DNA of 64,000 nt from Anderseniella sp. Alg231-50. GTDB lineage: Bacteria; Pseudomonadota; Alphaproteobacteria; Rhizobiales; Aestuariivirgaceae. Position 1 is the first letter of the stretch. Every line of letters starts with the position of its first letter. The position numbers and the translations under genes are program-made. Under the pieces are notes generated by a model that saw only the letters and a list, made by a program, of their open reading frames with translations, ran no database searches and was not told the DNA's origin. The stretch is from the NCBI RefSeq assembly GCF_900149695.1, contig NZ_LT703003.1:2046001-2110000 (forward strand), in the 5' to 3' direction. Positions 1 through 64,000 of this stretch are shown here, in pieces.

Positions 1-2
1 CC

Positions 3-1775
3 TTCACACCGGCAGGAACACCGACAATCAATGCAGACCTGGTGCAGCGCCTTGGCGGATTTACCACCTTGTGCGAGGGGCTTGATTACGCAGCCCAGGG
101 CCAGACGGGGATGAATTTTTACGGCCCCCGCGGCCAGCTTGAAGAGATCGTATCCTATCATCAGTTGAGAAAGCGGGCGATTGCCGCAGCGCATCAGCTT
201 GTCAACGCCGGCATCAAGCCGGGCGAGCGCGTTGGCGTGGTGGCCGAGACGGGTGCTGAATTCATGGTGGTGTTCTTCGGATGCCAGTATGCCGGCATGG
301 TGCCGTGCCCGTTGCCTTATTCCATGTATATCGGCGGACGCGAGAGTTATGTGACACGTATTGCCGGCATGCTCGAAAGTGCGCACGCAACCGCAGTGGT
401 TACAACAGCTGATCTTGATGAGCTGGTTCGCGATGCCGCAGGCCGTGCCGGTATCAGGCGCGTGTTGAGCCATGAGCAGCTGGCGAGCCTTTCTACCGAA
501 GGTCCTGCACTCCAGCCGTTCGGCCCGGAAGATATTTCCTACATTCAGTATTCATCCGGCTCCACATCCAACCCGAAGGGTGTGTTGATTTCCCAGAAAG
601 CCGCGTGTGCGAACACCATGGCCATTCTGCGTCACGGACTGAAGATTCGCCCGACCGACAGGGCCTTTTCCTGGCTGCCGCTGTATCATGACATGGGGCT
701 GGTCGGATTCTGCCTGTCGCCAATGATGGGGCAGGTGTCGGTTGACTATCTTGCCACCCCGGCGTTCGCGCGCCGTCCGGCGCTGTGGCTCAAGCTGATG
801 TCGCAAAACCAGTGCACGGTCGCTTATGGCCCGTCATTCGGTTATGACCTCGCGGCGCGCCGTGCAAACGGCAGTCTGCCCGATCTCAAGCTGGATCAAT
901 GGCGTGTAGCCGGTATCGGCGGCGACATGGTGCGTGCCGACGTGCTGAAACTGTTTTCGGAAACACTCGGTGTCACCGGCTTCAAATCAAAGGCGTTCCT
1001 GCCCAGCTACGGGATGGCCGAGTCCACGCTCGGCGTATGCTTTGTCGATGCGGATGAAGAGATCCGGGTTGACGTGATCGATCGCACGGCAATGAAAGAG
1101 TACGGTGTTGCCGAAGTCTCGACCGAAACCGATCCCGATCGGGTCCGCAGTTTCGTCGTGTGCGGACGTCCGCTTCCCGCTCACAAAATGAGGGTCGTGA
1201 ATGTCACCGGCAAGGAACTGGGTGACCGCGAGATCGGATGCATCGAGATTGCCGGCCCGAGCCTGATGAGCGGCTATTTCCGTAATGATGCCGCCACGTC
1301 GGCGATCATGCGCGACGATGGTTTTATGGACACTGGTGACATGGGGTACTGGCTGGGTGGCGAGATTGTCATTACGGGCCGGGCCAAGGACATGATCTTG
1401 CACAACGGACGCAATATCTGGCCGCAGGACATTGAATGGTCCGTCGAGAAACTGTCCGCAGTGCGTGACGGGGACGTGGCCGCGTTTGCTGTCGAAGGCT
1501 CGATGGGTGAAGATTGCGTGCGTGTTCTGGTGCAGTGCCGCGTGCGCAAGGATGATGAAATCGACGCACTTCGCAAAGCCGTTAAAGCCCAGATTTCCCG
1601 GACAATCGGTATCGAGGCACAAGTGGTTATGGTGCCGCCCAAATCACTGCCGTTCACGTCATCAGGCAAGTTGTCACGTTCCGGCGCGAAAACCATGTTC
1701 AGCAATGGTGACATCGTTGAAATCGTGACAGATCTGGACACCGTCGAAAACGCCATGTCTGTGGCTGCCGAATAG
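3..1775 (+). CDS. Fatty-acyl-AMP ligase / acyl-ACP synthetase of ceramide synthesis (5'-partial)
   Basis: ANL-superfamily adenylating enzyme that should activate a fatty acid as acyl-AMP for loading on the acyl carrier protein encoded two genes downstream. Visible motifs (numbered from a GTG at 42): P-loop YSSGSTSNPKG near residue 170, SYGMAES near 322, TGDMG near 431, GRAKD near 446, and a C-terminal SSGKLSR with the catalytic lysine near 543. The frame is open from base 3 with no upstream stop and reads sensible protein (FTPAGTPTINADL), so the true start probably lies before the window and the GTG at 42 is not trusted. It is first of four same-strand genes whose order (ligase, reductase, ACP, SPT) matches the known Caulobacter ceramide genes. 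Family assignment is firm; the ceramide role is inferred from context. Confidence 0.85.
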   Translation, partial: FTPAGTPTINADLVQRLGGFTTLCEGLDYAAQGQTGMNFYGPRGQLEEIVSYHQLRKRAIAAAHQLVNAGIKPGERVGVVAETGAEFMVVFFGCQYAGMVPCPLPYSMYIGGRESYVTRIAGMLESAHATAVVTTADLDELVRDAAGRAGIRRVLSHEQLASLSTEGPALQPFGPEDISYIQYSSGSTSNPKGVLISQKAACANTMAILRHGLKIRPTDRAFSWLPLYHDMGLVGFCLSPMMGQVSVDYLATPAFARRPALWLKLMSQNQCTVAYGPSFGYDLAARRANGSLPDLKLDQWRVAGIGGDMVRADVLKLFSETLGVTGFKSKAFLPSYGMAESTLGVCFVDADEEIRVDVIDRTAMKEYGVAEVSTETDPDRVRSFVVCGRPLPAHKMRVVNVTGKELGDREIGCIEIAGPSLMSGYFRNDAATSAIMRDDGFMDTGDMGYWLGGEIVITGRAKDMILHNGRNIWPQDIEWSVEKLSAVRDGDVAAFAVEGSMGEDCVRVLVQCRVRKDDEIDALRKAVKAQISRTIGIEAQVVMVPPKSLPFTSSGKLSRSGAKTMFSNGDIVEIVTDLDTVENAMSVAAE

Positions 1776-1839
1776 GTTCGCGCCCGTTCGCACCAGTCCG
1801 GCATTTCTGCTGAACAATCTGCTGTTAAGTGATTGAGCC

Positions 1840-2817
1840 ATGCCTTCACGACAAGCGCACCCTGCGCCGCTTCGGATTGCGATCACCGGAGTTACCGGAT
1901 TTGTGGGTTCACACCTGGTGCGCCAGCTGGCTGCACGCGGCCATGACATCACAGCGCTGGTTCGCGATCGATCGCGGTTGAGCAAGAAATTTCCGGCTTC
2001 CGCAGTTGTTGTTGAAGGGGCGCTGGACGACACGCAGGCCTTGGACGAGTTGGTTGGCAGGGCAGAGGTCGTTGTGCATGTGGCCGGTGCCATAAAGGCG
2101 ATCGACGCAGCCCGGTTCATGGCGGTCAATGCAGACGGCACCCGTGCGGTTGTTGAAGCTGCAGGCCGTGCCGACGTGACCAGGTTTGTGCACGTGTCGT
2201 CGCTGGCCGCCAGAGAGCCTGCGTTATCCGGCTATTGTGCGTCAAAGGCGGCGGCGGAATCGATTGTTGCAGGCGCGGCAGGCGACATGGAATGGATCTG
2301 CGTGCGCCCGCCGGCGGTTTACGGACCGGGGGATCGCGCAACGCTGCCTTTGGTGCAGCAGCTGTCCAGGCGGCATGCGATCCTGACCGGTACGCACGAT
2401 CAGCGGATTTCTCTGCTGCATGTCGAAGACCTGGCAAGTGGGCTGGTTGCGGCGGCGGAAGGACTTGTTGAAGGCGGTACGGTCTATGAGGCGGATGATG
2501 CAACTGTGAACGGATACAGCTGGCAGGATGTGGCCACCGCCGCCGGGCGCAGCCTGGGGTTCACGCCCCGGGTTCACCTGTTACCCCGCCCGATTGTGCA
2601 GATGGCCGGTACTGCCGGTGCGATGATGGCCGGGATAACCGGCAAGGCACAGATTTTGACGGCTGGAAAAGCCCGCGAACTTTATCATGCTGACTGGGTG
2701 ATAAAGGGGGTTCGCCTGGACGCGACGGGGCACTGGCAAGCCCGAAGGAAGTTTGACGAGGGGTTTGCTGACACCCTTCGCTGGTATCGGGCGCATGGAT
2801 GGTTGCCTGCGGGATAA
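1840..2817 (+). CDS. NAD-dependent epimerase/dehydratase, probable ceramide reductase (CerR-like)
   Basis: Extended short-chain dehydrogenase of 325 residues. It has an N-terminal Rossmann motif TGVTGFVG at about residues 16-23 and the catalytic pair YCASK at about 132-136. It lies between the acyl-AMP ligase and the ACP of the ceramide operon, the position held in Caulobacter by CerR, which is thought to reduce the 3-keto group of the newly acylated sphingoid base. The generic annotation 'NAD(P)-dependent epimerase' would miss this. Sixty-four bases separate it from the upstream gene and 44 from the ACP gene, so co-transcription is likely. The fold is certain; the substrate is inferred from gene order. 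Confidence 0.8.
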   Translation: MPSRQAHPAPLRIAITGVTGFVGSHLVRQLAARGHDITALVRDRSRLSKKFPASAVVVEGALDDTQALDELVGRAEVVVHVAGAIKAIDAARFMAVNADGTRAVVEAAGRADVTRFVHVSSLAAREPALSGYCASKAAAESIVAGAAGDMEWICVRPPAVYGPGDRATLPLVQQLSRRHAILTGTHDQRISLLHVEDLASGLVAAAEGLVEGGTVYEADDATVNGYSWQDVATAAGRSLGFTPRVHLLPRPIVQMAGTAGAMMAGITGKAQILTAGKARELYHADWVIKGVRLDATGHWQARRKFDEGFADTLRWYRAHGWLPAG

Positions 2818-2861
2818 GACGCGCCTACAAAGCGGCACATTGTTGATGGAGATAACAGAGT

Positions 2862-3110
2862 ATGACGGACGACGAGCAGGAAATTTTCGACAAGCTGAGC
2901 GAGCTTTTGCAACCGTTCAATGAAAAGCAGGTCGAACTGAAACCTCAGACTGAAATTGCTGTGGACTTGGCAATAGACTCTGTTTCGGTGATGGATTTCG
3001 TCATGGAAGTGGAGGATCATTTTGATATGGATATTCCGCTGAATGTGCTGTCGGAAACCCACACCATGAAAGACCTGATCTCGGTTGTTCAGGCACGAAA
3101 GAAAACATAA
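2862..3110 (+). CDS. Dedicated acyl carrier protein of the ceramide operon
   Basis: Small acidic protein of 82 residues with the typical four-helix ACP pattern. The 4'-phosphopantetheine site is Ser40 in the motif DSVSVMDF, where the usual DSLSxVE is altered. It is not the housekeeping AcpP, which is more strongly conserved and sits in the fab cluster. Placed between the CerR-like gene and serine palmitoyltransferase, it most likely carries the fatty acid activated by the upstream ligase, as AcpR does in Caulobacter ceramide synthesis. Sixteen bases separate its stop from the start of the next gene. Confidence 0.85.
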   Translation: MTDDEQEIFDKLSELLQPFNEKQVELKPQTEIAVDLAIDSVSVMDFVMEVEDHFDMDIPLNVLSETHTMKDLISVVQARKKT

Positions 3111-3126
3111 GACCAAAGGTACTGTA

Positions 3127-4332
3127 ATGGTTGATCTGCTCGACAAGAACAAAGGGCTCCTGGACCGGATGCAGAAGGTGGCGGAAGCTGGCTCGCGCGT
3201 AGGCCCGGTGAACGAGAAGCTGCTGTCACCGACCCGTGCGATGATTGACGGGCGTGACACTATTCTTGCCGGCACCAACAATTACATGGGCGTGACGTTC
3301 GAAGCTTCCTGCGTCGAGGCGGGCCAGCGTGCCCTGGCCGAACATGGAACAGGTACTACCGGTTCGCGGATCGCCAATGGCAGCTATGCCATTCATGAGG
3401 AACTGGAACAGGAACTGGCCGGTTTTCTGGGCATGAAGCACTGCATAGTGTTCTCTACCGGCTATCAGGCCAACCTGGGCATGATGGCGGGGCTTGCCGG
3501 ACCCAAGGACACGATCTTCCTGGATGCTGACAGTCATTCCTCGATCTATGACGGATGCACGCTTTCAGGTGCACAGCTTGTGCGGTTCCGGCACAACGAT
3601 GCTGCGGACCTCGACAAGCGCCTGACCCGCATGGGGGATACCGGCGGCGGGCACCTGGTGGTTCTGGAAGGGATCTATTCCATGTTGGGCGACCGCGCCC
3701 CGCTGGCTGAATTCGTCGAAGTCAAGAAGAAGCACGGCTTCCAGCTATTGGTCGATGAAGCCCATTCATTCGGCGTTCTCGGACCCAATGGCTGTGGCCT
3801 GGCGGATGAAGCCGGACTGATGCATGAGGCTGACTTTGTCGTCGGTACGTTTTCCAAATCGATTGGTGCAATTGGCGGGTTCGGCGCCTCGAACCATCCG
3901 ATGTTTGAAACTGTTCGCTATTCTTCCAAGCCGTACATGTTCACCGCTTCGCCGTCACCGGCATCGGTTGCCACTGCTACTGCGGCAGTTAGGGTTTTGG
4001 CGCGCGAGCCGGAAAGGCGCGACCGGTTGCAGTCGAACTCGGCGCGCTTGTTCCACGGATTGCGTGGACTGGGGCTTGAACTGGGCTGTGATGAAGTGAG
4101 CCCGGTTATAGCGGTCAAGTGTGCCGATGAACCGTCGACCCTGGTGATGTGGAACGAACTGCTGGCCGCCGGTGTTTACGTGAATATCGCGCTGCCACCC
4201 GGCACGCCCGGCAAGTTGTGCCTGTTGCGGTGTTCGGTTTCAGCCGCGCACACCGAGGCTGAAATTGACCGGATCATCGAACTGTTCGCTACGGTCGTGG
4301 CCGACAAGCAGCTTGCGAGCGCATCAGCCTAG
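3127..4332 (+). CDS. spt: Serine palmitoyltransferase (alpha-oxoamine synthase family)
   Basis: PLP-dependent enzyme of 401 residues that condenses serine with a long-chain acyl thioester to give 3-ketosphinganine, the first step of sphingolipid synthesis. Visible residues: DxxH pair D210 and H213 (VDEAHSFG), Schiff-base lysine K244 in TFSKSIG, and the substrate-binding GTTGSRIANG segment. I chose the ATG at 3127, preceded by AAAGGT about six bases upstream; an in-frame start at 3085 would overlap the ACP gene and lacks homology. The family also includes KBL and 8-amino-7-oxononanoate synthase, but the ACP/CerR/ligase neighbours favour SPT. It converges on lptG, with 45 bases between the two stops. 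Confidence 0.88.
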   Translation: MVDLLDKNKGLLDRMQKVAEAGSRVGPVNEKLLSPTRAMIDGRDTILAGTNNYMGVTFEASCVEAGQRALAEHGTGTTGSRIANGSYAIHEELEQELAGFLGMKHCIVFSTGYQANLGMMAGLAGPKDTIFLDADSHSSIYDGCTLSGAQLVRFRHNDAADLDKRLTRMGDTGGGHLVVLEGIYSMLGDRAPLAEFVEVKKKHGFQLLVDEAHSFGVLGPNGCGLADEAGLMHEADFVVGTFSKSIGAIGGFGASNHPMFETVRYSSKPYMFTASPSPASVATATAAVRVLAREPERRDRLQSNSARLFHGLRGLGLELGCDEVSPVIAVKCADEPSTLVMWNELLAAGVYVNIALPPGTPGKLCLLRCSVSAAHTEAEIDRIIELFATVVADKQLASASA

Positions 4333-4377
4333 AGAGTTTTTGGCCTGGCCCAATGCCGCGTGCCGCAAGCACGGGCG

Positions 4378-5454
4378 TCAGCTGACCGTTTCCGCCTTGA
4401 ATGTCATGGCGCCGGCAATGGCCGCATAAACGAGAAATGGTGCCCAGGCGCCAAACCAGGGCGGCACGAAACCCACTTCTCCCATGGTCAGTGCTATGCC
4501 TTCGAATATCGAGAAGGTGAAGCCCAGAGCCAGCCCGACCATGAACAGGCGACCAGCGGCACCGCCGCGCCTGAACTGAACCGCCAGCGGAATACACAGG
4601 GCAATCATCAGCCATGGCGTGAACAGCAACGACATGCGCCGATGCCACCAGGTTTCGAACACGTGCACAGGCTTGATGCCAAAACCGGCGTTGCGGATGA
4701 AATATCCCAGGTCAACTGTCGACATCTCCGCAGGTTCACCGGAGCGTTTGCCTTCGCGGGCGGGACGCATATTTCCCGAGTACACCAGCCGTTTGATGCG
4801 GTTGGGTTTTACGTTTTCTGCGTGGTAGATAATCACATCTTCCAGTTGCCAGCGCCGGTTCACCAAAGTGGCCTTGTGGGCATTGATCTGTTCCAGCAGT
4901 TTGCCGTCGGGGCCGCGGCGGAAAATGATGATGTCGGTCAACTCGGTTGCATCGCTGTTTGCGCCCGAGGCGCGCAAGATGTCATTGTCGGCGCGCATCC
5001 AGATTGCCTTGCCGCTGCCGGCACCGGCTTTCTTGCTGCCATATTCGCCGATGCCCCAATCTATCAGCTTGGGCGTGACCCTCGGTACGCCCTGATCGGC
5101 AATCAGGAATGTCATGCCGCCGATAATCACAGCGAGCGGAAACAGCATGAACACAATTTTCACCGGCGATAGGCCGGTTGCCCAGATGGCGGTAAGTTCA
5201 CTGCGATAGGACAGTTCGACAAGTGCCAGCAGAATGCCGAGCAATACGGCAATCGCCATGAAGGTCGAAGCTGTAACCGGTAACAGCAGCAAGGCGTACT
5301 CGGCTATGGCCGCCGCGCCGCCCGGGCCACGTTTCAGGATTTCTTCCGAATAGGTCACAAGCGTCAGTGAAACGACGAAGACCGAAATGCCGGTGAGGAT
5401 CATCACGAACCGCAGCAGGATCATTTTTGACAGCAGCCAGCCGATTGTCTTCAT
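4378..5454 (-). CDS. lptG: LptG-like permease (YjgP/YjgQ family)
   Basis: Integral membrane protein of 358 residues with one N-terminal transmembrane helix (about residues 13-33), further helices near 60-120, a periplasmic jellyroll-like middle part and C-terminal helices near 270-350. The family forms, with LptF and the LptB ATPase, the ABC transporter that extracts lipopolysaccharide from the inner membrane. Its start overlaps the lptF stop by four bases (ATG at 5454), so the two are translationally coupled. It lies tail-to-tail with the ceramide operon rather than beside lptD or pepA, raising the possibility that this pair serves sphingolipid export. Family call is firm; substrate unknown. 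Confidence 0.85.
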   Translation of the reverse strand: MKTIGWLLSKMILLRFVMILTGISVFVVSLTLVTYSEEILKRGPGGAAAIAEYALLLLPVTASTFMAIAVLLGILLALVELSYRSELTAIWATGLSPVKIVFMLFPLAVIIGGMTFLIADQGVPRVTPKLIDWGIGEYGSKKAGAGSGKAIWMRADNDILRASGANSDATELTDIIIFRRGPDGKLLEQINAHKATLVNRRWQLEDVIIYHAENVKPNRIKRLVYSGNMRPAREGKRSGEPAEMSTVDLGYFIRNAGFGIKPVHVFETWWHRRMSLLFTPWLMIALCIPLAVQFRRGGAAGRLFMVGLALGFTFSIFEGIALTMGEVGFVPPWFGAWAPFLVYAAIAGAMTFKAETVS

Positions 5455-6623
5455 GGTGAACCCGGGGCAGGCAACGGCCTGATCTTGCGCCAGACGGTCT
5501 TGATATGATCAGCTATGTCCTCCATCACCGGTTCCAGCCAGGGCCGGGGCAAGGTGTAACAAGTGACGTAGAACCGCCAGAATGCAAATCCGGCAAACAG
5601 CGAAAACGGTGTCCATATAGTCAACCAGACAGAAGTGCCGGACACCCGTGTTATCAGATGTCCCTGCTGCAGCACTTCATGAAATGCCACCAGCAGGATA
5701 AGTGCTATGGCGAACCTGTAGGCCCGGTTGCCGCGGCGCGAACCAATCGCGTAGGGCAGCGCCAAAAACGGCAGGATCAGTACCAGTGCCACCAGCGCCA
5801 GCCGGATATGGAATTGCGCCTCCATCTTTGTCTTTCGATTGTCACTCGGGTCTGCACTCTGCAATTGCATGTACAATTCCGTCAGTGTCAGTTCCCGTTC
5901 ATTACGCCCGCGCGGACGGAACACCTCTTTCGACAGTTCGCCCAGTGCCACATCAGCCGACTGGAAGTCACCGACCACCGGTGGCTCCAGTGTGGACGTC
6001 GAAGCCGTTGCGTTCTTCGACTTCATTTCCATGCGGTGACCGTCATCAAGCCGCAGGACAGGTCGGGAATTGGCCGGATCATCCACCAGCTTGCCGTTCA
6101 GGGCGGTAATGGTTTCGCTGCCCTTCCGGCCATTGTCGTCATACATGAAGATGCGCTGGAATGAATTGTCCCGGCGTTCCAGCTTGTCGAGAATGAAGGT
6201 GCGCTTGCCGGTTTGCATGAAGACGCCTTCTTCCGCGAGATAGAACACGTCGACATTGGCAAGGGTGTAGACAGTGGCCCGGTAGGCATACAGCGAATAG
6301 GGTTGTATCCAGCCAAACATCAAGGCGGCATTGACGGCGAGAACGACCGAAATCATGCAGACCGGACGGGTCAGTCTTCCAAGCCCGACACCGGCTGCCA
6401 GAAAGGCATCCAGTTCGGAATCCTTGGACATTTTGTTGAAGCCGAACAACAAGCCGAGATACAGGGCCACAGGTGCGGCAAGCCCGATATAGTGCGGCAT
6501 CCAGTACGCCAGCAGTTCGAGGACCACGCCAAACGAGTTGCGATTGCCAAGCGTGATATCCAGTACCTGCACGATGCGTTCAGCACACAGCACGGACAAT
6601 CCGGCTCCCAGTGCAGTCAGCAA
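5451..6623 (-). CDS. lptF: LptF-like permease (YjgP/YjgQ family), start uncertain
   Basis: Partner of LptG in a lipid-extracting ABC transporter. At least 390 residues, with N-terminal helices, a soluble periplasmic domain and three C-terminal helices. The first standard start codon in frame is TTG at 6623, but that would begin inside the first transmembrane helix. The frame continues upstream as FRIPIIERYVIRQVSIPL, which matches the usual LptF N-terminus (polar residues, an arginine-tyrosine pair, then the helix). The only plausible start there is ATT at 6675-6677, giving about 408 residues. Either a rare ATT start or a sequence error is implied. No separate LptB gene is nearby. Confidence 0.85.
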   Translation of the reverse strand: MLTALGAGLSVLCAERIVQVLDITLGNRNSFGVVLELLAYWMPHYIGLAAPVALYLGLLFGFNKMSKDSELDAFLAAGVGLGRLTRPVCMISVVLAVNAALMFGWIQPYSLYAYRATVYTLANVDVFYLAEEGVFMQTGKRTFILDKLERRDNSFQRIFMYDDNGRKGSETITALNGKLVDDPANSRPVLRLDDGHRMEMKSKNATASTSTLEPPVVGDFQSADVALGELSKEVFRPRGRNERELTLTELYMQLQSADPSDNRKTKMEAQFHIRLALVALVLILPFLALPYAIGSRRGNRAYRFAIALILLVAFHEVLQQGHLITRVSGTSVWLTIWTPFSLFAGFAFWRFYVTCYTLPRPWLEPVMEDIADHIKTVWRKIRPLPAPGSP

Positions 6624-6806
6624 CGGAATTGATACCTGGCGAATGACATATCGCTCGATAATCGGAATTCTGAAAATATTGCTTTCGGCCGCGCGCCGTC
6701 CTCTGTTGCTGCCGGAATGGCCAGATCAGGTTTATGGGGCCACTTGATCCCCTGGTGCTCTACAGCAAACCGCTCCGACTGTTCAAACAATGCATTACCT
6801 GAATTG

Positions 6807-7724
6807 TCAATCCAGACTATAACTTGTTTGCGGCACGAAGCTGCACTTTTCCGTGTCCCAGCATCTGGTGTTGACGGTGCACTGCCACCTGCCGGATGTG
6901 CGGCGGATATGGTATTCGTTCCAGGCGGCCGGTTCGGTACTGCGTGCGCCACTTGATGTGGCTGCAGGCATGCCGAGAATATGGACCGGCCCGTGCCGGG
7001 AGGCCAGCGTATTGCGCATTGTGATGTGATTGTGACCGTGCACAACCAAATCGCAGCCCTGGTCCTCCAGTACCTGTTTCAGGTTTTTGGCGTCGGTCAG
7101 GGCCTTGCGCCGTTTGGCCAGGCCGGGCAATGGCGGATGATGGATCATCAATATCCGGTAGAAGCCCTTCGAGCGCAGGTTCTGCAGGGTGTTTGCAAGC
7201 GCATCGAGCTGCGCGTCTCCCAGAATACCTGTGGCGCGGCCGGGCCTCGTCGGTACGGCCGTTGATACGCCGATAAGCGCGATATTGCGGCGCTGGCGCA
7301 CATACGGGAACGGCATGGCAATACCGGCTGTCGCGACAGCTCCCTGCACCATCAGGTCGCCGGTCATGTAGTCGCCCAGTCGGCCCATTCCCTTGTCCCA
7401 CTGCACCGGCACATAGGCATCATGATTGCCGGGCACAAACGAAATCCAGTCGGGCCTGCCGAGGTTCCGAAGCCAGCTCTCGCCATTGATGAATTCGCGG
7501 GGCAGGGCAATGTTCACCAGGTCCCCGGTCACCATTACATGGCCGGGCTGGGCGGCCTTGATGTCACGCACAATCTCGCTGGCAATAGAGGGGTCATGGA
7601 TGGCCTTGCGCCGGAACATCCAGGAATTATAGCCCACGATGCGTTTTGAGGTCATCTCTGACGCCTTGACCGGTGGCAAGGGCGCCAGGTGAACATCCGA
7701 TATGTGCGCAATGCGAAAAGTCAC
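6807..7724 (-). CDS. Metallophosphoesterase (calcineurin-like)
   Basis: Dinuclear-metal phosphoesterase of 305 residues with the full motif set in order: DVH in ISDVHLAP near the N-terminus, GDLVN, GNHDAY, HHPP and GHNH. This resembles the cyclic-nucleotide phosphodiesterase-type bacterial branch. No signal peptide is visible, so it is probably cytoplasmic. It begins with GTG at 7724, 11 bases after the stop of the GNAT-like acyltransferase, and so probably sits in the same transcript as that gene and the ABC exporter. A role in removing a phosphate from a lipid intermediate is possible from context only; the substrate cannot be told from sequence. Confidence 0.8.
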   Translation of the reverse strand: MTFRIAHISDVHLAPLPPVKASEMTSKRIVGYNSWMFRRKAIHDPSIASEIVRDIKAAQPGHVMVTGDLVNIALPREFINGESWLRNLGRPDWISFVPGNHDAYVPVQWDKGMGRLGDYMTGDLMVQGAVATAGIAMPFPYVRQRRNIALIGVSTAVPTRPGRATGILGDAQLDALANTLQNLRSKGFYRILMIHHPPLPGLAKRRKALTDAKNLKQVLEDQGCDLVVHGHNHITMRNTLASRHGPVHILGMPAATSSGARSTEPAAWNEYHIRRTSGRWQCTVNTRCWDTEKCSFVPQTSYSLD

Positions 7725-7735
7725 AGAAATGTCCG

Positions 7736-8875
7736 TCAGGCAATGTTGCGTTCAAAAATCCGATAGGTCTTGTAGGCTGTTCCGCCAACGGCTTCTATCA
7801 TGCGGCGCATTGGCAGATTGTCTTCCAGTATCCAGGACAATTCCGCACGCTGCGTGCCCCTGCCGACATGGTAGGTGCGGATAGCATCAATAACCGACAT
7901 CGCAAGGGCCGATCCGACCGGTGTGCCATGAAACTTCTTGCGTACGCCCATCAGCGGCAAACGAACCGCCTCCGGCGTGGAAAACTTCAGGCGCGACAAC
8001 AGTTTCAGCCAGCCAAACGGCAGCAGTTTTCCGTTCAGGTCGCGGGCCGCGCGATTGATGTCGGGGAGTGTCACGGCCATGGCGCTGGGTTCGCCCTGAT
8101 AGATTGCAAACGCGATGAACTGCTCTTCGACCAGCATTTTCAGATCCTGGCCAAGCTTTCGGATTTCCGCATCACTGAACGGTGTAAATCCCCAGTTGTC
8201 AGACCAGGCATCATTGAAAATATCAATCAGAATGGCGAGGTCCCGGTCCAGGTTCTTCTTGCTCAGCGGCCGGACTTCAAGATCGCCGGTGGCCTTTACC
8301 TTGGCCAGCATTCCCGCCAGTCCGCGGGGCAATGCTTTCGAGTTGTCGAAATCATAGGCCAGCACATCCTTCACCGGCGTGTACCCGGCGGCTGTAACAT
8401 GACCCTCATAGTAAGGCGCCGCATGGCCCATCATAACCGCCGGCGGATGTTCAAAGCCGTCCACCAGCAAACCAGTTTCTTCATTGATGGAAAAGCCGAA
8501 CGGACCAACGGCGCGGGTCATTCCTTCTGTCTTGAGCCAGTCTTCCGCGGCATTGAGCAAAGCTGCAAAGACAGCGCGGTCATCGATGGCATCGAGGAAA
8601 CCGAACATGCCGGTTGCGTCGCGGTAGCGGGCGAGCCTGAGTTCATCAACCTGTGCCGAAATCCGGCCAACGGGCCGACCATCGCGGATGGCCAGAAACA
8701 ATTGCGCCCGGCCATGTTCGAAAAACGGATTGTGCCTGGGAGAAAGGTGCTGTGAGCGTTCGAAATTCAGAGGCGCGATCCAGGCCGGGTCGTCAGCGAA
8801 AACGGCATGAGGTACCTGGACAAAAGCCCTGTAGTCACGCGGGTCATCGACCAATCGGATTTCAACGTCACTCAT
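7736..8875 (-). CDS. GNAT-fold acyltransferase, candidate bacterial ceramide synthase
   Basis: A 379-residue protein of the large GNAT-like family (YghO-like, often labelled dATP pyrophosphohydrolase or hypothetical). It starts MSDVEIRLVDD; I chose the ATG at 8875, whose codon overlaps the ABC exporter stop by eight bases, rather than an upstream start that only reads into that gene. The region RAQLFLAIRDGRPVGRISA is a GNAT-like core strand and the C-terminal RAELSWILEDN..RRMIEAVG resembles the end of acyl-CoA N-acyltransferases. Bacterial ceramide synthase of Caulobacter is a GNAT-like protein encoded a few genes from SPT, and this gene sits 3.4 kb from SPT. Family confident, function inferred. 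Confidence 0.65.
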   Translation of the reverse strand: MSDVEIRLVDDPRDYRAFVQVPHAVFADDPAWIAPLNFERSQHLSPRHNPFFEHGRAQLFLAIRDGRPVGRISAQVDELRLARYRDATGMFGFLDAIDDRAVFAALLNAAEDWLKTEGMTRAVGPFGFSINEETGLLVDGFEHPPAVMMGHAAPYYEGHVTAAGYTPVKDVLAYDFDNSKALPRGLAGMLAKVKATGDLEVRPLSKKNLDRDLAILIDIFNDAWSDNWGFTPFSDAEIRKLGQDLKMLVEEQFIAFAIYQGEPSAMAVTLPDINRAARDLNGKLLPFGWLKLLSRLKFSTPEAVRLPLMGVRKKFHGTPVGSALAMSVIDAIRTYHVGRGTQRAELSWILEDNLPMRRMIEAVGGTAYKTYRIFERNIA

Positions 8876-10607
8876 GCGCGGGCGTTTCTGCCGTTTTCCG
8901 GTTACGCCTGGCCGGAGTCTTGATTTCCACAGCGGCGCCGTTTTCCACCTTGTACAGGCGATCTGCGATTCTGGACCAGGCCGGCCGATGGGTAATAGCA
9001 ATGATCGTGAACTCGCCGGCAAGCTCGAGGGCATTGCGGCAAATGCTGGCTTCGGTTTCAGGATCGAGCGCGCTGGTAACCTCGTCAAGTATCAGCAGTT
9101 TGGGCCGGCTCACCAGAGCCCGGGCCAGCGCAATACGCTGTCGTTGCCCACCTGACAGGCGGCCACCCATTTCGCCGGCATTCGAGTCCAGCCGATCAGG
9201 CAGGGAGTTGATGAAGTCTTCAGCATCTGCAAGCCGCAGCGCATCGGCTATGTCGTCATCAGAGAGCGCAGTGTTGCCAAGCGCAATGTTGTCGCGCAGG
9301 CTGGAGTGCAGCAGTGACAGTTCCTGCGGTACATAGCCGATGTTTGAACGCCATGCTTTCAGCGATAACTCGGTCAGCGGACGGCCGTCGACCTTGATGC
9401 TTCCGGAGGCAGGTTCATGCAGACCAAGCAGCAGATCGACAATTGTCGTCTTGCCGGCGCCGGACGGTCCCTGCAGCACGGTAATCTTGCCGGAAGGAAT
9501 GAACAGCGAGACGTTCTCGACGGTTGGCCGGTCCTCGTGTGCAAACGTCACATGGTCGAAGGTGCATCCTTCATCCAGGGTTATGTCCTGCGCACCGCCG
9601 GTACGTTCAGCTTCGCTGGTCAGTCTTTCCGACATCTGGTGAACGGCGTAGTAGGAAGCCTCCAGTTCGGCACCGCGCTGCAGGAACCGTTGAAGGCGCC
9701 GCACAATGGAAAAGGATTGATAACCGATGATGCCGAGCACCGTGACGCTGGCAAGTGTTATTCCCCAAACGCCAACGGCCAGAAAGAAACTGACCCCGAT
9801 CATTATTGCAATCAGAATGTCGCTGCCGCGTTCCAGTCCCTGGGAAGACAAGACCTGGACCTTCATCGATTTGTTGAGGGTCTGCAGGTTTGAACCGAAC
9901 ATGGCAATGAACGGCACCGTTCGAGCCATTGACTTGATTGGCTTGATGTTGTTCAGGGCGTCAGCGACAATGGTGACAAGCTGGCTGGTCGAAGCCGTCT
10001 GGCGCTTGCCGGCACGACGGCTGATCGCAATCAGCTTACCCAGCCCCAGCACAATGATTGCGCCGGCAATGACACCGGCAATTGCAAACTTGACCGACGC
10101 CATCATTGCAAAGATGAGGTAGCCAGTGCCCTGGACAATTGCAGCGACAAACTTTGCGGATTCCATATAGGCCTGGCCAGCACGCGTGGCATCAACCGAA
10201 ATGGTATTGGCAATCCGCCCGGCGCGATGATCGACAAAGTAGCGCCATTTCGTGTCGAACATGGCGTTCAGCAGGTCTTCGCGCAATTTGGTCGAGACGT
10301 TTGCGATCGAAAAACCGGCATATGTAAGTGCGGCACCCAGCAAGATGGTGCGCAGGACCAGCATCGCTACTACGGCAATTGTATACCCGAGAACGGTGTT
10401 AGGCAGCCCGGTTACCGCCAGCGTTGCATCAATAACCGTCTGGAACGCCGGTGGCAGATCGCCTTGTTCGCCCGACACGGTCAGAAGTGCGGGCAACAAT
10501 GCGCTCATTGATGCTATTTCAGCTACCGATGACAGAATCAGGCAGGTCAGGACCAGCCATGGATTGGTGCCTTTTGCAGATGCAAAAATCCGGAAAAGTC
10601 TCAGCAT
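8868..10607 (-). CDS. ABC exporter, fused permease and ATPase (MsbA/lipid-exporter type)
   Basis: Half-transporter of 579 residues: six predicted transmembrane helices in the first 330 residues, then an ATPase domain with Walker A GPSGAGKTT near 380, signature LSGGQRQR near 484, Walker B LLILDE near 502 and switch histidine in ITHRP near 536. It should act as a homodimer moving a lipid or other substrate across the inner membrane. Its stop overlaps the start of the candidate ceramide synthase gene, indicating coupled expression, which makes a ceramide or sphingolipid flippase the best guess. A peptide or drug exporter cannot be excluded. Confidence 0.82.
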   Translation of the reverse strand: MLRLFRIFASAKGTNPWLVLTCLILSSVAEIASMSALLPALLTVSGEQGDLPPAFQTVIDATLAVTGLPNTVLGYTIAVVAMLVLRTILLGAALTYAGFSIANVSTKLREDLLNAMFDTKWRYFVDHRAGRIANTISVDATRAGQAYMESAKFVAAIVQGTGYLIFAMMASVKFAIAGVIAGAIIVLGLGKLIAISRRAGKRQTASTSQLVTIVADALNNIKPIKSMARTVPFIAMFGSNLQTLNKSMKVQVLSSQGLERGSDILIAIMIGVSFFLAVGVWGITLASVTVLGIIGYQSFSIVRRLQRFLQRGAELEASYYAVHQMSERLTSEAERTGGAQDITLDEGCTFDHVTFAHEDRPTVENVSLFIPSGKITVLQGPSGAGKTTIVDLLLGLHEPASGSIKVDGRPLTELSLKAWRSNIGYVPQELSLLHSSLRDNIALGNTALSDDDIADALRLADAEDFINSLPDRLDSNAGEMGGRLSGGQRQRIALARALVSRPKLLILDEVTSALDPETEASICRNALELAGEFTIIAITHRPAWSRIADRLYKVENGAAVEIKTPARRNRKTAETPAHE

Positions 10608-10798
10608 CAGGCAACCGTCATCATAGTGTTGATATTTGTTACAGGATCACGCATTCCACAACGATTAGAGGCGTCTCGTCGCTTGGGCAAGGGCGGAGTT
10701 GAATGAAGCCAACAGTTCGCGATGATTTTCAGCCATGAAGACCGAACAGCAAGCCCGGACATCATACAAGCAGCCATGCGCGGGCTGCGAGCAGCGTC

Positions 10799-11596
10799 TC
10801 AGTCGCGCGTACTCATTTTTTCCAGGGTCTCCGCAGCATCCCTGGTGGCCTGTTCGAACCTGTCTTCAAAGGTTTCCATGTTTTTCTGCGGGTTTTTGAA
10901 GAACGAACTCTTTTTCAGACCGGCAATGAAGAATTTGTGCAGCAAGCGGGCCGGTGTCTTCATTGGCCTGTCCACGTGCCACAACAACACAACCCGTTCT
11001 TCATCGGTGTTGTTGCTGACTTCATGCTTGTAGGTATCGTCAAAAACGAAAATCTTGCCTTCCTGCCAGGTGCAGTATTCGTCTGCCACACGTAACCGGC
11101 AGTTCTGCTGGTCCTGCGGCACAATCAATCCCAGGTGACAGGTAACGATACCCTTGGTTACTCCCTTGTGGGGCGGAATATGGGCTCCAGGTGCCAGGAT
11201 CGAAAACCACGCGGTCTGCAGGTTTGGAATGGTTTCCAGCATGGCTGCGGTTTTGGGCGCCTTGGCACAGTTGCGCTCCAGCTTTGTTCCAAACCCGAAC
11301 AGGAAGAACGTGCGCCACTGGTCTCCCTTGGAAATCTTCTTCTGATCGGTGGAGACTTCGTGGAATTTCGGTACCTGTTCGCGAAACTTCAGGATTTCCC
11401 TGATTTCGACGAGCACGTCCTGCCAGTTGTCCTCCAGCACCTTGAACTCGGGAAAATGCGCCGTGTCCAGAACGGGTGTATCGCCGATGAGAGACTGTCT
11501 TGATTGGAAACTCGCGATCAGGTTTCTGAACCGGCGACCATAGGTCACAAAAGCCTGATTCAAGGCTGATCTCTCTGGCTTAGCTGTTGTGGCCAT
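10799..11596 (-). CDS. Aspartyl/asparaginyl beta-hydroxylase family dioxygenase (LpxO-like)
   Basis: Fe(II)/2-oxoglutarate oxygenase of 265 residues. The core has PPHKG (first iron-binding histidine region), TCHLGL, and the late FDDTYKHEVSN (second histidine) followed by RVVLLWHVDRP, the usual 2-oxoglutarate-binding end of this jellyroll family. Bacterial members include LpxO, which 2-hydroxylates lipid A acyl chains. It is on the same strand as, and 191 bases upstream of, the ABC exporter. It may therefore hydroxylate the acyl or sphingoid chain of the lipid made by this locus; that substrate is inference. A basic C-terminal tail (LHKFFIAGLKKSSFFKNPQKN) could aid membrane association. Confidence 0.8.
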   Translation of the reverse strand: MATTAKPERSALNQAFVTYGRRFRNLIASFQSRQSLIGDTPVLDTAHFPEFKVLEDNWQDVLVEIREILKFREQVPKFHEVSTDQKKISKGDQWRTFFLFGFGTKLERNCAKAPKTAAMLETIPNLQTAWFSILAPGAHIPPHKGVTKGIVTCHLGLIVPQDQQNCRLRVADEYCTWQEGKIFVFDDTYKHEVSNNTDEERVVLLWHVDRPMKTPARLLHKFFIAGLKKSSFFKNPQKNMETFEDRFEQATRDAAETLEKMSTRD

Positions 11597-11892
11597 GGCG
11601 GCTTCCTGATTGAGTTCGGTTACGGGAACGGGATCAGCAGTGGTTCAGGCACATCAGATCGGGATGATTTCTGACCGGCGCACCCAATTTTACCTACCTG
11701 ATCATCTTGTTAAAATCGCAGCGGAATGCGACCCGTGGAGCCGCGTGCAATTTGTTCATTGGTTTTATAGCATGTCTCTCAGAATAAAGGCGATTTTGCG
11801 AGCAAAGTTATGCGAAAGCCAGTAGTTAGAGCGCAGTTTTGTGAACTTTCTCAACCACAACGAATTTCTAAACAGAAACAGATGGGGTTTCG
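11597..11892. other. Intergenic, divergent regulatory region without a recognised gene
   Basis: This 296-base gap separates the divergent hydroxylase and Nudix genes and must hold both promoters. It is visibly more AT-rich than its surroundings from about 11685 onward. A 71-codon open frame at 11610-11825 has no homology I recognise, no clear ribosome site and a composition like translated intergenic DNA, so I do not call it. No tRNA, terminator or clear operator was found. Confidence 0.4.
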
Positions 11893-12363
11893 ATGTTGAA
11901 GTCGGTCATGTTTCCAATTGCCAACCGGCTGCTGTTGCAGCCGCTGGGACGGTTGACACGCGGGATGACGTTGGGGACGCGCGGCGTGATCCGTGATGCA
12001 GACGGGCGAATGCTGGTTGTGCGCCAGCGATACACCCATGGCTGGATTTTTCCGGGCGGCGGAGTGGACAGGGGAGAGGCACCGGTTAGCGCGCTGAAGC
12101 GTGAAGTGGTCGAGGAGACCGGGGTGCGGCTGAAAGGGGATGTGGCGATGCATGGACTGTTCTCGAACCACGCCAACTTTCCCGGCGACTATGTGGCGGT
12201 ATACATCGCCACGAGCTTTGAAGACGGTGATTGGAAGCCGTCACTTGAGATAACCGAACGTGCGTTTCTGGATCCTTCGGAGATCGCCGGGGACTGTTCG
12301 GATCCTATGCGGCGGCGCCTGCAAGAGCTGGACGGAACGCGTGCGATATCTGAAATCTGGTAA
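11893..12363 (+). CDS. Nudix hydrolase
   Basis: Protein of 156 residues with a complete Nudix box from GGGVDRGEAPVSALKREV to EETGV (G-x5-E-x7-REV-x-EE-x-GV), which binds Mg and hydrolyses a nucleoside diphosphate linked to another group. The N-terminal MLKSVMFPIANRLLLQPLGRL is hydrophobic/amphipathic and found in similar alphaproteobacterial Nudix proteins, so weak membrane contact is possible. Substrate cannot be predicted. A short stem (TGCCGAC/GTCGGCA, 12364-12379) follows the stop codon directly but has no T-run. Confidence 0.85.
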   Translation: MLKSVMFPIANRLLLQPLGRLTRGMTLGTRGVIRDADGRMLVVRQRYTHGWIFPGGGVDRGEAPVSALKREVVEETGVRLKGDVAMHGLFSNHANFPGDYVAVYIATSFEDGDWKPSLEITERAFLDPSEIAGDCSDPMRRRLQELDGTRAISEIW

Positions 12364-12700
12364 TGCCGACAGGTCGGCAATCGGCTCATCCGGCATGCGG
12401 CGGCTACACGCAATATTTGACGCTCCAACCGACAACATGATATGGCCAGCACTGCTGTTGCTCCGGCGGACGAAAATCCCGTGCAGGCGATGGCGAACGG
12501 TAAAGTAGTCAGGACGACCAGAATGCCAGTGAAAGTGCGTCAGCGACGATTTGTGACCAGGCGATGCGGAGTTCCTTCCCGCACTGCCGGACTGTCCTCG
12601 CGCGCGATCTGCTTTTTGCCCTGATGCAACCTGCGACCGGTGAGGAAGTCCGGTGTGAAACCCACACTGCACAATTTCTCGTTCAATCGGAAACAGGTCG
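12364..12700. other. Intergenic stretch with no supported gene
   Basis: These 337 bases lie between the Nudix and GNAT genes. Apart from the 16-base hairpin directly after the Nudix stop (arms 12364-12370 and 12373-12379), I see no RNA gene, promoter or repeat worth naming. Open frames of 60 to 160 codons on both strands (for example 12442-12624 plus, 12241-12735 minus) overlap neighbouring genes or lack any recognisable domain. It could be the remains of a decayed gene, but nothing in it is recognisable. Confidence 0.4.
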
Positions 12701-13267
12701 ATGCTCACCAACCCAGACTGTATAAAACCATTCAACCATGATGACGCAGCGCTTGTCGCTCAAGCGGACGGGCTGCTTGACCGGGCGTTTGGCATCGGCC
12801 GGCGAGCCAAAACTTCGTACCGGCTTCGCGAGGGCGAACGGGCAGTGGAGGGACTAAGTTTCGGGCTCTATCTCGATGATGAAAGAACCGGTTCGACGCT
12901 CAGAGCCGTGATCAGTTTCTGGCATCTGTGCATAGGTGAGCCGGGCCATCGTGCGATCATGCTCGGGCCGATAGCGGTCGAACCGCATTTGCAGGGGACC
13001 GGACTGGGCGCAATGCTCATGAGGCATTCTCTCAAGCAGGCTGCAAGGCTGGAACACCAACTGGTTATTCTTGTCGGAGATGAGCCTTATTATGCTCCGT
13101 TCGGGTTTTCGCGGGTGCCGGACGGACGACTGACATTGCCGGGACCGGTGGACCCGGCACGATTGCTGTTTTGCGAACTGACACCTGGCGCATTCGACAA
13201 TGTTGGCGGGCTGGTGCTGTCTCCGTCGCGATTTCAGGCGACACGGCATGCATCGCCTGTGACGTGA
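12701..13267 (+). CDS. GNAT family N-acetyltransferase (YhbS-like)
   Basis: Protein of 188 residues with the acetyl-CoA-binding core: LGPIAVEPHLQGTGLGAMLM (the R/Q-x-x-G-x-G/A loop) followed by the alpha-helix and a YYAPFGFSRV segment typical of the YhbS group. The acceptor is unknown. It converges on the VWA membrane-protein gene with only 34 bases between the stops. It stands alone on its strand with 337 bases upstream. Confidence 0.8.
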   Translation: MLTNPDCIKPFNHDDAALVAQADGLLDRAFGIGRRAKTSYRLREGERAVEGLSFGLYLDDERTGSTLRAVISFWHLCIGEPGHRAIMLGPIAVEPHLQGTGLGAMLMRHSLKQAARLEHQLVILVGDEPYYAPFGFSRVPDGRLTLPGPVDPARLLFCELTPGAFDNVGGLVLSPSRFQATRHASPVT

Positions 13268-13301
13268 TGCTGAGCTTGTCGCACGAGCACCCGGTGCCCG
13301 G

Positions 13302-15383
13302 TCAGCGGCCCTCGCGATACCAGGTCAGTGAAACCAGCGCCAGCAGGGCTGCCAGGGCCAGCAGTGTCGCAAACATCGGGAACGCGCCAATCGACAGCAC
13401 ACGATAGGCGTTGTTGGCCTTCAGGCCGATCCAGCCGGATCCTGACATGGAGCGGCCTGCATTTACCTTGGCGATACGCGGCAGCGTCATTGAGGCCGGT
13501 TTGCCATCTTCGGAGATGAAGCGGGCCGAGGCGCGCGTACTGGCTGCCAGCGGGTTCAATTTTTCGGTGGTGGCGGACAGATCCGTTGCCTCTCGAGGAT
13601 CAACCGTCCCTATGGCTGCAACCGCCTCCAGTTTGCCGTCCGACAAACGATGCAGGCCTGCTTCCGTCGCTTCAAGTTTGCCGCGCCAGATGCCTGGTTG
13701 TGCCTGTTCCAGATTTATTGTCCTGGTTTCGCCCGACGGCAGGGTGACGGTCACGTCGTCGACCTCTTCGCCCATGGTATTGCGCTCAACGGTCAGTTGC
13801 GTGCCGGTCTGGGTTCCCGACAGCGCTTCTTCCTCAAGCTGCGGCTCCTTCATAAGCCAGTGCGCCATGCGCCGCAGCATCTCGGCCTGCGGACCGCCGC
13901 CTTCAAATCCGCGCGCCCACAACCAGGCATGGTCCGACATGAGTTCCGCGACGCGGCCTTCACCGACGCGCGACAGCACCATCAACGGCCGGTCTTCCGG
14001 CCCCGCCATGACAATGTCGCCATTTCGCACTTCCGAATCGATGATGCGGAACCAGCGTCCCCAGGTGGGTTCGGTCTTGCTGGCGCCGGGCAGGCCGCGC
14101 ACTACCGGATGGCGCTCGCCCTTCTCGGTGACCCGCGCCTTGAACGGCCCCACGGTGACCTCGCCGGTCGGCATGGCCGGCAGGATCGCGGACAATGGCG
14201 TGCGGTAGATGCTGGTGGCCTGGGCGTAGTCCGGCCCCGCCGCGACAAGAACAGCGCCGCCCTTTTCCACATAGTCGGCGATGTTTGCCAGATATGTCAC
14301 TGGCAGAACACCGCGGCGTTCATAGCGGTCGAAAATGATCAGGTCGAACTCGGAGAGTTTTTCAACAAACAGTTCGCGAGTGGGAAATGCGATCAGCGAC
14401 AGTTCGTTGATGGGCGTGCCGTCCTGTTTTTCCGGCGGGCGCAGAATTGTGAAATGAACCAGGTCGACCGACGTGTCGGCTTTCAGCAGGTTTCTCCAGG
14501 TGCGTTCGCCCGGGTGCGGCTTGCCTGAAATCAGCAGCACGCGCAGCCGGTCCCTGATGCCCTTGGTAACGATGATCGCACGGTTGTTGCGGGTCGTCAG
14601 TTCACCGGCCAGTTCGGCGGCGGACAATTCTATGATGTTGTCGCCGCCGTGGGTGATGTCCAGCTCCATTTCCGTCTCGACGCCACTCTGCGTCGTCACC
14701 GTTCCGGCGACCACCCCGTCGACCGTGATCGTGACCTGCACCGGCTGGCCCTTTGCCGCGCCCTGGTCCGCTACGATGAACCGCAAGGCCTGACTTTGTC
14801 CGACAATGCCGAACTTCGGCGCCTGGGTGAGCTTGATCGTGCGATCGATCTCGCCTTCGCGGCCGGTGATGAGCCCGTGCAGAGGTCCGTCATAACCGAG
14901 TTGTTCCATGCTGTCTGGAATGTCATGCACCTGCCCGTCGGTGATCATGATGGCGCCTGCATAGCGCTCAGGCGGAATGTCGGACAATGCCTGGCGCAAT
15001 GCCGCGAAGGCCAGGGTGCCCTCATCAGCGGAGGTGATGCCTGAACGTACCTCGGTCTGCCGCACTTCCAGATTTGCCGTTGTGCCGAGCCGTTTGCGAA
15101 GTTCCGTTTCAGCAGCATCGGTAAGGGCGGCACGGTCTCCTATGGTCTGGCTCTGGCTGCGGTCTGTCACGATGACGGCAATATCAGGCAGGCTCTCACG
15201 CTCTTCACGCAACAGGACCGGATTGAATACGGCAAGTGTCAGCACGGCGCCGGTCAGGGCCCGCAAAAACGCGCCGCGTGCACGCGCCACCAGGCCGGCG
15301 AAGGCGACAATGGTAACGATCACGCCCAGTGCGATTGCCAGCCATACCGGCACCAGAGGTTGGAAATCCATGGTCCATTGCAT
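13302..15383 (-). CDS. Membrane protein with VWA-like and glutamine-amidotransferase-like domains (MoxR-associated)
   Basis: Protein of 693 residues with two N-terminal transmembrane helices (about 5-50) and one near the C-terminus (about 665-685). After the first helices comes a VWA-like domain: VTDRSQSQT carries a DxSxS metal site, and MITDGQ supplies the later aspartate. The central part (RLRVLLISGKPHPGERTWRNLL... GGAVLVAAGPDY) resembles a class I glutamine-amidotransferase-like fold without a catalytic triad I can point to. I chose the ATG at 15383, eight bases past the upstream stop; a second ATG at 15371 is possible. Last gene of the MoxR-DUF58-BatA series. Role unknown; probably envelope or chaperone-like. 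Confidence 0.72.
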   Translation of the reverse strand: MQWTMDFQPLVPVWLAIALGVIVTIVAFAGLVARARGAFLRALTGAVLTLAVFNPVLLREERESLPDIAVIVTDRSQSQTIGDRAALTDAAETELRKRLGTTANLEVRQTEVRSGITSADEGTLAFAALRQALSDIPPERYAGAIMITDGQVHDIPDSMEQLGYDGPLHGLITGREGEIDRTIKLTQAPKFGIVGQSQALRFIVADQGAAKGQPVQVTITVDGVVAGTVTTQSGVETEMELDITHGGDNIIELSAAELAGELTTRNNRAIIVTKGIRDRLRVLLISGKPHPGERTWRNLLKADTSVDLVHFTILRPPEKQDGTPINELSLIAFPTRELFVEKLSEFDLIIFDRYERRGVLPVTYLANIADYVEKGGAVLVAAGPDYAQATSIYRTPLSAILPAMPTGEVTVGPFKARVTEKGERHPVVRGLPGASKTEPTWGRWFRIIDSEVRNGDIVMAGPEDRPLMVLSRVGEGRVAELMSDHAWLWARGFEGGGPQAEMLRRMAHWLMKEPQLEEEALSGTQTGTQLTVERNTMGEEVDDVTVTLPSGETRTINLEQAQPGIWRGKLEATEAGLHRLSDGKLEAVAAIGTVDPREATDLSATTEKLNPLAASTRASARFISEDGKPASMTLPRIAKVNAGRSMSGSGWIGLKANNAYRVLSIGAFPMFATLLALAALLALVSLTWYREGR

Positions 15384-15390
15384 GACGGTT

Positions 15391-18255
15391 CTACTGCCCC
15401 AATCGTTCGAGCAGGGCAGGCACATGGACCTGGTCCGCCTTGTAGTTGCCGGTCAGCGCATACATCATCACATTGACGCCGGTGCGCCAGGCATGTTCGC
15501 GCTGGCCTTCACCGCCGGGCGATACAGGGTATTGCGGATTGCCGGCCTCATCCGTTGCCCAGGCGGCGGCATAGTCGTTTGACCCGATGATGATTGAACT
15601 GACACCATCACTGGCGGCGGCCTTGATGCTGGTTTCGCCGGACGTGCGGGCTTCGACCCACAACTGCCCGCCGGCCCAACGGCCGGGGAAGTTCTGCAGA
15701 AGATAGAAGGCCCTGGTCATGACGTGACCATCCGGCACCGGCTCAAGTGCGGGCACATCCAGCCGGTCAAGAATGCCACGCAGGGCAATCGTTGACGGTG
15801 ACGGCGAACCGGTCAGGGATGCTGTGGATGCATTATCGTCACGGGTGTCGAAAAAGATCGTGCCGCCGTTCTTCATGTAGTCCGACAGTTTGGCGAGAAG
15901 GGCATCATCCGGCGGTTGAGCGCTGGCGATCACCGGCCAGTAGATGACCGGGAAGAACACGATGACGTCGCGCTGCAGGTCAATGGCGATTGGGTCCGCC
16001 GGCTCGATTGAGGTGCGTTGCTGCAAAACCCGGCTCAGTCCCTCAAGTCCCATCTTGGAGGTGGCATCCACCTGCATGTCGCCGGTCAGGACATACCCGA
16101 TCCGGGTTTGCAGGCTTGACTGCATGGCAAACTGTTCTGCCGCGTCGAGGCCCTGCGAACTGGTGGTTTCCTGTGCCTTCACAAGCGGTGAAGCGGCGGC
16201 AATGAGAACTGCTGCGAACAAGATTGAGACTGAAGCAGCAGGCGCTGCGCGCCTCATCATCCCGGCCGCGGCACCGGTCAGGTACAACATGACCAGGCAG
16301 TCGGCGGCAAACAGCGCCAGTGCCGCTGCAAACAGCCAGCCTGACAGGTCGGTCGGCCGGGCGCGGTCATAGGTTGACACGGCAAATGACGCCGGCAATC
16401 CGCTCAGTGCTTCCAGACCGTCACCGGCAGCATCGAGGTTGAGTGCATGGCGCGCACCACCCCGGCTGTAGATGCCGGCAGGATGATCCGGCGTGGGCTG
16501 CATCTTGAAAAAGGCATCGGTTTCAACGGGGGATGCACTGGCAGGTGGCGCGGTAAGTTCGCCAAAGCCATTAAGGCTGCGCAGTGGCGTGAAAGCACCC
16601 TGGCTGGCACTGGCCGCAGACGCATTGGCAGCAGCAGTTTCTGTCGCTTCCGCGCCCAGACTGCCGGCGGCAGGTGCAATGTCGGCAATCCGCTTGAGCA
16701 TTTCCACGAACAGGCCCGTCAGTGGCAGGTTGGACCAGTCAGCGTTTGCGGTGACATGAAACAGCACGACCAGTCCCTTGCCCTGTGCACGTGCCGTTAC
16801 CAGCGGCGTGCCGTCATCGAGGCTGGCCCAGACAAGTCCGGGCAGGGTGGCGGATGGCTCGGCAAGAACCTGCCGTGTGACCTTTATCGAACTGTCGCTG
16901 GGGAGACCGGCAAATGGTGTTTTTTCGGCGAACGGCGCCAATCCCTGAGGCTGCTCCCAGCTCAATGCCGAACCCAGCGAGCGTCCGCCGCTGCGCAGTT
17001 CCACCGGTACAAGCCCGTCATGGCCGCCGGCCAGTCGGGGGCCTGCAAACCGCACCACAACGCCGCCATTGTCGACCCAACCTTCAAGGGCTGTGACATT
17101 GCTGTCGCCGAGCACGCCGATGTCAGCCAGTATCATCATCGATGTACCGGATTTCAGGGCATCCTGGATGCCGTCGACGGAGGAAATCTCGGTGATTTCC
17201 GCGCTGGGCTGGATGGCTCGGCTCACATAATAAAGTGGCGACAGAAGTGGTTGTTCCAGTTCCTGCGACGCTCCTGACAGCATGGCGACCGATTTCCGCC
17301 GCCAGCGATCATCGAACAGGTACACGCCCGACGCCGAGCGTCCGTTGGTAATCTCGATGCGCGACGCTTCATTGCGCAGCTCAAGCGGCAGTTCGACGAC
17401 CGCGGTTGCGCTGGTCTCACCTGCGGCAAACACCAGGGGCGCTTCCGCCAGTGCACGGCCACTGAGGGAACGCACGGTCACCTGCTGCGTGCTGGCTTCG
17501 CCACCTGATGTTCTTTCTGCAGACAGTTTCAGCCGGGATGCTTCCAGTTCGGGCTTGCGCAGGGCGGATGGTATGCGGGCCGTATCGGGAAGCAGCACCT
17601 CCACCCGGGCGGTGCCATTGCCGAGGCCGGCAAGCTGGTTGGTGAATTCGCCATCCGCGGTATCGGCGACACCGTTGCTGAGCCACAGCACGCGCAGGTT
17701 TTCGGTATCGGCAAAAGTGCCGGCAAGTTCTGTGCCCAGTGCCTCGCGTTTCGGAGACAGTGCGCTGGGGCTCATTGCGGCGGCACTCTTCTGCGTCGTC
17801 GCGGCATCGGCGAGGTTCAATTCCCGCACATCAGAGGTTCCGGTGGTTCCGGTTATGGCCGTCGCTGCGCCGGCGCGTTGTGCTTCGGTCAGCAAATCGC
17901 GGATCAGGTTCTGGCGAAGCTGCCAGTGGGGCGCCGATGCCCAGCCGTCATCGGCAATGATCAGCAACGGGTCGGATGACCTGTCGCGCACGTCAGAGGC
18001 ATTCAGCAACGGTCCGGCAACGCCGAGTATGACGGCTGCCGCCATGGCCAGACGCATCAGCAAGACCCACCACGGTGTGTGTTGCGGCTGTTCCTCGCGT
18101 GAGATCAGGTCGAGCAGCAGCCGGTAGGGCGGAAACTTCACTTGTTGAGGCTTTGGCGGTGTGAAGCGTAACAGCCACCAGATGACCGGCAGCACCAACA
18201 GGCCGGCGAGTGCCAGCGGTGTCGTGAAAGCCAGGCCTGTCAGCAGTGTGGACAT
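15391..18255 (-). CDS. BatA-domain / DUF4159 membrane protein
   Basis: Large protein of 954 residues. The first 85 residues form an aerotolerance-regulator (BatA) N-terminal domain with two helices around PLALAGLLVLPVIWWLLRF and MAAAVILGVAGPLLN. A degenerate VWA region follows (IIADDGW). Two helices near 640-690 precede a C-terminal DUF4159 domain (about 705-950), identifiable by FFPVIYWPVI, GGTIFFDTRDD and the ending MMYALTGNYKADQ. Known relatives occur with MoxR ATPase and DUF58 genes, as here. It starts four bases from the DUF58 stop. Molecular function is not established. Confidence 0.8.
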   Translation of the reverse strand: MSTLLTGLAFTTPLALAGLLVLPVIWWLLRFTPPKPQQVKFPPYRLLLDLISREEQPQHTPWWVLLMRLAMAAAVILGVAGPLLNASDVRDRSSDPLLIIADDGWASAPHWQLRQNLIRDLLTEAQRAGAATAITGTTGTSDVRELNLADAATTQKSAAAMSPSALSPKREALGTELAGTFADTENLRVLWLSNGVADTADGEFTNQLAGLGNGTARVEVLLPDTARIPSALRKPELEASRLKLSAERTSGGEASTQQVTVRSLSGRALAEAPLVFAAGETSATAVVELPLELRNEASRIEITNGRSASGVYLFDDRWRRKSVAMLSGASQELEQPLLSPLYYVSRAIQPSAEITEISSVDGIQDALKSGTSMMILADIGVLGDSNVTALEGWVDNGGVVVRFAGPRLAGGHDGLVPVELRSGGRSLGSALSWEQPQGLAPFAEKTPFAGLPSDSSIKVTRQVLAEPSATLPGLVWASLDDGTPLVTARAQGKGLVVLFHVTANADWSNLPLTGLFVEMLKRIADIAPAAGSLGAEATETAAANASAASASQGAFTPLRSLNGFGELTAPPASASPVETDAFFKMQPTPDHPAGIYSRGGARHALNLDAAGDGLEALSGLPASFAVSTYDRARPTDLSGWLFAAALALFAADCLVMLYLTGAAAGMMRRAAPAASVSILFAAVLIAAASPLVKAQETTSSQGLDAAEQFAMQSSLQTRIGYVLTGDMQVDATSKMGLEGLSRVLQQRTSIEPADPIAIDLQRDVIVFFPVIYWPVIASAQPPDDALLAKLSDYMKNGGTIFFDTRDDNASTASLTGSPSPSTIALRGILDRLDVPALEPVPDGHVMTRAFYLLQNFPGRWAGGQLWVEARTSGETSIKAAASDGVSSIIIGSNDYAAAWATDEAGNPQYPVSPGGEGQREHAWRTGVNVMMYALTGNYKADQVHVPALLERLGQ

Positions 18256-18258
18256 GGA

Positions 18259-19188
18259 CTATCCTGCCTTGACCAACGCAGACGCACCAGTGCGTTGCGA
18301 CAGGCGTGAATACAGCGACACCAGCAGTGGATGCGGTGACTGGTCCGTGTGATGCACCACAAACGTCCAGCCAAGTTGCCGGGCCAGCTGCCTGAGGCCT
18401 TCGCGATGCCTGGCGAGCGTGGCGATATAGTCCTGTTTCAGGGTTTCGGCACGTCCTGCCACCAGTTTTTCGCCGGTGTTCATTTCGATGAATTCCGTGC
18501 GGCCGTGGTAGGGCAGGGTTTCTTCCGCCGGGTCGGTGACCTGCACTATGTGGCCGTGCAAGCCGGCATCTGCGATATCACCCAGCCTGGCGCGCAGCTT
18601 GTCGAGCGGATCAAGAAAGTCACCGATCAGCACGCAACTGGCATGGCGGGGCAAAGGTACCTGCGGCGGCAGGGACTGGGACATGAACTGTTCGTCCGCT
18701 TCACCCGAATACCAGGCCGCCATGCGGCGCAGCAGCAGTCGTGTGTGGCCCGGCGCCTGCGGCCAGCCGAGCACGCCGACGCGCTCTCCGGCGCGAACGG
18801 CAAGCGTTGCAATGGTGAGCGCCAGAACCGCGGCGCGCTCGCGCTTGGTTGTACTGGACAGGTCCGACCGGAAATCCATCCCGGCCGTCTGGCTTGCCCA
18901 CACAAACACGGTATTTGTAGCTGCCCATTCGCTTTCACGGATCAGGGTTTTTCCGGCACGGGCGGTTTTGCGCCAGTCGATGCGCGAAATTGAATCGCCC
19001 GGCGAATATGGCCGGTACTGCCAGAAGTCGGAACCGGGGCCGGTCCGCCTGCGCCCGTGGGCTCCGTGCACAATCGCATTGGCGATGCGCTCGGACTGGA
19101 TAAGCAATGGCGGATAGGCGCTGGCCAGCTGGTCAGCGGACCCGCGAAGTCCGGCAGCAGTGAGAGAAGGGGAGGTCATACTGGCCAA
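18259..19188 (-). CDS. DUF58 domain protein (MoxR partner)
   Basis: Protein of 309 residues with the DUF58 hallmark RPYSPGDSISRIDWRKTAR and a following VWA-like region. Members are almost always encoded next to MoxR ATPases and are thought to work with them in assembling or activating other proteins. The start is uncertain: TTG at 19188 lies eight bases after an AAGGA that overlaps the moxR stop codon, while the ATG at 19179 has no well-placed ribosome site. I favour the TTG. No transmembrane helix is evident, unlike many DUF58 proteins that carry two at the N-terminus. Confidence 0.82.
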   Translation of the reverse strand: MASMTSPSLTAAGLRGSADQLASAYPPLLIQSERIANAIVHGAHGRRRTGPGSDFWQYRPYSPGDSISRIDWRKTARAGKTLIRESEWAATNTVFVWASQTAGMDFRSDLSSTTKRERAAVLALTIATLAVRAGERVGVLGWPQAPGHTRLLLRRMAAWYSGEADEQFMSQSLPPQVPLPRHASCVLIGDFLDPLDKLRARLGDIADAGLHGHIVQVTDPAEETLPYHGRTEFIEMNTGEKLVAGRAETLKQDYIATLARHREGLRQLARQLGWTFVVHHTDQSPHPLLVSLYSRLSQRTGASALVKAG

Positions 19189-19199
19189 ACCGTTTGTCC

Positions 19200-20201
19200 T
19201 TAAAGCCTGATCGGCTCTGTGAGCCTGCTGATGACGTCATTGATGGTGACGCCTTCGGCACGGGCGGAAAACGTAATGGCCATGCGGTGGCGCAACACAG
19301 GCGCCGCCAATGCGACAACGTCGTCCAGCGACGGTGACAGTCTGCCGTCCAGCAAGGCGCGTGCCCGGACACCGAGCATAAGCGACTGGCTGGCCCGCGG
19401 CCCCGGTCCCCAGGAAATTGTCTCGTTGGCATAGTCTGAGCCGTCCGGGCCGGGCCGGGCCGAGCGCACCAGTTCAAGAATGGCGTCGGCAACCTTTTCG
19501 CCGACAGGGATGGTCCGGGTCAGGCGTTGCGCGCGCATCAGATCTTCGCGTGTGAACACATTGGCGACTTCTGCTTCGTCGTTGCCGGTTGTGGCAAACA
19601 GCATGCGCCGCTCTGACTCAAGGTCCGGATAAGGGACGTTTATCTCCAGCAGGAAACGGTCGAGCTGTGCCTCGGGCAGCGGATAGGTGCCTTCCTGTTC
19701 AATCGGGTTCTGCGTGGCCAGCACGTGAAATGGTGATGGCAGGTCATAGCTTTGGCCGCCAATGGTGATGTGGTGCTCCTGCATTGCCTGCAACAGGGCT
19801 GACTGGGTTCGCGGACTGGCGCGGTTGATCTCGTCCGCCATCAGTAGCTGGCAGAATACCGGGCCTTTCACAAAACGAAACTGGTGACGGCCGGTCTCGC
19901 CTTCGTCCAGCACCTCCGAGCCCAGAATGTCTGCTGGCATCAGGTCAGGCGTGAACTGGATGCGCTTTTCCTCCAGCCCCAAAACGGTGCCGAGAGTGAC
20001 TGCCAGCTTGGTTTTCGCCAGGCCCGGTGCACCAACCAGCAGTGCATGACCACCGCCAAGAATGGCGATCATCGCCTGGCTGATGACGTCGTCCTGTCCG
20101 AAAATGACAGTTTTCAGCGCGTCCTGAGCCTTTTCAAGTCGTTCAGCAGTCGCCTCGAGATCATCGAGGATTTTGGCATCGGCTTTGGTAACGGTGCTCA
20201 T
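19200..20201 (-). CDS. MoxR-family AAA+ ATPase
   Basis: AAA+ ATPase of 333 residues with Walker A GAPGLAKT near residues 56-63, Walker B LLMADEINRA, and the typical MoxR stretches ATQNPIEQEGTYPLPEAQLDRF (sensor and arginine-finger region). Chaperone-like ATPases of this class act on proteins with VWA and metal-site domains. It is first in the four-gene minus-strand operon with DUF58, BatA/DUF4159 and the VWA-like protein. A 247-base divergent space to the DUF1285 gene holds its promoter. Confidence 0.9.
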   Translation of the reverse strand: MSTVTKADAKILDDLEATAERLEKAQDALKTVIFGQDDVISQAMIAILGGGHALLVGAPGLAKTKLAVTLGTVLGLEEKRIQFTPDLMPADILGSEVLDEGETGRHQFRFVKGPVFCQLLMADEINRASPRTQSALLQAMQEHHITIGGQSYDLPSPFHVLATQNPIEQEGTYPLPEAQLDRFLLEINVPYPDLESERRMLFATTGNDEAEVANVFTREDLMRAQRLTRTIPVGEKVADAILELVRSARPGPDGSDYANETISWGPGPRASQSLMLGVRARALLDGRLSPSLDDVVALAAPVLRHRMAITFSARAEGVTINDVISRLTEPIRL

Positions 20202-20448
20202 GGGAAATTAAGGTCCTCACGTTTTTCGTATGCTAACCGGATTCGCGATCAGGTTATAACCATACGACAATAAGACTGGCCGTAACATGGCTGTTAGAGC
20301 AAGTTACCATGATGTAACGATGGCGCTTCCCTGTTGGACCGTTTAATGCTTCACAATGTCGTCAGCAGGCCATAACCGGCCGGTTTTTGGCTGGATCAAC
20401 CGGAATCTGTAAACCTGACCTTATCCAGAGTTGTTCCAGGATGGCAAA

Positions 20449-21048
20449 GTGACTGAAAATATGACTGAAATGCGCCACATACGCGGTCTTGACGCCATTC
20501 CGGCAGGCGATATGCCAAATCGCGCGCCGGCGCCGGTGGAAACCTGGCATCCTGAACATGCCGGTTCCATTGATATCGCAATCGATATCGATGGCAACTG
20601 GTTCCACGATGGCACCCCGATCCGCCGCGCCGGTCTCGTAGCGTTGTTTGCATCCATCCTGCGGCGCGAGCCGGACGGCAGTTATGTGCTCGTTACACCG
20701 GTTGAAAAACGAACCATCAGCATTGCCGATGTGCCGTTTGTGGCAGTTGGAATCCTGGTCGAGGGAAAGGCTGCAAACCAGGTCGTGACACTGACTACCA
20801 ATGTGGGAGACGCGGTGACCATAGACAATGATCACCCGATGCGTTTCGCTGCAGGTGCCGCTGCCAAGGGCGTTTCGTTGCCTTATGTGACGATCAGGGG
20901 TGGCCTTGAAGCCAGGGTTGCGCGTGCCGTGTTTCCTGACCTGGTCGATGCCGGTTGCGTGGAAGACCGCGATGGAGATGACTGGTTTGGCGTTTGGTCG
21001 TCAGGAGTGTTCTGGCCGATGATGCCGGCTGACGAGGCTGGTGCGTGA
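20449..21048 (+). CDS. DUF1285 family protein
   Basis: Protein of 199 residues typical of DUF1285: GNWFHDGTPIRRAGLVALF near the start, then RREPDGSYVLVTPVEKRTI and DVPFVAVGI. No enzyme motif is known. I chose GTG at 20449 because AGGA lies seven bases upstream (20438-20441); a TTG at 20431 is in frame but would place that site inside the gene. The stop overlaps the next start by four bases (GTGA), so it is coupled to the Nudix and CCA-enzyme genes. Confidence 0.85.
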   Translation: MTENMTEMRHIRGLDAIPAGDMPNRAPAPVETWHPEHAGSIDIAIDIDGNWFHDGTPIRRAGLVALFASILRREPDGSYVLVTPVEKRTISIADVPFVAVGILVEGKAANQVVTLTTNVGDAVTIDNDHPMRFAAGAAAKGVSLPYVTIRGGLEARVARAVFPDLVDAGCVEDRDGDDWFGVWSSGVFWPMMPADEAGA

Positions 21049-21695
21049 CCGGCATGGCAATTTACTCACCAGACTGGTTTCGCCAACATGCCGTGCCGCG
21101 GCTGCATGCACAGGTGCCTGCCGAAGCTGTTGATGCAGCGCTTCCGGCGCTGCGTTCCGACGCAGATCTCAATGCCGATATCGCGCCGGGAACTATGGAG
21201 AAAATCCGTGCAGCCGCCGTCCTTGTCGGACTGCTCGAGCGCGATGGCGAACTGCATGTTCTGCTGACGCAACGTTCCGACGAATTGCCGACCCATGCCG
21301 GCCAGATTGCGTTTCCCGGCGGCAAGATCGATGCCGAAGATGCAGGCCCGGTGGAATGCGCGCTGCGCGAAACCCACGAGGAAACCGGTGTTTCGCCGGA
21401 GTTCGTAGAGCCGGCGGGTTTTCTGGATGTCTACCAGACAGGTACCGGCTTTCGTATCGTGCCGGTCGTCGGGTTGTTGAGGACCGGTTTCGACCTGATC
21501 CCGGAACCCGGTGAAGTTACCGAGATTTTTGATGTCCCGCTGGCCCATTTCATGGAGCCGGCCAATCATTTGCGGCATTCGCGGGTCTGGCAGGGGCGCG
21601 AGCGGCAGTATTATGCCATGCCCTATGGCGACAGGTATGTCTGGGGGGCAACCGCAGGCATGTTGCGTAACCTGCATGACAGGATAACCAGGTGA
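21045..21695 (+). CDS. Nudix hydrolase, CoA pyrophosphatase type
   Basis: Protein of 216 residues with the CoA-pyrophosphatase pattern: LLTQRSDELPTHAGQIAFPG (the extra upstream UPF0035-type motif) running into the Nudix box GGKIDAEDAGPVECALRET and HEETG. Relatives split coenzyme A or acyl-CoA into 3',5'-ADP and phosphopantetheine derivatives. Starts with GTG overlapping the DUF1285 stop and ends in an ATGA overlap with the nucleotidyltransferase gene, so the three are translated as a coupled unit. Confidence 0.88.
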   Translation: MTGMAIYSPDWFRQHAVPRLHAQVPAEAVDAALPALRSDADLNADIAPGTMEKIRAAAVLVGLLERDGELHVLLTQRSDELPTHAGQIAFPGGKIDAEDAGPVECALRETHEETGVSPEFVEPAGFLDVYQTGTGFRIVPVVGLLRTGFDLIPEPGEVTEIFDVPLAHFMEPANHLRHSRVWQGRERQYYAMPYGDRYVWGATAGMLRNLHDRITR

Positions 21696-22903
21696 TGACT
21701 CTGCCTTCGCTACATGGTCACCCGATTTTTGAAACCGCTGGACTGGGCGCGGTGTTTCAGGCCATTGCGGATGCAGGCGGCGAGGCCCGTATCGTCGGCG
21801 GCGCCGTGCGCAATGCACTTTTGGACGAGCCGGTCCGCGACATTGATATCGCGACGACCCTGACGCCGGAACAGGTGCTTGCGGCTGCCGCTGCCACCGG
21901 ACTGAAAACAGTGGCAACAGGCATTGAACATGGCACCGTGACGGTTATCAGCGACAACAGCGGGTTCGAGGTGACGACACTGCGCCATGATGTTGAAACC
22001 GACGGGCGCAAGGCAAAGGTGGCTTATACAGACGACTGGGCCGTGGATGCAGCCAGGCGCGACTTTACCCTCAACGCGTTTTACTGTTCGCAAGACGGCG
22101 AGGTGTTCGATCCGATGGGAGGCAGTGCCGACCTGGACACGAGGACGGTCAGATTTGTCGGCGATCCTGAGGCGCGAATCCGGGAGGATTACCTGCGGAT
22201 TTTGCGTTTCTTCCGGTTTATCTCACAATATGGCCAGGACGACGTTGACGCTGACGGCCTGGATGCCTGCCGGCAGCTCAAGGCCGGGTTGAAACAGCTT
22301 TCCAGGGAGCGTGTGGGCCAGGAGACCTGCAAGCTGTTGTGCGGCAGGCGTGCCGGGGAGGTTGCCGTGCTGATGAATGACACCGGCATCAACCGGACAT
22401 TGTTCGGGGCCGACATGGATGCGGTATTGCTGGCGTCGGTTATCGCGCGGGCCGGAACCCTGGGTGGCACACCCGATTACACAACGCTGCTGGCCGCGGC
22501 CCTGCCGCTGGGCGCGGACGAACAGTCCGAGCTGCTCAGATTATCCAATGTTCAAACTCGTTCCCTGCGGGACGTTCAATCGGCGCTGCCGCCATCGCCT
22601 GCGTTGCGGGACAATGAACGCAAGGTGGTGCTGTACCAGACAGGTGCTGAAACCTGGAAACGGGCGGTGTTACTGGCATGGGCGCGCGACGCAAATGCGG
22701 CAGATGAGGACTGGGCGGGCCTTTACGCGCTGCCGGAGCAATGGGAAATTCCGGTTTTCCCGGTGACCGGCAGCGATGTACTTGCGACCGGCGTTGCAGC
22801 GGGACCCCAGATCGGCGAGGCACTGAAGGCACTGGAAGACTGGTGGATTGCTGGAGGCTTTGTGGCGTCCCGGGAAGAGCTACTGGCTAGACTTACAGCC
22901 TAG
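21692..22903 (+). CDS. cca: CCA tRNA nucleotidyltransferase / poly(A) polymerase family
   Basis: Class II nucleotidyltransferase of 403 residues. The head has RIVGGAVRNALL followed by the metal-binding DIDIA (DxD) and the RRDFTLNAFYC motif; then RILRFFRFISQYG, as in alphaproteobacterial CCA-adding enzymes. It repairs or adds the 3' CCA end of tRNA. No HD domain is visible at the C-terminus. Last gene of the DUF1285-Nudix-cca operon. The alternative, a poly(A) polymerase, is less likely for a protein of this length in this group. Confidence 0.88.
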   Translation: MMTLPSLHGHPIFETAGLGAVFQAIADAGGEARIVGGAVRNALLDEPVRDIDIATTLTPEQVLAAAAATGLKTVATGIEHGTVTVISDNSGFEVTTLRHDVETDGRKAKVAYTDDWAVDAARRDFTLNAFYCSQDGEVFDPMGGSADLDTRTVRFVGDPEARIREDYLRILRFFRFISQYGQDDVDADGLDACRQLKAGLKQLSRERVGQETCKLLCGRRAGEVAVLMNDTGINRTLFGADMDAVLLASVIARAGTLGGTPDYTTLLAAALPLGADEQSELLRLSNVQTRSLRDVQSALPPSPALRDNERKVVLYQTGAETWKRAVLLAWARDANAADEDWAGLYALPEQWEIPVFPVTGSDVLATGVAAGPQIGEALKALEDWWIAGGFVASREELLARLTA

Positions 22904-22923
22904 CTGTGGTTTAAGATTGAGGT

Positions 22924-22961
22924 CTCAGCGCATGCAAGCGACATATCGGACCTGCGCTGAG
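22924..22961. repeat. Inverted repeat between cca and the CoxL-like gene
   Basis: Perfect nine-base arms CTCAGCGCA (22924-22932) and TGCGCTGAG (22953-22961) separated by 20 bases. No T-run follows on either strand, so it is not a standard intrinsic terminator. It lies 36 bases before the ATG of the molybdenum hydroxylase gene and could be an operator or an mRNA leader hairpin. Confidence 0.5.
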
Positions 22962-22996
22962 CATCGCAATTTGAATTCCAAAACAGGCAATCAAAC

Positions 22997-25336
22997 ATGC
23001 AGAAATTTGCTGTCGGGCAGGCTGTCCGTCGCGTGGAAGATGAGCGCTTTCTCAAGGGAGACGGCTGTTATGTCGACGACATCAGGCTGGACAACATGGC
23101 CCATGCCGCCTTCGTGCGTTCACCGTTTGCGCATGCAAGAATCGGCAAGATCGATGTCTCGGCGGCTGTCGCCATGCGGGGTGTCATCAGGCTGCTTACC
23201 TACAAGGATGTGAAGAAGGCAGGCCTTGGCGCATTTCCGACGCTGACGGCTGTGGACGGGGTTGATGAAAACGGTATCGCCGTGCCTGAGCGCTTCGCGC
23301 TGACCGGCGATGTTGCGCGTTTCGTCGGTGACCCCGTGGCCATGGTTATCGCCGAAACCCCCGAACAGGCCCAACAGGCCGCAGAAGCAGTCATGGTCGA
23401 TTACAGCGACAAGCCAGCAGTGGTCGATCTGGCCTCGGTGCTCGACCGGAAATCCAAGCTGATCCATTCGAAACTGAAATCAAACCGGGCCTATCATTTC
23501 CACAAGGGGGATGAAGCAGGGGTCGACAAGGCCATCGGTTCGGCAGCCCATGTCACCCGGCTTACCTTCGTAAACAACCGGGTTGCGCCGTCGGCGGTCG
23601 AGCCGCGCGGCTCCATCGGCGATTACGACAAGGACAAGGACCAGCTGATCCTGCATGTGTCGGGCCAGGCGGTGCACGGCCAGAAGGGCCAGATGGCCGA
23701 CGTGATTTTCAAGGTTCCGCCGGAAAAGGTCCGCGTGGTCATGCCTGACGTGGGCGGTGGCTTCGGGGCGAAGAATTTTGTCTACCCGGAAAATGTCATG
23801 GTGATGCTGGCCGCCAAGCTGGTCGGCCGGCCGGTCAAGTGGATTGCACAGCGGTCGGAAAATTTCCTGTCGGAAATCCATGGCCGCGACCATCTGACAA
23901 CCGCAGAGCTGGCGCTGGACGAAGACGGCAATTTCACAGCGCTTAAGGTTGATACCCGCGCCAACATGGGAGCCTATCTATCATCCTATGCGACGATCAT
24001 CCCGACGTCCGCAAGCTGGGTGTCGATGGGAGGCAATTACCGCATTCCGTCGGTTTCGATGTCTGTCGATGCGGTGTTTACAAATACGGTTCCAATAGAC
24101 GCTTATCGCGGTGCAGGCAGGCCGGAGTCGGCCTATCTGATCGAGCGTCTGGTTGATCTGGCGGCTTTTGAGACCGGGCGCGATCCGGTCGTGCTGCGCC
24201 GCCAGAACTTCATCAACCAGTATCCTTACAAGATGGCACTTGGCATGATTATCGACTGTGCCGATTTTGAAGGCACGCTGGACAAGGCGCTGGCTGTGCA
24301 CGATGCAGACGGCTTTGCAAAGCGGCGCAAGGCGTCCGCGCGCAAGGGAAGATTGCGCGGGTTTGGTGTGTCCAGCTATCTGGAAGTCACTCTGGGCATG
24401 CCGGCGGATTTTGCCGAACTGCGGTTTGAAGACGACGGGACGGTGTCCCTGATGACCGGCGGTCAGGCGACGGGGCAGGGCCACGAGACCACCTACAAGC
24501 AGATCATCAGCTCGGAACTGGGAATCAATCCGGACAAGGTGCGTTATGTCACCGGCGATACCGACGTCATCAAGTCCGGTGGTGGTCACGGCGGGTCGCG
24601 ATCCCTGATGGTAATCGGGTCGGCCTTGCTCACCACTTCCCATGAAGTTGTGAACAAGGGGAAACTTGCAGCAGCTCATGTGCTTGAGGCAGCGGTGCAG
24701 GACATTGAATTCAAGGCCGGCAAGTTCGCCATCATGGGCACAGACCGCGGCATTGGCATCCTCGAACTTGCAGCCAGGCTTCGGGCTATCGCCGGCAGCC
24801 TGCCGAATGATGTTCCGGAGACATTGTCTTCGGCAAAAACCTGGCAACGCGAGCAGTTTTCCTATCCCAACGGCGTGCATGTCTGTGAGGTTGAGGTAGA
24901 CCCCGACACCGGCATGATCGATATCACCGGTTACACGGTGGTTGATGACTTCGGCCGGATCATCAATCCGCTGATTGCCGGCGGACAGGTAATGGGCGGA
25001 GCGGTGCAGGGCATCGGACAGGCACTGCTGGAAGGCGTGACATATGATGAAACAGGCCAGCTGCTGACCGGTTCATTCATGGATTACTGCATGCCGCGGG
25101 CACTGGACCTGCCGTCGATCGGACTTGAGTTCAACCAGGATGCGCCGACCCAGTCCAACCCGCTCGGGGTCAAGGGGGCCGGTGAGGCCGGCGCCACCGG
25201 CGCACCGCCTGCGGTTGTCAATGCGGTGGTCGATGCTCTCAAACCGCTGGGGATCGCGCATATCGATATGCCGCTCACACCCATGAAAGTCTGGGAAGCA
25301 ATAAGGGCGGCAGAAATGAAACAGGCTGCGCAGTGA
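22997..25336 (+). CDS. CoxL-like molybdenum hydroxylase large subunit (xanthine dehydrogenase family)
   Basis: Protein of 779 residues, full length for the molybdopterin-binding subunit of the xanthine oxidase/aerobic CO dehydrogenase family. It contains DVGGGFGAK, AYRGAGR (about 369-375) and GAGEAGATGAPPA near the end with the catalytic glutamate. AYRGAGR is the form II signature; true CO dehydrogenase has AYxCSFR, so CO oxidation is unlikely. The enzyme normally needs a 2Fe-2S small subunit and an FAD medium subunit, neither of which is encoded next to it. It has its own likely promoter and hairpin upstream. Substrate unknown. Confidence 0.85.
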   Translation: MQKFAVGQAVRRVEDERFLKGDGCYVDDIRLDNMAHAAFVRSPFAHARIGKIDVSAAVAMRGVIRLLTYKDVKKAGLGAFPTLTAVDGVDENGIAVPERFALTGDVARFVGDPVAMVIAETPEQAQQAAEAVMVDYSDKPAVVDLASVLDRKSKLIHSKLKSNRAYHFHKGDEAGVDKAIGSAAHVTRLTFVNNRVAPSAVEPRGSIGDYDKDKDQLILHVSGQAVHGQKGQMADVIFKVPPEKVRVVMPDVGGGFGAKNFVYPENVMVMLAAKLVGRPVKWIAQRSENFLSEIHGRDHLTTAELALDEDGNFTALKVDTRANMGAYLSSYATIIPTSASWVSMGGNYRIPSVSMSVDAVFTNTVPIDAYRGAGRPESAYLIERLVDLAAFETGRDPVVLRRQNFINQYPYKMALGMIIDCADFEGTLDKALAVHDADGFAKRRKASARKGRLRGFGVSSYLEVTLGMPADFAELRFEDDGTVSLMTGGQATGQGHETTYKQIISSELGINPDKVRYVTGDTDVIKSGGGHGGSRSLMVIGSALLTTSHEVVNKGKLAAAHVLEAAVQDIEFKAGKFAIMGTDRGIGILELAARLRAIAGSLPNDVPETLSSAKTWQREQFSYPNGVHVCEVEVDPDTGMIDITGYTVVDDFGRIINPLIAGGQVMGGAVQGIGQALLEGVTYDETGQLLTGSFMDYCMPRALDLPSIGLEFNQDAPTQSNPLGVKGAGEAGATGAPPAVVNAVVDALKPLGIAHIDMPLTPMKVWEAIRAAEMKQAAQ

Positions 25337-25470
25337 CGCAGGTGCGGGGACCGGACCTGGGTAAACATTCGTCAAGCCTGTTGTCATTGCGCTACGACAC
25401 ATGGTTTAAGATGGTTTTGCAGGTTCGGACCGTGAAGCCAGCCTGCGCGGATTAGGGTCGGGTTTGGGCG

Positions 25471-26178
25471 ATGACATTTCAGTCTATTGCAGACACAGTA
25501 CATGAGCATGCAGCTGATGAAGCGGATTCCGCTGATCTGTCCTTTGTCGTGTCCGGCAAGCTCATGCAGCAATTGTCGGTAACGCTGAGGCCCGGTCGCC
25601 GGATGGTTGGCTGGGCACGGTCGGTTATCGCCCATGACAATGGTGTTATCCTGGAAGATGCCGGCAATGAAGCGCTGGTCATGGCGTGTAATGTCGGTGA
25701 TGCCGATTCCCGGGTCATCCTGTCGCCCGGCGGCTCTGTCGGTGCATTTGACCTGAAGCAGCTGGCCGGACGCATTCTGCTGCCGCAGGAGAATTTTCTG
25801 GCCGTTGGCCCCGGCGTACGGCTACGGCCATACAGCCATATCAAGTCGCTGAAATCCGCCAACCGTCCTGACGGGCTGGTGTTGCTGCAGGCCGATGGTG
25901 AAGGCTGGGTGTTTACTGCTGCAACAGGCGAAGTATCCCATATCAAGCTTGGACCGGGAGAAATCCTGGCGGCGAGAGGCAGTGCCATAGCGGCGCTGGG
26001 CGCGACCGTGGTGATAGAAAAAGCATCCGAAAGTCATGGCGTTGCGGCTGACAACAAATTGAACGTGGCGATATTGCGCGGGCCCGGCAATGTGTGGCTG
26101 CAATCGATGCCCGCACCGGCAAACGCGCCACAGCCTGACGCCAAGCCCGGATCACCGATTGTGATCAGTTTCAACTGA
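25471..26178 (+). CDS. AIM24-like / TRAP-like beta-structure protein
   Basis: Protein of 235 residues rich in beta-strand pattern. The pieces LSVTLRPGRRMVGWARSVIAHDNGV and LSPGGSVGAFDLKQLAGRILLPQENFLAVGPGV look like AIM24 family (TRAP-like fold) proteins, whose function in bacteria is unknown. No signal peptide or catalytic motif is seen. A GGTTTAAG motif lies 61 bases before the ATG. It stands alone between the CoxL-like gene and the FolM-like gene. Family assignment is moderate. Confidence 0.55.
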   Translation: MTFQSIADTVHEHAADEADSADLSFVVSGKLMQQLSVTLRPGRRMVGWARSVIAHDNGVILEDAGNEALVMACNVGDADSRVILSPGGSVGAFDLKQLAGRILLPQENFLAVGPGVRLRPYSHIKSLKSANRPDGLVLLQADGEGWVFTAATGEVSHIKLGPGEILAARGSAIAALGATVVIEKASESHGVAADNKLNVAILRGPGNVWLQSMPAPANAPQPDAKPGSPIVISFN

Positions 26179-26313
26179 TGTCAGTTCGTTTCGGCGCGCC
26201 ATGAGTTCAGCTGAACCCGCAAATCTGATCTGTCCGTCGTCTCGTTTCACACTGCGGGGTTTGCGTTGCGGTCGGGTGATTGCAAGGCGGATGATATTGG
26301 AAGCGATCGATTA

Positions 26314-27081
26314 ATGGATGACGAGATGACGGGAACAGTCCTGATAACCGGTGCGGCGCGGCGTATTGGCCGGCACATGGCGCTGGACCTTGCAGATAAA
26401 GGCTGGGCAGTGGCGGCGCACTACAACACGTCAGCCGACGATGCCGATGAGCTGGTTGCGGAGATCGAGGCCAGAGGAGGACGGGCGGTCGCGGTGCAGG
26501 GCGATCTTTCGCTCAGTGGAGTGCCGGAACAGATAGTTGCCAGGTCCGCAGAGGCCCTGGGACCCTTGACATGCCTCATCAACAATGCGTCCCGGTTTGA
26601 GCCGGATGAGGCCGAAACCATGACGCAGGAAAGCTGGGACCTGCATCAGAACACCAACCTGCGCGCGCCGGTGTTTCTGGCCCAGGCCTTCGTTGCGCAG
26701 TTTCCCGGCGGCGCGCACGGCAATATCGTCAATCTCATCGACCAGTGTGTGCTGAAACTGAATCCAACGTATTTTTCCTACACGGCATCGAAGTCCGCAC
26801 TGTGGACAGTCACGCGCACGCTGGCCCAGTCGCTGGCCCCGCGCATCAGGGTAAACGCCATCGGTCCGGGGCCTGCCCTGCCGCACGTGCGGATGAAAGA
26901 AGGCGATTTTGCCGAACGCACCGAGCAGACACTTTTGCAGCGCGGCACATCACCGGAAGAGATTTCGTCAGCATTGTCCTTCATTTTGTCGGCCCCGGCC
27001 TTGACCGGACAGATGATCGTGCTTGATGGTGGTCAGCATCTTGTCTGGCAAACGCCGGATGTCACGGACGCAAACGAGTAG
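26314..27081 (+). CDS. SDR oxidoreductase, FolM/pteridine reductase-like
   Basis: Short-chain dehydrogenase of 255 residues. The N-terminal motif TGAARRIG (residues 12-19) has the basic TGx3RxG form of FolM and pteridine reductases that prefer NADPH, rather than TGxxxGxG. The catalytic pair is Y156 and K160 (YTASK). An ATG at 26314 fits better than the earlier in-frame start at 26266, which would add unconserved residues. It is five bases before folB, so a dihydromonapterin or dihydrofolate reductase role in pterin metabolism is likely. The end VLDGGQHLVW is usual for this group. Confidence 0.8.
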   Translation: MDDEMTGTVLITGAARRIGRHMALDLADKGWAVAAHYNTSADDADELVAEIEARGGRAVAVQGDLSLSGVPEQIVARSAEALGPLTCLINNASRFEPDEAETMTQESWDLHQNTNLRAPVFLAQAFVAQFPGGAHGNIVNLIDQCVLKLNPTYFSYTASKSALWTVTRTLAQSLAPRIRVNAIGPGPALPHVRMKEGDFAERTEQTLLQRGTSPEEISSALSFILSAPALTGQMIVLDGGQHLVWQTPDVTDANE

Positions 27082-27086
27082 GTGAT

Positions 27087-27494
27087 ATGGACAATAATCC
27101 GCGCCAGTTGGTTTCGGAGTATGCAGACGCGACGCACGGATTGCGGCATGTCTTCGTGCGTGATCTGGCACTGATCGCCATGGTCGGCATTTATGAACAC
27201 GAGAAGCGGCATCCGCAGCGTATCCTGGTCAACATCGACTGTGCCGTGAAAGAACAGGGCGGCGCGCTGGAAGACGATATCAAGAATGTCGTCAGCTATG
27301 AAAAAGTGGTCAAGAACGTCAAGGCCATCGTGCAGGACGGTCATGTCAATCTGGTCGAGACACTTGCAGAAAAAATAGCCGACAAGGTGTTGAAGAACAG
27401 AGCGATCAAACGCGTCCGGGTGCGGGTCGAGAAGCTCGACATCATTCCCGAGGCCTCAAGCGTAGGCATCGAGATCGAGCGCGCGCGAGGCTGA
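27087..27494 (+). CDS. folB: Dihydroneopterin aldolase
   Basis: Protein of 135 residues with the FolB pattern [21 protein letters not shown] (substrate-binding glutamate in GIYEHE) and [15 protein letters not shown]. It converts dihydroneopterin to hydroxymethyl-dihydropterin in folate synthesis and forms octamers. Preceded by the FolM-like gene and followed after eight bases by uvrC, in one apparent transcript. Confidence 0.9.
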
Positions 27495-27502
27495 CGAAGC
27501 CG

Positions 27503-29485
27503 ATGAACGATCCCCTGACTACGCAAGACGGTGAACCTGTCGAAGACGCTGTCGAAAGCGGCCCCGACGTGATCAAGCGGTTCGCAAAAACGCTGCCGGG
27601 CAGGCCGGGCGTTTACCGGATGTATAACCACAAGGGCGATGTGCTTTACGTGGGCAAGGCGCGCAACCTGAAGAATCGTGTCTCGAATTATACCCGCCTG
27701 GGCGGCCATACCAATCGCATTGCGGCAATGATCGCCAATACCTGCTCGATGGAGTTCGTGACCACCAAGACAGAGCCGGAAGCCCTGTTGCTGGAAGCAA
27801 ACCTGATCAAGCGGCTGAAACCGCGCTACAATGTCATCCTGCGCGACGACAAGTCGTTTCCCTATATCCTGATCGCCAAGGATCACGACGTTGCCCAGAT
27901 CACCAAGCATCGCGGCGCGCGTAATCGCAAGGGCAGTTATTATGGCCCGTTCGCATCAGCCGGCTCGGTAAACACCACCATAAACCTGTTGCAGAAGGCG
28001 TTCCTGCTGCGATCGTGTTCCGACAGTTATTATGAGAACCGCACCCGGCCGTGCCTGCTGTTCCAGATCAAGCGCTGTGCCGCACCATGCACCGGTGAGA
28101 TTTCCGCAGATGGCTACAGTGAACTGGTGAAGCAGGCGGAAGCCTTTCTGTCCGGCAAATCCAACGCGGTGAAAACAGCCCTGGCCAAGCAGATGGAGGC
28201 GGCGTCGGAAGAGCTGGATTTTGAGCGTGCGGCGGTTTGCCGTGACCGGATTTCAGCGCTCAGCCATGTCACCGCGTCGCAGGGAATCAATCCGCAGGGC
28301 GTGGCAGAAGCTGACATTTTTGGCCTGGCACAGGAGGGGGGGCAAACCTGCATTCAGGTGTTTTTCATCAGGGCGGGGCAGAACTGGGGCACGCGTGCCT
28401 ACTTCCCGCGCGCCGATAAATCCGTTGAACCGGCTGATGTGCTGGCTGCCTTCATTGCCCAGTTTTACGATGACAAGCCGGTGCCGCGCCAAATCATGCT
28501 GTCCTCGGATGTCAGCGAACTTGATCTGTTGCGCGACGCGCTTTCGACCAAGGCGGGCCGGAAGGTGGAGGTTCTGGTGCCGCAGCGCGGGGAGAAACGC
28601 GAACTGGTGCAACATGCCATGACCAATGCGCGTGAGGCGCTGGGCCGCAAACTGGCTGATACGTCATCCCAGAAGAAATTGCTGGAAGGGGTGAAGAACG
28701 TGTTCGGGCTGGAGCGCATGCCGCGGCGCATAGAGGTCTACGACAATTCGCACATCCAGGGCACCAATGCGGTCGGCGGCATGATCGTGGCCGGGCCGGA
28801 GGGGCTGGCCAAAGCGCATTATCGCAAATTCAACATCAAGACCGAGCAGGATACCGGCGGCGACGATTTCGGCATGATGAAGGAAGTTCTGACACGGCGG
28901 TTTTCACGCCTCCTGAAGGAGCATGGCGACCGTCCTGCGAACACCGGAGAGGACTTGCCGGCCAGCGACGACACCAGTGGTGATGACATGAGTGCCGATG
29001 ACACGAGTGCCGATGACACCAGCGTCGGCACGTGGCCGGATCTGTTGTTGATTGACGGCGGCAAAGGCCAGCTTTCGGCGGTCCAGGACGTTTTGAAGGA
29101 GTTGGGCATCAAGGACGTGCCGGTGGCCGGTATCTCCAAGGGGCCGGACCGCAATGCGGGCCGCGAGCAGTTCCATATTTCGGGGAAGGCGCCTTTCATG
29201 CTCGAACAACGTGACCCGGTGTTGTATTATGTGCAAAGGTTGCGCGATGAAGCACACAGATTTGCCATCGGCACACATCGGGCCAAGCGAGCCAAGGCGG
29301 CGCTTGCCAATCCTCTTGACGAGATTGGCGGCATCGGACCAGGACGCAAAAAGGCACTGCTTCGCGCCTTCGGATCGGCCCGCGCGGTCTCCGGCGCATC
29401 GGCGGCTGATCTCGAGCAGGTTGAAGGAATCAGCAAAAGTCTGGCAACTGCCATATACGGTTATTTCCACGAGGGCGAAACTTGA
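27503..29485 (+). CDS. uvrC: Excinuclease ABC subunit C
   Basis: Nucleotide excision repair nuclease of 660 residues. Domains in order: GIY-YIG nuclease ([21 protein letters not shown], residues 33-55), cysteine-containing linker ([13 protein letters not shown]), UVR domain near 205-240, RNase H-like nuclease ([21 protein letters not shown]) and two helix-hairpin-helix motifs at the C-terminus. An odd Asp/Ser/Thr-rich insert at about 489-508 is made of four five-residue units ([20 protein letters not shown]) from a 15-base DNA repeat, placed in the RNase H domain just before LLLIDGGK. Its stop overlaps the pgsA TTG start. Confidence 0.95.
28967..29026 (+). repeat. Four imperfect 15-base tandem repeats inside uvrC
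   Basis: In-frame units at 28967-28981, 28982-28996, 28997-29011 and 29012-29026 encode [15 protein letters not shown] and DDTSV. The units differ at a few bases, so the array is not very recent. It forms an acidic loop within the C-terminal nuclease domain and is a likely site for length change between strains. Confidence 0.85.
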
Positions 29486-30096
29486 GCGCTGGCGCTGACA
29501 AAATCAGGCATCCGAACCGGCGCGGCAACGTTGCCACCTGGTTGCCCAATATCCTGACCTACCTGCGAATTGCCGCGGTGCCGGTGGTGGTGGGCCTGCT
29601 GATCTATGGCGGCGACACCAATCACTGGATCGCGGTGGCGATTTTTATCTTCGCTGCCATCACCGACTTCCTTGACGGATACCTGGCCCGCATCTGGGAA
29701 CAGCAATCCTCGCTGGGCAGAATGCTGGACCCGATCGCCGACAAGCTGCTGATTGCGTCAGTTCTGCTGGCGGTGACGTATACCGGTGAGATCAAGGGCG
29801 TGCATATCTGGGCGGCAATCATCATATTGTGCCGCGAAATACTGGTATCGGGCCTGCGGGAATTTCTCGCCGAAATCAAGGTGTCCGTTCCGGTGACCCA
29901 ACTGGCCAAGTGGAAAACCACCTTCCAGATGATCGCCATAGGGTTTTTGATTGTCGGGCCTGCCGGTGACAAGGTATTTCATCATACCTCCACGATCGGG
30001 CTGACGTTTTTGTGGATTGCCGCCGTTGCAACGCTTTACACAGGCTATGATTATTTCCGCGCCGGCGTGAAGCATGTCATGGAAGAAGACGAATGA
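29482..30096 (+). CDS. pgsA: CDP-diacylglycerol-glycerol-3-phosphate 3-phosphatidyltransferase
   Basis: Membrane enzyme of 204 residues that makes phosphatidylglycerol phosphate. The CDP-alcohol phosphotransferase motif is complete: DFLDGYLAR, then [13 protein letters not shown] (D-x2-DG-x2-AR-x8-G-x3-D-x3-D). Four or more hydrophobic helices. The start is TTG at 29482, overlapping the uvrC stop, with GAGG about seven bases upstream. Its stop shares ATGA with moaD. Confidence 0.92.
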
Positions 30097-30344
30097 AGGT
30101 TATGTATTTTGCCTGGGTGCGGCAGCGCACCGGCACGGGCGAGGAAATGATCGAGGTACCAGCGGATGTAAGCACTGTCGCTGATCTCGCGGCGCATCTG
30201 GCGACCCGCGATGAAGGCTATGCTGCCGCGTTTGCTGATATGCGTGTTATCCGTGCAGCGCTGGACCAGGAGCATGTGGCGCTTGACCATCCGCTCGGTG
30301 ATGCACGCGAAATTGCATTTTTTCCACCGGTCACGGGTGGATGA
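30093..30344 (+). CDS. moaD: Molybdopterin synthase sulfur carrier subunit
   Basis: Ubiquitin-like protein of 83 residues ending in the required Gly-Gly (PPVTGG), the C-terminus that carries the thiocarboxylate used in molybdopterin synthesis. It overlaps the pgsA stop by four bases. The partner moaE usually follows, but here 172 bases without a gene come next and then pmtA, so moaE must lie elsewhere. The cofactor would be needed by the CoxL-like enzyme encoded 5 kb upstream. Confidence 0.9.
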   Translation: MKVMYFAWVRQRTGTGEEMIEVPADVSTVADLAAHLATRDEGYAAAFADMRVIRAALDQEHVALDHPLGDAREIAFFPPVTGG

Positions 30345-30516
30345 CACGGCATCATCCGTGTACAATTCTTGCCACGGTTTAAGGTTAGGTCTGGATGATA
30401 TGGCTCGAGTCCGTGATGGTGACTCGGGTCCAGCCAGTGCAGTCTGCAAACACGATACAGCACCGACCTGGGCGGACCAGCTCGGCACCGGCTGACATAA
30501 AAAAGGGGAAACGCTC

Positions 30517-31119
30517 GTGGCCAATCGCATGGCAAGGCATGTTGCCAATCGTTTTGACGAGGAAATCCGGTTCTTCAAGACTTGGATCGACAAGCCCAAG
30601 GCTATGGGCGCGGTGTTGCCGACAAGCAGCGTAACCGCAAAGCGCATGGCAAGCCTTATCAGCCCGGGGTGCGATGATCCGGTGCTTGAACTCGGTCCCG
30701 GCACAGGTGTCATAACCAAGGCAATCCTGGCGCGTGGTGTAAAACCGGCCAAGCTGTTTTCAGTCGAGTATACCGAAGCGTTCATTCCGCAACTGATGTC
30801 GGATTTCCCCGGGGTGAACATACTCCACGGCAACGCTTTTCGCCTGGACGATGTGTTGCCCGATATGGGTGAAAGCAGGTTCGACACCATCATATCCGCC
30901 ATCCCGATGCTGAATTTTCCGGTCAAACAAAGGGTCGAACTGCTGAACGAACTGTTTGACCGGCTCAATCCGGGGCGTCCGATCGTACAGATTTCCTATG
31001 GCCCGGTCTCGCCGATACCGCCTGACTGGCAGACCTACTCGGTCGAACCGTTTGACTGGATGGTGCGCAACATACCGCCGGCACGGCTATGGGTGTTTCG
31101 CCGGATACTTGCTGCTTAG
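30517..31119 (+). CDS. pmtA: Phospholipid N-methyltransferase (PmtA type)
   Basis: SAM-dependent methyltransferase of 200 residues. The SAM-binding motif is LELGPGTGVITKAIL, and the N-terminal helix (FFKTWIDKPKAMGAVLPTSS) matches the membrane-binding start of Rhizobium-type PmtA. It converts phosphatidylethanolamine to phosphatidylcholine in up to three steps. The GTG at 30517 has a strong AAGGGGAA six bases upstream. Some relatives were named as rRNA adenine methylases, but the PmtA-type N-terminus argues against that. Confidence 0.85.
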   Translation: MANRMARHVANRFDEEIRFFKTWIDKPKAMGAVLPTSSVTAKRMASLISPGCDDPVLELGPGTGVITKAILARGVKPAKLFSVEYTEAFIPQLMSDFPGVNILHGNAFRLDDVLPDMGESRFDTIISAIPMLNFPVKQRVELLNELFDRLNPGRPIVQISYGPVSPIPPDWQTYSVEPFDWMVRNIPPARLWVFRRILAA

Positions 31120-31207
31120 ATCAGGCTGATGTGGTCGACTGAGCCTGCTCTCTTGCCGCGATCCGGCAACACCGCACGCTGCTCAATCCGACTTGCGACG
31201 GAAATCT

Positions 31208-32860
31208 TCAATGATTGTCCGCCTCGGCAAACCTGCCGCCGGTCAGCAGGTGTTCAGCCAGTGTCTCATCACGGCCATAGATGTCACGCCGGAAGTTGGT
31301 GGTGCCATCCTTGTTTACCCAGGCCGTAATATAGGTGATGTACACCGGCACCTTCTTTTTCAGCTTGACGATGCGCCGCTTGCCGGACGCTATCTGATTG
31401 TTGATCTTGTTCAAGGTCCAGTTCTGCTTTCCAAGGATAACTTCTGCCAGCTTCGTCGGGTTCTGCACGCGCATGCAGCCGTGGGAAAACACGCGCAAAT
31501 CCTTTTTGAACAGGCTCTTTGACGGGGTGTCGTGAATGTAGACATTGTATTTGTTGGGGAACATGAACTTGATGCGGCCGAGCGCGTTCTTGTTGCCGGT
31601 ATCCTGTCGCAGCCGGAACGGCATCCGGCGCATGCCGGCCCAGTTGACCGTGTAGGGATTGACCACCTTGCCTGACTTGTTGAGCACGCGAATGCTCTGC
31701 CGCTGCAGATATCCGGGGTCTTTTTTCAGCTTCGGCAGATATTCCCTGTTGGCGATTGAAGACGGCACATTCCAATACGGGTTGATAACCAGATAGCTCA
31801 TCTCCTCGGTAAATACAGGTGTCTTGTGATAGGTCTTGCCGACGACAATCCGGGCGGTGTGGATGGTCTTGCCGTTATTGACCACTTTCAATTCCTGGTC
31901 GGCCAGATTGGCAAACACGTAGAAGCCGCCAGGCTCGCGATCAAGCCAGCGCCGGCGTTCCAGGTTGACCTCCAGCTGCCTGATGCGCTTGGCGACGGGT
32001 ATGTTCATCTGTTTCAGGGTCGTGGGGCCGATAACACCGTCATCGGTCAGGCCATGACGGCGCTGGAATTTCTTTACCGCGGCAACGGTCACTTCATCAT
32101 AGGCATCGTCGACCGGCCGGGTTGCCGGATCCATGTCGCCGGTGGTCATGAGAAATTCACGCAGGATCGGCAGGCGCACATCTTCCTTGCCGGGCTTCAT
32201 GGCCTTTCCGGGAGGGATGGTTGCCCAGCCGCCGGCCGCAGCGATTGCGCGGTACTCTTTAAGCTTCGCAACCAGCCGGTGATAGCGCTTGTCCTGCGGC
32301 ATGAGGGTCTGGATGTAGGGCAGCAGGTCATCTGCCTTTTCAGCACCATCGAGCAGGTAGGCCGCACCCAGCTCGCGAACCTTGATGTCATTGTCGCGGG
32401 TGACATCTTTTGGCGAAACACGCCCGCGCGTCAGGTCGCGGGCCATATCGATAAACGCACTGGTCAGCAGCATTTCCAGTTCGGCCAGGGCACGCGGATG
32501 CGGATCACCGATCAGGGCGCGAATATCGGCCAGCCGGTATTTGAACTCGCGAAGTCCGTGGTTTTCGATATTGCCCAGAAACTGCAGCAGCATGCGGCCT
32601 TTGGTCTTCATGCCGTTGTCGCGCACCCAGATGGGCTTGAAGGAGCGGTCGGAATAGTAGGTGAAAACCTGGATCAGTCGGTCATCGTCGTCCAGGGAGC
32701 CGATATTGCTCTCGCCGTTGATGATGATTGATTCAATCGTCTTGCCGACAACTTCGTTGCCTGCTGCGTGGGCCGGCAGCCTTGCCAGCGAAATGCATGC
32801 TGAAAGTGTCAGAGCGAAAAGCAGGAAGTGAGCGAACGACCGCATATTGGAAATCTCCAT
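31208..32860 (-). CDS. L,D-transpeptidase, YcbB type
   Basis: Exported peptidoglycan cross-linking enzyme of 550 residues. An N-terminal signal peptide ends near AHA (residue 32). A peptidoglycan-binding domain lies around 255-290 (DEVTVAAVKKFQRRHGL..GVIGPTT), and the YkuD catalytic domain has the motif SHGCMRV with H460 and nucleophile C462. It should form 3-3 cross-links or attach envelope proteins. The start could also be the second ATG, 15 bases downstream (MRSF). It stands alone, with divergent fasciclin gene upstream. Confidence 0.9.
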   Translation of the reverse strand: MEISNMRSFAHFLLFALTLSACISLARLPAHAAGNEVVGKTIESIIINGESNIGSLDDDDRLIQVFTYYSDRSFKPIWVRDNGMKTKGRMLLQFLGNIENHGLREFKYRLADIRALIGDPHPRALAELEMLLTSAFIDMARDLTRGRVSPKDVTRDNDIKVRELGAAYLLDGAEKADDLLPYIQTLMPQDKRYHRLVAKLKEYRAIAAAGGWATIPPGKAMKPGKEDVRLPILREFLMTTGDMDPATRPVDDAYDEVTVAAVKKFQRRHGLTDDGVIGPTTLKQMNIPVAKRIRQLEVNLERRRWLDREPGGFYVFANLADQELKVVNNGKTIHTARIVVGKTYHKTPVFTEEMSYLVINPYWNVPSSIANREYLPKLKKDPGYLQRQSIRVLNKSGKVVNPYTVNWAGMRRMPFRLRQDTGNKNALGRIKFMFPNKYNVYIHDTPSKSLFKKDLRVFSHGCMRVQNPTKLAEVILGKQNWTLNKINNQIASGKRRIVKLKKKVPVYITYITAWVNKDGTTNFRRDIYGRDETLAEHLLTGGRFAEADNH

Positions 32861-33087
32861 CTTTGCCCCCGATGTGAGCCAGTATAACGTCGTTAAACCA
32901 AATTAGAACGGTGAAAAATTCAATTTGGTTCACGCATATTTTTGTGACCGGTTACCGGAGATCTGAACAGCCTTGGCATGAGTAAACAGCGGCACGATCA
33001 GCCGACGCAATGATGCAACCGGGTGATCATGCCCGCCAGCCGTATGGTCGGCCCGGGTCAACCTGACTGAAAATGGGAGAACAAATT

Positions 33088-33573
33088 ATGCGCAAAGCAA
33101 CTCTTGGTATCGCCGTGGCACTCGGCCTTATGACGGGCTCGGCACAGGCTGCAAACATTGTCGAAGTCGCTCAGGGCGCCGGCACTTTCAACACGCTGAT
33201 CGCCGCGGCCAAGGCTGCCGGCCTTGCCGGTGCACTTGCAGAGGGTGACAACCTCACCGTTTTTGCACCAACCGACGAAGCCTTTGCGGCGTTGCCGGCG
33301 GGCACGGTGGAGAACCTGCTGAAACCTGAAAACAAGGATCAGCTGGCAGCCGTGCTGTCTTACCATGTGCTGCCGCGCAAGCTGATGTCCAATCAGTTGC
33401 CCGGCCGCACCATTCACGTGCGCACGATCAAGTCTTCCGGTGACCGCACGCTGGCCGTCAGCAAGTCGTCCTCAGGTGTCACCGTAGACCAGGCCAATGT
33501 CATTACTGCCGATATTGCAGCATCAAACGGCGTTGTGCACGTGATCGACAAGGTCATGCTGCCCGACAGCTAG
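33088..33573 (+). CDS. Secreted fasciclin-domain protein
   Basis: Protein of 161 residues: signal peptide MRKATLGIAVALGLMTGSAQA, then a single FAS1 domain with the H1 box NTLIAAAKAAGL, VFAPTDEAFAAL, and the closing GVVHVIDKVMLP. FAS1 domains act in adhesion or binding; bacterial single-domain forms are periplasmic or secreted and of unclear role. The ATG at 33088 follows GGGAGA by seven bases; the earlier in-frame ATG at 33073 overlaps that site. A strong terminator follows. Confidence 0.9.
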   Translation: MRKATLGIAVALGLMTGSAQAANIVEVAQGAGTFNTLIAAAKAAGLAGALAEGDNLTVFAPTDEAFAALPAGTVENLLKPENKDQLAAVLSYHVLPRKLMSNQLPGRTIHVRTIKSSGDRTLAVSKSSSGVTVDQANVITADIAASNGVVHVIDKVMLPDS

Positions 33574-33614
33574 GCAATCGGCCTGTTGTTCTGATCAGGT
33601 GACACAATGAAACA

Positions 33615-33652
33615 GTGGCGCGGCCGGATGACCGGCTGCGCCACGTCTTTTT
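33615..33652 (+). terminator. Intrinsic terminator after the fasciclin gene
   Basis: A 13-base stem (33615-33627 with 33632-33644, one G-T pair) with loop ATGA is followed by GTCTTTTT at 33645-33652. It lies 41 bases after the fasciclin stop and before the convergent ilvE end at 33683. Confidence 0.9.
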
Positions 33653-33682
33653 GGCAAACACTGCTGGCCGGGTTGAAAACCG

Positions 33683-34576
33683 CTACTCGGCGGCAGCCAC
33701 CTTTGGCTGCACCGCGCTGGTGTAGTCGTTCATCAGCGTCGTCGTAATGTCGCCGACGGTGAAACTGTAGGGTCCGATTTCAGACACCGGTGTTACCTCG
33801 GCAGCGGTTCCGACGATAAAGCATTCTTCAAAGTCGGCCATTTCCTCCGGCATGATGACGCGCTCGTTGATCTTGATCTGGCGAGTGCGAGCCAGTTCCA
33901 TGACGGTTTGGCGGGTAATGCCGTTCAGGAAACAGTCCGGTGTCGGTGTGTGCAGTTCGCCATCCTTGATGAAGAACACGTTTGCACCGGTTGCCTCGGC
34001 CACCTGGCCGCGATAGTCGAGCATCAGTGCATCGGCATAGCCTTTGCGTTCGGCTGCATGCTTCGACAAGGTGCAGATCATGTAGAGACCGGCTGCTTTC
34101 GCTTCACAAGGAATGGTTGCAGGATCGGGACGCCGCCACTTTGCCATGTCCAGCCGGATGCCCTTGAGGCGCTCCTCGGCATCGAAGTAGCTCGGCCACT
34201 CCCAGATCGCGATGGCAACATTGATCTTTGTGGTCTGGGCCGATACGCCCATCATTTCAGACCCGCGCCAGGCGACCGGGCGTACATAGGCATCCTGCAA
34301 CCCCTGACGGGCCAGCAACGCCTTGCAGGCATCGTCTATTTCAGCAACCGTGTAGGGAATTTCCATGTCGAGGAATTCTGCCGAACGGAACAGGCGTTCA
34401 GTGTGTTCGGTGAGCTTGAAAATTTCACCGCCATAGGCGCGTTCACCTTCAAATACCGATGACGCATAATGTAATGCGTGGGACAATACGTGCAGTTGTG
34501 CAGCAGACCACGGTACAAATTCACCGTTCAACCAGATATCACCATCACGTTGATCAAAAGGCAGTGACGCGGCCAT
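33683..34576 (-). CDS. ilvE: Branched-chain amino acid aminotransferase
   Basis: PLP class IV aminotransferase of 297 residues. Seen: DIWLNGEFVPW and HALHYASSVFEGERAY at the start, the likely Schiff-base lysine in EAKAAGLYM, and VAEATGANVFFIKDG with PTPDCFLNGITRQTVMELA, typical of IlvE. It interconverts valine, leucine or isoleucine and their keto acids. It starts 163 bases from the divergent MarR-type regulator; the shared space holds a strong inverted repeat that may control both. Confidence 0.9.
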   Translation of the reverse strand: MAASLPFDQRDGDIWLNGEFVPWSAAQLHVLSHALHYASSVFEGERAYGGEIFKLTEHTERLFRSAEFLDMEIPYTVAEIDDACKALLARQGLQDAYVRPVAWRGSEMMGVSAQTTKINVAIAIWEWPSYFDAEERLKGIRLDMAKWRRPDPATIPCEAKAAGLYMICTLSKHAAERKGYADALMLDYRGQVAEATGANVFFIKDGELHTPTPDCFLNGITRQTVMELARTRQIKINERVIMPEEMADFEECFIVGTAAEVTPVSEIGPYSFTVGDITTTLMNDYTSAVQPKVAAAE

Positions 34577-34686
34577 GGCTGGCGCTCCTCATGTGGCCGG
34601 TATCGAATCCTGAATTCACCTACCGGGGTTGTCATTACTAACGCGGATATTCAAAAAAATCGATTATGGCACTAACAACAGCCGTA

Positions 34687-34713
34687 ATTTATGTCAATAT
34701 AGCTGACATAAAT
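34687..34713. promoter_or_regulatory. Probable MarR/PetP operator (perfect inverted repeat)
   Basis: Perfect ten-base arms ATTTATGTCA (34687-34696) and TGACATAAAT (34704-34713) flank the seven bases ATATAGC. The size and dyad form fit a MarR-family dimer site. It ends 25 bases before the preferred start of the MarR gene and lies in the divergent space with ilvE, so it is placed to autoregulate the operon and perhaps affect ilvE. Confidence 0.8.
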
Positions 34714-34738
34714 CGTGATAGCCAATACGGATCCGGAA

Positions 34739-35245
34739 ATGACTTTTGCCATGGACGCACAGGCAGACGAGAACTCTGTAGAGCGGAAAGTTTCGCGCGA
34801 CGCCGTTATTGAACTGATCGAGCTGTTGTATTTCGGCTACCGTGACTTCACCTCGGATCCGGATGTGTTGCTGCTGGATTTCGGGTTTGGCCGGGCGCAT
34901 CACCGTGTTGTGCATTTCGTAGGCCGCAATCCTGGTATCAGCGTGGCAGAGCTGCTTGATATCCTGCGCATCACCAAGCAGAGCCTGGCGCGGGTGCTGA
35001 AGGAACTGGTCGAACGCGGGATCATTGAGCAGCGGTCCGGGAATGCTGACCGGCGAAGGCGGCTGCTGCATCTGACTGCGGACGGCGTTTCGCTGCACGA
35101 CAGGCTGATGCAACCGCAAATTGAACGGGTACAGGCGGCAATCAGACATGCAGGCGGTGATGCCGCGCCGGTTTTCCAGCAGATATTGTACGGCCTGATC
35201 GATGAGGATGAACGCGACCGGGTGGAAAAGGTGGTCAGTCCATGA
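34739..35245 (+). CDS. petP: MarR family regulator (PetP-like)
   Basis: Winged-helix regulator of 168 residues: the recognition region ISVAELLDILRITKQSLARVLKEL and the wing RSGNADRRRRLLHLT are typical. The gene pair MarR then PetR-like response regulator next to ilvE matches PetP/PetR known from Rhodobacter, where they are needed for cytochrome bc1 expression. I chose ATG at 34739; a GTG at 34715 is directly against the operator repeat and unlikely. Its stop overlaps the response-regulator start (ATGA). Confidence 0.82.
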   Translation: MTFAMDAQADENSVERKVSRDAVIELIELLYFGYRDFTSDPDVLLLDFGFGRAHHRVVHFVGRNPGISVAELLDILRITKQSLARVLKELVERGIIEQRSGNADRRRRLLHLTADGVSLHDRLMQPQIERVQAAIRHAGGDAAPVFQQILYGLIDEDERDRVEKVVSP

Positions 35246-35943
35246 CCGGGCCGCTCGATGATCTGCCACATGTGCTGATTGTTGATGACGACAAGCGGCT
35301 TCGTGAATTGCTGGGGTCGTTTCTGTCGGCTAACGGATGCCGGGTGTCTGCGGTGAGTGGGGCAGCCGAGGCACGCCTGCATATGCAGGGCATGTCGTTT
35401 GACCTGCTGGTGCTGGACGTGATGATGCCGGACGAAACCGGTCTCGACTTTGCAGGATCACTGCGTGCGGCCGGCAATGACGTGCCGATACTGATGTTGT
35501 CGGCGCGGGCCGAAATAGAACACAGGATCGAAGGCTTAAGCGCTGGTGTCGATGATTACCTGACCAAGCCGTTTGAGCCGCGCGAGTTGCTGCTGCGGGT
35601 GCAGGCCATCCTGAAGCGCCATGCGCTGGCGCTACCTGCCAGCACGGAAGTGGCGGAAGTGAGTTTCGGCGCATTCTCGTTCAACCTGTTGCGGGGAGAA
35701 TTACGCCGGGGCGGCCAGATTGTGCATTTGACGACACGCGAGCGCGACATATTGCGCATTCTGGCGCAACGCGCCGGCGAGCCTGTGGCCCGCGCAGATA
35801 TTATCGAACCGGCCCAGGAAGACACGAACCGGGCGGTGGATGTGCAGATCAACCGGCTTCGGCGCAAGATTGAGGATCAGCCTGCCATGCCGGTTTATCT
35901 GCAAACCGTGCGTGGACATGGTTATACTTTGCACGTGGACTAG
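35242..35943 (+). CDS. petR: OmpR-type response regulator (PetR-like)
   Basis: Two-domain regulator of 233 residues. The receiver has the acidic VDDDKR, phosphoacceptor D59 (LVLDVMMPD) and conserved K109 (YLTKPFEP). The winged-helix output domain ends RAVDVQINRLRRKIE and TVRGHGYTLHVD, as in OmpR/PhoB proteins. It is coupled by a four-base overlap to the MarR gene and followed by the histidine kinase gene 56 bases later. A 14-base palindrome overlaps its stop codon. Confidence 0.88.
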   Translation: MTGPLDDLPHVLIVDDDKRLRELLGSFLSANGCRVSAVSGAAEARLHMQGMSFDLLVLDVMMPDETGLDFAGSLRAAGNDVPILMLSARAEIEHRIEGLSAGVDDYLTKPFEPRELLLRVQAILKRHALALPASTEVAEVSFGAFSFNLLRGELRRGGQIVHLTTRERDILRILAQRAGEPVARADIIEPAQEDTNRAVDVQINRLRRKIEDQPAMPVYLQTVRGHGYTLHVD

Positions 35944-35955
35944 GGTCGCGACCCT
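35942..35955. repeat. Perfect 14-base palindrome at the petR stop
   Basis: AGGGTCGCGACCCT is fully self-complementary and overlaps the TAG of petR. It lies 44 bases before the histidine kinase start. It could be a binding site or a small mRNA hairpin lowering expression of the kinase; its loop would be too tight for a stable standard hairpin, and no T-run follows. Confidence 0.5.
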
Positions 35956-35999
35956 GGGCGCACCTGCACACGTTGAGTGTATTTTGAAAGGTTTTTCAC

Positions 36000-37382
36000 A
36001 TGTCGGCCATTGCCAGCCGCGACGATACTCCGCTTGAAAAGCGTACCCTGTATTGGCATTTCAACCGGTTTCTTGAACGCTATATGCCGGAGCGGCTGTA
36101 TCAGCGCTCGCTGATCATTGTCATAGCACCGGTTGTGTTGTTGCAGGGCCTGATGGCCTGGGTGTTTCTCGACCGGCATTATGAAACCGTGACTAAATCC
36201 CTGTCGCAGTCATTTGCGCGTGACGTGTCGCTGGTTGTCAAAACCTGGGACAACAGCCCGCGTACGGAAGCTGACCTGGCCAAGGTTCTGGCCATGGCCA
36301 ACGAAGATCTGGCGCTGGGCCTGACGGTGGAGAAGAAATCCGAGCTCCCGCCGGCGACCAACAAACCGTTCCTGTCTTCAGTGCACCCCAAACTGGTGCG
36401 CTATCTGGAAGGTGGTGTGGCGCTGCCTTTATGGGTCGATACCGTTGGCAGCAGCGGCTATGTCGATGTACGGGTTCTGACGCCTGACGGGTTCGTGTTC
36501 CGGTTCCTCACTGACCTGGACAGGGCACATGCATCCACCACCCCGATTTTCATTGCCTGGATGATCGGCGGTTCGCTGTTCCTGTTGCTGATTGCCGTGG
36601 TGTTCCTGCGCAACCAGATCAAGCCGATCGTCAAACTCGCCAACGCGGCGCAGAGTTTCGGCATGGGCAGGGACGTGCCTGACTTCCGCCCCGACGGGGC
36701 AGCCGAGGTGCAGTCTGCCGCGCGCGCGTTCCTGAAGATGAAATCGCGCATCGAACGCCATGTCGAGCAACGAACCGCCATGCTGGCCGGTGTCAGCCAT
36801 GACCTCAGAACCATACTCACCCGGTTCAAGCTGGAGCTGGCGTTGCTGGAAAAGTCACCGACCGTGCATGCCCTGTCGGACGATGTCGGCGAGATGCAGC
36901 GCATGCTGGAAGGCTATCTGGCATTCGTGCGCGGCGATGGCGGTGAGCCGACGGCGGCGACCGAGATCGTCGACCTGCTCGGCGACGTGGCCGATGACAT
37001 GAGCCGGTCAGGCCATCCGATTGTGCTCAACACGCCGCGCAAGTTGATTGTGGCCTTGAAACCGGATGCCTTCAAACGCTGTGTCGGCAACCTGGTGCAG
37101 AATGCGTCACGGTTTGCCAGCCAGGTCGAGATCACGGCGGTGCATGACGGCGATTACCTGAGAGTGGTGGTGGATGACGATGGCCCGGGAATTCCGCCGG
37201 AGCAGTATGATGAGGTTTTCAAGCCCTTCGTCCGCCTCGATGTCGCCCGCAACCAGGATTCCGGCGGCACCGGGCTCGGCATGGCCATTGCACGCGACAT
37301 AGCCCAGAGTCACGGCGGCGACATTGCTTTGTCTCCGTCGATGCTGGGTGGCTTGCGCGCGGAAGTCCGGATACCAATCTGA
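36000..37382 (+). CDS. Sensor histidine kinase (EnvZ-like), probable PetR partner
   Basis: Membrane kinase of 460 residues. Two transmembrane helices (about 37-58 and 180-200) enclose a periplasmic sensor region of about 120 residues. A HAMP domain follows, then the phosphorylated H267 in GVSHDLRT, N box GNLVQNASRF, G1 DDDGPGIPPE and G2 GGTGLGMAIA. The arrangement matches EnvZ-type kinases. It directly follows the PetR-like regulator, which suggests they form a pair. AAAGG lies upstream of the ATG. Confidence 0.88.
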   Translation: MSAIASRDDTPLEKRTLYWHFNRFLERYMPERLYQRSLIIVIAPVVLLQGLMAWVFLDRHYETVTKSLSQSFARDVSLVVKTWDNSPRTEADLAKVLAMANEDLALGLTVEKKSELPPATNKPFLSSVHPKLVRYLEGGVALPLWVDTVGSSGYVDVRVLTPDGFVFRFLTDLDRAHASTTPIFIAWMIGGSLFLLLIAVVFLRNQIKPIVKLANAAQSFGMGRDVPDFRPDGAAEVQSAARAFLKMKSRIERHVEQRTAMLAGVSHDLRTILTRFKLELALLEKSPTVHALSDDVGEMQRMLEGYLAFVRGDGGEPTAATEIVDLLGDVADDMSRSGHPIVLNTPRKLIVALKPDAFKRCVGNLVQNASRFASQVEITAVHDGDYLRVVVDDDGPGIPPEQYDEVFKPFVRLDVARNQDSGGTGLGMAIARDIAQSHGGDIALSPSMLGGLRAEVRIPI

Positions 37383-37424
37383 TGATCATGGCGTGCAGAT
37401 GCCGCAACAGTTCAGGAGTTCAAT

Positions 37425-38375
37425 GTGTCTGTCCCAAAGTATAGTTTTTCCCTGTTCATCCTGACATTGCTGCTGGTCATATCGCCATCGGACCGTTCAC
37501 CGGCCGGTGCGCAGGCCGCGCCGCCGCTGGATTTCAGGCTGATCTACAGGGCGGCTCAACTGGCCAGCCATGCCTATGATAAAAGGTCGAAAATACTGGT
37601 CAGGTATGGGGCGAGAATCACCCGGGTGGCGACGCCCGGCAAGACCAATGTGCAGTATGTCCTGCTGCACGATCACCAGCGCCGAATACAAATCATAGCT
37701 GTTCGAGGAACGGTGGACGACACCAACTGGAAACTCGACAGGGACAAGAGAATTGTTCGCGACGGCAGGTCGGGTGTGATGCTGCACCGTGGTTTCCGGC
37801 GCGCTGCCGACACCATATTCGACGACGTCAGGCAACGGCTCAGACCGGACTACACCACTTACCTGACGGGGCATTCGCTGGGTGGGGCGGTGGCGGCAAT
37901 TCTGGGGATCTATCTGTGGGATGAAGAGGCGCTCAGGCTCGGCGGGATCTATACGTTCGGGCAGCCTAAATTCACCAATTTGCAGGGCGCCACGGCTTAC
38001 AGGAACCTGCCGATCTTGAGAGTTGTATACCAGAATGACACCGTGCCGCTATTGCCTGACCAGACCCGAGGAGACAAGCAGCAGTTTGTCCATATCGGTC
38101 CGGTTCTCAATCTCCTGACCGGCCCTTACTATCTGTATGGCACGGCAAAGCAGGCGACGCAGTTTTCAAAGCGGTCTTTCCGGAAAATGCTGTTCCAGAT
38201 CAGTTTGCCCGATCACAAGATGAAGTGGTACCTGCAGAGCCTGCGCGATAAGCAGGACGGTACCAGGCGTGTCCGCTTCAGGGACCGAAACAGGCATATT
38301 ACACGGCACAAGTACGGCTCCGGCGTGGATACCGCGCTTCCCAAGCGGCAGTACAATTTCAATCACCACAATTGA
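37425..38375 (+). CDS. Secreted class 3 lipase-like alpha/beta hydrolase
   Basis: Protein of 316 residues with an N-terminal hydrophobic export signal (SFSLFILTLLLVIS). The serine nucleophile is S151 in GHSLGG; the aspartate is probably in VVYQNDTVPLLP and the histidine in the FVHIG region, as in fungal-type class 3 lipases. The IIAVRGT segment forms the oxyanion side. The C-terminus is very basic (RRVRFRDRNRHITRHK). GTG at 37425 follows AGGAG by seven bases. It converges on csaA. Natural ester substrate unknown. Confidence 0.83.
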   Translation: MSVPKYSFSLFILTLLLVISPSDRSPAGAQAAPPLDFRLIYRAAQLASHAYDKRSKILVRYGARITRVATPGKTNVQYVLLHDHQRRIQIIAVRGTVDDTNWKLDRDKRIVRDGRSGVMLHRGFRRAADTIFDDVRQRLRPDYTTYLTGHSLGGAVAAILGIYLWDEEALRLGGIYTFGQPKFTNLQGATAYRNLPILRVVYQNDTVPLLPDQTRGDKQQFVHIGPVLNLLTGPYYLYGTAKQATQFSKRSFRKMLFQISLPDHKMKWYLQSLRDKQDGTRRVRFRDRNRHITRHKYGSGVDTALPKRQYNFNHHN

Positions 38376-38401
38376 TGTGTGGTTGCGGGGTTCGATGCGC
38401 C

Positions 38402-38740
38402 CTAGTGCAGCCGTGAACCGTTCGGCGCGTCCTTGTCTATGCCGACCAGGATGACATCACCATTGTTGTCGGCGAAACCAAGTGTCAGCACCTCCGACAT
38501 GAACGGGCCGATCTGGCGCGGCGGGAAGTTGACCACGGCAGCCACCTTGCGTCCGGCCAGGTCTTCGCGCGAGTAGTGGACGGTTATCTGCGCTGATGAC
38601 TTCTTGACGCCGATCTCGTCGCCAAAATCAATCTTCAGCTTGTATGCGGGTTTGCGGGCTTCCGGAAAATCCGACACTTCGATAACTGTGCCAATGCGGA
38701 TGTCGACCTTCATGAAATCGTCGAAGGTAATGGTCGTCAT
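38402..38740 (-). CDS. csaA: tRNA-binding domain protein (CsaA-like)
   Basis: Protein of 112 residues made of one OB-fold EMAP/Trbp111 domain: DFMKVDIRIGTVIEV at the start, KSSAQIT, VVNFPPRQIGPFMSEVLTLG. Members bind tRNA or act as small export chaperones (CsaA). It overlaps the end of the TetR/COQ9-like gene by four bases, so they are coupled. Confidence 0.88.
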   Translation of the reverse strand: MTTITFDDFMKVDIRIGTVIEVSDFPEARKPAYKLKIDFGDEIGVKKSSAQITVHYSREDLAGRKVAAVVNFPPRQIGPFMSEVLTLGFADNNGDVILVGIDKDAPNGSRLH

Positions 38741-39453
38741 GGGGTCGTCGTCTCCGATGTGGGCGCTTCCGGTGCCGGAGGCGGCGGGGTGGCAGAACCG
38801 GCCTTGTCGTGTTCATGCGATGACGACGGGCCGCGGCGGGCTTTCATAAACCCTCGCGCCAGGCTGGACAAGGCGGTTGCCAGTGTCATTGGGGCTTCAA
38901 GCCGCTTGATCCAGTCCGCGCCATCGCGCAGGGAGCGGTCCAGCTGTGCCATGGTGCGCGCAAGCCCGGCATCGTCGTCATTGGCCCACACTTTCAGGGT
39001 GCGCACGTAGACCAGCGCCAGGCCTGTGGTTTTCACGGCGCCGCGCAGACCGGTGTCTTCAATGCCGGCTGCCGACAAGACCCAATCCTGGGATTGCATC
39101 ATGGAACCGGCCAGGCGGGCATAGTCGGGCAGGGAGGCTGCAGGTGCTTCAACCATCGACCGGATGGCGGCCTTGTCGCCGTCCATCAGTTCCAGGCGGC
39201 GCATGAGAATGTCGAACACCCGGTCATGGGCAGAACCGGATACAGGCTCGGTTTCCAGGGAAGCCAGCATTTTTGCATCAAGCTGCCGGCCATAAAGCTG
39301 CAGGATGTCTGCCTTGCCGCCGATAACACCGGCAAGGTCTGCCAGCGACAGATCAGCTTCAGCGGCAATATCTGCCAGTTTGACTTCGCTCCACGGCCGG
39401 GTGGCAGCCAGTCGAAATGTAGCACTTACAATAGCGTTCTCGCGTTCTTCCAT
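38737..39453 (-). CDS. TetR-type / COQ9-like protein
   Basis: Protein of 238 residues with a TetR-like N-terminal helix-turn-helix (ENAIVSATFRLAATRPWSEVKLADIAAEADLSLADLAG) and a helical C-terminal domain that looks like COQ9/TetR members of alphaproteobacteria; the last 40 residues are a Ser/Pro/Thr-rich tail. I chose ATG at 39453, with AGGAG seven bases upstream, over an upstream start at 39516. It lies between proC and csaA, a conserved order. Whether it binds DNA or a ubiquinone-pathway lipid is unclear; ubiK nearby favours the latter slightly. Confidence 0.7.
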   Translation of the reverse strand: MEERENAIVSATFRLAATRPWSEVKLADIAAEADLSLADLAGVIGGKADILQLYGRQLDAKMLASLETEPVSGSAHDRVFDILMRRLELMDGDKAAIRSMVEAPAASLPDYARLAGSMMQSQDWVLSAAGIEDTGLRGAVKTTGLALVYVRTLKVWANDDDAGLARTMAQLDRSLRDGADWIKRLEAPMTLATALSSLARGFMKARRGPSSSHEHDKAGSATPPPPAPEAPTSETTTP

Positions 39454-39542
39454 GACAAGGCTCCTGTTGGCTCCGTCTACCAGCTTTTCAGACTGCAATG
39501 TGGAAACGATGAACACAAGCGGGCGGATTGGCGCGTGCTGTT

Positions 39543-40373
39543 TTAACCGGCCAGTTCGCGGGAGCGTTTTTCAGCTTCGGCGGTTGCCCTGATCATCAGC
39601 TGCTTCATGCCGTCCGGATCAGCCATCAGGACCTGCAGCGCTGCATGGGTGGTGCCCTTGGGAGAAGTGACGTTCTCGCGCAGTTCCCCTGCGGGCGTGC
39701 CGGTGGCGCGCATCAGCTCGCCGGCACCGGCAACAGTGGCACGCGCCAGTTGCTCTGCAACATCTGCCGGCAAGCCCAGCTGCAGGGCTGCTGCCGTCAT
39801 GCATTCGGTCATGTAGAAGATATAGGCAGGCCCGGAGCCTGAAATGGCAGTGCAGGCGTCAATCAGCGCCTCATCTGATACAGTGACCACCTCGCCCAGA
39901 GACGCCAGCAGTGCCATTGCCAGCTCGGACTGTGCCGATGACACGCCGTCGCTTGCCGCCATGGCTGTGATGCCGCGGCCAACGGCGGCGGGCGTATTGG
40001 GAATGGTGCGGATGACCGGTGTCGTGGCACCAAAGTGCTGCCGGAAAGCAGCAATCGTCTTGCCTGCCACAACGGAGACAACCAGCGGATTGTCTTTGGC
40101 GAGAGCCGCCATGGCCGGCAGTACTTCGTCGACCATTTGTGGTTTTACCGCGACCAGGATGGCCTCGACACCGCCGACTCTCTCGATGGGCGGGTTGTGA
40201 CTGATTGAATGCTGCGCAATCACCGTCATGGTTTCAGGCGGCGGGGCAGGGTCAAAAATTGTTACCTGGTCACCGGTTACGCCTGCTTCCAGCCAGCCTT
40301 GCAGCATTGCTGTTCCCATCTTGCCGGCACCGATCAGGACGAGACGTCCTGAAAGATTTGGAGTGACGGACAT
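39543..40373 (-). CDS. proC: Pyrroline-5-carboxylate reductase
   Basis: Last enzyme of proline synthesis, 276 residues. Rossmann motif LIGAGKMGTAML near the start and the C-terminal signature SGSGPAYIFYMTECM...EQLARATVAGAGEL are clear. I chose ATG at 40373, four bases after the ybjN stop; an upstream in-frame start at 40487 would run into that gene. Followed by the TetR/COQ9-like gene after 89 bases. Confidence 0.92.
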   Translation of the reverse strand: MSVTPNLSGRLVLIGAGKMGTAMLQGWLEAGVTGDQVTIFDPAPPPETMTVIAQHSISHNPPIERVGGVEAILVAVKPQMVDEVLPAMAALAKDNPLVVSVVAGKTIAAFRQHFGATTPVIRTIPNTPAAVGRGITAMAASDGVSSAQSELAMALLASLGEVVTVSDEALIDACTAISGSGPAYIFYMTECMTAAALQLGLPADVAEQLARATVAGAGELMRATGTPAGELRENVTSPKGTTHAALQVLMADPDGMKQLMIRATAEAEKRSRELAG

Positions 40374-40377
40374 GGAA

Positions 40378-40878
40378 TCAGGCCTCTCCGACGGTTTCCA
40401 GAAGGCTGGACCGGATGGCGTCTTCTGCTGTCTTGCCGGCCCAGATGGCATACTGGAATGCCGGGAAATACCGTTCGCACGCGTCAAGTGCCGTATGTAC
40501 CAGCGCCTCGCACTGGGCTTCGTTGAGGTCGGCCTGGCCGGTCAACAGCAACGAATTGCGGAACATCAGCGATCCTTCATTGCGCCACACATCAAAGTGG
40601 CCAAAGAACAGCTGCTCGTTGATCAGCGCCACGAGCCGCACGATTTCGTCGCGCCGGCCTTCAGGCACCTTCAGATCAAACGAACACGCCAGATGCAGGC
40701 CTTCAAGCTGGGCATTCCAGTTGAGCGACAAATGCAGGTCCGTCCACGAACCGGCAACGATCATGTTGATTTCGTCATCGGCTGAACGGTCGACGAACCA
40801 TTCATTGCGTGAAGCCAGCAGCTCCACTGTTTCCAGTGGATGAGCCAGATCATGCTTTATTGCCAGTGCTGCCGTCAT
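40378..40878 (-). CDS. YbjN domain protein
   Basis: Protein of 166 residues of the YbjN family (chaperone-like alpha/beta fold of type III secretion chaperones). Visible: NEWFVDRSADDEINMIVAGSW, LNWNAQLEGLHLACSFDLKVP. No catalytic residues are known; the family is linked to stress and motility in other bacteria. Four bases before proC on the same strand. The 258 bases upstream, towards ubiK, hold no recognised gene. Confidence 0.82.
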   Translation of the reverse strand: MTAALAIKHDLAHPLETVELLASRNEWFVDRSADDEINMIVAGSWTDLHLSLNWNAQLEGLHLACSFDLKVPEGRRDEIVRLVALINEQLFFGHFDVWRNEGSLMFRNSLLLTGQADLNEAQCEALVHTALDACERYFPAFQYAIWAGKTAEDAIRSSLLETVGEA

Positions 40879-41136
40879 ATTCGTCGCTCCAAAGGCAACC
40901 TGTGTTCACCTGAACACATCTAGTTGCTCGACCATCCAGTAACTGAGCATCTTGTCTGGAATCAGGTGATCCTGTTTCGCCTCAAGATGCTGCAGTGTTG
41001 AATCGCTGCACGACGCAACGAATCAAGTCGTGTACAGAAATTGACGAATGTTCCGCTGCGCCGCAAGAGTCGGCGGCAATAAGCTGTGATTCCTCCACAC
41101 TGCAATGGGGATAAATCACATTTCAGCGCATAGAAT

Positions 41137-41454
41137 TCACTTCTTGGCTGTGGAAGACTTTGTAGCAGCTTTCTTTTTTGCAGCCGGTGCCGGTTTTGAT
41201 TGCAACGTTTCCAGCTTCGTCTCCAGCTCTGCAATGCGGGCGCGCAGTGCTTCATTTTCCGTGCGTGCCATGCTGGCCATGTCGCGTACAACGTCGAATT
41301 CCTCACGCTGCACAATCTGTATGTCCGCCAATACCCGCTCGATCTGCGCCTTGACCAGATTGTCCACCTCGCGCCTGGCGCCTTGCGCCGCACCGGCGGC
41401 ATTGGTCATTACCTTGGCTAGTTCGTCAAAGAAACGTGAGGACGGGCTTGTCAT
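41137..41454 (-). CDS. ubiK: Ubiquinone biosynthesis accessory factor UbiK family (BMFP domain)
   Basis: Protein of 105 residues. An amphipathic helix is followed by a coiled coil (ENEALRARIAELETKLETLQ) and a Lys/Ala-rich tail (APAAKKKAATKSS) that resembles nucleic-acid or membrane-binding tails. UbiK trimers assist assembly of the aerobic ubiquinone-making complex. Divergent from lgt with 118 bases between. Confidence 0.85.
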   Translation of the reverse strand: MTSPSSRFFDELAKVMTNAAGAAQGARREVDNLVKAQIERVLADIQIVQREEFDVVRDMASMARTENEALRARIAELETKLETLQSKPAPAAKKKAATKSSTAKK

Positions 41455-41572
41455 ATTTCAGGTGTCTCGGCTGTTGGAAACCAGTGTTGTATCCTTTAGG
41501 TAGGGTGCAGCGAAGGCTTTCGCAAGCCTCTTGCACCTGAACCGATGACGCAACCTATCCGGCGGTCTCTTA

Positions 41573-42409
41573 ATGCCCACTTTGTTTGCCATTCCCTTTC
41601 CGGTGATTGATCCGGTGGCGCTGTCGCTCGGCCCGCTGGAAATCCGCTGGTATGCGCTGGCCTATGTGGTCGGGCTGATGGGGGCGATCTGGTATGCCAA
41701 GCGGCTGGTCAGCAATGAAGCATTGTGGCCCGGTGCGAAGCCGCACACCTCACCGGCGCAGCTTGACGATCTGCTGTTGTGGTCGACCCTTGGTGTGCTG
41801 CTGGGCGGCAGGCTGGGCTATGTGCTGTTCTACAACCCAGCCTACTTCGTGCAAAATCCATCCGAGATCCTGCAGATGTGGAATGGTGGCATGTCATTCC
41901 ATGGCGGGTTTCTGGGCGTCGTCGTTGCGTGCTATTTCTACGGTCGCCGCCATGGCATCGGCATGTGGCAGCTATTGGACCTGGGCGCTGCCAGTGTCCC
42001 GATCGGGTTGTTTCTCGGGCGCCTGGCAAACTTCATCAACGCGGAACTCTACGGCAAGGTGACAGACGTGCCCTGGGCCATGGTATTTCCCGGAGGCGGC
42101 CCGGATCCGCGCCACCCGAGCCAGCTCTATGAAGCGGGCCTTGAGGGTATTCTGCTGTTTCTGGCGGTTCGGGTTGCCACTCACCGGATGAAATGCCTGC
42201 CGCGCGCAGGCGTGGCGTCCGGCGTGTTTGCAACAGGTTATGCGGCGTCGCGGATCATCGTGGAATTTGCCCGTGAGCCTGATGCCCATATCGGCTATCT
42301 GACGGGCGGCTGGCTGACCATGGGCATGGTATTGTCACTACCGCTGCTGGGTGTCGGCATCTGGTTGCTGGCAAGGTCAAGACCATCAAAATCCGGGAGC
42401 ACCGCATGA
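41573..42409 (+). CDS. lgt: Prolipoprotein diacylglyceryl transferase
   Basis: Inner-membrane enzyme of 278 residues that adds diacylglycerol to the lipobox cysteine. The family signature is present as GRLANFINAELYG, with GGRLGYVLFYN and MSFHGGFLG before it. Seven hydrophobic helices. Its stop overlaps the midA start (ATGA). The lipoprotein encoded 3.6 kb downstream would be a substrate. Confidence 0.93.
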   Translation: MPTLFAIPFPVIDPVALSLGPLEIRWYALAYVVGLMGAIWYAKRLVSNEALWPGAKPHTSPAQLDDLLLWSTLGVLLGGRLGYVLFYNPAYFVQNPSEILQMWNGGMSFHGGFLGVVVACYFYGRRHGIGMWQLLDLGAASVPIGLFLGRLANFINAELYGKVTDVPWAMVFPGGGPDPRHPSQLYEAGLEGILLFLAVRVATHRMKCLPRAGVASGVFATGYAASRIIVEFAREPDAHIGYLTGGWLTMGMVLSLPLLGVGIWLLARSRPSKSGSTA

Positions 42410-43533
42410 GCAAACCGAAACCTGAGACAGTTGAGCGCCAGTCCGCGCTTGGCACCGTCATTGCCGACATGATCGCGGCTGACGGGCCTGTGCCGGTGGA
42501 CCGCTACATGGCGCTGGCGCTGGGTCACGAACGCCACGGGTATTATATGGGCCGCGATCCGTTTGGCCGGGCCGGAGATTTCATTACCGCGCCTGAAGTA
42601 TCACAAATGTTCGGTGAACTGGTCGGCATATGGTGTGCTGCGGGCTGGCAGATGATGGATGCACCGGCGGAGTGGAACCTCATCGAACTTGGACCGGGCA
42701 GGGGTACACTGCTGGCCGATCTGGTTCGTGCCTGTTCGGTCATGCCGGGCCTGCGCGACGGCATGAAGGTCCACCTGGTTGAAACGTCACCGGCACTGAA
42801 GACAATGCAAGGCGAGACGCTCAAACGTGCAGGAATAGACGCCACCTGGCATGATCGGCTGGAAGATGTGCCGGACGGACAATCGCTGATCATTGCCAAC
42901 GAGTTTTTTGATGCGCTGCCGGTGAGCCAACTGCAAAAACAGGCCGGCCACTGGCATGAGCGTGTTGTCGGATTGGGGCAGGATGGCAAGCTGGCATTCG
43001 GTGTTGCCAGCGATCCTGTCGCACCGGCGCTTGTGCCGCCATGGGCTGCACCGGGGGCAGATGGCGATATTGCCGAGTTTTCGCCGGCCCGCGATGCCGT
43101 GGCGCGCGAGATCGGCCGTCGCATTACCAGGGACATGGGTGCAGCGCTTATCATCGACTACGGCCATATGCGCTCGGCGGCGGGCGACACACTGCAAGCC
43201 ATTCGCAAGCACCAGTTCGCCGATGTACTGGCCCAGCCCGGTGAAGCCGACATAACTTCTCATGTGGACTTTGAAGCGCTGACAGCGGCGGTAACCGCTG
43301 ATGGTGCGAAACCCTACGGCCCGGTCATGCAAGGTGACTTCCTGATCAAGATGGGCCTGAAGGAGCGCGAAGAGATGTTGCGCGTGCGTGCCGATGCCCG
43401 GCAGCGTATTCGCCTGTCGAAAGGCGCGCAAAGACTGGTGTCCGGCAACCAGATGGGGCAATTGTTCAAGGTGCTGGCGGTAACCCATCCCGACATGCCA
43501 AAGCCTGCCCCTTTCAACGTGGAGCCAGCATGA
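42406..43533 (+). CDS. SAM-dependent methyltransferase, MidA/NDUFAF7 family
   Basis: Protein of 375 residues related to NDUFAF7, which methylates an arginine of a complex I subunit. Seen: the YYMGRDPFGRAGDFITAPE motif, ELGPGRGTLLADL for SAM binding, ANEFFDALPV and IIDYGH. Bacterial members are often found, as here, between lgt and pgeF. The substrate in bacteria is not settled. Overlaps both neighbours by four bases. Confidence 0.88.
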   Translation: MSKPKPETVERQSALGTVIADMIAADGPVPVDRYMALALGHERHGYYMGRDPFGRAGDFITAPEVSQMFGELVGIWCAAGWQMMDAPAEWNLIELGPGRGTLLADLVRACSVMPGLRDGMKVHLVETSPALKTMQGETLKRAGIDATWHDRLEDVPDGQSLIIANEFFDALPVSQLQKQAGHWHERVVGLGQDGKLAFGVASDPVAPALVPPWAAPGADGDIAEFSPARDAVAREIGRRITRDMGAALIIDYGHMRSAAGDTLQAIRKHQFADVLAQPGEADITSHVDFEALTAAVTADGAKPYGPVMQGDFLIKMGLKEREEMLRVRADARQRIRLSKGAQRLVSGNQMGQLFKVLAVTHPDMPKPAPFNVEPA

Positions 43534-44291
43534 TCGAAGCTTCAGGCCTTTCTTCCATAAGCGGCATAAGACACGGGTTCTTCACCCGCGAAGGTGGCGT
43601 ATCCGACGGCATCTACGGATCGCTGAATGCAGGCTTCGGGTCCAGCGATGACGGAGCCAGGGTAGCGGAGAACCGGCGCCGGATTGCCGCTCAGCTGAGC
43701 GTGGACGCTGACAGGCTGCTGACCATTCACCAGTGGCACAGTGCAGATACTGTACATGCCGACAAACCCTGGAATGTGCGCCAGCCCCCGGAAGGTGATG
43801 CGGTGGTAACCGACAGGCCCGGAATTGCAGTTGCGGTCCTGACGGCTGATTGTACACCGGTTTTGTTCAGTTCGGGTGACGGTCAGGTGGTCGGCGCGGC
43901 GCATGCCGGATGGAAAGGTGCAATCGGGGGTGTGCTGGGGTCAACCGTCGCGCGCATGAAAGATCTGGGCGCGAAGGACATTCACGCCGCGGTCGGGCCG
44001 ACCATCAGCCAGTTGAACTATGAAGTTGGGCCGGAGTACCGGGCTCAGTTTGTCGAACGCGATGCGGCATCGGAACGGTTTTTCATCCCGTCGGCAAAAC
44101 CTGAACACTTCATGTTTGACCTGCCAGGGTTTGTGCGAACCCGCCTGGATGATCTGGAGCTGGCATCAATCGAGGATACCGCGCTGTGCACCTATGCCGA
44201 CGAGCAGCGGTTCTTCTCGTACCGGCGTACGGTTCATCGCGGCGAGGGGGACTACGGCCGCCAGCTTTCAGCTATTTGCATCAAGGAATAG
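43530..44291 (+). CDS. pgeF: Polyphenol oxidase/laccase-domain protein, peptidoglycan editing factor
   Basis: Protein of 253 residues of the YfiH family. Motifs: HGFFTREGGVSDG, VLTADCTPVLF (Cys) and AHAGWKGA (His), which form the metal and purine-nucleoside site. Known members remove misplaced L-Ser-type building blocks from peptidoglycan precursors or act on purine nucleosides. Coupled to midA by a four-base overlap. Confidence 0.9.
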   Translation: MIEASGLSSISGIRHGFFTREGGVSDGIYGSLNAGFGSSDDGARVAENRRRIAAQLSVDADRLLTIHQWHSADTVHADKPWNVRQPPEGDAVVTDRPGIAVAVLTADCTPVLFSSGDGQVVGAAHAGWKGAIGGVLGSTVARMKDLGAKDIHAAVGPTISQLNYEVGPEYRAQFVERDAASERFFIPSAKPEHFMFDLPGFVRTRLDDLELASIEDTALCTYADEQRFFSYRRTVHRGEGDYGRQLSAICIKE

Positions 44292-44300
44292 GCAACACTC

Positions 44301-45452
44301 ATGGCACTGCATTTTGAAAACAAGGAATACAAGGCCCGGCAGAAGAAGGTCATCAGGGAACTGGAGGCACGCGGGCTGGACGGACTGCTGATGTTTCAGC
44401 AGGAGTCCATGTATTACCTGACCGGCTATGACACGTTCGGGTTCTGTTTCTTCCAGTGCCTGTATCTCGGGACGGACGGCAAGATCGCGCTGTTGACCCG
44501 GTCTGCGGATCTGCGCCAGGCGCAACACACCTCAACCATTGAAGACATCCGCATCTGGACGGATGAAGCAGGTGCTCGGCCCGCCGTGCAACTGCGCGAC
44601 ATGCTGGACAGCCTTGGTGCGAAAGGCAAGAAACTGGGCATCGAGAATGAATCCTATGGTCTGGTGCATTCGAACGGGCTGGCGGTCGATGCAGCGCTTG
44701 GCACCTGGTGCAAGCTTTCCGACGCATCCCGGCTGGTGGACGCTATCCGCAGCGTGAAGTCCGACGCCGAGCTGAAATATGTGCGCAAGGCGGGCAAGCT
44801 GGGCGATGCCGCGCTCAAGGCTGCCATTGAAGCAACCCATGCCGGGGCTGACGAAGGCGACATTCTGGCAGCACAGCATGCGGCTATTTTTGCCGGTGGT
44901 GGCGACTACCCGGCCAATGAGTTCATCATCGGGTCTGGCCGCGACGCGCTTTTGTGCCGGTATAAATCCGGCCGGCGCAAGCTGTCGAAGCGTGATCAGC
45001 TGACTCTCGAATTTGCCGGGGTCTACCGCCACTACCACGCGGCATACATGCGTACATTCATTGTCGGAGAGCCGAAAAAGCAGCACATCTCTATGCATGC
45101 CGCAGCACTTGAGGCGCTCAAGGCGGTGGAAGATGTGATGAAGCCCGGCAAGACAGCCGGTGACGTGTTCGACGCGCATGCGCGCGTCATGGATGAACAC
45201 GGCCTAGCGCATGCGCGGCTCAATGCGTGCGGGTATTCGCTGGGCGCGAAGTTCACGCCCAGCTGGATGGACACGCCGATGTTTTTTCACGGCAATGAGT
45301 TCCAGATCAAAGCCAACATGACTTTTTTTGCGCACATGATCCTTGTAGATTCGAAGACCAATACGGCGATGACACTGGCTCGTACCTACATTACCGGGCG
45401 CGGTGCGCCGGAACCGGTCTCCAGATATCCATTGAAAATGATCGTCAGATAG
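44301..45452 (+). CDS. M24 (pita-bread fold) family protein lacking the usual metal ligands
   Basis: Protein of 383 residues: a creatinase-type N-terminal domain, then the M24 fold from about residue 150. In metal-dependent M24 peptidases the first ligand motif is a DxG strand with a later D; here it reads LTLEFAGVYRHYHAAYMRT, with E and A in those places. GHGIG is replaced by GYSLGAKF, and the late glutamate motif EPG by FFAHMILVD. This resembles metal-free members such as creatinase and ectoine hydrolase-like enzymes more than aminopeptidase P. It follows pgeF by nine bases. Confidence 0.8.
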   Translation: MALHFENKEYKARQKKVIRELEARGLDGLLMFQQESMYYLTGYDTFGFCFFQCLYLGTDGKIALLTRSADLRQAQHTSTIEDIRIWTDEAGARPAVQLRDMLDSLGAKGKKLGIENESYGLVHSNGLAVDAALGTWCKLSDASRLVDAIRSVKSDAELKYVRKAGKLGDAALKAAIEATHAGADEGDILAAQHAAIFAGGGDYPANEFIIGSGRDALLCRYKSGRRKLSKRDQLTLEFAGVYRHYHAAYMRTFIVGEPKKQHISMHAAALEALKAVEDVMKPGKTAGDVFDAHARVMDEHGLAHARLNACGYSLGAKFTPSWMDTPMFFHGNEFQIKANMTFFAHMILVDSKTNTAMTLARTYITGRGAPEPVSRYPLKMIVR

Positions 45453-45460
45453 GAACAGAC

Positions 45461-45910
45461 ATGGCCTACTCAGTCCGGGCGTTGCAGGCAGATGACAAAC
45501 CGCGCTGGCGTGAATTGTTTGACGGCTATTTGCGGTTTTACGAGTCTTCGGTGCCGGAAGAGACCATCGAACTGACATTTGAACGTCTGCTGGGCGATGG
45601 TGAATGGGATCCGTCCGGTCTTGTGGCAATCAATGCCGACGGACAAATCGACGGTATCACCCATTATGTGTTTCACCGCTCCACCTGGTCGGCAACGGTC
45701 TACTGTTACCTGGAAGACCTGTTCGTGGATCCGGCAGTTCGCGGTGGCGGCGCCGGGCGCGCATTGATCAATGCGGTCTATGATGCAGCCGATGCAAAAG
45801 GCGCTACACGTACCTATTGGGCAACTCAGGAATTCAACTACAAGGGCCGAATGCTGTACGACAAGGTCGCTGCCAAATCACCTTTCATTCAGTATCGCCG
45901 GCCGGTCTGA
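45461..45910 (+). CDS. GNAT family N-acetyltransferase
   Basis: Protein of 149 residues with a well-formed GNAT core: CYLEDLFVDPAVRGGGAGRALI binds acetyl-CoA, and the YYDKVAAKS-like end YDKVAAKSPFIQY is usual for this group. The acceptor is unknown. Eight bases after the M24-like gene, so probably in the same operon. Confidence 0.87.
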   Translation: MAYSVRALQADDKPRWRELFDGYLRFYESSVPEETIELTFERLLGDGEWDPSGLVAINADGQIDGITHYVFHRSTWSATVYCYLEDLFVDPAVRGGGAGRALINAVYDAADAKGATRTYWATQEFNYKGRMLYDKVAAKSPFIQYRRPV

Positions 45911-45990
45911 GACAAGGCGGGTGTCTTGCGGTGCAGGGCATGATTAAGGCACATTGTATCGGCGAGGTCAGACGACATGCAGGCTGGGAC

Positions 45991-47319
45991 ATGATGCGGG
46001 TTGCAGACAGGCACGGATGGGCGCGGACAGTAGCGGGTATCACCGCGCTGCTGGCCACCTTGATGTTGCTTGCTGCCTGTTCGGCAAGCCCCAATCAGCC
46101 GTTTGCGAAATCCTCGCTGGACGCAGGAGGCGGGTCAGGCCGCATCCCGCCCACAATTGCCATTATTGCGATGAACGGTGTGCCTCCCGCCAGGGCCGGT
46201 GTACTGGCGGATGCCCTGGCCGAAGAGGCGGGCAAGCGCGACATTGCCATTGTGCAGGGAAATTTTTCCGATGGGTACCAGCTGGCCGGCAATTTCCAGG
46301 CGGTCTTTGAAGGGGGCGGCGTCAGGGTTATCTACACTTGGGTGCTGACCGGAAATACCGGTGGCGAACTGCACCGGATCAACGGGCAGGAACTGGTGGC
46401 AGCTCCCAATGCCGACCCGTGGGCGGGCGTGTCGGACATTATCCTGAAACGCATGGCGTCGGTCACCGCAGAAAGCCTGTCGACCAAGCTGGCACAGCTG
46501 GGCTTCAGGGTCAGGCAGGCAGGTGTTATGCCGCCGACCCACACTTTTGCGCAAGCCGGTCCGGGTGCTGAAAGGGAACTTGACCTAGAGACCTATCATG
46601 GTGCCGGATCAGCACTTGCAAGAGCGGCGATCACGCCCGATGAACTATACACGCTGACACCGGAAGAACTGGACGAGCGACTGACCGTTGTGGCCCGCAA
46701 GCAGGCGCAGGAGCGATTGCGGGATGCAGGCGTCAATTCGCTCGATGAGCTGATGGGCGAAACAGATGAGGCAACCGAGTCGGCAGAGCCAACCGAGACG
46801 GTGAAAACATCCAGAGGGTCAGGAAAAGCATCCAGGCTGGCGGACCGCGCATCACCGACTGTGGATCGCGAGCAGCTTGCCACTGCAAGACCGGCGCCGG
46901 ATGCAAAAACCGATCTCGGCGACATGCAGGCATATGCGGATACATCTGCGCGTGGCGGGATAGACAAGGTGGCCCTTGTCGGGGTGACCGGATCGCCAGG
47001 GCGCGGCAATGACGAGCTTTACCGGGCCATGCGCAAGGTGTTGCGTGATGCAGGCTGGCCGGTGGTGAACAAACCGGGCAAGACGGCCCTGTCGATTTCG
47101 GGCCGGGTTGCGCTCACCGCACCCAAATCAGGCGTGCAGCAGGTGAAACTCGCCTGGGCCGTCACCCTACCGACAGGCAAGGTGCTCGGCACCGTACGGC
47201 AGGCCAACGACGTTCCGGCCGGCTCGCTCAACAAGGGCTGGGGACAGACGGCCGGTTATGCGGCAGAGGCCGCTGCTGAAGGTATTTTCAATCTCGTTGA
47301 GCAGGTGCGCGGCAAATAA
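45991..47319 (+). CDS. Predicted lipoprotein, function unknown
   Basis: About 442 residues. The start region has a signal ending in LMLLAACS, a clear lipobox with the cysteine about 30 residues in, so it should be lipidated by Lgt. After it come two alpha/beta-like segments (IAIIAMNGVPPARAGVLADALAEEAGKRDI and VALVGVTGSPGRGNDELYRAMRKVLRDAGW) separated by an acidic, low-complexity linker near 260-300. The segments look like repeats of one domain, but I recognise no family. ATG at 45991 or 45994 fits the signal; earlier in-frame starts overlap the GNAT gene. Confidence 0.65.
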   Translation: MMRVADRHGWARTVAGITALLATLMLLAACSASPNQPFAKSSLDAGGGSGRIPPTIAIIAMNGVPPARAGVLADALAEEAGKRDIAIVQGNFSDGYQLAGNFQAVFEGGGVRVIYTWVLTGNTGGELHRINGQELVAAPNADPWAGVSDIILKRMASVTAESLSTKLAQLGFRVRQAGVMPPTHTFAQAGPGAERELDLETYHGAGSALARAAITPDELYTLTPEELDERLTVVARKQAQERLRDAGVNSLDELMGETDEATESAEPTETVKTSRGSGKASRLADRASPTVDREQLATARPAPDAKTDLGDMQAYADTSARGGIDKVALVGVTGSPGRGNDELYRAMRKVLRDAGWPVVNKPGKTALSISGRVALTAPKSGVQQVKLAWAVTLPTGKVLGTVRQANDVPAGSLNKGWGQTAGYAAEAAAEGIFNLVEQVRGK

Positions 47320-47484
47320 ACGGCATTTGCCGGCCAAAATTGTCATCTTCATGTGGAATTGCGGAAATCTGTGGTTGGCAGACCGCCATCCAAGGTTGTA
47401 AGAACCTTGTGATTAAGGGCTGGATCAGCTGGAATTCCCGCACAAGCAATAACCGGGAACCGGCGTCACAGGGCGAACGTCGTA

Positions 47485-48429
47485 ATGAAACTCGTTTCGG
47501 GTAATTCCAACCGGCCATTGGCGGAAGCCATTGCCGCCTATCTCAACCTTCCTTTGACCAAGTGCTCAGTGCGGCGGTTTGCCGACATGGAAGTGTTTGT
47601 CGAGATTCAGGAAAATGTCCGCGGTGAGGATGTGTTCGTGGTGCAGTCCACGGCCTTTCCCACCAATGACCATCTGATGGAACTGTTGATCATTATCGAT
47701 GCGTTGCGCCGTGCATCGGCCAAGCGCGTGACGGCTGTCGTGCCGTATTTCGGCTATGCCCGGCAGGACCGGAAACCCGGTCCGCGGACGCCAATCTCAG
47801 CCAAGCTGGTCGCCAACATGATTGAGCGCGCCGGCGCAGACCGGGTGCTGACCATTGATCTGCACGCCGGCCAGATTCAGGGCTTCTTCGATATTCCGAC
47901 AGACAACCTTTATGCGGCACCTGTCATGGTGCGTGACATCAAGGACAACAAGGACAAGTTTTCCGGCACCGAGGTGTGCGTCGTTTCTCCCGATGTGGGT
48001 GGTGTGGTTCGAGCGCGCGCACTTGCCAAGCGCATCGGAGCGCCGCTGGCCATTGTGGACAAGCGCCGCGAACGCGCCGGTGTTTCCGAAGTCATGAACA
48101 TCATCGGCGAGGTCTCGGGCATGTCCTGTATCCTGGTAGATGACATTGTCGATTCCGGTGGCACATTGTGCAACGCCGCCGAAGCCCTGCTGGATGCAGG
48201 CGCAACAGATGTGTCGGCCTATATCACCCATGGAGTGCTGTCCGGCGGGGCAGTGGCGCGCATTACCGCGTCCAAACTCAAGCAACTGGTGCTGACGGAC
48301 AGTATCCAGGCGACAGAGGCGGTGCGCGTGTCGCGCAACATTCGCGTCATCACCATGGCAAGCCTGATTGGTGAAGCCATCAAGCGTACCGCACTTGAAG
48401 AGTCGGTTTCCAGCCTGTTTGACGACTGA
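47485..48429 (+). CDS. prs: Ribose-phosphate pyrophosphokinase
   Basis: Makes PRPP from ribose 5-phosphate and ATP; 314 residues, full length. Motifs: [33 protein letters not shown] with the catalytic histidine, and the PRPP loop [12 protein letters not shown]. The start is [13 protein letters not shown] feeds apt, encoded 10 kb downstream. Transcribed towards the DUF1989 gene, 24 bases on. Confidence 0.95.
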
Positions 48430-48453
48430 TGCCCTGACTGCCAGTCTGGCGGC

Positions 48454-49056
48454 ATGAACCCTGCCATCATCCACAGTGAGACGATTCCCGCCGGTGCGCC
48501 GTGGTCGCGGGTGATCGATAAGTCGCAACGGTTGCGCATTGTCGATAGCCATGGGGCGCAGGCTGTTGATTTTCTGTGTTATTGCGCGGCAGACCCGGCT
48601 GAGCGCTATCACGCGCCCAATACCATCAAGAAGGCCGGCACCATCACGCTGACTGCGGGTCATGCGCTGTATTCCGATAAAGCGCGTAAACTGTTTTCCA
48701 TCGAGGAAGACAGTTTCGGCGGCCATGACACCATTGGCGGCTGTTGTTCGAAACCATCCAATGAAATGCTTTACGGTGTCGGTAATGACGGCTGCCGGGA
48801 GAATTTCCTGACAGCCCTTGCTGGACACGGGCTGGGCTGGAAGGACATCGTACCCAATGTCAACTGGTTCATGACCGTGCCTGTGGACACGACGGGCGGG
48901 GCGCATGTAGCGCTGGGCACATCGCGTGCGGGAGACTTCGTGACGCTTCGTGCCGAGATGGATGTGCTGGCGGTGATTTCCAACTGCCCACAGGTGCTGA
49001 ATCCGTGCAACAACTTCAATCCGACAGACATAAAAATCGAAGTGCTGGCGCCTTGA
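48454..49056 (+). CDS. DUF1989 (urea carboxylase-associated) family protein
   Basis: Protein of 200 residues with the DUF1989 pattern: VIDSGAQAVDFL-like segment near residue 30, HDTIGGCC, PNVNWFM and NCPQVLNPCNNFNPT at the end. Cysteines and histidines suggest a metal site. Relatives are linked to urea carboxylase and amine metabolism, but this copy is beside prs and has no such neighbours. A stem-loop follows its stop. Confidence 0.83.
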   Translation: MNPAIIHSETIPAGAPWSRVIDKSQRLRIVDSHGAQAVDFLCYCAADPAERYHAPNTIKKAGTITLTAGHALYSDKARKLFSIEEDSFGGHDTIGGCCSKPSNEMLYGVGNDGCRENFLTALAGHGLGWKDIVPNVNWFMTVPVDTTGGAHVALGTSRAGDFVTLRAEMDVLAVISNCPQVLNPCNNFNPTDIKIEVLAP

Positions 49057-49060
49057 ACTG

Positions 49061-49093
49061 AAAATCCCCGGACGCCTGTTCAGGCACCCGGGG
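49061..49093 (-). terminator. Stem-loop between DUF1989 and the convergent beta-barrel gene
   Basis: Outer arms CCCCGG (49066-49071) and CCGGGG (49088-49093) enclose inner arms GCCTG (49074-49078) and CAGGC (49081-49085). On the minus strand the stem is followed by ATTTTC (complement of 49061-49065), so it best serves the beta-barrel gene. The plus-strand T-run is weak (CAGTTTC). Confidence 0.65.
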
Positions 49094-49163
49094 CAGTTTC
49101 AGGGAGGTTTACTCACTCACGGTTGTTACTTACCAGGCGTTTCAGGCCTGTAATGCTGTTTGA

Positions 49164-50057
49164 CTATGATGTTGCGTCAGTACATCCAATTGCAAAGTCT
49201 GGTGTATCAAGTGTTGCGCCCTGGCGATCAACCGTCAGGCGGTCACCGGAGAACGAGTAGGATGTCCCAACCATGATGGTGTGATCATCCCTGTCGGCTC
49301 CGTCAAATGAGCAATTTTCACGGAATGTACCCCGATAGCCGATATAGATCGGGGTATCACCGATGACAGGCATGCCAGTCAGGAGAAAGTCATACCGGGC
49401 CTTCACCGAAAAGGTTTCCATGTCGCCAGTTAACGCGCTGACATAATCTATGTTGATGTAGGTGCCTTCCAGCTGGATGCGGCTGTCGCTGGTCGGGAAA
49501 TAGCGCACCACGCCACGGGCAAAAAACCCGTCGTCAAGACCAAGACCACCAAAATCATTGACGGTGTCGACATAACCGCCCTGGCCATACAAGGTTATGT
49601 TGTCAATATATATCTGGGCTTCACCGCCCACAAAGCGATGATCCTGGCGAAAGCTGCCGCCACCCAAAATGCCGGCGTCAACAGATCCCATGCCACCGAA
49701 CGCGCCAAACAGGCCGCGCGACGGATCGCGCCAGCTGCCATGAGTGGCGAACTGGTAGGAAAAACGTGGTCCGGCTGCATCATTGTTAATTGCCGATTCC
49801 GTGGCGTATGTGTTGTACTCGTACTTAACGTCGGACTGGATCGAGATATTCTCGCCAAGCGGCAGGCTCAAAAGGCCCTCGCCGCCATTGGTAAACACCG
49901 TGTCGTCATCAGTGCCGTCGTCAATGAACTGGACGCCCGCCCAGCTATCCACAACGCCGGATACAATCAGGCCCAGATCACGCTCGAAATCTGCTGCACC
50001 GGCCGGGCCGGCAAACGCAAAAAGCGCAACGGATGTTGCCAAAAGCGTCTTTTTCAT
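49164..50057 (-). CDS. Outer-membrane beta-barrel protein (porin-like)
   Basis: Protein of 297 residues: signal peptide (KKTLLATSVALFAFAGPAGAA) then a run of amphipathic strands with many glycines, aromatic residues and acidic turns, e.g. IQSDVKYEYNTYA, ITLYGQGGYVD and FSVKARYDFLL. It ends in S, not the usual aromatic residue, so a typical BAM C-terminal signal is not obvious. Two cysteines near the end (NCSFDG..FAIGCTD) may pair. ATG at 50057 is preferred over GTG at 50060. Transport role not known; may be a simple porin or a surface barrel. Confidence 0.7.
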   Translation of the reverse strand: MKKTLLATSVALFAFAGPAGAADFERDLGLIVSGVVDSWAGVQFIDDGTDDDTVFTNGGEGLLSLPLGENISIQSDVKYEYNTYATESAINNDAAGPRFSYQFATHGSWRDPSRGLFGAFGGMGSVDAGILGGGSFRQDHRFVGGEAQIYIDNITLYGQGGYVDTVNDFGGLGLDDGFFARGVVRYFPTSDSRIQLEGTYINIDYVSALTGDMETFSVKARYDFLLTGMPVIGDTPIYIGYRGTFRENCSFDGADRDDHTIMVGTSYSFSGDRLTVDRQGATLDTPDFAIGCTDATS

Positions 50058-50242
50058 CACGAAAACCCCTGCAAAACATCAACTGGTCTCATAATAGGCA
50101 GATTCCCCAGCTTCCGCACAGTCACGTTTGAGTAGTACACGCAGTTTTTTGAAAAGTGTGACATTTGAGCCACAGTGCGTCTGCGGACAAATTGCCGGAC
50201 CATGCCCGGCAAGGCGGCATTTATGTCGCGGTGCGGTACATG

Positions 50243-50271
50243 TTGCGTACCGGCGCTGCTTTATGTATAAG
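50243..50271 (+). promoter_or_regulatory. Likely sigma-70 promoter of rplY
   Basis: TTGCGT at 50243-50248 and TATAAG at 50266-50271, spaced by 17 bases, in the 330-base gap between the beta-barrel gene and rplY. Transcription would start near 50278, giving a leader of about 115 bases that includes the hairpin at 50332-50354. Read directly from sequence; not tested. Confidence 0.55.
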
Positions 50272-50331
50272 CCCGCAATCCGTTGCCGGGCTCGTTCACC
50301 CCTGGAGGAGATCTCCGGCAGGATACAGGTT

Positions 50332-50354
50332 GGCGCGTCAACAGTTGACGCGCC
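50332..50354 (+). promoter_or_regulatory. Perfect hairpin in the rplY leader
   Basis: Eleven-base arms GGCGCGTCAAC (50332-50342) and GTTGACGCGCC (50344-50354) around a single A. It lies 37 bases before the rplY ATG, downstream of the likely promoter, and is followed by GTGATTTTACC. Ribosomal protein genes are often self-regulated through leader structures, so this may be a regulatory site; a weak attenuator or a DNA-binding dyad are alternatives. Confidence 0.6.
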
Positions 50355-50391
50355 GTGATTTTACCACTTGCACGACAGCAGGAGACAGACG

Positions 50392-51081
50392 ATGGCACAG
50401 ACCGTCATACTGAACGCTTCGGTGCGCGAACGGGCCGGCAAGGGGGCCGCCCGTGCAGTCCGCCGCGAAGGCCGCGTACCCGCCGTAATCTACGGCGACA
50501 AAAAAGACCCCCAGACCATTTCCATGGACTACCGTGAATTGATGAAACAGGTGCAGACGGGTCGTTTCCTGTCAACACTTGTCGACATCGATGTTGACGG
50601 TACCAAGGTTCGCACCATCCCGCGCGATGTGCAGTTTGATCCGGTTCGCGATTTTGTCGTGCACGTTGATTTCCTGCGGCTTGGCAAAGGCGCGCGTATT
50701 GCGGTTGAAGTTGCGATCAACTTCCTCGGCGATGACGACAGCCCGGGCCTCAAGCGCGGCGGTGTGCTGAACGTGGTTCGGCACAGTGTCGAGATCATGT
50801 GCCCTGCCGATGCAATTCCTGAAAGCTTCGACATGGACATTTCGGAGCTGGATATCGGTGACGGCCTGCATGCCACCGACTTGACCCTGCCGGAAGGCAT
50901 GACCTTCACCATCACCGATCGCGACTTCACCATTGCTACCATCGCCGCACCCTCTGGTGGCGCCGAGGATGAGGAAGAAGCAGTTGAAGGCGAAGAAGGT
51001 GCTGAAGGCGAAGAAGGTGCAGAAGGCGAAGAAGGTGCAGAAGGCGCCGACGGAGCCGCTGGCGAAGGCGGCGAAGAGTAA
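50392..51081 (+). CDS. rplY: Ribosomal protein bL25, long (CTC) form
   Basis: Binds 5S rRNA in the large subunit. At 229 residues it has the N-terminal L25 domain (VRERAGKGAARAVRREGRVPAVIYG) and the C-terminal TL5/CTC domain (VHVDFLRLGKGARIAVEV). It ends in an acidic tail of EGEEGA repeats encoded by an 18-base tandem repeat. ATG at 50392 follows GGAGAC; an in-frame start at 50368 is out of place. Followed by pth and ychF, the order common in alphaproteobacteria. Confidence 0.93.
   Translation: MAQTVILNASVRERAGKGAARAVRREGRVPAVIYGDKKDPQTISMDYRELMKQVQTGRFLSTLVDIDVDGTKVRTIPRDVQFDPVRDFVVHVDFLRLGKGARIAVEVAINFLGDDDSPGLKRGGVLNVVRHSVEIMCPADAIPESFDMDISELDIGDGLHATDLTLPEGMTFTITDRDFTIATIAAPSGGAEDEEEAVEGEEGAEGEEGAEGEEGAEGADGAAGEGGEE
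50986..51045 (+). repeat. 18-base tandem repeats encoding the acidic tail of bL25
   Basis: Units at 50986-51003, 51004-51021 and 51022-51039 encode EGEEGA each and are nearly identical (one base differs), followed by a partial unit. Low divergence suggests recent expansion and possible length variation between strains. Confidence 0.85.
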
Positions 51082-51135
51082 TCTCTTCGCCGGGCCTTTC
51101 CGGTTCAGCCCCGATGGTTGCGAAATGAGGCGCAC

Positions 51136-51867
51136 ATGCTGATTATCGCGGGACTTGGAAATCCAGGCACCAAATATGCCGGGCACCGGCACAATATCGG
51201 CTTCATGGCGGTGGACGAGATCGTTCGCCGCCATGGCTTTTCTGCATGGCGCAAGAAGTTCCGGTCAGAAATCTCCGAAGGCCTGCTCGAAGGCGAGACG
51301 GTGCTGGTCATGAAGCCGCAAACCTATATGAACGAATCCGGACGTGCCGTGGGCGAGGCCATGCGGTTCTACAATCTCGGGCCTGAAGACCTGGTGGTGC
51401 TCTATGACGAGCTCGACCTGGTGGCAGGCAAGGTGCGGGTGAAAACCGGTGGCGGCGCGGGCGGCCACAACGGCATTCGTTCGATTGACGCCCATTGCGG
51501 CAAGGACTACCGCCGGGTGCGTCTCGGTATCGGCCATCCGGGGTCAAAGGACAGGGTTACCGGGCATGTCCTGGGTGATTTCGCCAAGGCCGATCGTGAG
51601 TGGCTCGAACCACTGCTGGACGAGGTCGCACGCAGTGCCGGATTGCTGGTCAAGGGCGACGATGCGGGGTTCATGAACAAGGTGGCGCTCAGCGTGCGTC
51701 CGGACGGAAAAGATAACCCGGCCTCCAGGGAGCCACCCAGGGCGTCGGGCAAAAAGCAAAGTCACATTCACCAGGCCCGGGCCGCGGCCCGCAAGCCTGC
51801 ATTGTCAAAAACCGGCCCGATGGCCGACATGCTGAACAGGCTGCTGGGCAAGAAGGACAAGGAATAG
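51136..51867 (+). CDS. pth: Peptidyl-tRNA hydrolase
   Basis: Frees tRNA from stalled peptidyl-tRNA. 243 residues: [18 protein letters not shown] with the catalytic histidine, [11 protein letters not shown], and [15 protein letters not shown] at 51136 has GAGG six bases upstream. About 50 residues longer than E. coli Pth because of a basic, Ala/Lys/Pro-rich tail, common in alphaproteobacteria. One base separates it from ychF. Confidence 0.95.
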
Positions 51868-52965
51868 ATGGGTTTCAAGTGCGGTATCGTCGGGTTGCCC
51901 AATGTCGGCAAGTCGACCCTGTTCAATGCGTTGACGCAGACTGCGGCGGCGCAGGCGGCCAACTATCCGTTTTGCACCATTGAACCGAATGTCGGGGACG
52001 TTGCGGTGCCGGATGAGCGCCTTGTGCAACTGGCGTCAATAGCAAAGTCTGCCCAAACCATCCCGACCCGGCTGACGTTTGTCGACATTGCGGGCCTGGT
52101 CAAAGGTGCGTCCAAGGGCGAAGGCCTCGGCAACCAGTTCCTGGCCAATATCCGCGAGGTTGACGCCATCGCCCATGTGGTGCGCTGCTTCGAGGACGGC
52201 GACATTACCCATGTGGAAGGCCGCATCGATCCGATCGCCGACATTGAAACCATCGAGACCGAATTGATGCTGTCGGACATGGAAAGCCTGGAAAAGCGCA
52301 TTGCGGGCGTCGAGAAGAAGGCCAAGTCCGGCGAGAAAGCCGCGAAAGCGGAGTATGATTTCATGATGCGGCCGCTGGAGCTGCTGCGCGAAGGCAAGCC
52401 GGCGCGTGAACTTGAAATCGCGAATGATGAACAAAAGGCGTTCCGTATGCTGGGCCTTTTGACCTCCAAGCCGGTGCTGTATGTCTGCAATGTTGAAGAA
52501 GATGCCGCAGACCAGGGCAATGAATTTTCTGAGAAGGTAAAGGCATTCGCGGCGGCACAAGGTGCCCAGGCGGTTGTTGTCTCTGCCAAGATCGAAAGCG
52601 AAATTGCCGTACTGGACGACGATGAACAGCGTGAATACCTGGATGCCATCGGACTGGCCGAACCGGGCCTGAACCGGGTCATTCGTGCCGGATACAAACT
52701 GCTGAAGCTTTTGACCTATTTTACGGTTGGTCCGAAGGAGGCGCGAGCCTGGACAGTGACCACCGGGACCAAGGCACCTGCAGCTGCAGGCGTCATCCAC
52801 ACCGACTTCGAGAAGGGTTTCATCCGGGCTGAAACCATTGCCTATGATGACTTCGTGACATTGTCAGGCGAGGCAGGCGCGCGTGATGCCGGCAAGATGC
52901 GGCTTGAAGGCAAGGAATACATTGTCCTGGACGGTGACGTGCTGCATTTCCGCTTCAACAACTGA
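51868..52965 (+). CDS. ychF: Redox-regulated ATPase YchF
   Basis: OBG-family P-loop ATPase of 365 residues. G1 is [12 protein letters not shown]3 [20 protein letters not shown], and the C-terminal TGS domain ends [11 protein letters not shown]. It binds ATP rather than GTP (NVEE in place of NKxD) and associates with ribosomes. Follows pth directly. Confidence 0.96.
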
Positions 52966-52992
52966 TCTTCGCATCTGTGTTGCAGGCGATGT

Positions 52993-53682
52993 TTACTGCT
53001 GTCCATGTGGTTTGAACACAGCCAGCCCGCGGCCGCTTATGACGACGACGTTTCCGGCACTCGGTGATCCGTGATTGACATGGGTTTCAAACTCAAACCG
53101 AAGCATGTTTCCCAGTTCGGTATTGCGTAGTCGCGCTTCGCTCGCGGCTTCGTGCTTGATTTTCACCAGTGCCTGACTGCGAAGTGCGTGTTCCGCCATT
53201 TCAAGAGCGGATTCTGACAAGGAATACCGCAATTCACCAACGCTGCGGGCTGACAGGCGTTTCAACCTGGACGCTACGTCCAGCGGGTCTGTTGATCCGG
53301 TGACGGTCAGCAGAACCGTGACGTTGCCAAAATACTTGAAGTCATCGGAATTTGAGCGGCGCTGACGCAATTCCATGTGGGTGATGGTGGCTTCAGCCAC
53401 GTGCATGCCGACCTGTTGCGTCTCACGGATGACATCGCTTTTCCGGCGTCGCAGTGTGGTGATCAAACCATCAAACGTCTGGTGCACGGAACTGAACTGA
53501 AGGGACAAGGTTATCTGGTCTGTCGTGAATTCATCCTGCACGCTTGCTGCGGCGCGAATGGGCTGATCCTGCACCTGGGCCTGCCAACGGCTGGTGGCGT
53601 TGTTTTCCTCGTCCTTTGCAAAAGCAATATGCGGCAGGAGTGCAGTGATGGCGACTGCCGCGGCGGCGCTGAGTGCTTTCAT
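52993..53682 (-). CDS. Periplasmic SIMPL-domain (DUF541) protein
   Basis: Protein of 229 residues with a signal peptide ending near IAFA. The SIMPL pattern is clear: a long helix-strand region around TLRRRKSDVIRETQQVGMHVAEATITHMEL and ISESALEMAEHALRSQALVKIKHEA. Function unknown; relatives are stress-related or bind other envelope proteins. Converges on ychF with 27 bases between. AGGAGC upstream of the ATG. Confidence 0.8.
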   Translation of the reverse strand: MKALSAAAAVAITALLPHIAFAKDEENNATSRWQAQVQDQPIRAAASVQDEFTTDQITLSLQFSSVHQTFDGLITTLRRRKSDVIRETQQVGMHVAEATITHMELRQRRSNSDDFKYFGNVTVLLTVTGSTDPLDVASRLKRLSARSVGELRYSLSESALEMAEHALRSQALVKIKHEAASEARLRNTELGNMLRFEFETHVNHGSPSAGNVVVISGRGLAVFKPHGQQ

Positions 53683-53832
53683 TCGTTTTCAAGCTCCTGA
53701 CATTGCCCGCTGTCATCCTGCAAGTCTCGCATGTACCCGCAGTGCAGTACAATTCAATCAAATGTGGGTTTCCCGCGTGATGAACTATCCTGCCCCTTGA
53801 CCACAGCTCATGCAGGCTTGAAAACAACGTCC

Positions 53833-54297
53833 ATGTCTGGGGAACTATTGCATTACGAAGATTTCAATGTCGGCGATACGCACACCTGTGGTGCGTTCGC
53901 CATGTCGGCAGACCTGATCCGCGAATATGCGGGCGAATGGGACCCGCAGCCGTTTCACCTTGATGAAGAACTGGCCAATGCCTCGGTGCTCGGCGGCCTG
54001 TGCGCATCTGGCTGGCAGGTGTGCTCGATCATGAACCGGCTGATGGTGCTGGGCTATGCCAACCAGGCCGCCGGCATGGGCTCCTTCGGCATCGAGCAGG
54101 TGAAGTGGATGAAGCCGGTTTATGCCGGTGATGTTCTGTCGCTGCGTTACACGGTGCTGGAAAAACGGGTGTCATCCAAACGGCCCGAAATGGGCATTGT
54201 GCGCATGCGCTGGGAAGCCCTGGACCAGACCGGCCAGGCCAAGACCGAAATGACCGGCACCAACCTGTTCCGCGTCCGTGGCGCAGGGGAGGCTTGA
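53833..54297 (+). CDS. MaoC-like dehydratase (hot-dog fold), first copy
   Basis: Protein of 154 residues: EYAGEWDPQPFHLDEELA carries the hydratase-2 D-x-x-P-x-H motif (catalytic Asp and His), then GGLCASGWQVCSIM. Relatives hydrate enoyl-CoA. Four bases before a second MaoC gene, so the pair probably forms a heterodimer or acts in sequence. ATG at 53833; an earlier in-frame start at 53731 reads into intergenic DNA. Confidence 0.85.
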   Translation: MSGELLHYEDFNVGDTHTCGAFAMSADLIREYAGEWDPQPFHLDEELANASVLGGLCASGWQVCSIMNRLMVLGYANQAAGMGSFGIEQVKWMKPVYAGDVLSLRYTVLEKRVSSKRPEMGIVRMRWEALDQTGQAKTEMTGTNLFRVRGAGEA

Positions 54298-54300
54298 ACC

Positions 54301-54801
54301 ATGAGCGGATACACCTCGATCTGGCTGGAAGATTTTGAAGCAGGCCAGCACGCGATTTACGGCGATTATCACTTCACCCGCGAGGCGGTGATCGATTATG
54401 CGCAGAAATATGACCCGCAAGCCTTTCACCTGGACGACGAGGCGGCGGCCCGGACCTATTTCGGCAAGCTGGCAGCTTCCGGGTGGCATACCGCATCTGC
54501 GTGCATGAAGCTGCTTGCGCACTACCATTTTTCATTGCGGGACGCTGCGGCTGCGCGCGGTGAACCACTGCCTGCGCTCGGCCCTTCGCCGGGATTTGAA
54601 AACCTGCAATGGAACCGGCCGGTGTATCCCGGGGACACGGTAACCTATGGCGGCACCATTACAGGTGCGCGCAAAATGAACTCACGGCCCGGATGGGGGC
54701 TTGTCACCCTGACGCCACACGGCCACAACCAGGACGGCGACAAGGTGTTTTCATACGATTCAACGGTGATGTTCGCCTGCCGCGGCAATACCGGAACATA
54801 A
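54301..54801 (+). CDS. MaoC-like dehydratase (hot-dog fold), second copy
   Basis: Protein of 166 residues with YAQKYDPQAFHLDDEAA (the same Asp/His motif), YFGKLAASGWHTASACMKL and MNSRPGWGLV. Similar in design to the preceding gene, so probably a duplication. It is 12 bases before an SDR gene; together the three could run hydration and oxidation steps of a CoA-ester pathway. Confidence 0.85.
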   Translation: MSGYTSIWLEDFEAGQHAIYGDYHFTREAVIDYAQKYDPQAFHLDDEAAARTYFGKLAASGWHTASACMKLLAHYHFSLRDAAAARGEPLPALGPSPGFENLQWNRPVYPGDTVTYGGTITGARKMNSRPGWGLVTLTPHGHNQDGDKVFSYDSTVMFACRGNTGT

Positions 54802-54813
54802 AGGAACTGACAG

Positions 54814-55566
54814 ATGAGCAAGGGTATCGCGCTGGTAACGGGCGCAGGATCGGGTATCGGCAGGGCATGCGCCACTGCACTGGCGACAGACGGCTGGACC
54901 GTGGTGCTGACCGGCAGGCGCGAAAACGCCCTGCAGCAAACCATCTCCGAGGCCGGTGAGGCCGGCGCGCAGATGCAGGCCATTGCGTGTGATGTCACTG
55001 ATCCTGCTTCGGTTGAGGCACTGTATGCTGGTATTGATAAGGCACAGGGGCGGATCGATGTGGTGTTCAACAACGCCGGCACCAACGTGCCGCCGCTCAA
55101 CCTGGCAGACCTCACCTATGATCAGTGGCGCCAGGTCATCGGGGTCAACCTGGATGGAGCCTTCCTGATCGCCAAGGGAGCGTTCACCATGATGCGTGAC
55201 CAGACCCCGCAGGGCGGACGGATCATCAACAACGGTTCGATTTCCGCACATGTTCCAAGGCCGGGATCAGCGCCTTACACAGCCTCAAAGCACGCCATAA
55301 CCGGGCTGACGCGGTGCATCTCGCTGGACGGCAGGGAGTTCAATATCGGCTGTTCGCAGATTGATATCGGCAATGCCGCGTCTGCCATGACCGATGCCAT
55401 GAAGAAAGGCGTGCCGCAGGCAGACGGCAGCATGAAGCCGGAGCCGGTGATGGATGTTTCCCACGTAGCCTCGTCAGTGGTCTACATGGCCGGGCTGCCG
55501 CCGGAAGCAAATGTGCAGTTCATGACGGTGATGGCAACCAACATGCCGTTCATCGGTCGCGGCTAG
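54814..55566 (+). CDS. Short-chain dehydrogenase/reductase
   Basis: Classical SDR of 250 residues: [12 protein letters not shown] at the start, NNAGT, and the catalytic Y/K in PYTASKHAI. The acidic residue after strand 2 is replaced by R-R (TGRREN), suggesting NADPH use. Context with two MaoC hydratases points to a hydroxyacyl-type oxidation or reduction. Substrate unknown. Confidence 0.85.
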
Positions 55567-55687
55567 GGCGAAACCCGCGAAATATATAACTGTTGAGGCT
55601 GATCACAAACAGGCAGGAAAATCAGGCTGTTAGCAGCGCTTGAAGACATGGTTGTAGTGGCCAGCATCGCCGTCACGGAAATGCTGA

Positions 55688-56335
55688 TTACGCCTGCTTG
55701 CCGTAACTCCTGAACCGGGCGATCACCTGGTCCATTTCCTCGTCGTCGAGAACATGGCCGCCGCCCAGGGCGAGCACGTCAATGTACTGCCGGGCAAGCG
55801 TTTCGACCTCTCCCGCCAATTCCAGCGCCTTGCCGAGATTGCCGGCGAAGGCGATCTGGCCATGGTTGGCCAGCAGACATGCCTTGTAGCCACCCGACAG
55901 CGCACTGACCGCACTTACCGCCAGCTCTTCGGTGCCAAAGGTTGCATAGTCAGCCAGCGGTATCTTCTTGCCGCCGGCAACAGCCACCATGTAGTGAAAT
56001 GCCGGGATTTGCATGCGGGCACACGCGAGTGCCGTGGCTGCCATGGAATGGCAGTGCACGATGGCCTTGGCGTCGGGAAAGGCGTCGTAGATGGCCAGAT
56101 GAAACGGGGCTTCCGAAGACGGTTTTTTCTGGTCTGGCGCAATGACACCATGCATCGACATTTTGACCATGTCTTCCGGTTGGTAGTCGGCGTAGGGCAG
56201 GCCGGTCGGGGTGACCAGAATACCGTCTTCAATGCGCACAGATACATTGCCGGAGCGCTGCGGCGACAGGCCCTTTGCGCTCATTGCCTGGGCGGTTTCG
56301 ACCACCTCACGGCGAAAGGATGTTTCATCTCTCAT
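55688..56335 (-). CDS. Class II aldolase (fuculose-phosphate aldolase type), probable DHAP-shunt aldolase
   Basis: Zinc aldolase of 215 residues. Strongly FucA-like features: SGNVSVRIEDGILVTPTG, SSEAPFH with the catalytic glutamate, HCHS for zinc, HYMVAVAGG, YATFGTEEL and NHGQIA. Its start overlaps the mtnA stop by four bases. MtnB, the methylthioribulose-phosphate dehydratase, belongs to the same fold, but the FucA-like features and lack of mtnC/mtnD nearby favour an aldolase that splits methylthioribulose or deoxyribulose 1-phosphate to DHAP and an aldehyde. Confidence 0.8.
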   Translation of the reverse strand: MRDETSFRREVVETAQAMSAKGLSPQRSGNVSVRIEDGILVTPTGLPYADYQPEDMVKMSMHGVIAPDQKKPSSEAPFHLAIYDAFPDAKAIVHCHSMAATALACARMQIPAFHYMVAVAGGKKIPLADYATFGTEELAVSAVSALSGGYKACLLANHGQIAFAGNLGKALELAGEVETLARQYIDVLALGGGHVLDDEEMDQVIARFRSYGKQA

Positions 56336-57426
56336 GTCTTGCGCTCCGGATACAATGACAACAGGCCTTCAGTGGATGCCTCGCAGACACCGCGTTCGGT
56401 GATGAGCCCGGTGACAAGGCGGGCAGGGGTGACATCGAAGGCCGGATTGCCGGCGCCCGAACCGGGAGCCGACACCTGTATCTTGACGATGGACCCGTCA
56501 TCTGCCCGCCCGCTCAGGTGGGTCACCTCGTCGCCGTCACGTTCCTCGATGGGGATGTCGGCGACGCCGTCGGCCACGGACCAGTCTATGGTCGAGTGCG
56601 GCAGGGCGACATAGAACGGGATGTCGTTGTCCTGTGCCGCCAGCGCTTTCAGATAGGTGCCGATCTTGTTGCAGACATCGCCATTGCTCGCGGTGCGGTC
56701 GGTGCCGGTGATGACCAGGTCCACCTGGCCTTTCTGCATCAGGTGTCCGCCGGCATTGTCGACCACGATGGTGTGCGGCACGCCGTGGCTGCCAAGTTCC
56801 CACGCGGTCAGGGCCGCGCCCTGGTTGCGCGGCCGGGTTTCATCCGCCCACACATGTACCGGGATACCCTTGTCGTGCGCCATGTAGATCGGGGCAAGTG
56901 CCGTGCCCCAGTCGACGGTTGCGATCCAGCCGGCATTGCAGTGGGTCAGGATATGAACAGTCTCACCGGGCTTGCCAGCTGCGATGTCCTCGATCAGTTT
57001 GAGCCCGTTGCGGCCAATGGCGGCGTTGGTTTCCACATCGGCGTCACAAAGATCTCCAGCCCGTTTGTAGGCTGCAGCGAGCCGGTCATCGCGCGGCAGG
57101 TTGCGCACGGTGGCCAGCATCTCATCCAGCGCCCACATCAAGTTGATAGCGGTTGGCCGGGTGCGGCGCAGCCTGGCGTCTGCTGCTTCAAGAGCTTCAT
57201 CGGACGGGTCACGGCGCAGGGCCAGGCAGATGCCATACGCGGCAGTCGCACCGATCAGCGGCGCGCCACGCACCTGCATGATCTCGATGGCCCGGGCTGC
57301 GTCTTCGAGCGTTTTCAGCGTTACAATCTCAAATTCATGCGGCAGCCGGGTCTGGTCGATGATATCGACCCGCCAGCCATCGTCATTGAGCCAGATCGAG
57401 CGGTAGGCTTTTCCTGCAACTTTCAT
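56332..57426 (-). CDS. mtnA: S-methyl-5-thioribose-1-phosphate isomerase
   Basis: Protein of 364 residues of the eIF2B-alpha-like family. Catalytic cysteine in HCNAGWIATVDWGTAL and the aspartate in TGTDRTASNGDVCNKIGTY are visible; QVRGAPLIGATAAYG is the substrate loop. It converts methylthioribose 1-phosphate (or 5-deoxyribose 1-phosphate) to the ketose. ATG at 57426; a longer in-frame reading upstream overlaps lysE and is not real. Coupled to the aldolase gene. Confidence 0.9.
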   Translation of the reverse strand: MKVAGKAYRSIWLNDDGWRVDIIDQTRLPHEFEIVTLKTLEDAARAIEIMQVRGAPLIGATAAYGICLALRRDPSDEALEAADARLRRTRPTAINLMWALDEMLATVRNLPRDDRLAAAYKRAGDLCDADVETNAAIGRNGLKLIEDIAAGKPGETVHILTHCNAGWIATVDWGTALAPIYMAHDKGIPVHVWADETRPRNQGAALTAWELGSHGVPHTIVVDNAGGHLMQKGQVDLVITGTDRTASNGDVCNKIGTYLKALAAQDNDIPFYVALPHSTIDWSVADGVADIPIEERDGDEVTHLSGRADDGSIVKIQVSAPGSGAGNPAFDVTPARLVTGLITERGVCEASTEGLLSLYPERKT

Positions 57427-57430
57427 GGGG

Positions 57431-58063
57431 TTACTTTCCGCTGCCTTCCAGACCAAGCCGCAGGCCAAGTCCGGCGAGTATCGAGCCACCGATCCAGCGG
57501 GCGATACGCTGGCCTTGCAGGCTCTGCTTGATCCGGCCCACGATGCGATGAGCCAGCGCGACGGCGACAAGGTCAGCTGACGAGAAAGCCACATTCACGA
57601 TGGTGCCCAGCACCAGAAACTGCAGCCATGCCGGCAGCGAAGCTGCCGGGTCAACGAACTGTGGCAGGAACGCTATGAAGAACACCGCCGTCTTCGGGTT
57701 CAGCACCTCGACCAGTATGCTTTGGGCGAAGGTCCGGCGCGGATTTGGCGCTGCAGGTTGAGAGGTATCAGATTCGATACGCTGGGTGATCATCCGAATT
57801 CCCAGCCACACCAGATATGCGGCACCGGCAAACTTGATGACCAGATAGACAGTCGGCACCTGAGACAGGAGAAATCCAAGGCCAAGGGCGGCGGCGATAA
57901 CGTGGACATAGCCGCCCAGATGAATGCCGAATGCCGCCATCAGCCCGCCCTTGCGGCCGCGTGCAATGGTCTGGGCAGTGGCGTAAAGCAGAGCCGGGCC
58001 TGGCATGTAGGCAAAAATCATGGTGGCGACAAAAAATGCAGCCAGTGTGTCCAGGTCAGCCAT
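57431..58063 (-). CDS. LysE/RhtB family exporter
   Basis: Inner-membrane protein of 210 residues with six hydrophobic helices and the family start FVATMIFAYMPGPALLYATAQTIARGRKGGLMAAFGIHLG. Members export amino acids or small polar metabolites. Placed inside the salvage operon, two bases after apt and four before mtnA, it may export a by-product of the pathway such as an aldehyde derivative or amino acid; that is a guess. Confidence 0.85.
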   Translation of the reverse strand: MADLDTLAAFFVATMIFAYMPGPALLYATAQTIARGRKGGLMAAFGIHLGGYVHVIAAALGLGFLLSQVPTVYLVIKFAGAAYLVWLGIRMITQRIESDTSQPAAPNPRRTFAQSILVEVLNPKTAVFFIAFLPQFVDPAASLPAWLQFLVLGTIVNVAFSSADLVAVALAHRIVGRIKQSLQGQRIARWIGGSILAGLGLRLGLEGSGK

Positions 58064-58065
58064 GT

Positions 58066-58611
58066 CTATTCCCCGTCATAGTCCACAAGGCGATGCACCT
58101 TGATGTTCTTGTCGATGAGTTTTTGTGCGCCGCCGAGGTCCGGCAGGCTGACAATGAAGGCGGCCGCGACAACATCGCCGCCGGACTCCTGGATCAGGTC
58201 AATGGCCGCTTCCGCCGTGCCGCCGGTTGCAATCAGATCATCGATCAGCAGGATCTTGTCACCTTTAGAGATAGCATCTGCGTGGATTTCGATGGTGTCG
58301 ACGCCGTATTCCAGCTGGTAGTCCTTGCCGATGACCTTGCGCGGCAACTTGCCCTTCTTGCGGATCGGCAGGAAGCCGAGACCGAGCTCGTGGGCGATGG
58401 CGCCGCCCAGGATGAACCCGCGTGCCTCAATGCCGACCACGTAATCCACACCGGCAGACAGGAATGGCCACATCAGTTCATCAACGGCTGCGCGAAAGGC
58501 ATGCTTGTTGGCCAGCAGGGTCGTGATATCGCGAAACTTGATACCCGGCTTGGGATAATCGGGAATGGTGCGGATATGGCGGCGAATGTCAAAGCCGTTG
58601 CGAAGGTCCAT
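58066..58611 (-). CDS. apt: Adenine phosphoribosyltransferase
   Basis: Protein of 181 residues that converts adenine and PRPP to AMP. Clear motifs: DYPKPGIKFRDIT at the start, GIEARGFILG, and the PRPP loop LLIDDLIATGGTA. In the salvage operon it would recapture adenine released by MtnP. Neighbours overlap closely (two bases to lysE). Confidence 0.95.
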   Translation of the reverse strand: MDLRNGFDIRRHIRTIPDYPKPGIKFRDITTLLANKHAFRAAVDELMWPFLSAGVDYVVGIEARGFILGGAIAHELGLGFLPIRKKGKLPRKVIGKDYQLEYGVDTIEIHADAISKGDKILLIDDLIATGGTAEAAIDLIQESGGDVVAAAFIVSLPDLGGAQKLIDKNIKVHRLVDYDGE

Positions 58612-58642
58612 CAGGCAATCCTATGTGTTCTGGTAAAACTCT

Positions 58643-59656
58643 CTAATTGGCTTTATCGACGAAATCATCGAAGTGGGCAACAGCGGCGCGCTTGTCGGCA
58701 TCGTTCATGAAAGAGCCGATGAAGCTGTTGCGTCCCAGTTGCACAATTTCCGCATGCGTCAGACCCAACGCATCCGCGACCGCCAGGTAGTTGTCGTTCA
58801 CATAGCCGCCGAAATAAGACGGGTCATCGGAGTTGACCGTGGCGCAGATACCGGCGTTCAGCATCAGCCGGAGGGGATGGTCTGCCAGATCAGGCACGAC
58901 CTGAAGCCGCTTGTTGGACAACGGGCACACGGTCATGGCCATGCCGCTGTCGGCGATGCGTTTGACCAGTGCGGGATCTTCCAGCGCCCGATTGCCGTGA
59001 TCGATGCGCTCTATGTGCAACTCATCCAGCGCTTCGGTGACATAAGACGGCGGGCCTTCTTCACCGGCATGAGCAACCGGCGTGAAACCCTGATCGCGGG
59101 CTTCGGCAAAGACACGTCTGAATTTTGACGGCGGGTGGCCGTTTTCGGAGCTGTCCAGGCCGACACCGTGGATGTGGCTCTTGCACGAACAGGCATGTTC
59201 AAGCGTGTCGAATGCCTCTTCCTCACTGAGATGACGCAGAAAACACATGATCAGTTTCGAGCTTATACCGAAGTCCCGCCTGGCCTTGTCGAACGCATCG
59301 GTGAGGCCGGAGAGCACGGTGTCAAAGCTGACACCGCGCGATGTGTGGCCCTGCGGATCGAAGAAGACCTCAACGTGAGTGACGTTCTGCGCAGCCATCT
59401 TTTCCAGATAGGCCCAGGCGAGATCAAAAAAATCCTCCCGCTTCAGCAGTACCGACATGCCCAGGTAATAGACATCAAGAAAATCCTGCAGGCAGTTGAA
59501 CTCATAGGCCTGGCGGATGTCTTCCACGGTGGCATAGGGCAGGGTGACCTGGTTGCGGCTGGCCAGTTGCATCATCAGTTCCGGTTCCAACGTGCCCTCT
59601 ATATGCAGATGCAGTTCTGCCTTGGGCATATCGGCGATAAGGCGGGCAAGGTTCAT
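58643..59656 (-). CDS. Adenine deaminase (adenosine deaminase-like family)
   Basis: Zinc amidohydrolase of 337 residues. Metal and active-site motifs: HLHIEGTLEPEL, GLDSSENGHPPSKF, HAGEEGPPSY, DHGNRAL and NSDDPSYF. The EGTLEPEL and DSSExGHPP forms are those of the fungal/Pseudomonas-type adenine deaminase rather than true adenosine deaminase. It would turn adenine from MtnP into hypoxanthine, competing with apt. It lies between mtnP and apt. Confidence 0.82.
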   Translation of the reverse strand: MNLARLIADMPKAELHLHIEGTLEPELMMQLASRNQVTLPYATVEDIRQAYEFNCLQDFLDVYYLGMSVLLKREDFFDLAWAYLEKMAAQNVTHVEVFFDPQGHTSRGVSFDTVLSGLTDAFDKARRDFGISSKLIMCFLRHLSEEEAFDTLEHACSCKSHIHGVGLDSSENGHPPSKFRRVFAEARDQGFTPVAHAGEEGPPSYVTEALDELHIERIDHGNRALEDPALVKRIADSGMAMTVCPLSNKRLQVVPDLADHPLRLMLNAGICATVNSDDPSYFGGYVNDNYLAVADALGLTHAEIVQLGRNSFIGSFMNDADKRAAVAHFDDFVDKAN

Positions 59657-59682
59657 TTGTCACCAGAAATCAGGGTTCAGTT

Positions 59683-60555
59683 TTATCGGTTCAACACGCG
59701 GCCCGCTACGGCATCAAGTCTTGCCAGCAGGTCCGCGTCGCGTTTTTCAGGCGCTGTCATGATGGCAAATTCCAGCGCGGTGTCTGAATGGATCGGGCAG
59801 GGCTGATGCTCGCCGGGCAGGTCGCGGGCCAGTCGCGTCACCAGCTTGATGGCGTTGGAGACGTTGGCGCGCATGACTTCAAGGATGGAGGTGATGTCCA
59901 CCGCACCGTGATCAGGATGCCAGGAGTCGAAGTCGGTCACCATGGCGGCTGTGGCGTAACAGATCTCGGCCTCGCGAGCCAGTTTGGCTTCCGGCATGTT
60001 GGTCATGCCGATGACGTCACAACCCCACTGCCGGTAGAGCTTGCTTTCAGCGACGCTGGAGAACTGCGGGCCTTCCATGCACAGATAGGTGCCGCCTCTG
60101 GCATGCGGTATGCCCTCCGCCGTCGCTGCGGCCTCCAGGGCATCGGCCAGCAATGGTGAAATAGGATCGGCAACGGAGACATGCGCGACGCAGCCTGTGC
60201 CGAAGAAACTTTTTTCGCGGGCAAAGGTGCGGTCGATGAACTGGTCGATGATCACAAAGGTGCCGGGCGGCAGGTCTTCCCTGAAAGAGCCACAGGCGGA
60301 CACAGACACAAGATCGGTGACGCCGGCGCGCTTCAGGACATCGATATTGGCACGGTAGTTGATATCGCCGGGCGGTATCCTGTGGCCCCGGCCGTGACGT
60401 GGCAGAAACACCACCGGCAATCCGGCGATCTCACCGCGGCGAACCTCATCGGAAGGGGTGCCCCAGGGGCTTTCGATCTTCTCCCAGCGGGCATTGTCCA
60501 TTTCGATGTCGTAGACACCGGATCCGCCGACAATACCGAGAACTGCTTTGCTCAT
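59683..60555 (-). CDS. mtnP: S-methyl-5'-thioadenosine phosphorylase
   Basis: Trimeric phosphorylase of 290 residues. Motifs: GGSGVYDIEMDNA, the phosphate-binding RHGRGHRIPPGDINYRANI, SACGSFREDLPPGTFV, and GGTYLCMEGPQFSS. It splits methylthioadenosine (and 5'-deoxyadenosine in some bacteria) to adenine and the 1-phosphosugar. First gene of the salvage operon; the petC terminator separates it from petABC. Confidence 0.93.
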   Translation of the reverse strand: MSKAVLGIVGGSGVYDIEMDNARWEKIESPWGTPSDEVRRGEIAGLPVVFLPRHGRGHRIPPGDINYRANIDVLKRAGVTDLVSVSACGSFREDLPPGTFVIIDQFIDRTFAREKSFFGTGCVAHVSVADPISPLLADALEAAATAEGIPHARGGTYLCMEGPQFSSVAESKLYRQWGCDVIGMTNMPEAKLAREAEICYATAAMVTDFDSWHPDHGAVDITSILEVMRANVSNAIKLVTRLARDLPGEHQPCPIHSDTALEFAIMTAPEKRDADLLARLDAVAGRVLNR

Positions 60556-60574
60556 TCAATTGTGCTCCGGATTG

Positions 60575-60603
60575 AAAAAGCCCGGACGTTTCCATCCGGG
60601 CTT
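60575..60603 (-). terminator. Intrinsic terminator of petABC
   Basis: Minus strand: nine-base stem AAGCCCGGA/TCCGGGCTT (60603-60595 with 60586-60578), an eight-base loop, then a T-run (complement of 60575-60579). It ends the petABC transcript before mtnP begins at 60555, so mtnP needs its own promoter nearby or partial read-through. Confidence 0.9.
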
Positions 60604-60635
60604 GTTGTTCAAAAATATCCCGATCGCTGCCGGGA

Positions 60636-61484
60636 TCAGTGCGGTTCGCGGCCCCAGACACGTTTCTTGGTCAGGAACAGCAGCACGGACAGCAGGATCA
60701 GATACAGGACAACCTGGAAGCCCATTGACTTGCGCTGTTCCATTTTCGGTTCGCCGGCCCAGGTCAGGAAGGCTGCCACATCCGTCGACATCTGCTCAAC
60801 GCTGGCCTTGGTGCCGTCAGCATATTCAACCGAATCTTCTGACAGAGGCGCTGCCATCGAAATCCAGGGACCTGCCGAGAAGTACGGATTGTAGGATTTG
60901 CCTTCCGGCGCATCCTTGGCTGCGTCTGCGGGCGGTTCCTGATATCCCATCAGCACGGAGCGAACGTATTCCGGCCCGCCATTACCCTTCACCAGTTTGA
61001 TGAATGGCGATACATACCACGGGAAATGGTAGCCTTCGCGTTTCTTGGTGATCAGCGACAGGTCAACCGGATAAGCTCCGCCATTGGCAGACATTGCCGC
61101 TTCCCGGTTGGGAAACGGGCTGGCAAACTTGTCAGCCGGCAAGCCCGGACGTTCAAACATTTCGCCTTCGCCGTTGGGGCCATCCATTACGCTTGCTTCG
61201 GCAGCAACGGCTTTCACCTCGGCTTCCGACAGTTCCGGCCCGCCGGGCTGCGAAAGATTGCGATAGGCCAGCTGGTTCAGCGAGTGGCACGCGGCGCAGA
61301 CTTCCTTGTAAACCAGATAGCCGCGCTGCAACTGCGCCCGGTCGAAATGGCCAAAGACACCTTCGAAGGAGAAGTCGATGTCTTCGGCGTTTTTCTGCTT
61401 GCCCGCCGCGATGGCAGCCGTGCCGCCCAGAACCAGGGAGGTTCCAAGAGCAATGGCAGCAAGGAGTGTTTTTGTCGTCTTCAT
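60636..61484 (-). CDS. petC: Cytochrome c1 of the bc1 complex
   Basis: Exported c-type cytochrome of 282 residues. Signal peptide ends near AIAA (about residue 27); heme-binding C63-x2-C66-H67 (CAACHS); the sixth-ligand methionine region is in the VNGGAYPVDLSLI to YHFPWYVSPF part or later; a C-terminal anchor helix FQVVLYLILLSVLLFLT is followed by KKRVWG. It takes electrons from the Rieske protein and passes them to cytochrome c. Third gene of petABC, with a terminator after it. Confidence 0.93.
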   Translation of the reverse strand: MKTTKTLLAAIALGTSLVLGGTAAIAAGKQKNAEDIDFSFEGVFGHFDRAQLQRGYLVYKEVCAACHSLNQLAYRNLSQPGGPELSEAEVKAVAAEASVMDGPNGEGEMFERPGLPADKFASPFPNREAAMSANGGAYPVDLSLITKKREGYHFPWYVSPFIKLVKGNGGPEYVRSVLMGYQEPPADAAKDAPEGKSYNPYFSAGPWISMAAPLSEDSVEYADGTKASVEQMSTDVAAFLTWAGEPKMEQRKSMGFQVVLYLILLSVLLFLTKKRVWGREPH

Positions 61485-61508
61485 TGAATTGTCTCCTGAA
61501 TGCTGCTG

Positions 61509-62765
61509 TTACTCAGCCGGTTGGGCTGCGGGCTGCTTGTCGGCGTTCTTCGCCAGCACCGCATCCGATATGGACGATGGTAGCGGTTTCGGCGTTTCAA
61601 GCAGTCCGACGAGCGGCAGCAGGATGAGGAAGTGAGCGAAGTAGTACACGGTGGCGATCTGGCCAACGGTGATCCACCAGCCTTCCGGCGGGTTGGCGCC
61701 TACGACACCCAGGACGAAGAAGTCGATCATCAACAACCAGAACAGCTGTTTGAAGATTGGCCGGTACGTCGCTGAACGGACCTTTGAGGTGTCGAGCCAG
61801 GGCAGGATGAACCACACCAGGATCGAACCGAACATGGCAACAACACCCAACAACTTGTCCGGCACGGCACGCAGGATCGCGTAGAACGGCAGGTAATACC
61901 ATTCAGGCACAATGTGTTCCGGCGTCACCAGCGGGTTGGCTTCTTCATAGTTGATCGAGTGGCCGAGATAATCAGGCGCGAAGAACACAAATGCCGTGAA
62001 CACGATGAAGAACACCGACAGTGCGAACGCATCCTTGACGGTGGCAAACGGCGTGAACGCAAGCGTGTCCTGTCCGGATTTCACTTCAACACCGGTCGGA
62101 TTGCCCTGGCCGGTGACGTGCAGGGCCCAAACGTGCAGGATGACAACGCCAACCAGAACGAAAGGCAGCAGGTAGTGCAGCGAGAAGAAGCGTTGCAAAG
62201 TGGCGTTATCCACCGAGAAACCGCCCCACAGCCAGGTCACGATCGCCTCACCGAAGAACGGCACGGCGGAGAACAGGTTGGTGATAACCTTGGCACCCCA
62301 GAAGCTCATCTGACCCCATGGCAATACATACCCCATGAATCCGGTCGCCATCATGACGAGGAAAATGGCCACGCCGAGCATCCACAGGATTTCTCGCGGC
62401 GCCTTGTAGGAGCCGTAGTACATGCCGCGGGCGATATGGATATAGACCGCGATAAAGAAGAATGATGCACCAACGGCGTGCCATTTCTGCAGCACGTTAC
62501 CGAAGTTCACGTTGCGGCGAATGTGTTCAACGGAATCGAACGCCATGTCAACGTGAGGTGTGTAGTGCATGACGAGTACGATGCCGGTGATGATCTGCGA
62601 GACCATCATGATCATCAGGATGCCGCCGAACGTGTACCAGTAGTTCAGGTTACGGGGCACCGGATAGGTGACGAAACTGTCATACATAAGCCGCGGCAAC
62701 GGCAACCGGTCGTCGACCCATTTCATGACTGGGTTGGTCGGATTGTAAGTAGAGTGTCCGCTCAT
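61509..62765 (-). CDS. petB: Cytochrome b of the bc1 complex
   Basis: Eight-helix membrane protein of 418 residues, binding two b hemes. Clear family segments: [17 protein letters not shown] (Qo site), [14 protein letters not shown] and [18 protein letters not shown] (the PEWY motif). ATG at 62765 is 11 bases after the petA stop; the longer in-frame reading to 62891 runs into petA. Not fused to cytochrome c1. Oxidises ubiquinol with petA and petC. Confidence 0.95.
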
Positions 62766-62776
62766 GATGTGTTCCC

Positions 62777-63337
62777 TCAGCCGATCTTGATCTTCGCGTC
62801 GCTCAAGTATGCATACTCGGGGACATGAAGGTTTTCTGGAGCGGGACCCTTGCGGATGCGGCCAGCGGTATCGTAGTGCGAGCCATGACACGGGCAGAAC
62901 CAGCCGTCATATTCGCCTTCATTGCCGATCGGAACGCAGCCCAGGTGAGTACAGACGCCCATCTGGACCAGATACTGTTCCTTGCCGTCCACGACACGGT
63001 TTGTGTCAGTTGCCTCGCTGCCGTCCGCCACATTGGCGTTACGGGCGTCCTGATCCGGCAGATCTGCGATAGGAACAGCCTTTGCCTCCTCGATTTCCTT
63101 GGCGGTGCGATGCCGGATGATCACCGGATTGCCGCGCCATTTAACCGTGATGGACTGGCCCTCCTCAATGGGAGACAAGTCTACCTCGATAGAGGCCAGC
63201 GCCAGCACGGAGGCTGACGGGTTCATCTGGTCGATCAGTGGAATGGCCAGTGCGGCTGCGCCGACGGCGCCAACCGCGCCGGTGGCTATATAGAGAAAAT
63301 CTCGACGGTCTTCGTCTGGTGCTTCAGCAGTTGACAC
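62777..63337 (-). CDS. petA: Rieske iron-sulfur protein of the bc1 complex
   Basis: Protein of 186 residues with a twin-arginine-type start ([20 protein letters not shown]) and one anchor helix. The 2Fe-2S ligands are in CTHLGC and CPCHGSHYD, around residues 127-152, with the usual disulfide cysteines. GTG start at 63337, with GAGGGG upstream. First gene of petABC. Its expression may depend on the PetP/PetR pair encoded near 35 kb. Confidence 0.95.
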
Positions 63338-63598
63338 GGGCTTACCCCTCGTTCGGCTTACCTTATTAAATACCCCACCCGTTCACGTTCGTCATAATTC
63401 TGCCACGACGCTGAACAGATGGGACCGGTTTGTGGCATTCGCGCGGTTGAAAGTCCAGATATGAAGTGTCGCACGTCCACGGTTTTTGATTTCGGCATTT
63501 TGATCGTCTGTCGAAGCTCAGATGATACACAGCCGCCACGCCAAAGCCACAGGAAATCCAGCAGGCAGCAGCGGATTCCGGGATGCATCGATAACAAG

Positions 63599-63904
63599 CT
63601 ATTTCATCAGTTCAATCTCTACGAATGCGCATTCGAAATCATTCCCGTTGATCACGTCGTGTTCTATCCCCGCCTCGCGAAAATAGGGCACGCCGGTTTT
63701 CATTTCTCCTGTCGTCCTGCTACCGCTTTCCGTCTCAATCTCAAGGATGCCGTCAAACAACGGCACGACGACATAATCGTACTCGTGACGATGCCAGCCG
63801 GTATTGTCGCCTCGGTTCTTAAACCGCCACTCGGTGACACGTGCGCGATCATTGTTGATAAATTCGGTTGGTATGGCGGTTCCTTCGGCGGTGTCGTCGC
63901 ACAT
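63599..63904 (-). CDS. Small cupin-domain protein
   Basis: Single-domain cupin of 101 residues. Metal-binding first motif: GWHRHEYDYVVVPLFDG (H-x-H and E-like ligands); second motif reaches GIEHDVINGNDFECAFVEIEL. Relatives are small metal-dependent enzymes or sensors; function here not known. It starts at 63904 and is separated from petA by 261 bases, in which a 79-codon minus-strand frame (63358-63597) looks spurious. Confidence 0.75.
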   Translation of the reverse strand: MCDDTAEGTAIPTEFINNDRARVTEWRFKNRGDNTGWHRHEYDYVVVPLFDGILEIETESGSRTTGEMKTGVPYFREAGIEHDVINGNDFECAFVEIELMK

Positions 63905-64000
63905 GATAAATGTCTCCTTCGCAGTTTCGACTACTGTAGAAGAGTTAAGACAGGCGCGCTGTCCCAGTTGGCCTGAATTGATGGTTCCAGACCGGCGAGT

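Follow-up and report, generated by a model that had tools for sequence, protein, structure and literature searches.

A ceramide gene cluster with the sole LptF/LptG pair of an Anderseniella genome without LpxC and LpxB

Does a gene cluster for ceramide synthesis that also carries an LptF/LptG permease pair merely make a sphingolipid, or does it send that lipid to the outer membrane as well? The route of sphingolipids to the bacterial outer membrane was stated to be unknown in 2024 (PMC11087976, PMC11324152). The window analyzed here is a stretch of 64,000 nucleotides (contig 1, positions 2046001-2110000) from a 4.6 Mb, 99.4% complete genome of Anderseniella (Hyphomicrobiales). Its nearest named relatives are Anderseniella MAGs, with 80-99% identity across the proteins of the locus; the wider GTDB family takes in Aestuariivirga, Taklimakanibacter and Thermopetrobacter. 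The initial annotation had grouped ten genes at the start of this window into a single locus that would synthesize, hydroxylate, flip and export a sphingolipid. All ten are confirmed in place with significant profile matches.

Gene content and synteny of the ceramide locus

The plus strand carries a ligase, CerR, ACP and SPT, and their reading as the Caulobacter ceramide genes is confirmed by profile matches and synteny. The fatty acyl-AMP/ACP ligase of the AasR type (1..1775; PF00501, 197.8 bits; NF006624, 733 bits, above the cut-off) is cut by the window edge, the full open reading frame starting 93-94 bases ahead of base 1, and is 44-46% identical to its counterpart in syntenic Caulobacter loci. 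It is followed by a CerR-type SDR reductase/epimerase (ketoceramide reductase; 1840..2817; PF01370), which shares 39-41% identity with its counterpart in the CerR position of the Caulobacter loci, by a dedicated acyl carrier protein (AcpR; 2862..3110; PF00550), which relatives keep between CerR and SPT, and by serine palmitoyltransferase (Spt; 3085..4332; NF047599, 569 bits at a cut-off of 500), whose start is probably the GTG at 3130.

The facing minus-strand genes begin with the permease subunits LptG2 (4378..5454; PF03739, 198.7 bits), which groups with LptG of other spt-linked loci, and LptF2 (5451..6677; PF03739, 201 bits). A calcineurin-like metallophosphoesterase (6807..7724; PF00149) occupies the position of CC_1157 in Caulobacter, and beyond it lies a GNAT-fold bacterial ceramide synthase of the bCerS/CC_1154 type (7736..8875; PF00583, weak), with 45-46% identity to its counterpart in the CC_1154 position of Caulobacter loci. 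The listed open reading frame of the latter, extending up to 9088, is too long; the start is the ATG at 8875. The series ends with an ABC exporter of the MsbA/ABCB type (8868..10607; PF00664 and PF00005) and an OlsC/LpxO-type 2-oxoglutarate dioxygenase of the Asp/Arg-hydroxylase family (10799..11596; PF05118). LptG and LptF overlap by a few bases, as do the GNAT and ABC genes, in an operon-like manner. With orthologs of ligase, CerR, ACP, Spt and bCerS all together, this is a ceramide cluster of the Caulobacter type.

The start of LptF is unusual. In all five Anderseniella-type genomes, no ATG, GTG or TTG lies shortly upstream of the conserved N-terminal helix (6617-6690, minus strand). The homology extends as far as position 6677, where an invariant ATT may serve as a rare start codon; the first usual one, a TTG at 6623, would truncate the protein.

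The order ligase-CerR-ACP-SPT, facing LptG-LptF-phosphoesterase with the GNAT gene beyond, is found in seven families of the order (f1, f5, f7, f36, f37, f38 and f47). That several families share this order and the facing arrangement shows that the grouping is not due to chance. Caulobacter loci hold the same gene set in a different arrangement, the phosphoesterase being at the CC_1157 position. A scan of named genomes seeded with LptF2 yielded 80 loci, 47 of them at least 19 kb long. The phosphoesterase is present in 79 of the 80; among the long loci, 43 contain the GNAT gene and 39 have SPT within 10 kb, so that the situation which the initial annotation had named as evidence against itself, minus-strand genes in place in relatives without spt, was not encountered. 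One of the eight long loci without a nearby SPT, that of Thermopetrobacter (G022), has SPT elsewhere in the genome. Conserved synteny with spt, seen in Caulobacter as well as in at least seven families within the order, thus supports the one-locus view as far as synthesis, flipping and outward transport are concerned; hydroxylation is a plausible yet weaker part of it, because the hydroxylase occurs in only 14 of the 80 loci, many of which end with GNAT-ABC, and its locus copies do not form one clade. The initial annotation granted strong precedent to the four-gene core only, which is too narrow: bCerS, LptF2/LptG2, LptC2 and a candidate flippase are part of the Caulobacter cluster as well (PMC11324152).

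Two minus-strand members deserve separate comment. The AlphaFold model of the phosphoesterase (pLDDT 95) resembles GpdQ, Lmo2642 and SMPDL3. In Caulobacter, CC_1157 was called probably unrelated (PMC11324152); the comparison of loci provides evidence that the metallophosphoesterase belongs with the sphingolipid system, and the gene persists in the Anderseniella locus despite the absence of the head-group genes described below. The ABC exporter adjoins the GNAT gene in many loci and scores 221.6 bits with the MsbA model of NCBIfam, whose cut-off is 602; by its position, it is a candidate inner-membrane ceramide flippase.

A single LptF/LptG pair without lipopolysaccharide genes

A genome-wide search for LptF/LptG returned exactly two genes, both inside the ceramide locus. 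In the phylogenetic tree, canonical LptF and spt-linked LptF form separate clades with high support, and LptF2 of the locus falls into one clade with the Caulobacter copies (SH-aLRT 98). The LptG groups are separate as well, the spt-linked one having low support. LptF2G2 is therefore distinct from the LPS pair, with LptF1 and LptF2 in separate clades, and is here the sole pair; identity between canonical LptFG and LptF2G2 is 22-27%. Residue K34 of LptG, which we take to be a lipid A-binding residue, was rejected as a marker: it seems unconserved even in a canonical LptG of Hyphomicrobiales and does not discriminate.

Profile searches of the 99.4% complete genome detected neither LpxC nor LpxB, the two genes by which the absence of lipid A genes was judged. 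Therefore, lipid A should not be makeable by the known route. The rest of the LPS-type Lpt machine is retained without genes for its lipid A substrate: LptB is a single-copy gene, LptC and LptA adjoin it ahead of rpoN, and LptD is located on another contig. What is decisive is this context, i.e. that the locus pair is the only LptFG of a genome without LPS genes.

The position of the loss can be traced. In LPS-positive relatives, lptF-lptG sits between pepA and lptD; in the genome studied here, pepA is directly followed by lptD-surA-pdxA-ksgA. The slot holds lptFG in all five LPS-positive controls and lacks it in all 15 LPS-less genomes examined, with pepA and lptD as direct neighbors in 12 of these. 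The contrast exists even within a genus: genome G111 lacks LpxC, LpxB and the lptFG of the slot, G034 and G076 retain all of them, and all three retain the spt-linked pair. In G111 (L087, L249), LPS was thus lost within a genus whose other members retain LPS and four LptF/G genes.

Across the order, LpxC is missing in 27 out of 150 genomes, of which 20 are at least 90% complete. Among these 20, LptFG, SPT and LptD are all present in 16 and all absent in four, namely G051, G088 and G122 (family f51) and G066. This co-retention gives a p value of 2e-4 in Fisher's exact test, which overstates the case since the genomes are related. On the tree, no more than three changes of the LPS state are required; the independent evidence hence amounts to few events, not twenty.

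Our reading is that the locus combines ceramide synthesis with a dedicated Lpt permease which passes sphingolipid on to the shared Lpt bridge, LPS being dispensed with; we regard this as likely. Two other explanations compete with it. LptF2G2 might carry another outer-membrane lipid, such as a hopanoid, glycolipid or ornithine lipid, the link to ceramide being co-regulation only. Sequence does not fix the substrate, the two permease pairs are as divergent as stated above, and both hydroxylases of the region resemble ornithine-lipid hydroxylases; nevertheless, in many families LptF2G2 goes together with SPT, and the four LPS-less genomes that lack SPT lack LptFG and LptD too, which makes another substrate improbable. 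Alternatively, the Lpt genes could be relics of LPS loss, with the sphingolipid arriving via MCE, AsmA-like proteins or bulk lipid flow. Phospholipids, and possibly sphingolipids, can indeed cross by other routes such as AsmA-like proteins. Yet decay would hardly remove LptF1G1 selectively while LptF2G2, LptB, LptC, LptA and LptD are kept, and the retention of LptF2G2 with LptD recurs in many lineages, complete loss being seen in genomes from which SPT is absent as well; we consider the relic explanation very improbable.

Head-group genes and hydroxylases

The fullest version of the locus, in genomes G126 and G038, has the plus series U184-ligase-CerR-ACP-SPT and, facing it, CpgC-like, ceramide kinase, CpgA-like, LptG, LptF, phosphoesterase, U269, CpgD-like, GNAT, ABC and hydroxylase genes, where the names CpgA, CpgC and CpgD were assigned by position relative to Caulobacter. 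CpgD is a phosphoglycerate cytidylyltransferase (PMC12275187). The Anderseniella locus is a pared-down form that lacks the five head-group genes: none of the CPG/CPG2 genes (ceramide kinase, CpgA, CpgC, CpgD) is found at the locus, and none of the six genomes of the genus encodes a CpgA-like CDP-alcohol transferase anywhere. The missing head-group route is the phosphoglycerate route only.

The hydroxylase at 10799-11596 exceeds the PF05118 gathering score (170.4 bits versus 22.6) and has the conserved metal-binding histidines; its invariant residues are H139, H143, H154, D186, D187, H191 and R201. Its initial label "LpxO-like" needs correction, as OlsC (NF052565) scores higher than the LpxO model of NCBIfam (210.8 versus 110.1 bits), both being below their cut-offs of 450 and 500, respectively. 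Action on lipid A, i.e. a function as LpxO, is ruled out by the absence of LpxC and LpxB from the genome. A second paralog, C5 (L151:9300-10124), is 53% identical and has genes for RND efflux and sulfite/PAPS reductase as its neighbors. In a divergent SPT locus (L091) of the LPS-positive genome G148, an OlsC-like hydroxylase is flanked by the CpgC-like gene on one side and the ceramide kinase gene on the other.

Is the enzyme, then, an OlsC-type acyl hydroxylase of ornithine lipids which is a mere neighbor of the ceramide operon? OlsC is the best NCBIfam model, a second copy exists outside the locus, and the locus copies are not one clade. On the other hand, the score is below half of the curated cut-off, orthologs are in place at the locus in relatives of the genus, further copies occur there in families f5, f7, f38 and f47, and the G148 copy is beside the ceramide kinase gene. 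Taken together, we hold the mere-neighbor explanation to be rather unlikely and slightly favor, from these comparisons, a hydroxylase that would act on ceramide.

Upstream of the window, the plus strand carries two further genes; minus-strand open reading frames ahead of the ligase have no family match and were rejected in favor of these. One is an OlsE-like gene of the PF04116 fatty-acid-hydroxylase family (L002:14032-14856), about 2.0 to 1.1 kb ahead of window base 1, which is found upstream of the ligase in the genus Anderseniella and in Aestuariivirga and whose likeness to OlsE is distant. In 69 genomes of the family, 25 have only the OlsE-like gene, 28 only the CpgA-like gene, nine both and seven neither; this anti-correlation (p 1e-5) tracks phylogeny and is only a hint. 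The other, U184 (L002:15078-15629), is a conserved orphan of 184 aa whose membrane helix lies at the C terminus. It immediately precedes the ligase and is present in 27 of the 80 LptF2 loci. Neither Pfam nor, for its moderate-confidence structure model, the PDB gave a match. An identity as LptC2 is unsupported, because these matches are missing and LptC adjoins LptB elsewhere.

Proposed export route and comparison with known systems

From the observed gene content and synteny, the missing LpxC and LpxB, the sole LptFG, the canonical slot emptied of lptFG and the retention of LptB/C/A/D, we infer which lipid is involved, what the ABC exporter, LptF2G2, the phosphoesterase and the hydroxylases act on, and in which direction transport runs. 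By homology with Caulobacter, ligase and ACP would charge an acyl chain, SPT would condense it with serine, and acylation by the GNAT ceramide synthase and reduction by CerR would lead to (dihydro)ceramide. Position and gene loss suggest that the ABC exporter would flip the ceramide over the inner membrane and that LptF2-LptG2, powered by the single LptB, would extract it and load it onto the LptC-LptA-LptD bridge, which would deliver it to the surface of the outer membrane in replacement of LPS. The OlsC-like operon enzyme would probably hydroxylate the ceramide, and the upstream OlsE-like enzyme may do so too. With the sole surviving LptFG inside the ceramide cluster, the outer membrane of Anderseniella is therefore probably covered with sphingolipid exported by a re-purposed LPS conveyor. 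More tentatively, and with rather less than even confidence, we propose that the LPS-free outer leaflet of Anderseniella and some relatives consists of hydroxylated ceramide without the anionic phosphoglycerate head group, delivered via a complete Lpt bridge with a permease switched from LPS to sphingolipid, extra hydroxyls from the OlsC-like and the OlsE-like enzyme replacing the lost head group. Our search found no literature on the lipids of the Anderseniella strain.

The gene set as such has largely been described in Caulobacter already. What is new is the evidence from gene loss, the evidence for membership of the phosphoesterase, the OlsC-like hydroxylase within the operon, and the finding that Anderseniella has lost the genes for the phosphoglycerate head group and carries an OlsE-like hydroxylase a short way upstream. 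Lineages that lost LPS and its LptFG, and kept the sphingolipid-linked LptFG and the bridge, represent a natural gene-loss experiment; they allow the question of sphingolipid transport to be tested in cells free of LPS, and they link the metallophosphoesterase, regarded as unrelated in Caulobacter, to the sphingolipid system. A search of the open-access literature turned up no paper in which LPS-less lineages serve as an argument that LptF2G2 transports sphingolipid.

The closest known system is the cluster CC_1168-CC_1152 of Caulobacter crescentus (PMC11324152), which shares the ligase-CerR-ACP-Spt core, bCerS, LptF2/LptG2 of the same LptF2 clade, the phosphoesterase at the CC_1157 position and an ABC flippase candidate (there CC_1166). 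That cluster comprises 17 genes, a potential flippase and additional versions of LptC, LptF and LptG among them; the LptC2 gene is co-fit with spt, and the LptC2 and LptF2 genes are co-fit with CC_1159, transport being proposed and untested (PMC11324152). SPT and bCerS of Caulobacter are cytoplasmic, and CerR is periplasmic (PMC11087976). Unlike Anderseniella, Caulobacter retains LPS and the canonical LptFG, and it possesses CPG/CPG2 head-group genes (ceramide kinase, CpgA, CpgC, CpgD). Its reported ceramide hydroxylase is of the DesA type and encoded elsewhere (CC_0202) (PMC11324152), whereas the candidate of Anderseniella is OlsC-like and within the operon.

To our knowledge, the Lpt-like system of Borrelia burgdorferi has no duplicated permease tied to a biosynthesis operon. 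Borrelia resembles Anderseniella in having an Lpt-type bridge in a diderm without LPS (PMC10353723), but its lineage and lipids are unrelated. The locus hydroxylase shares with the lipid 2-hydroxylases OlsC and LpxO the PF05118 fold and conserved histidines; it differs from them by scores under both NCBIfam cut-offs, by its place in a ceramide operon and by a genome without lipid A. As in the Sphingomonas koreensis type, LPS is absent and a sphingolipid substitute is predicted or known; S. koreensis is cited as requiring sphingolipid synthesis in PMC11324152. Sphingomonadales have their ceramide and transport genes dispersed around the genome (PMC11324152), whereas Anderseniella holds them in one locus.
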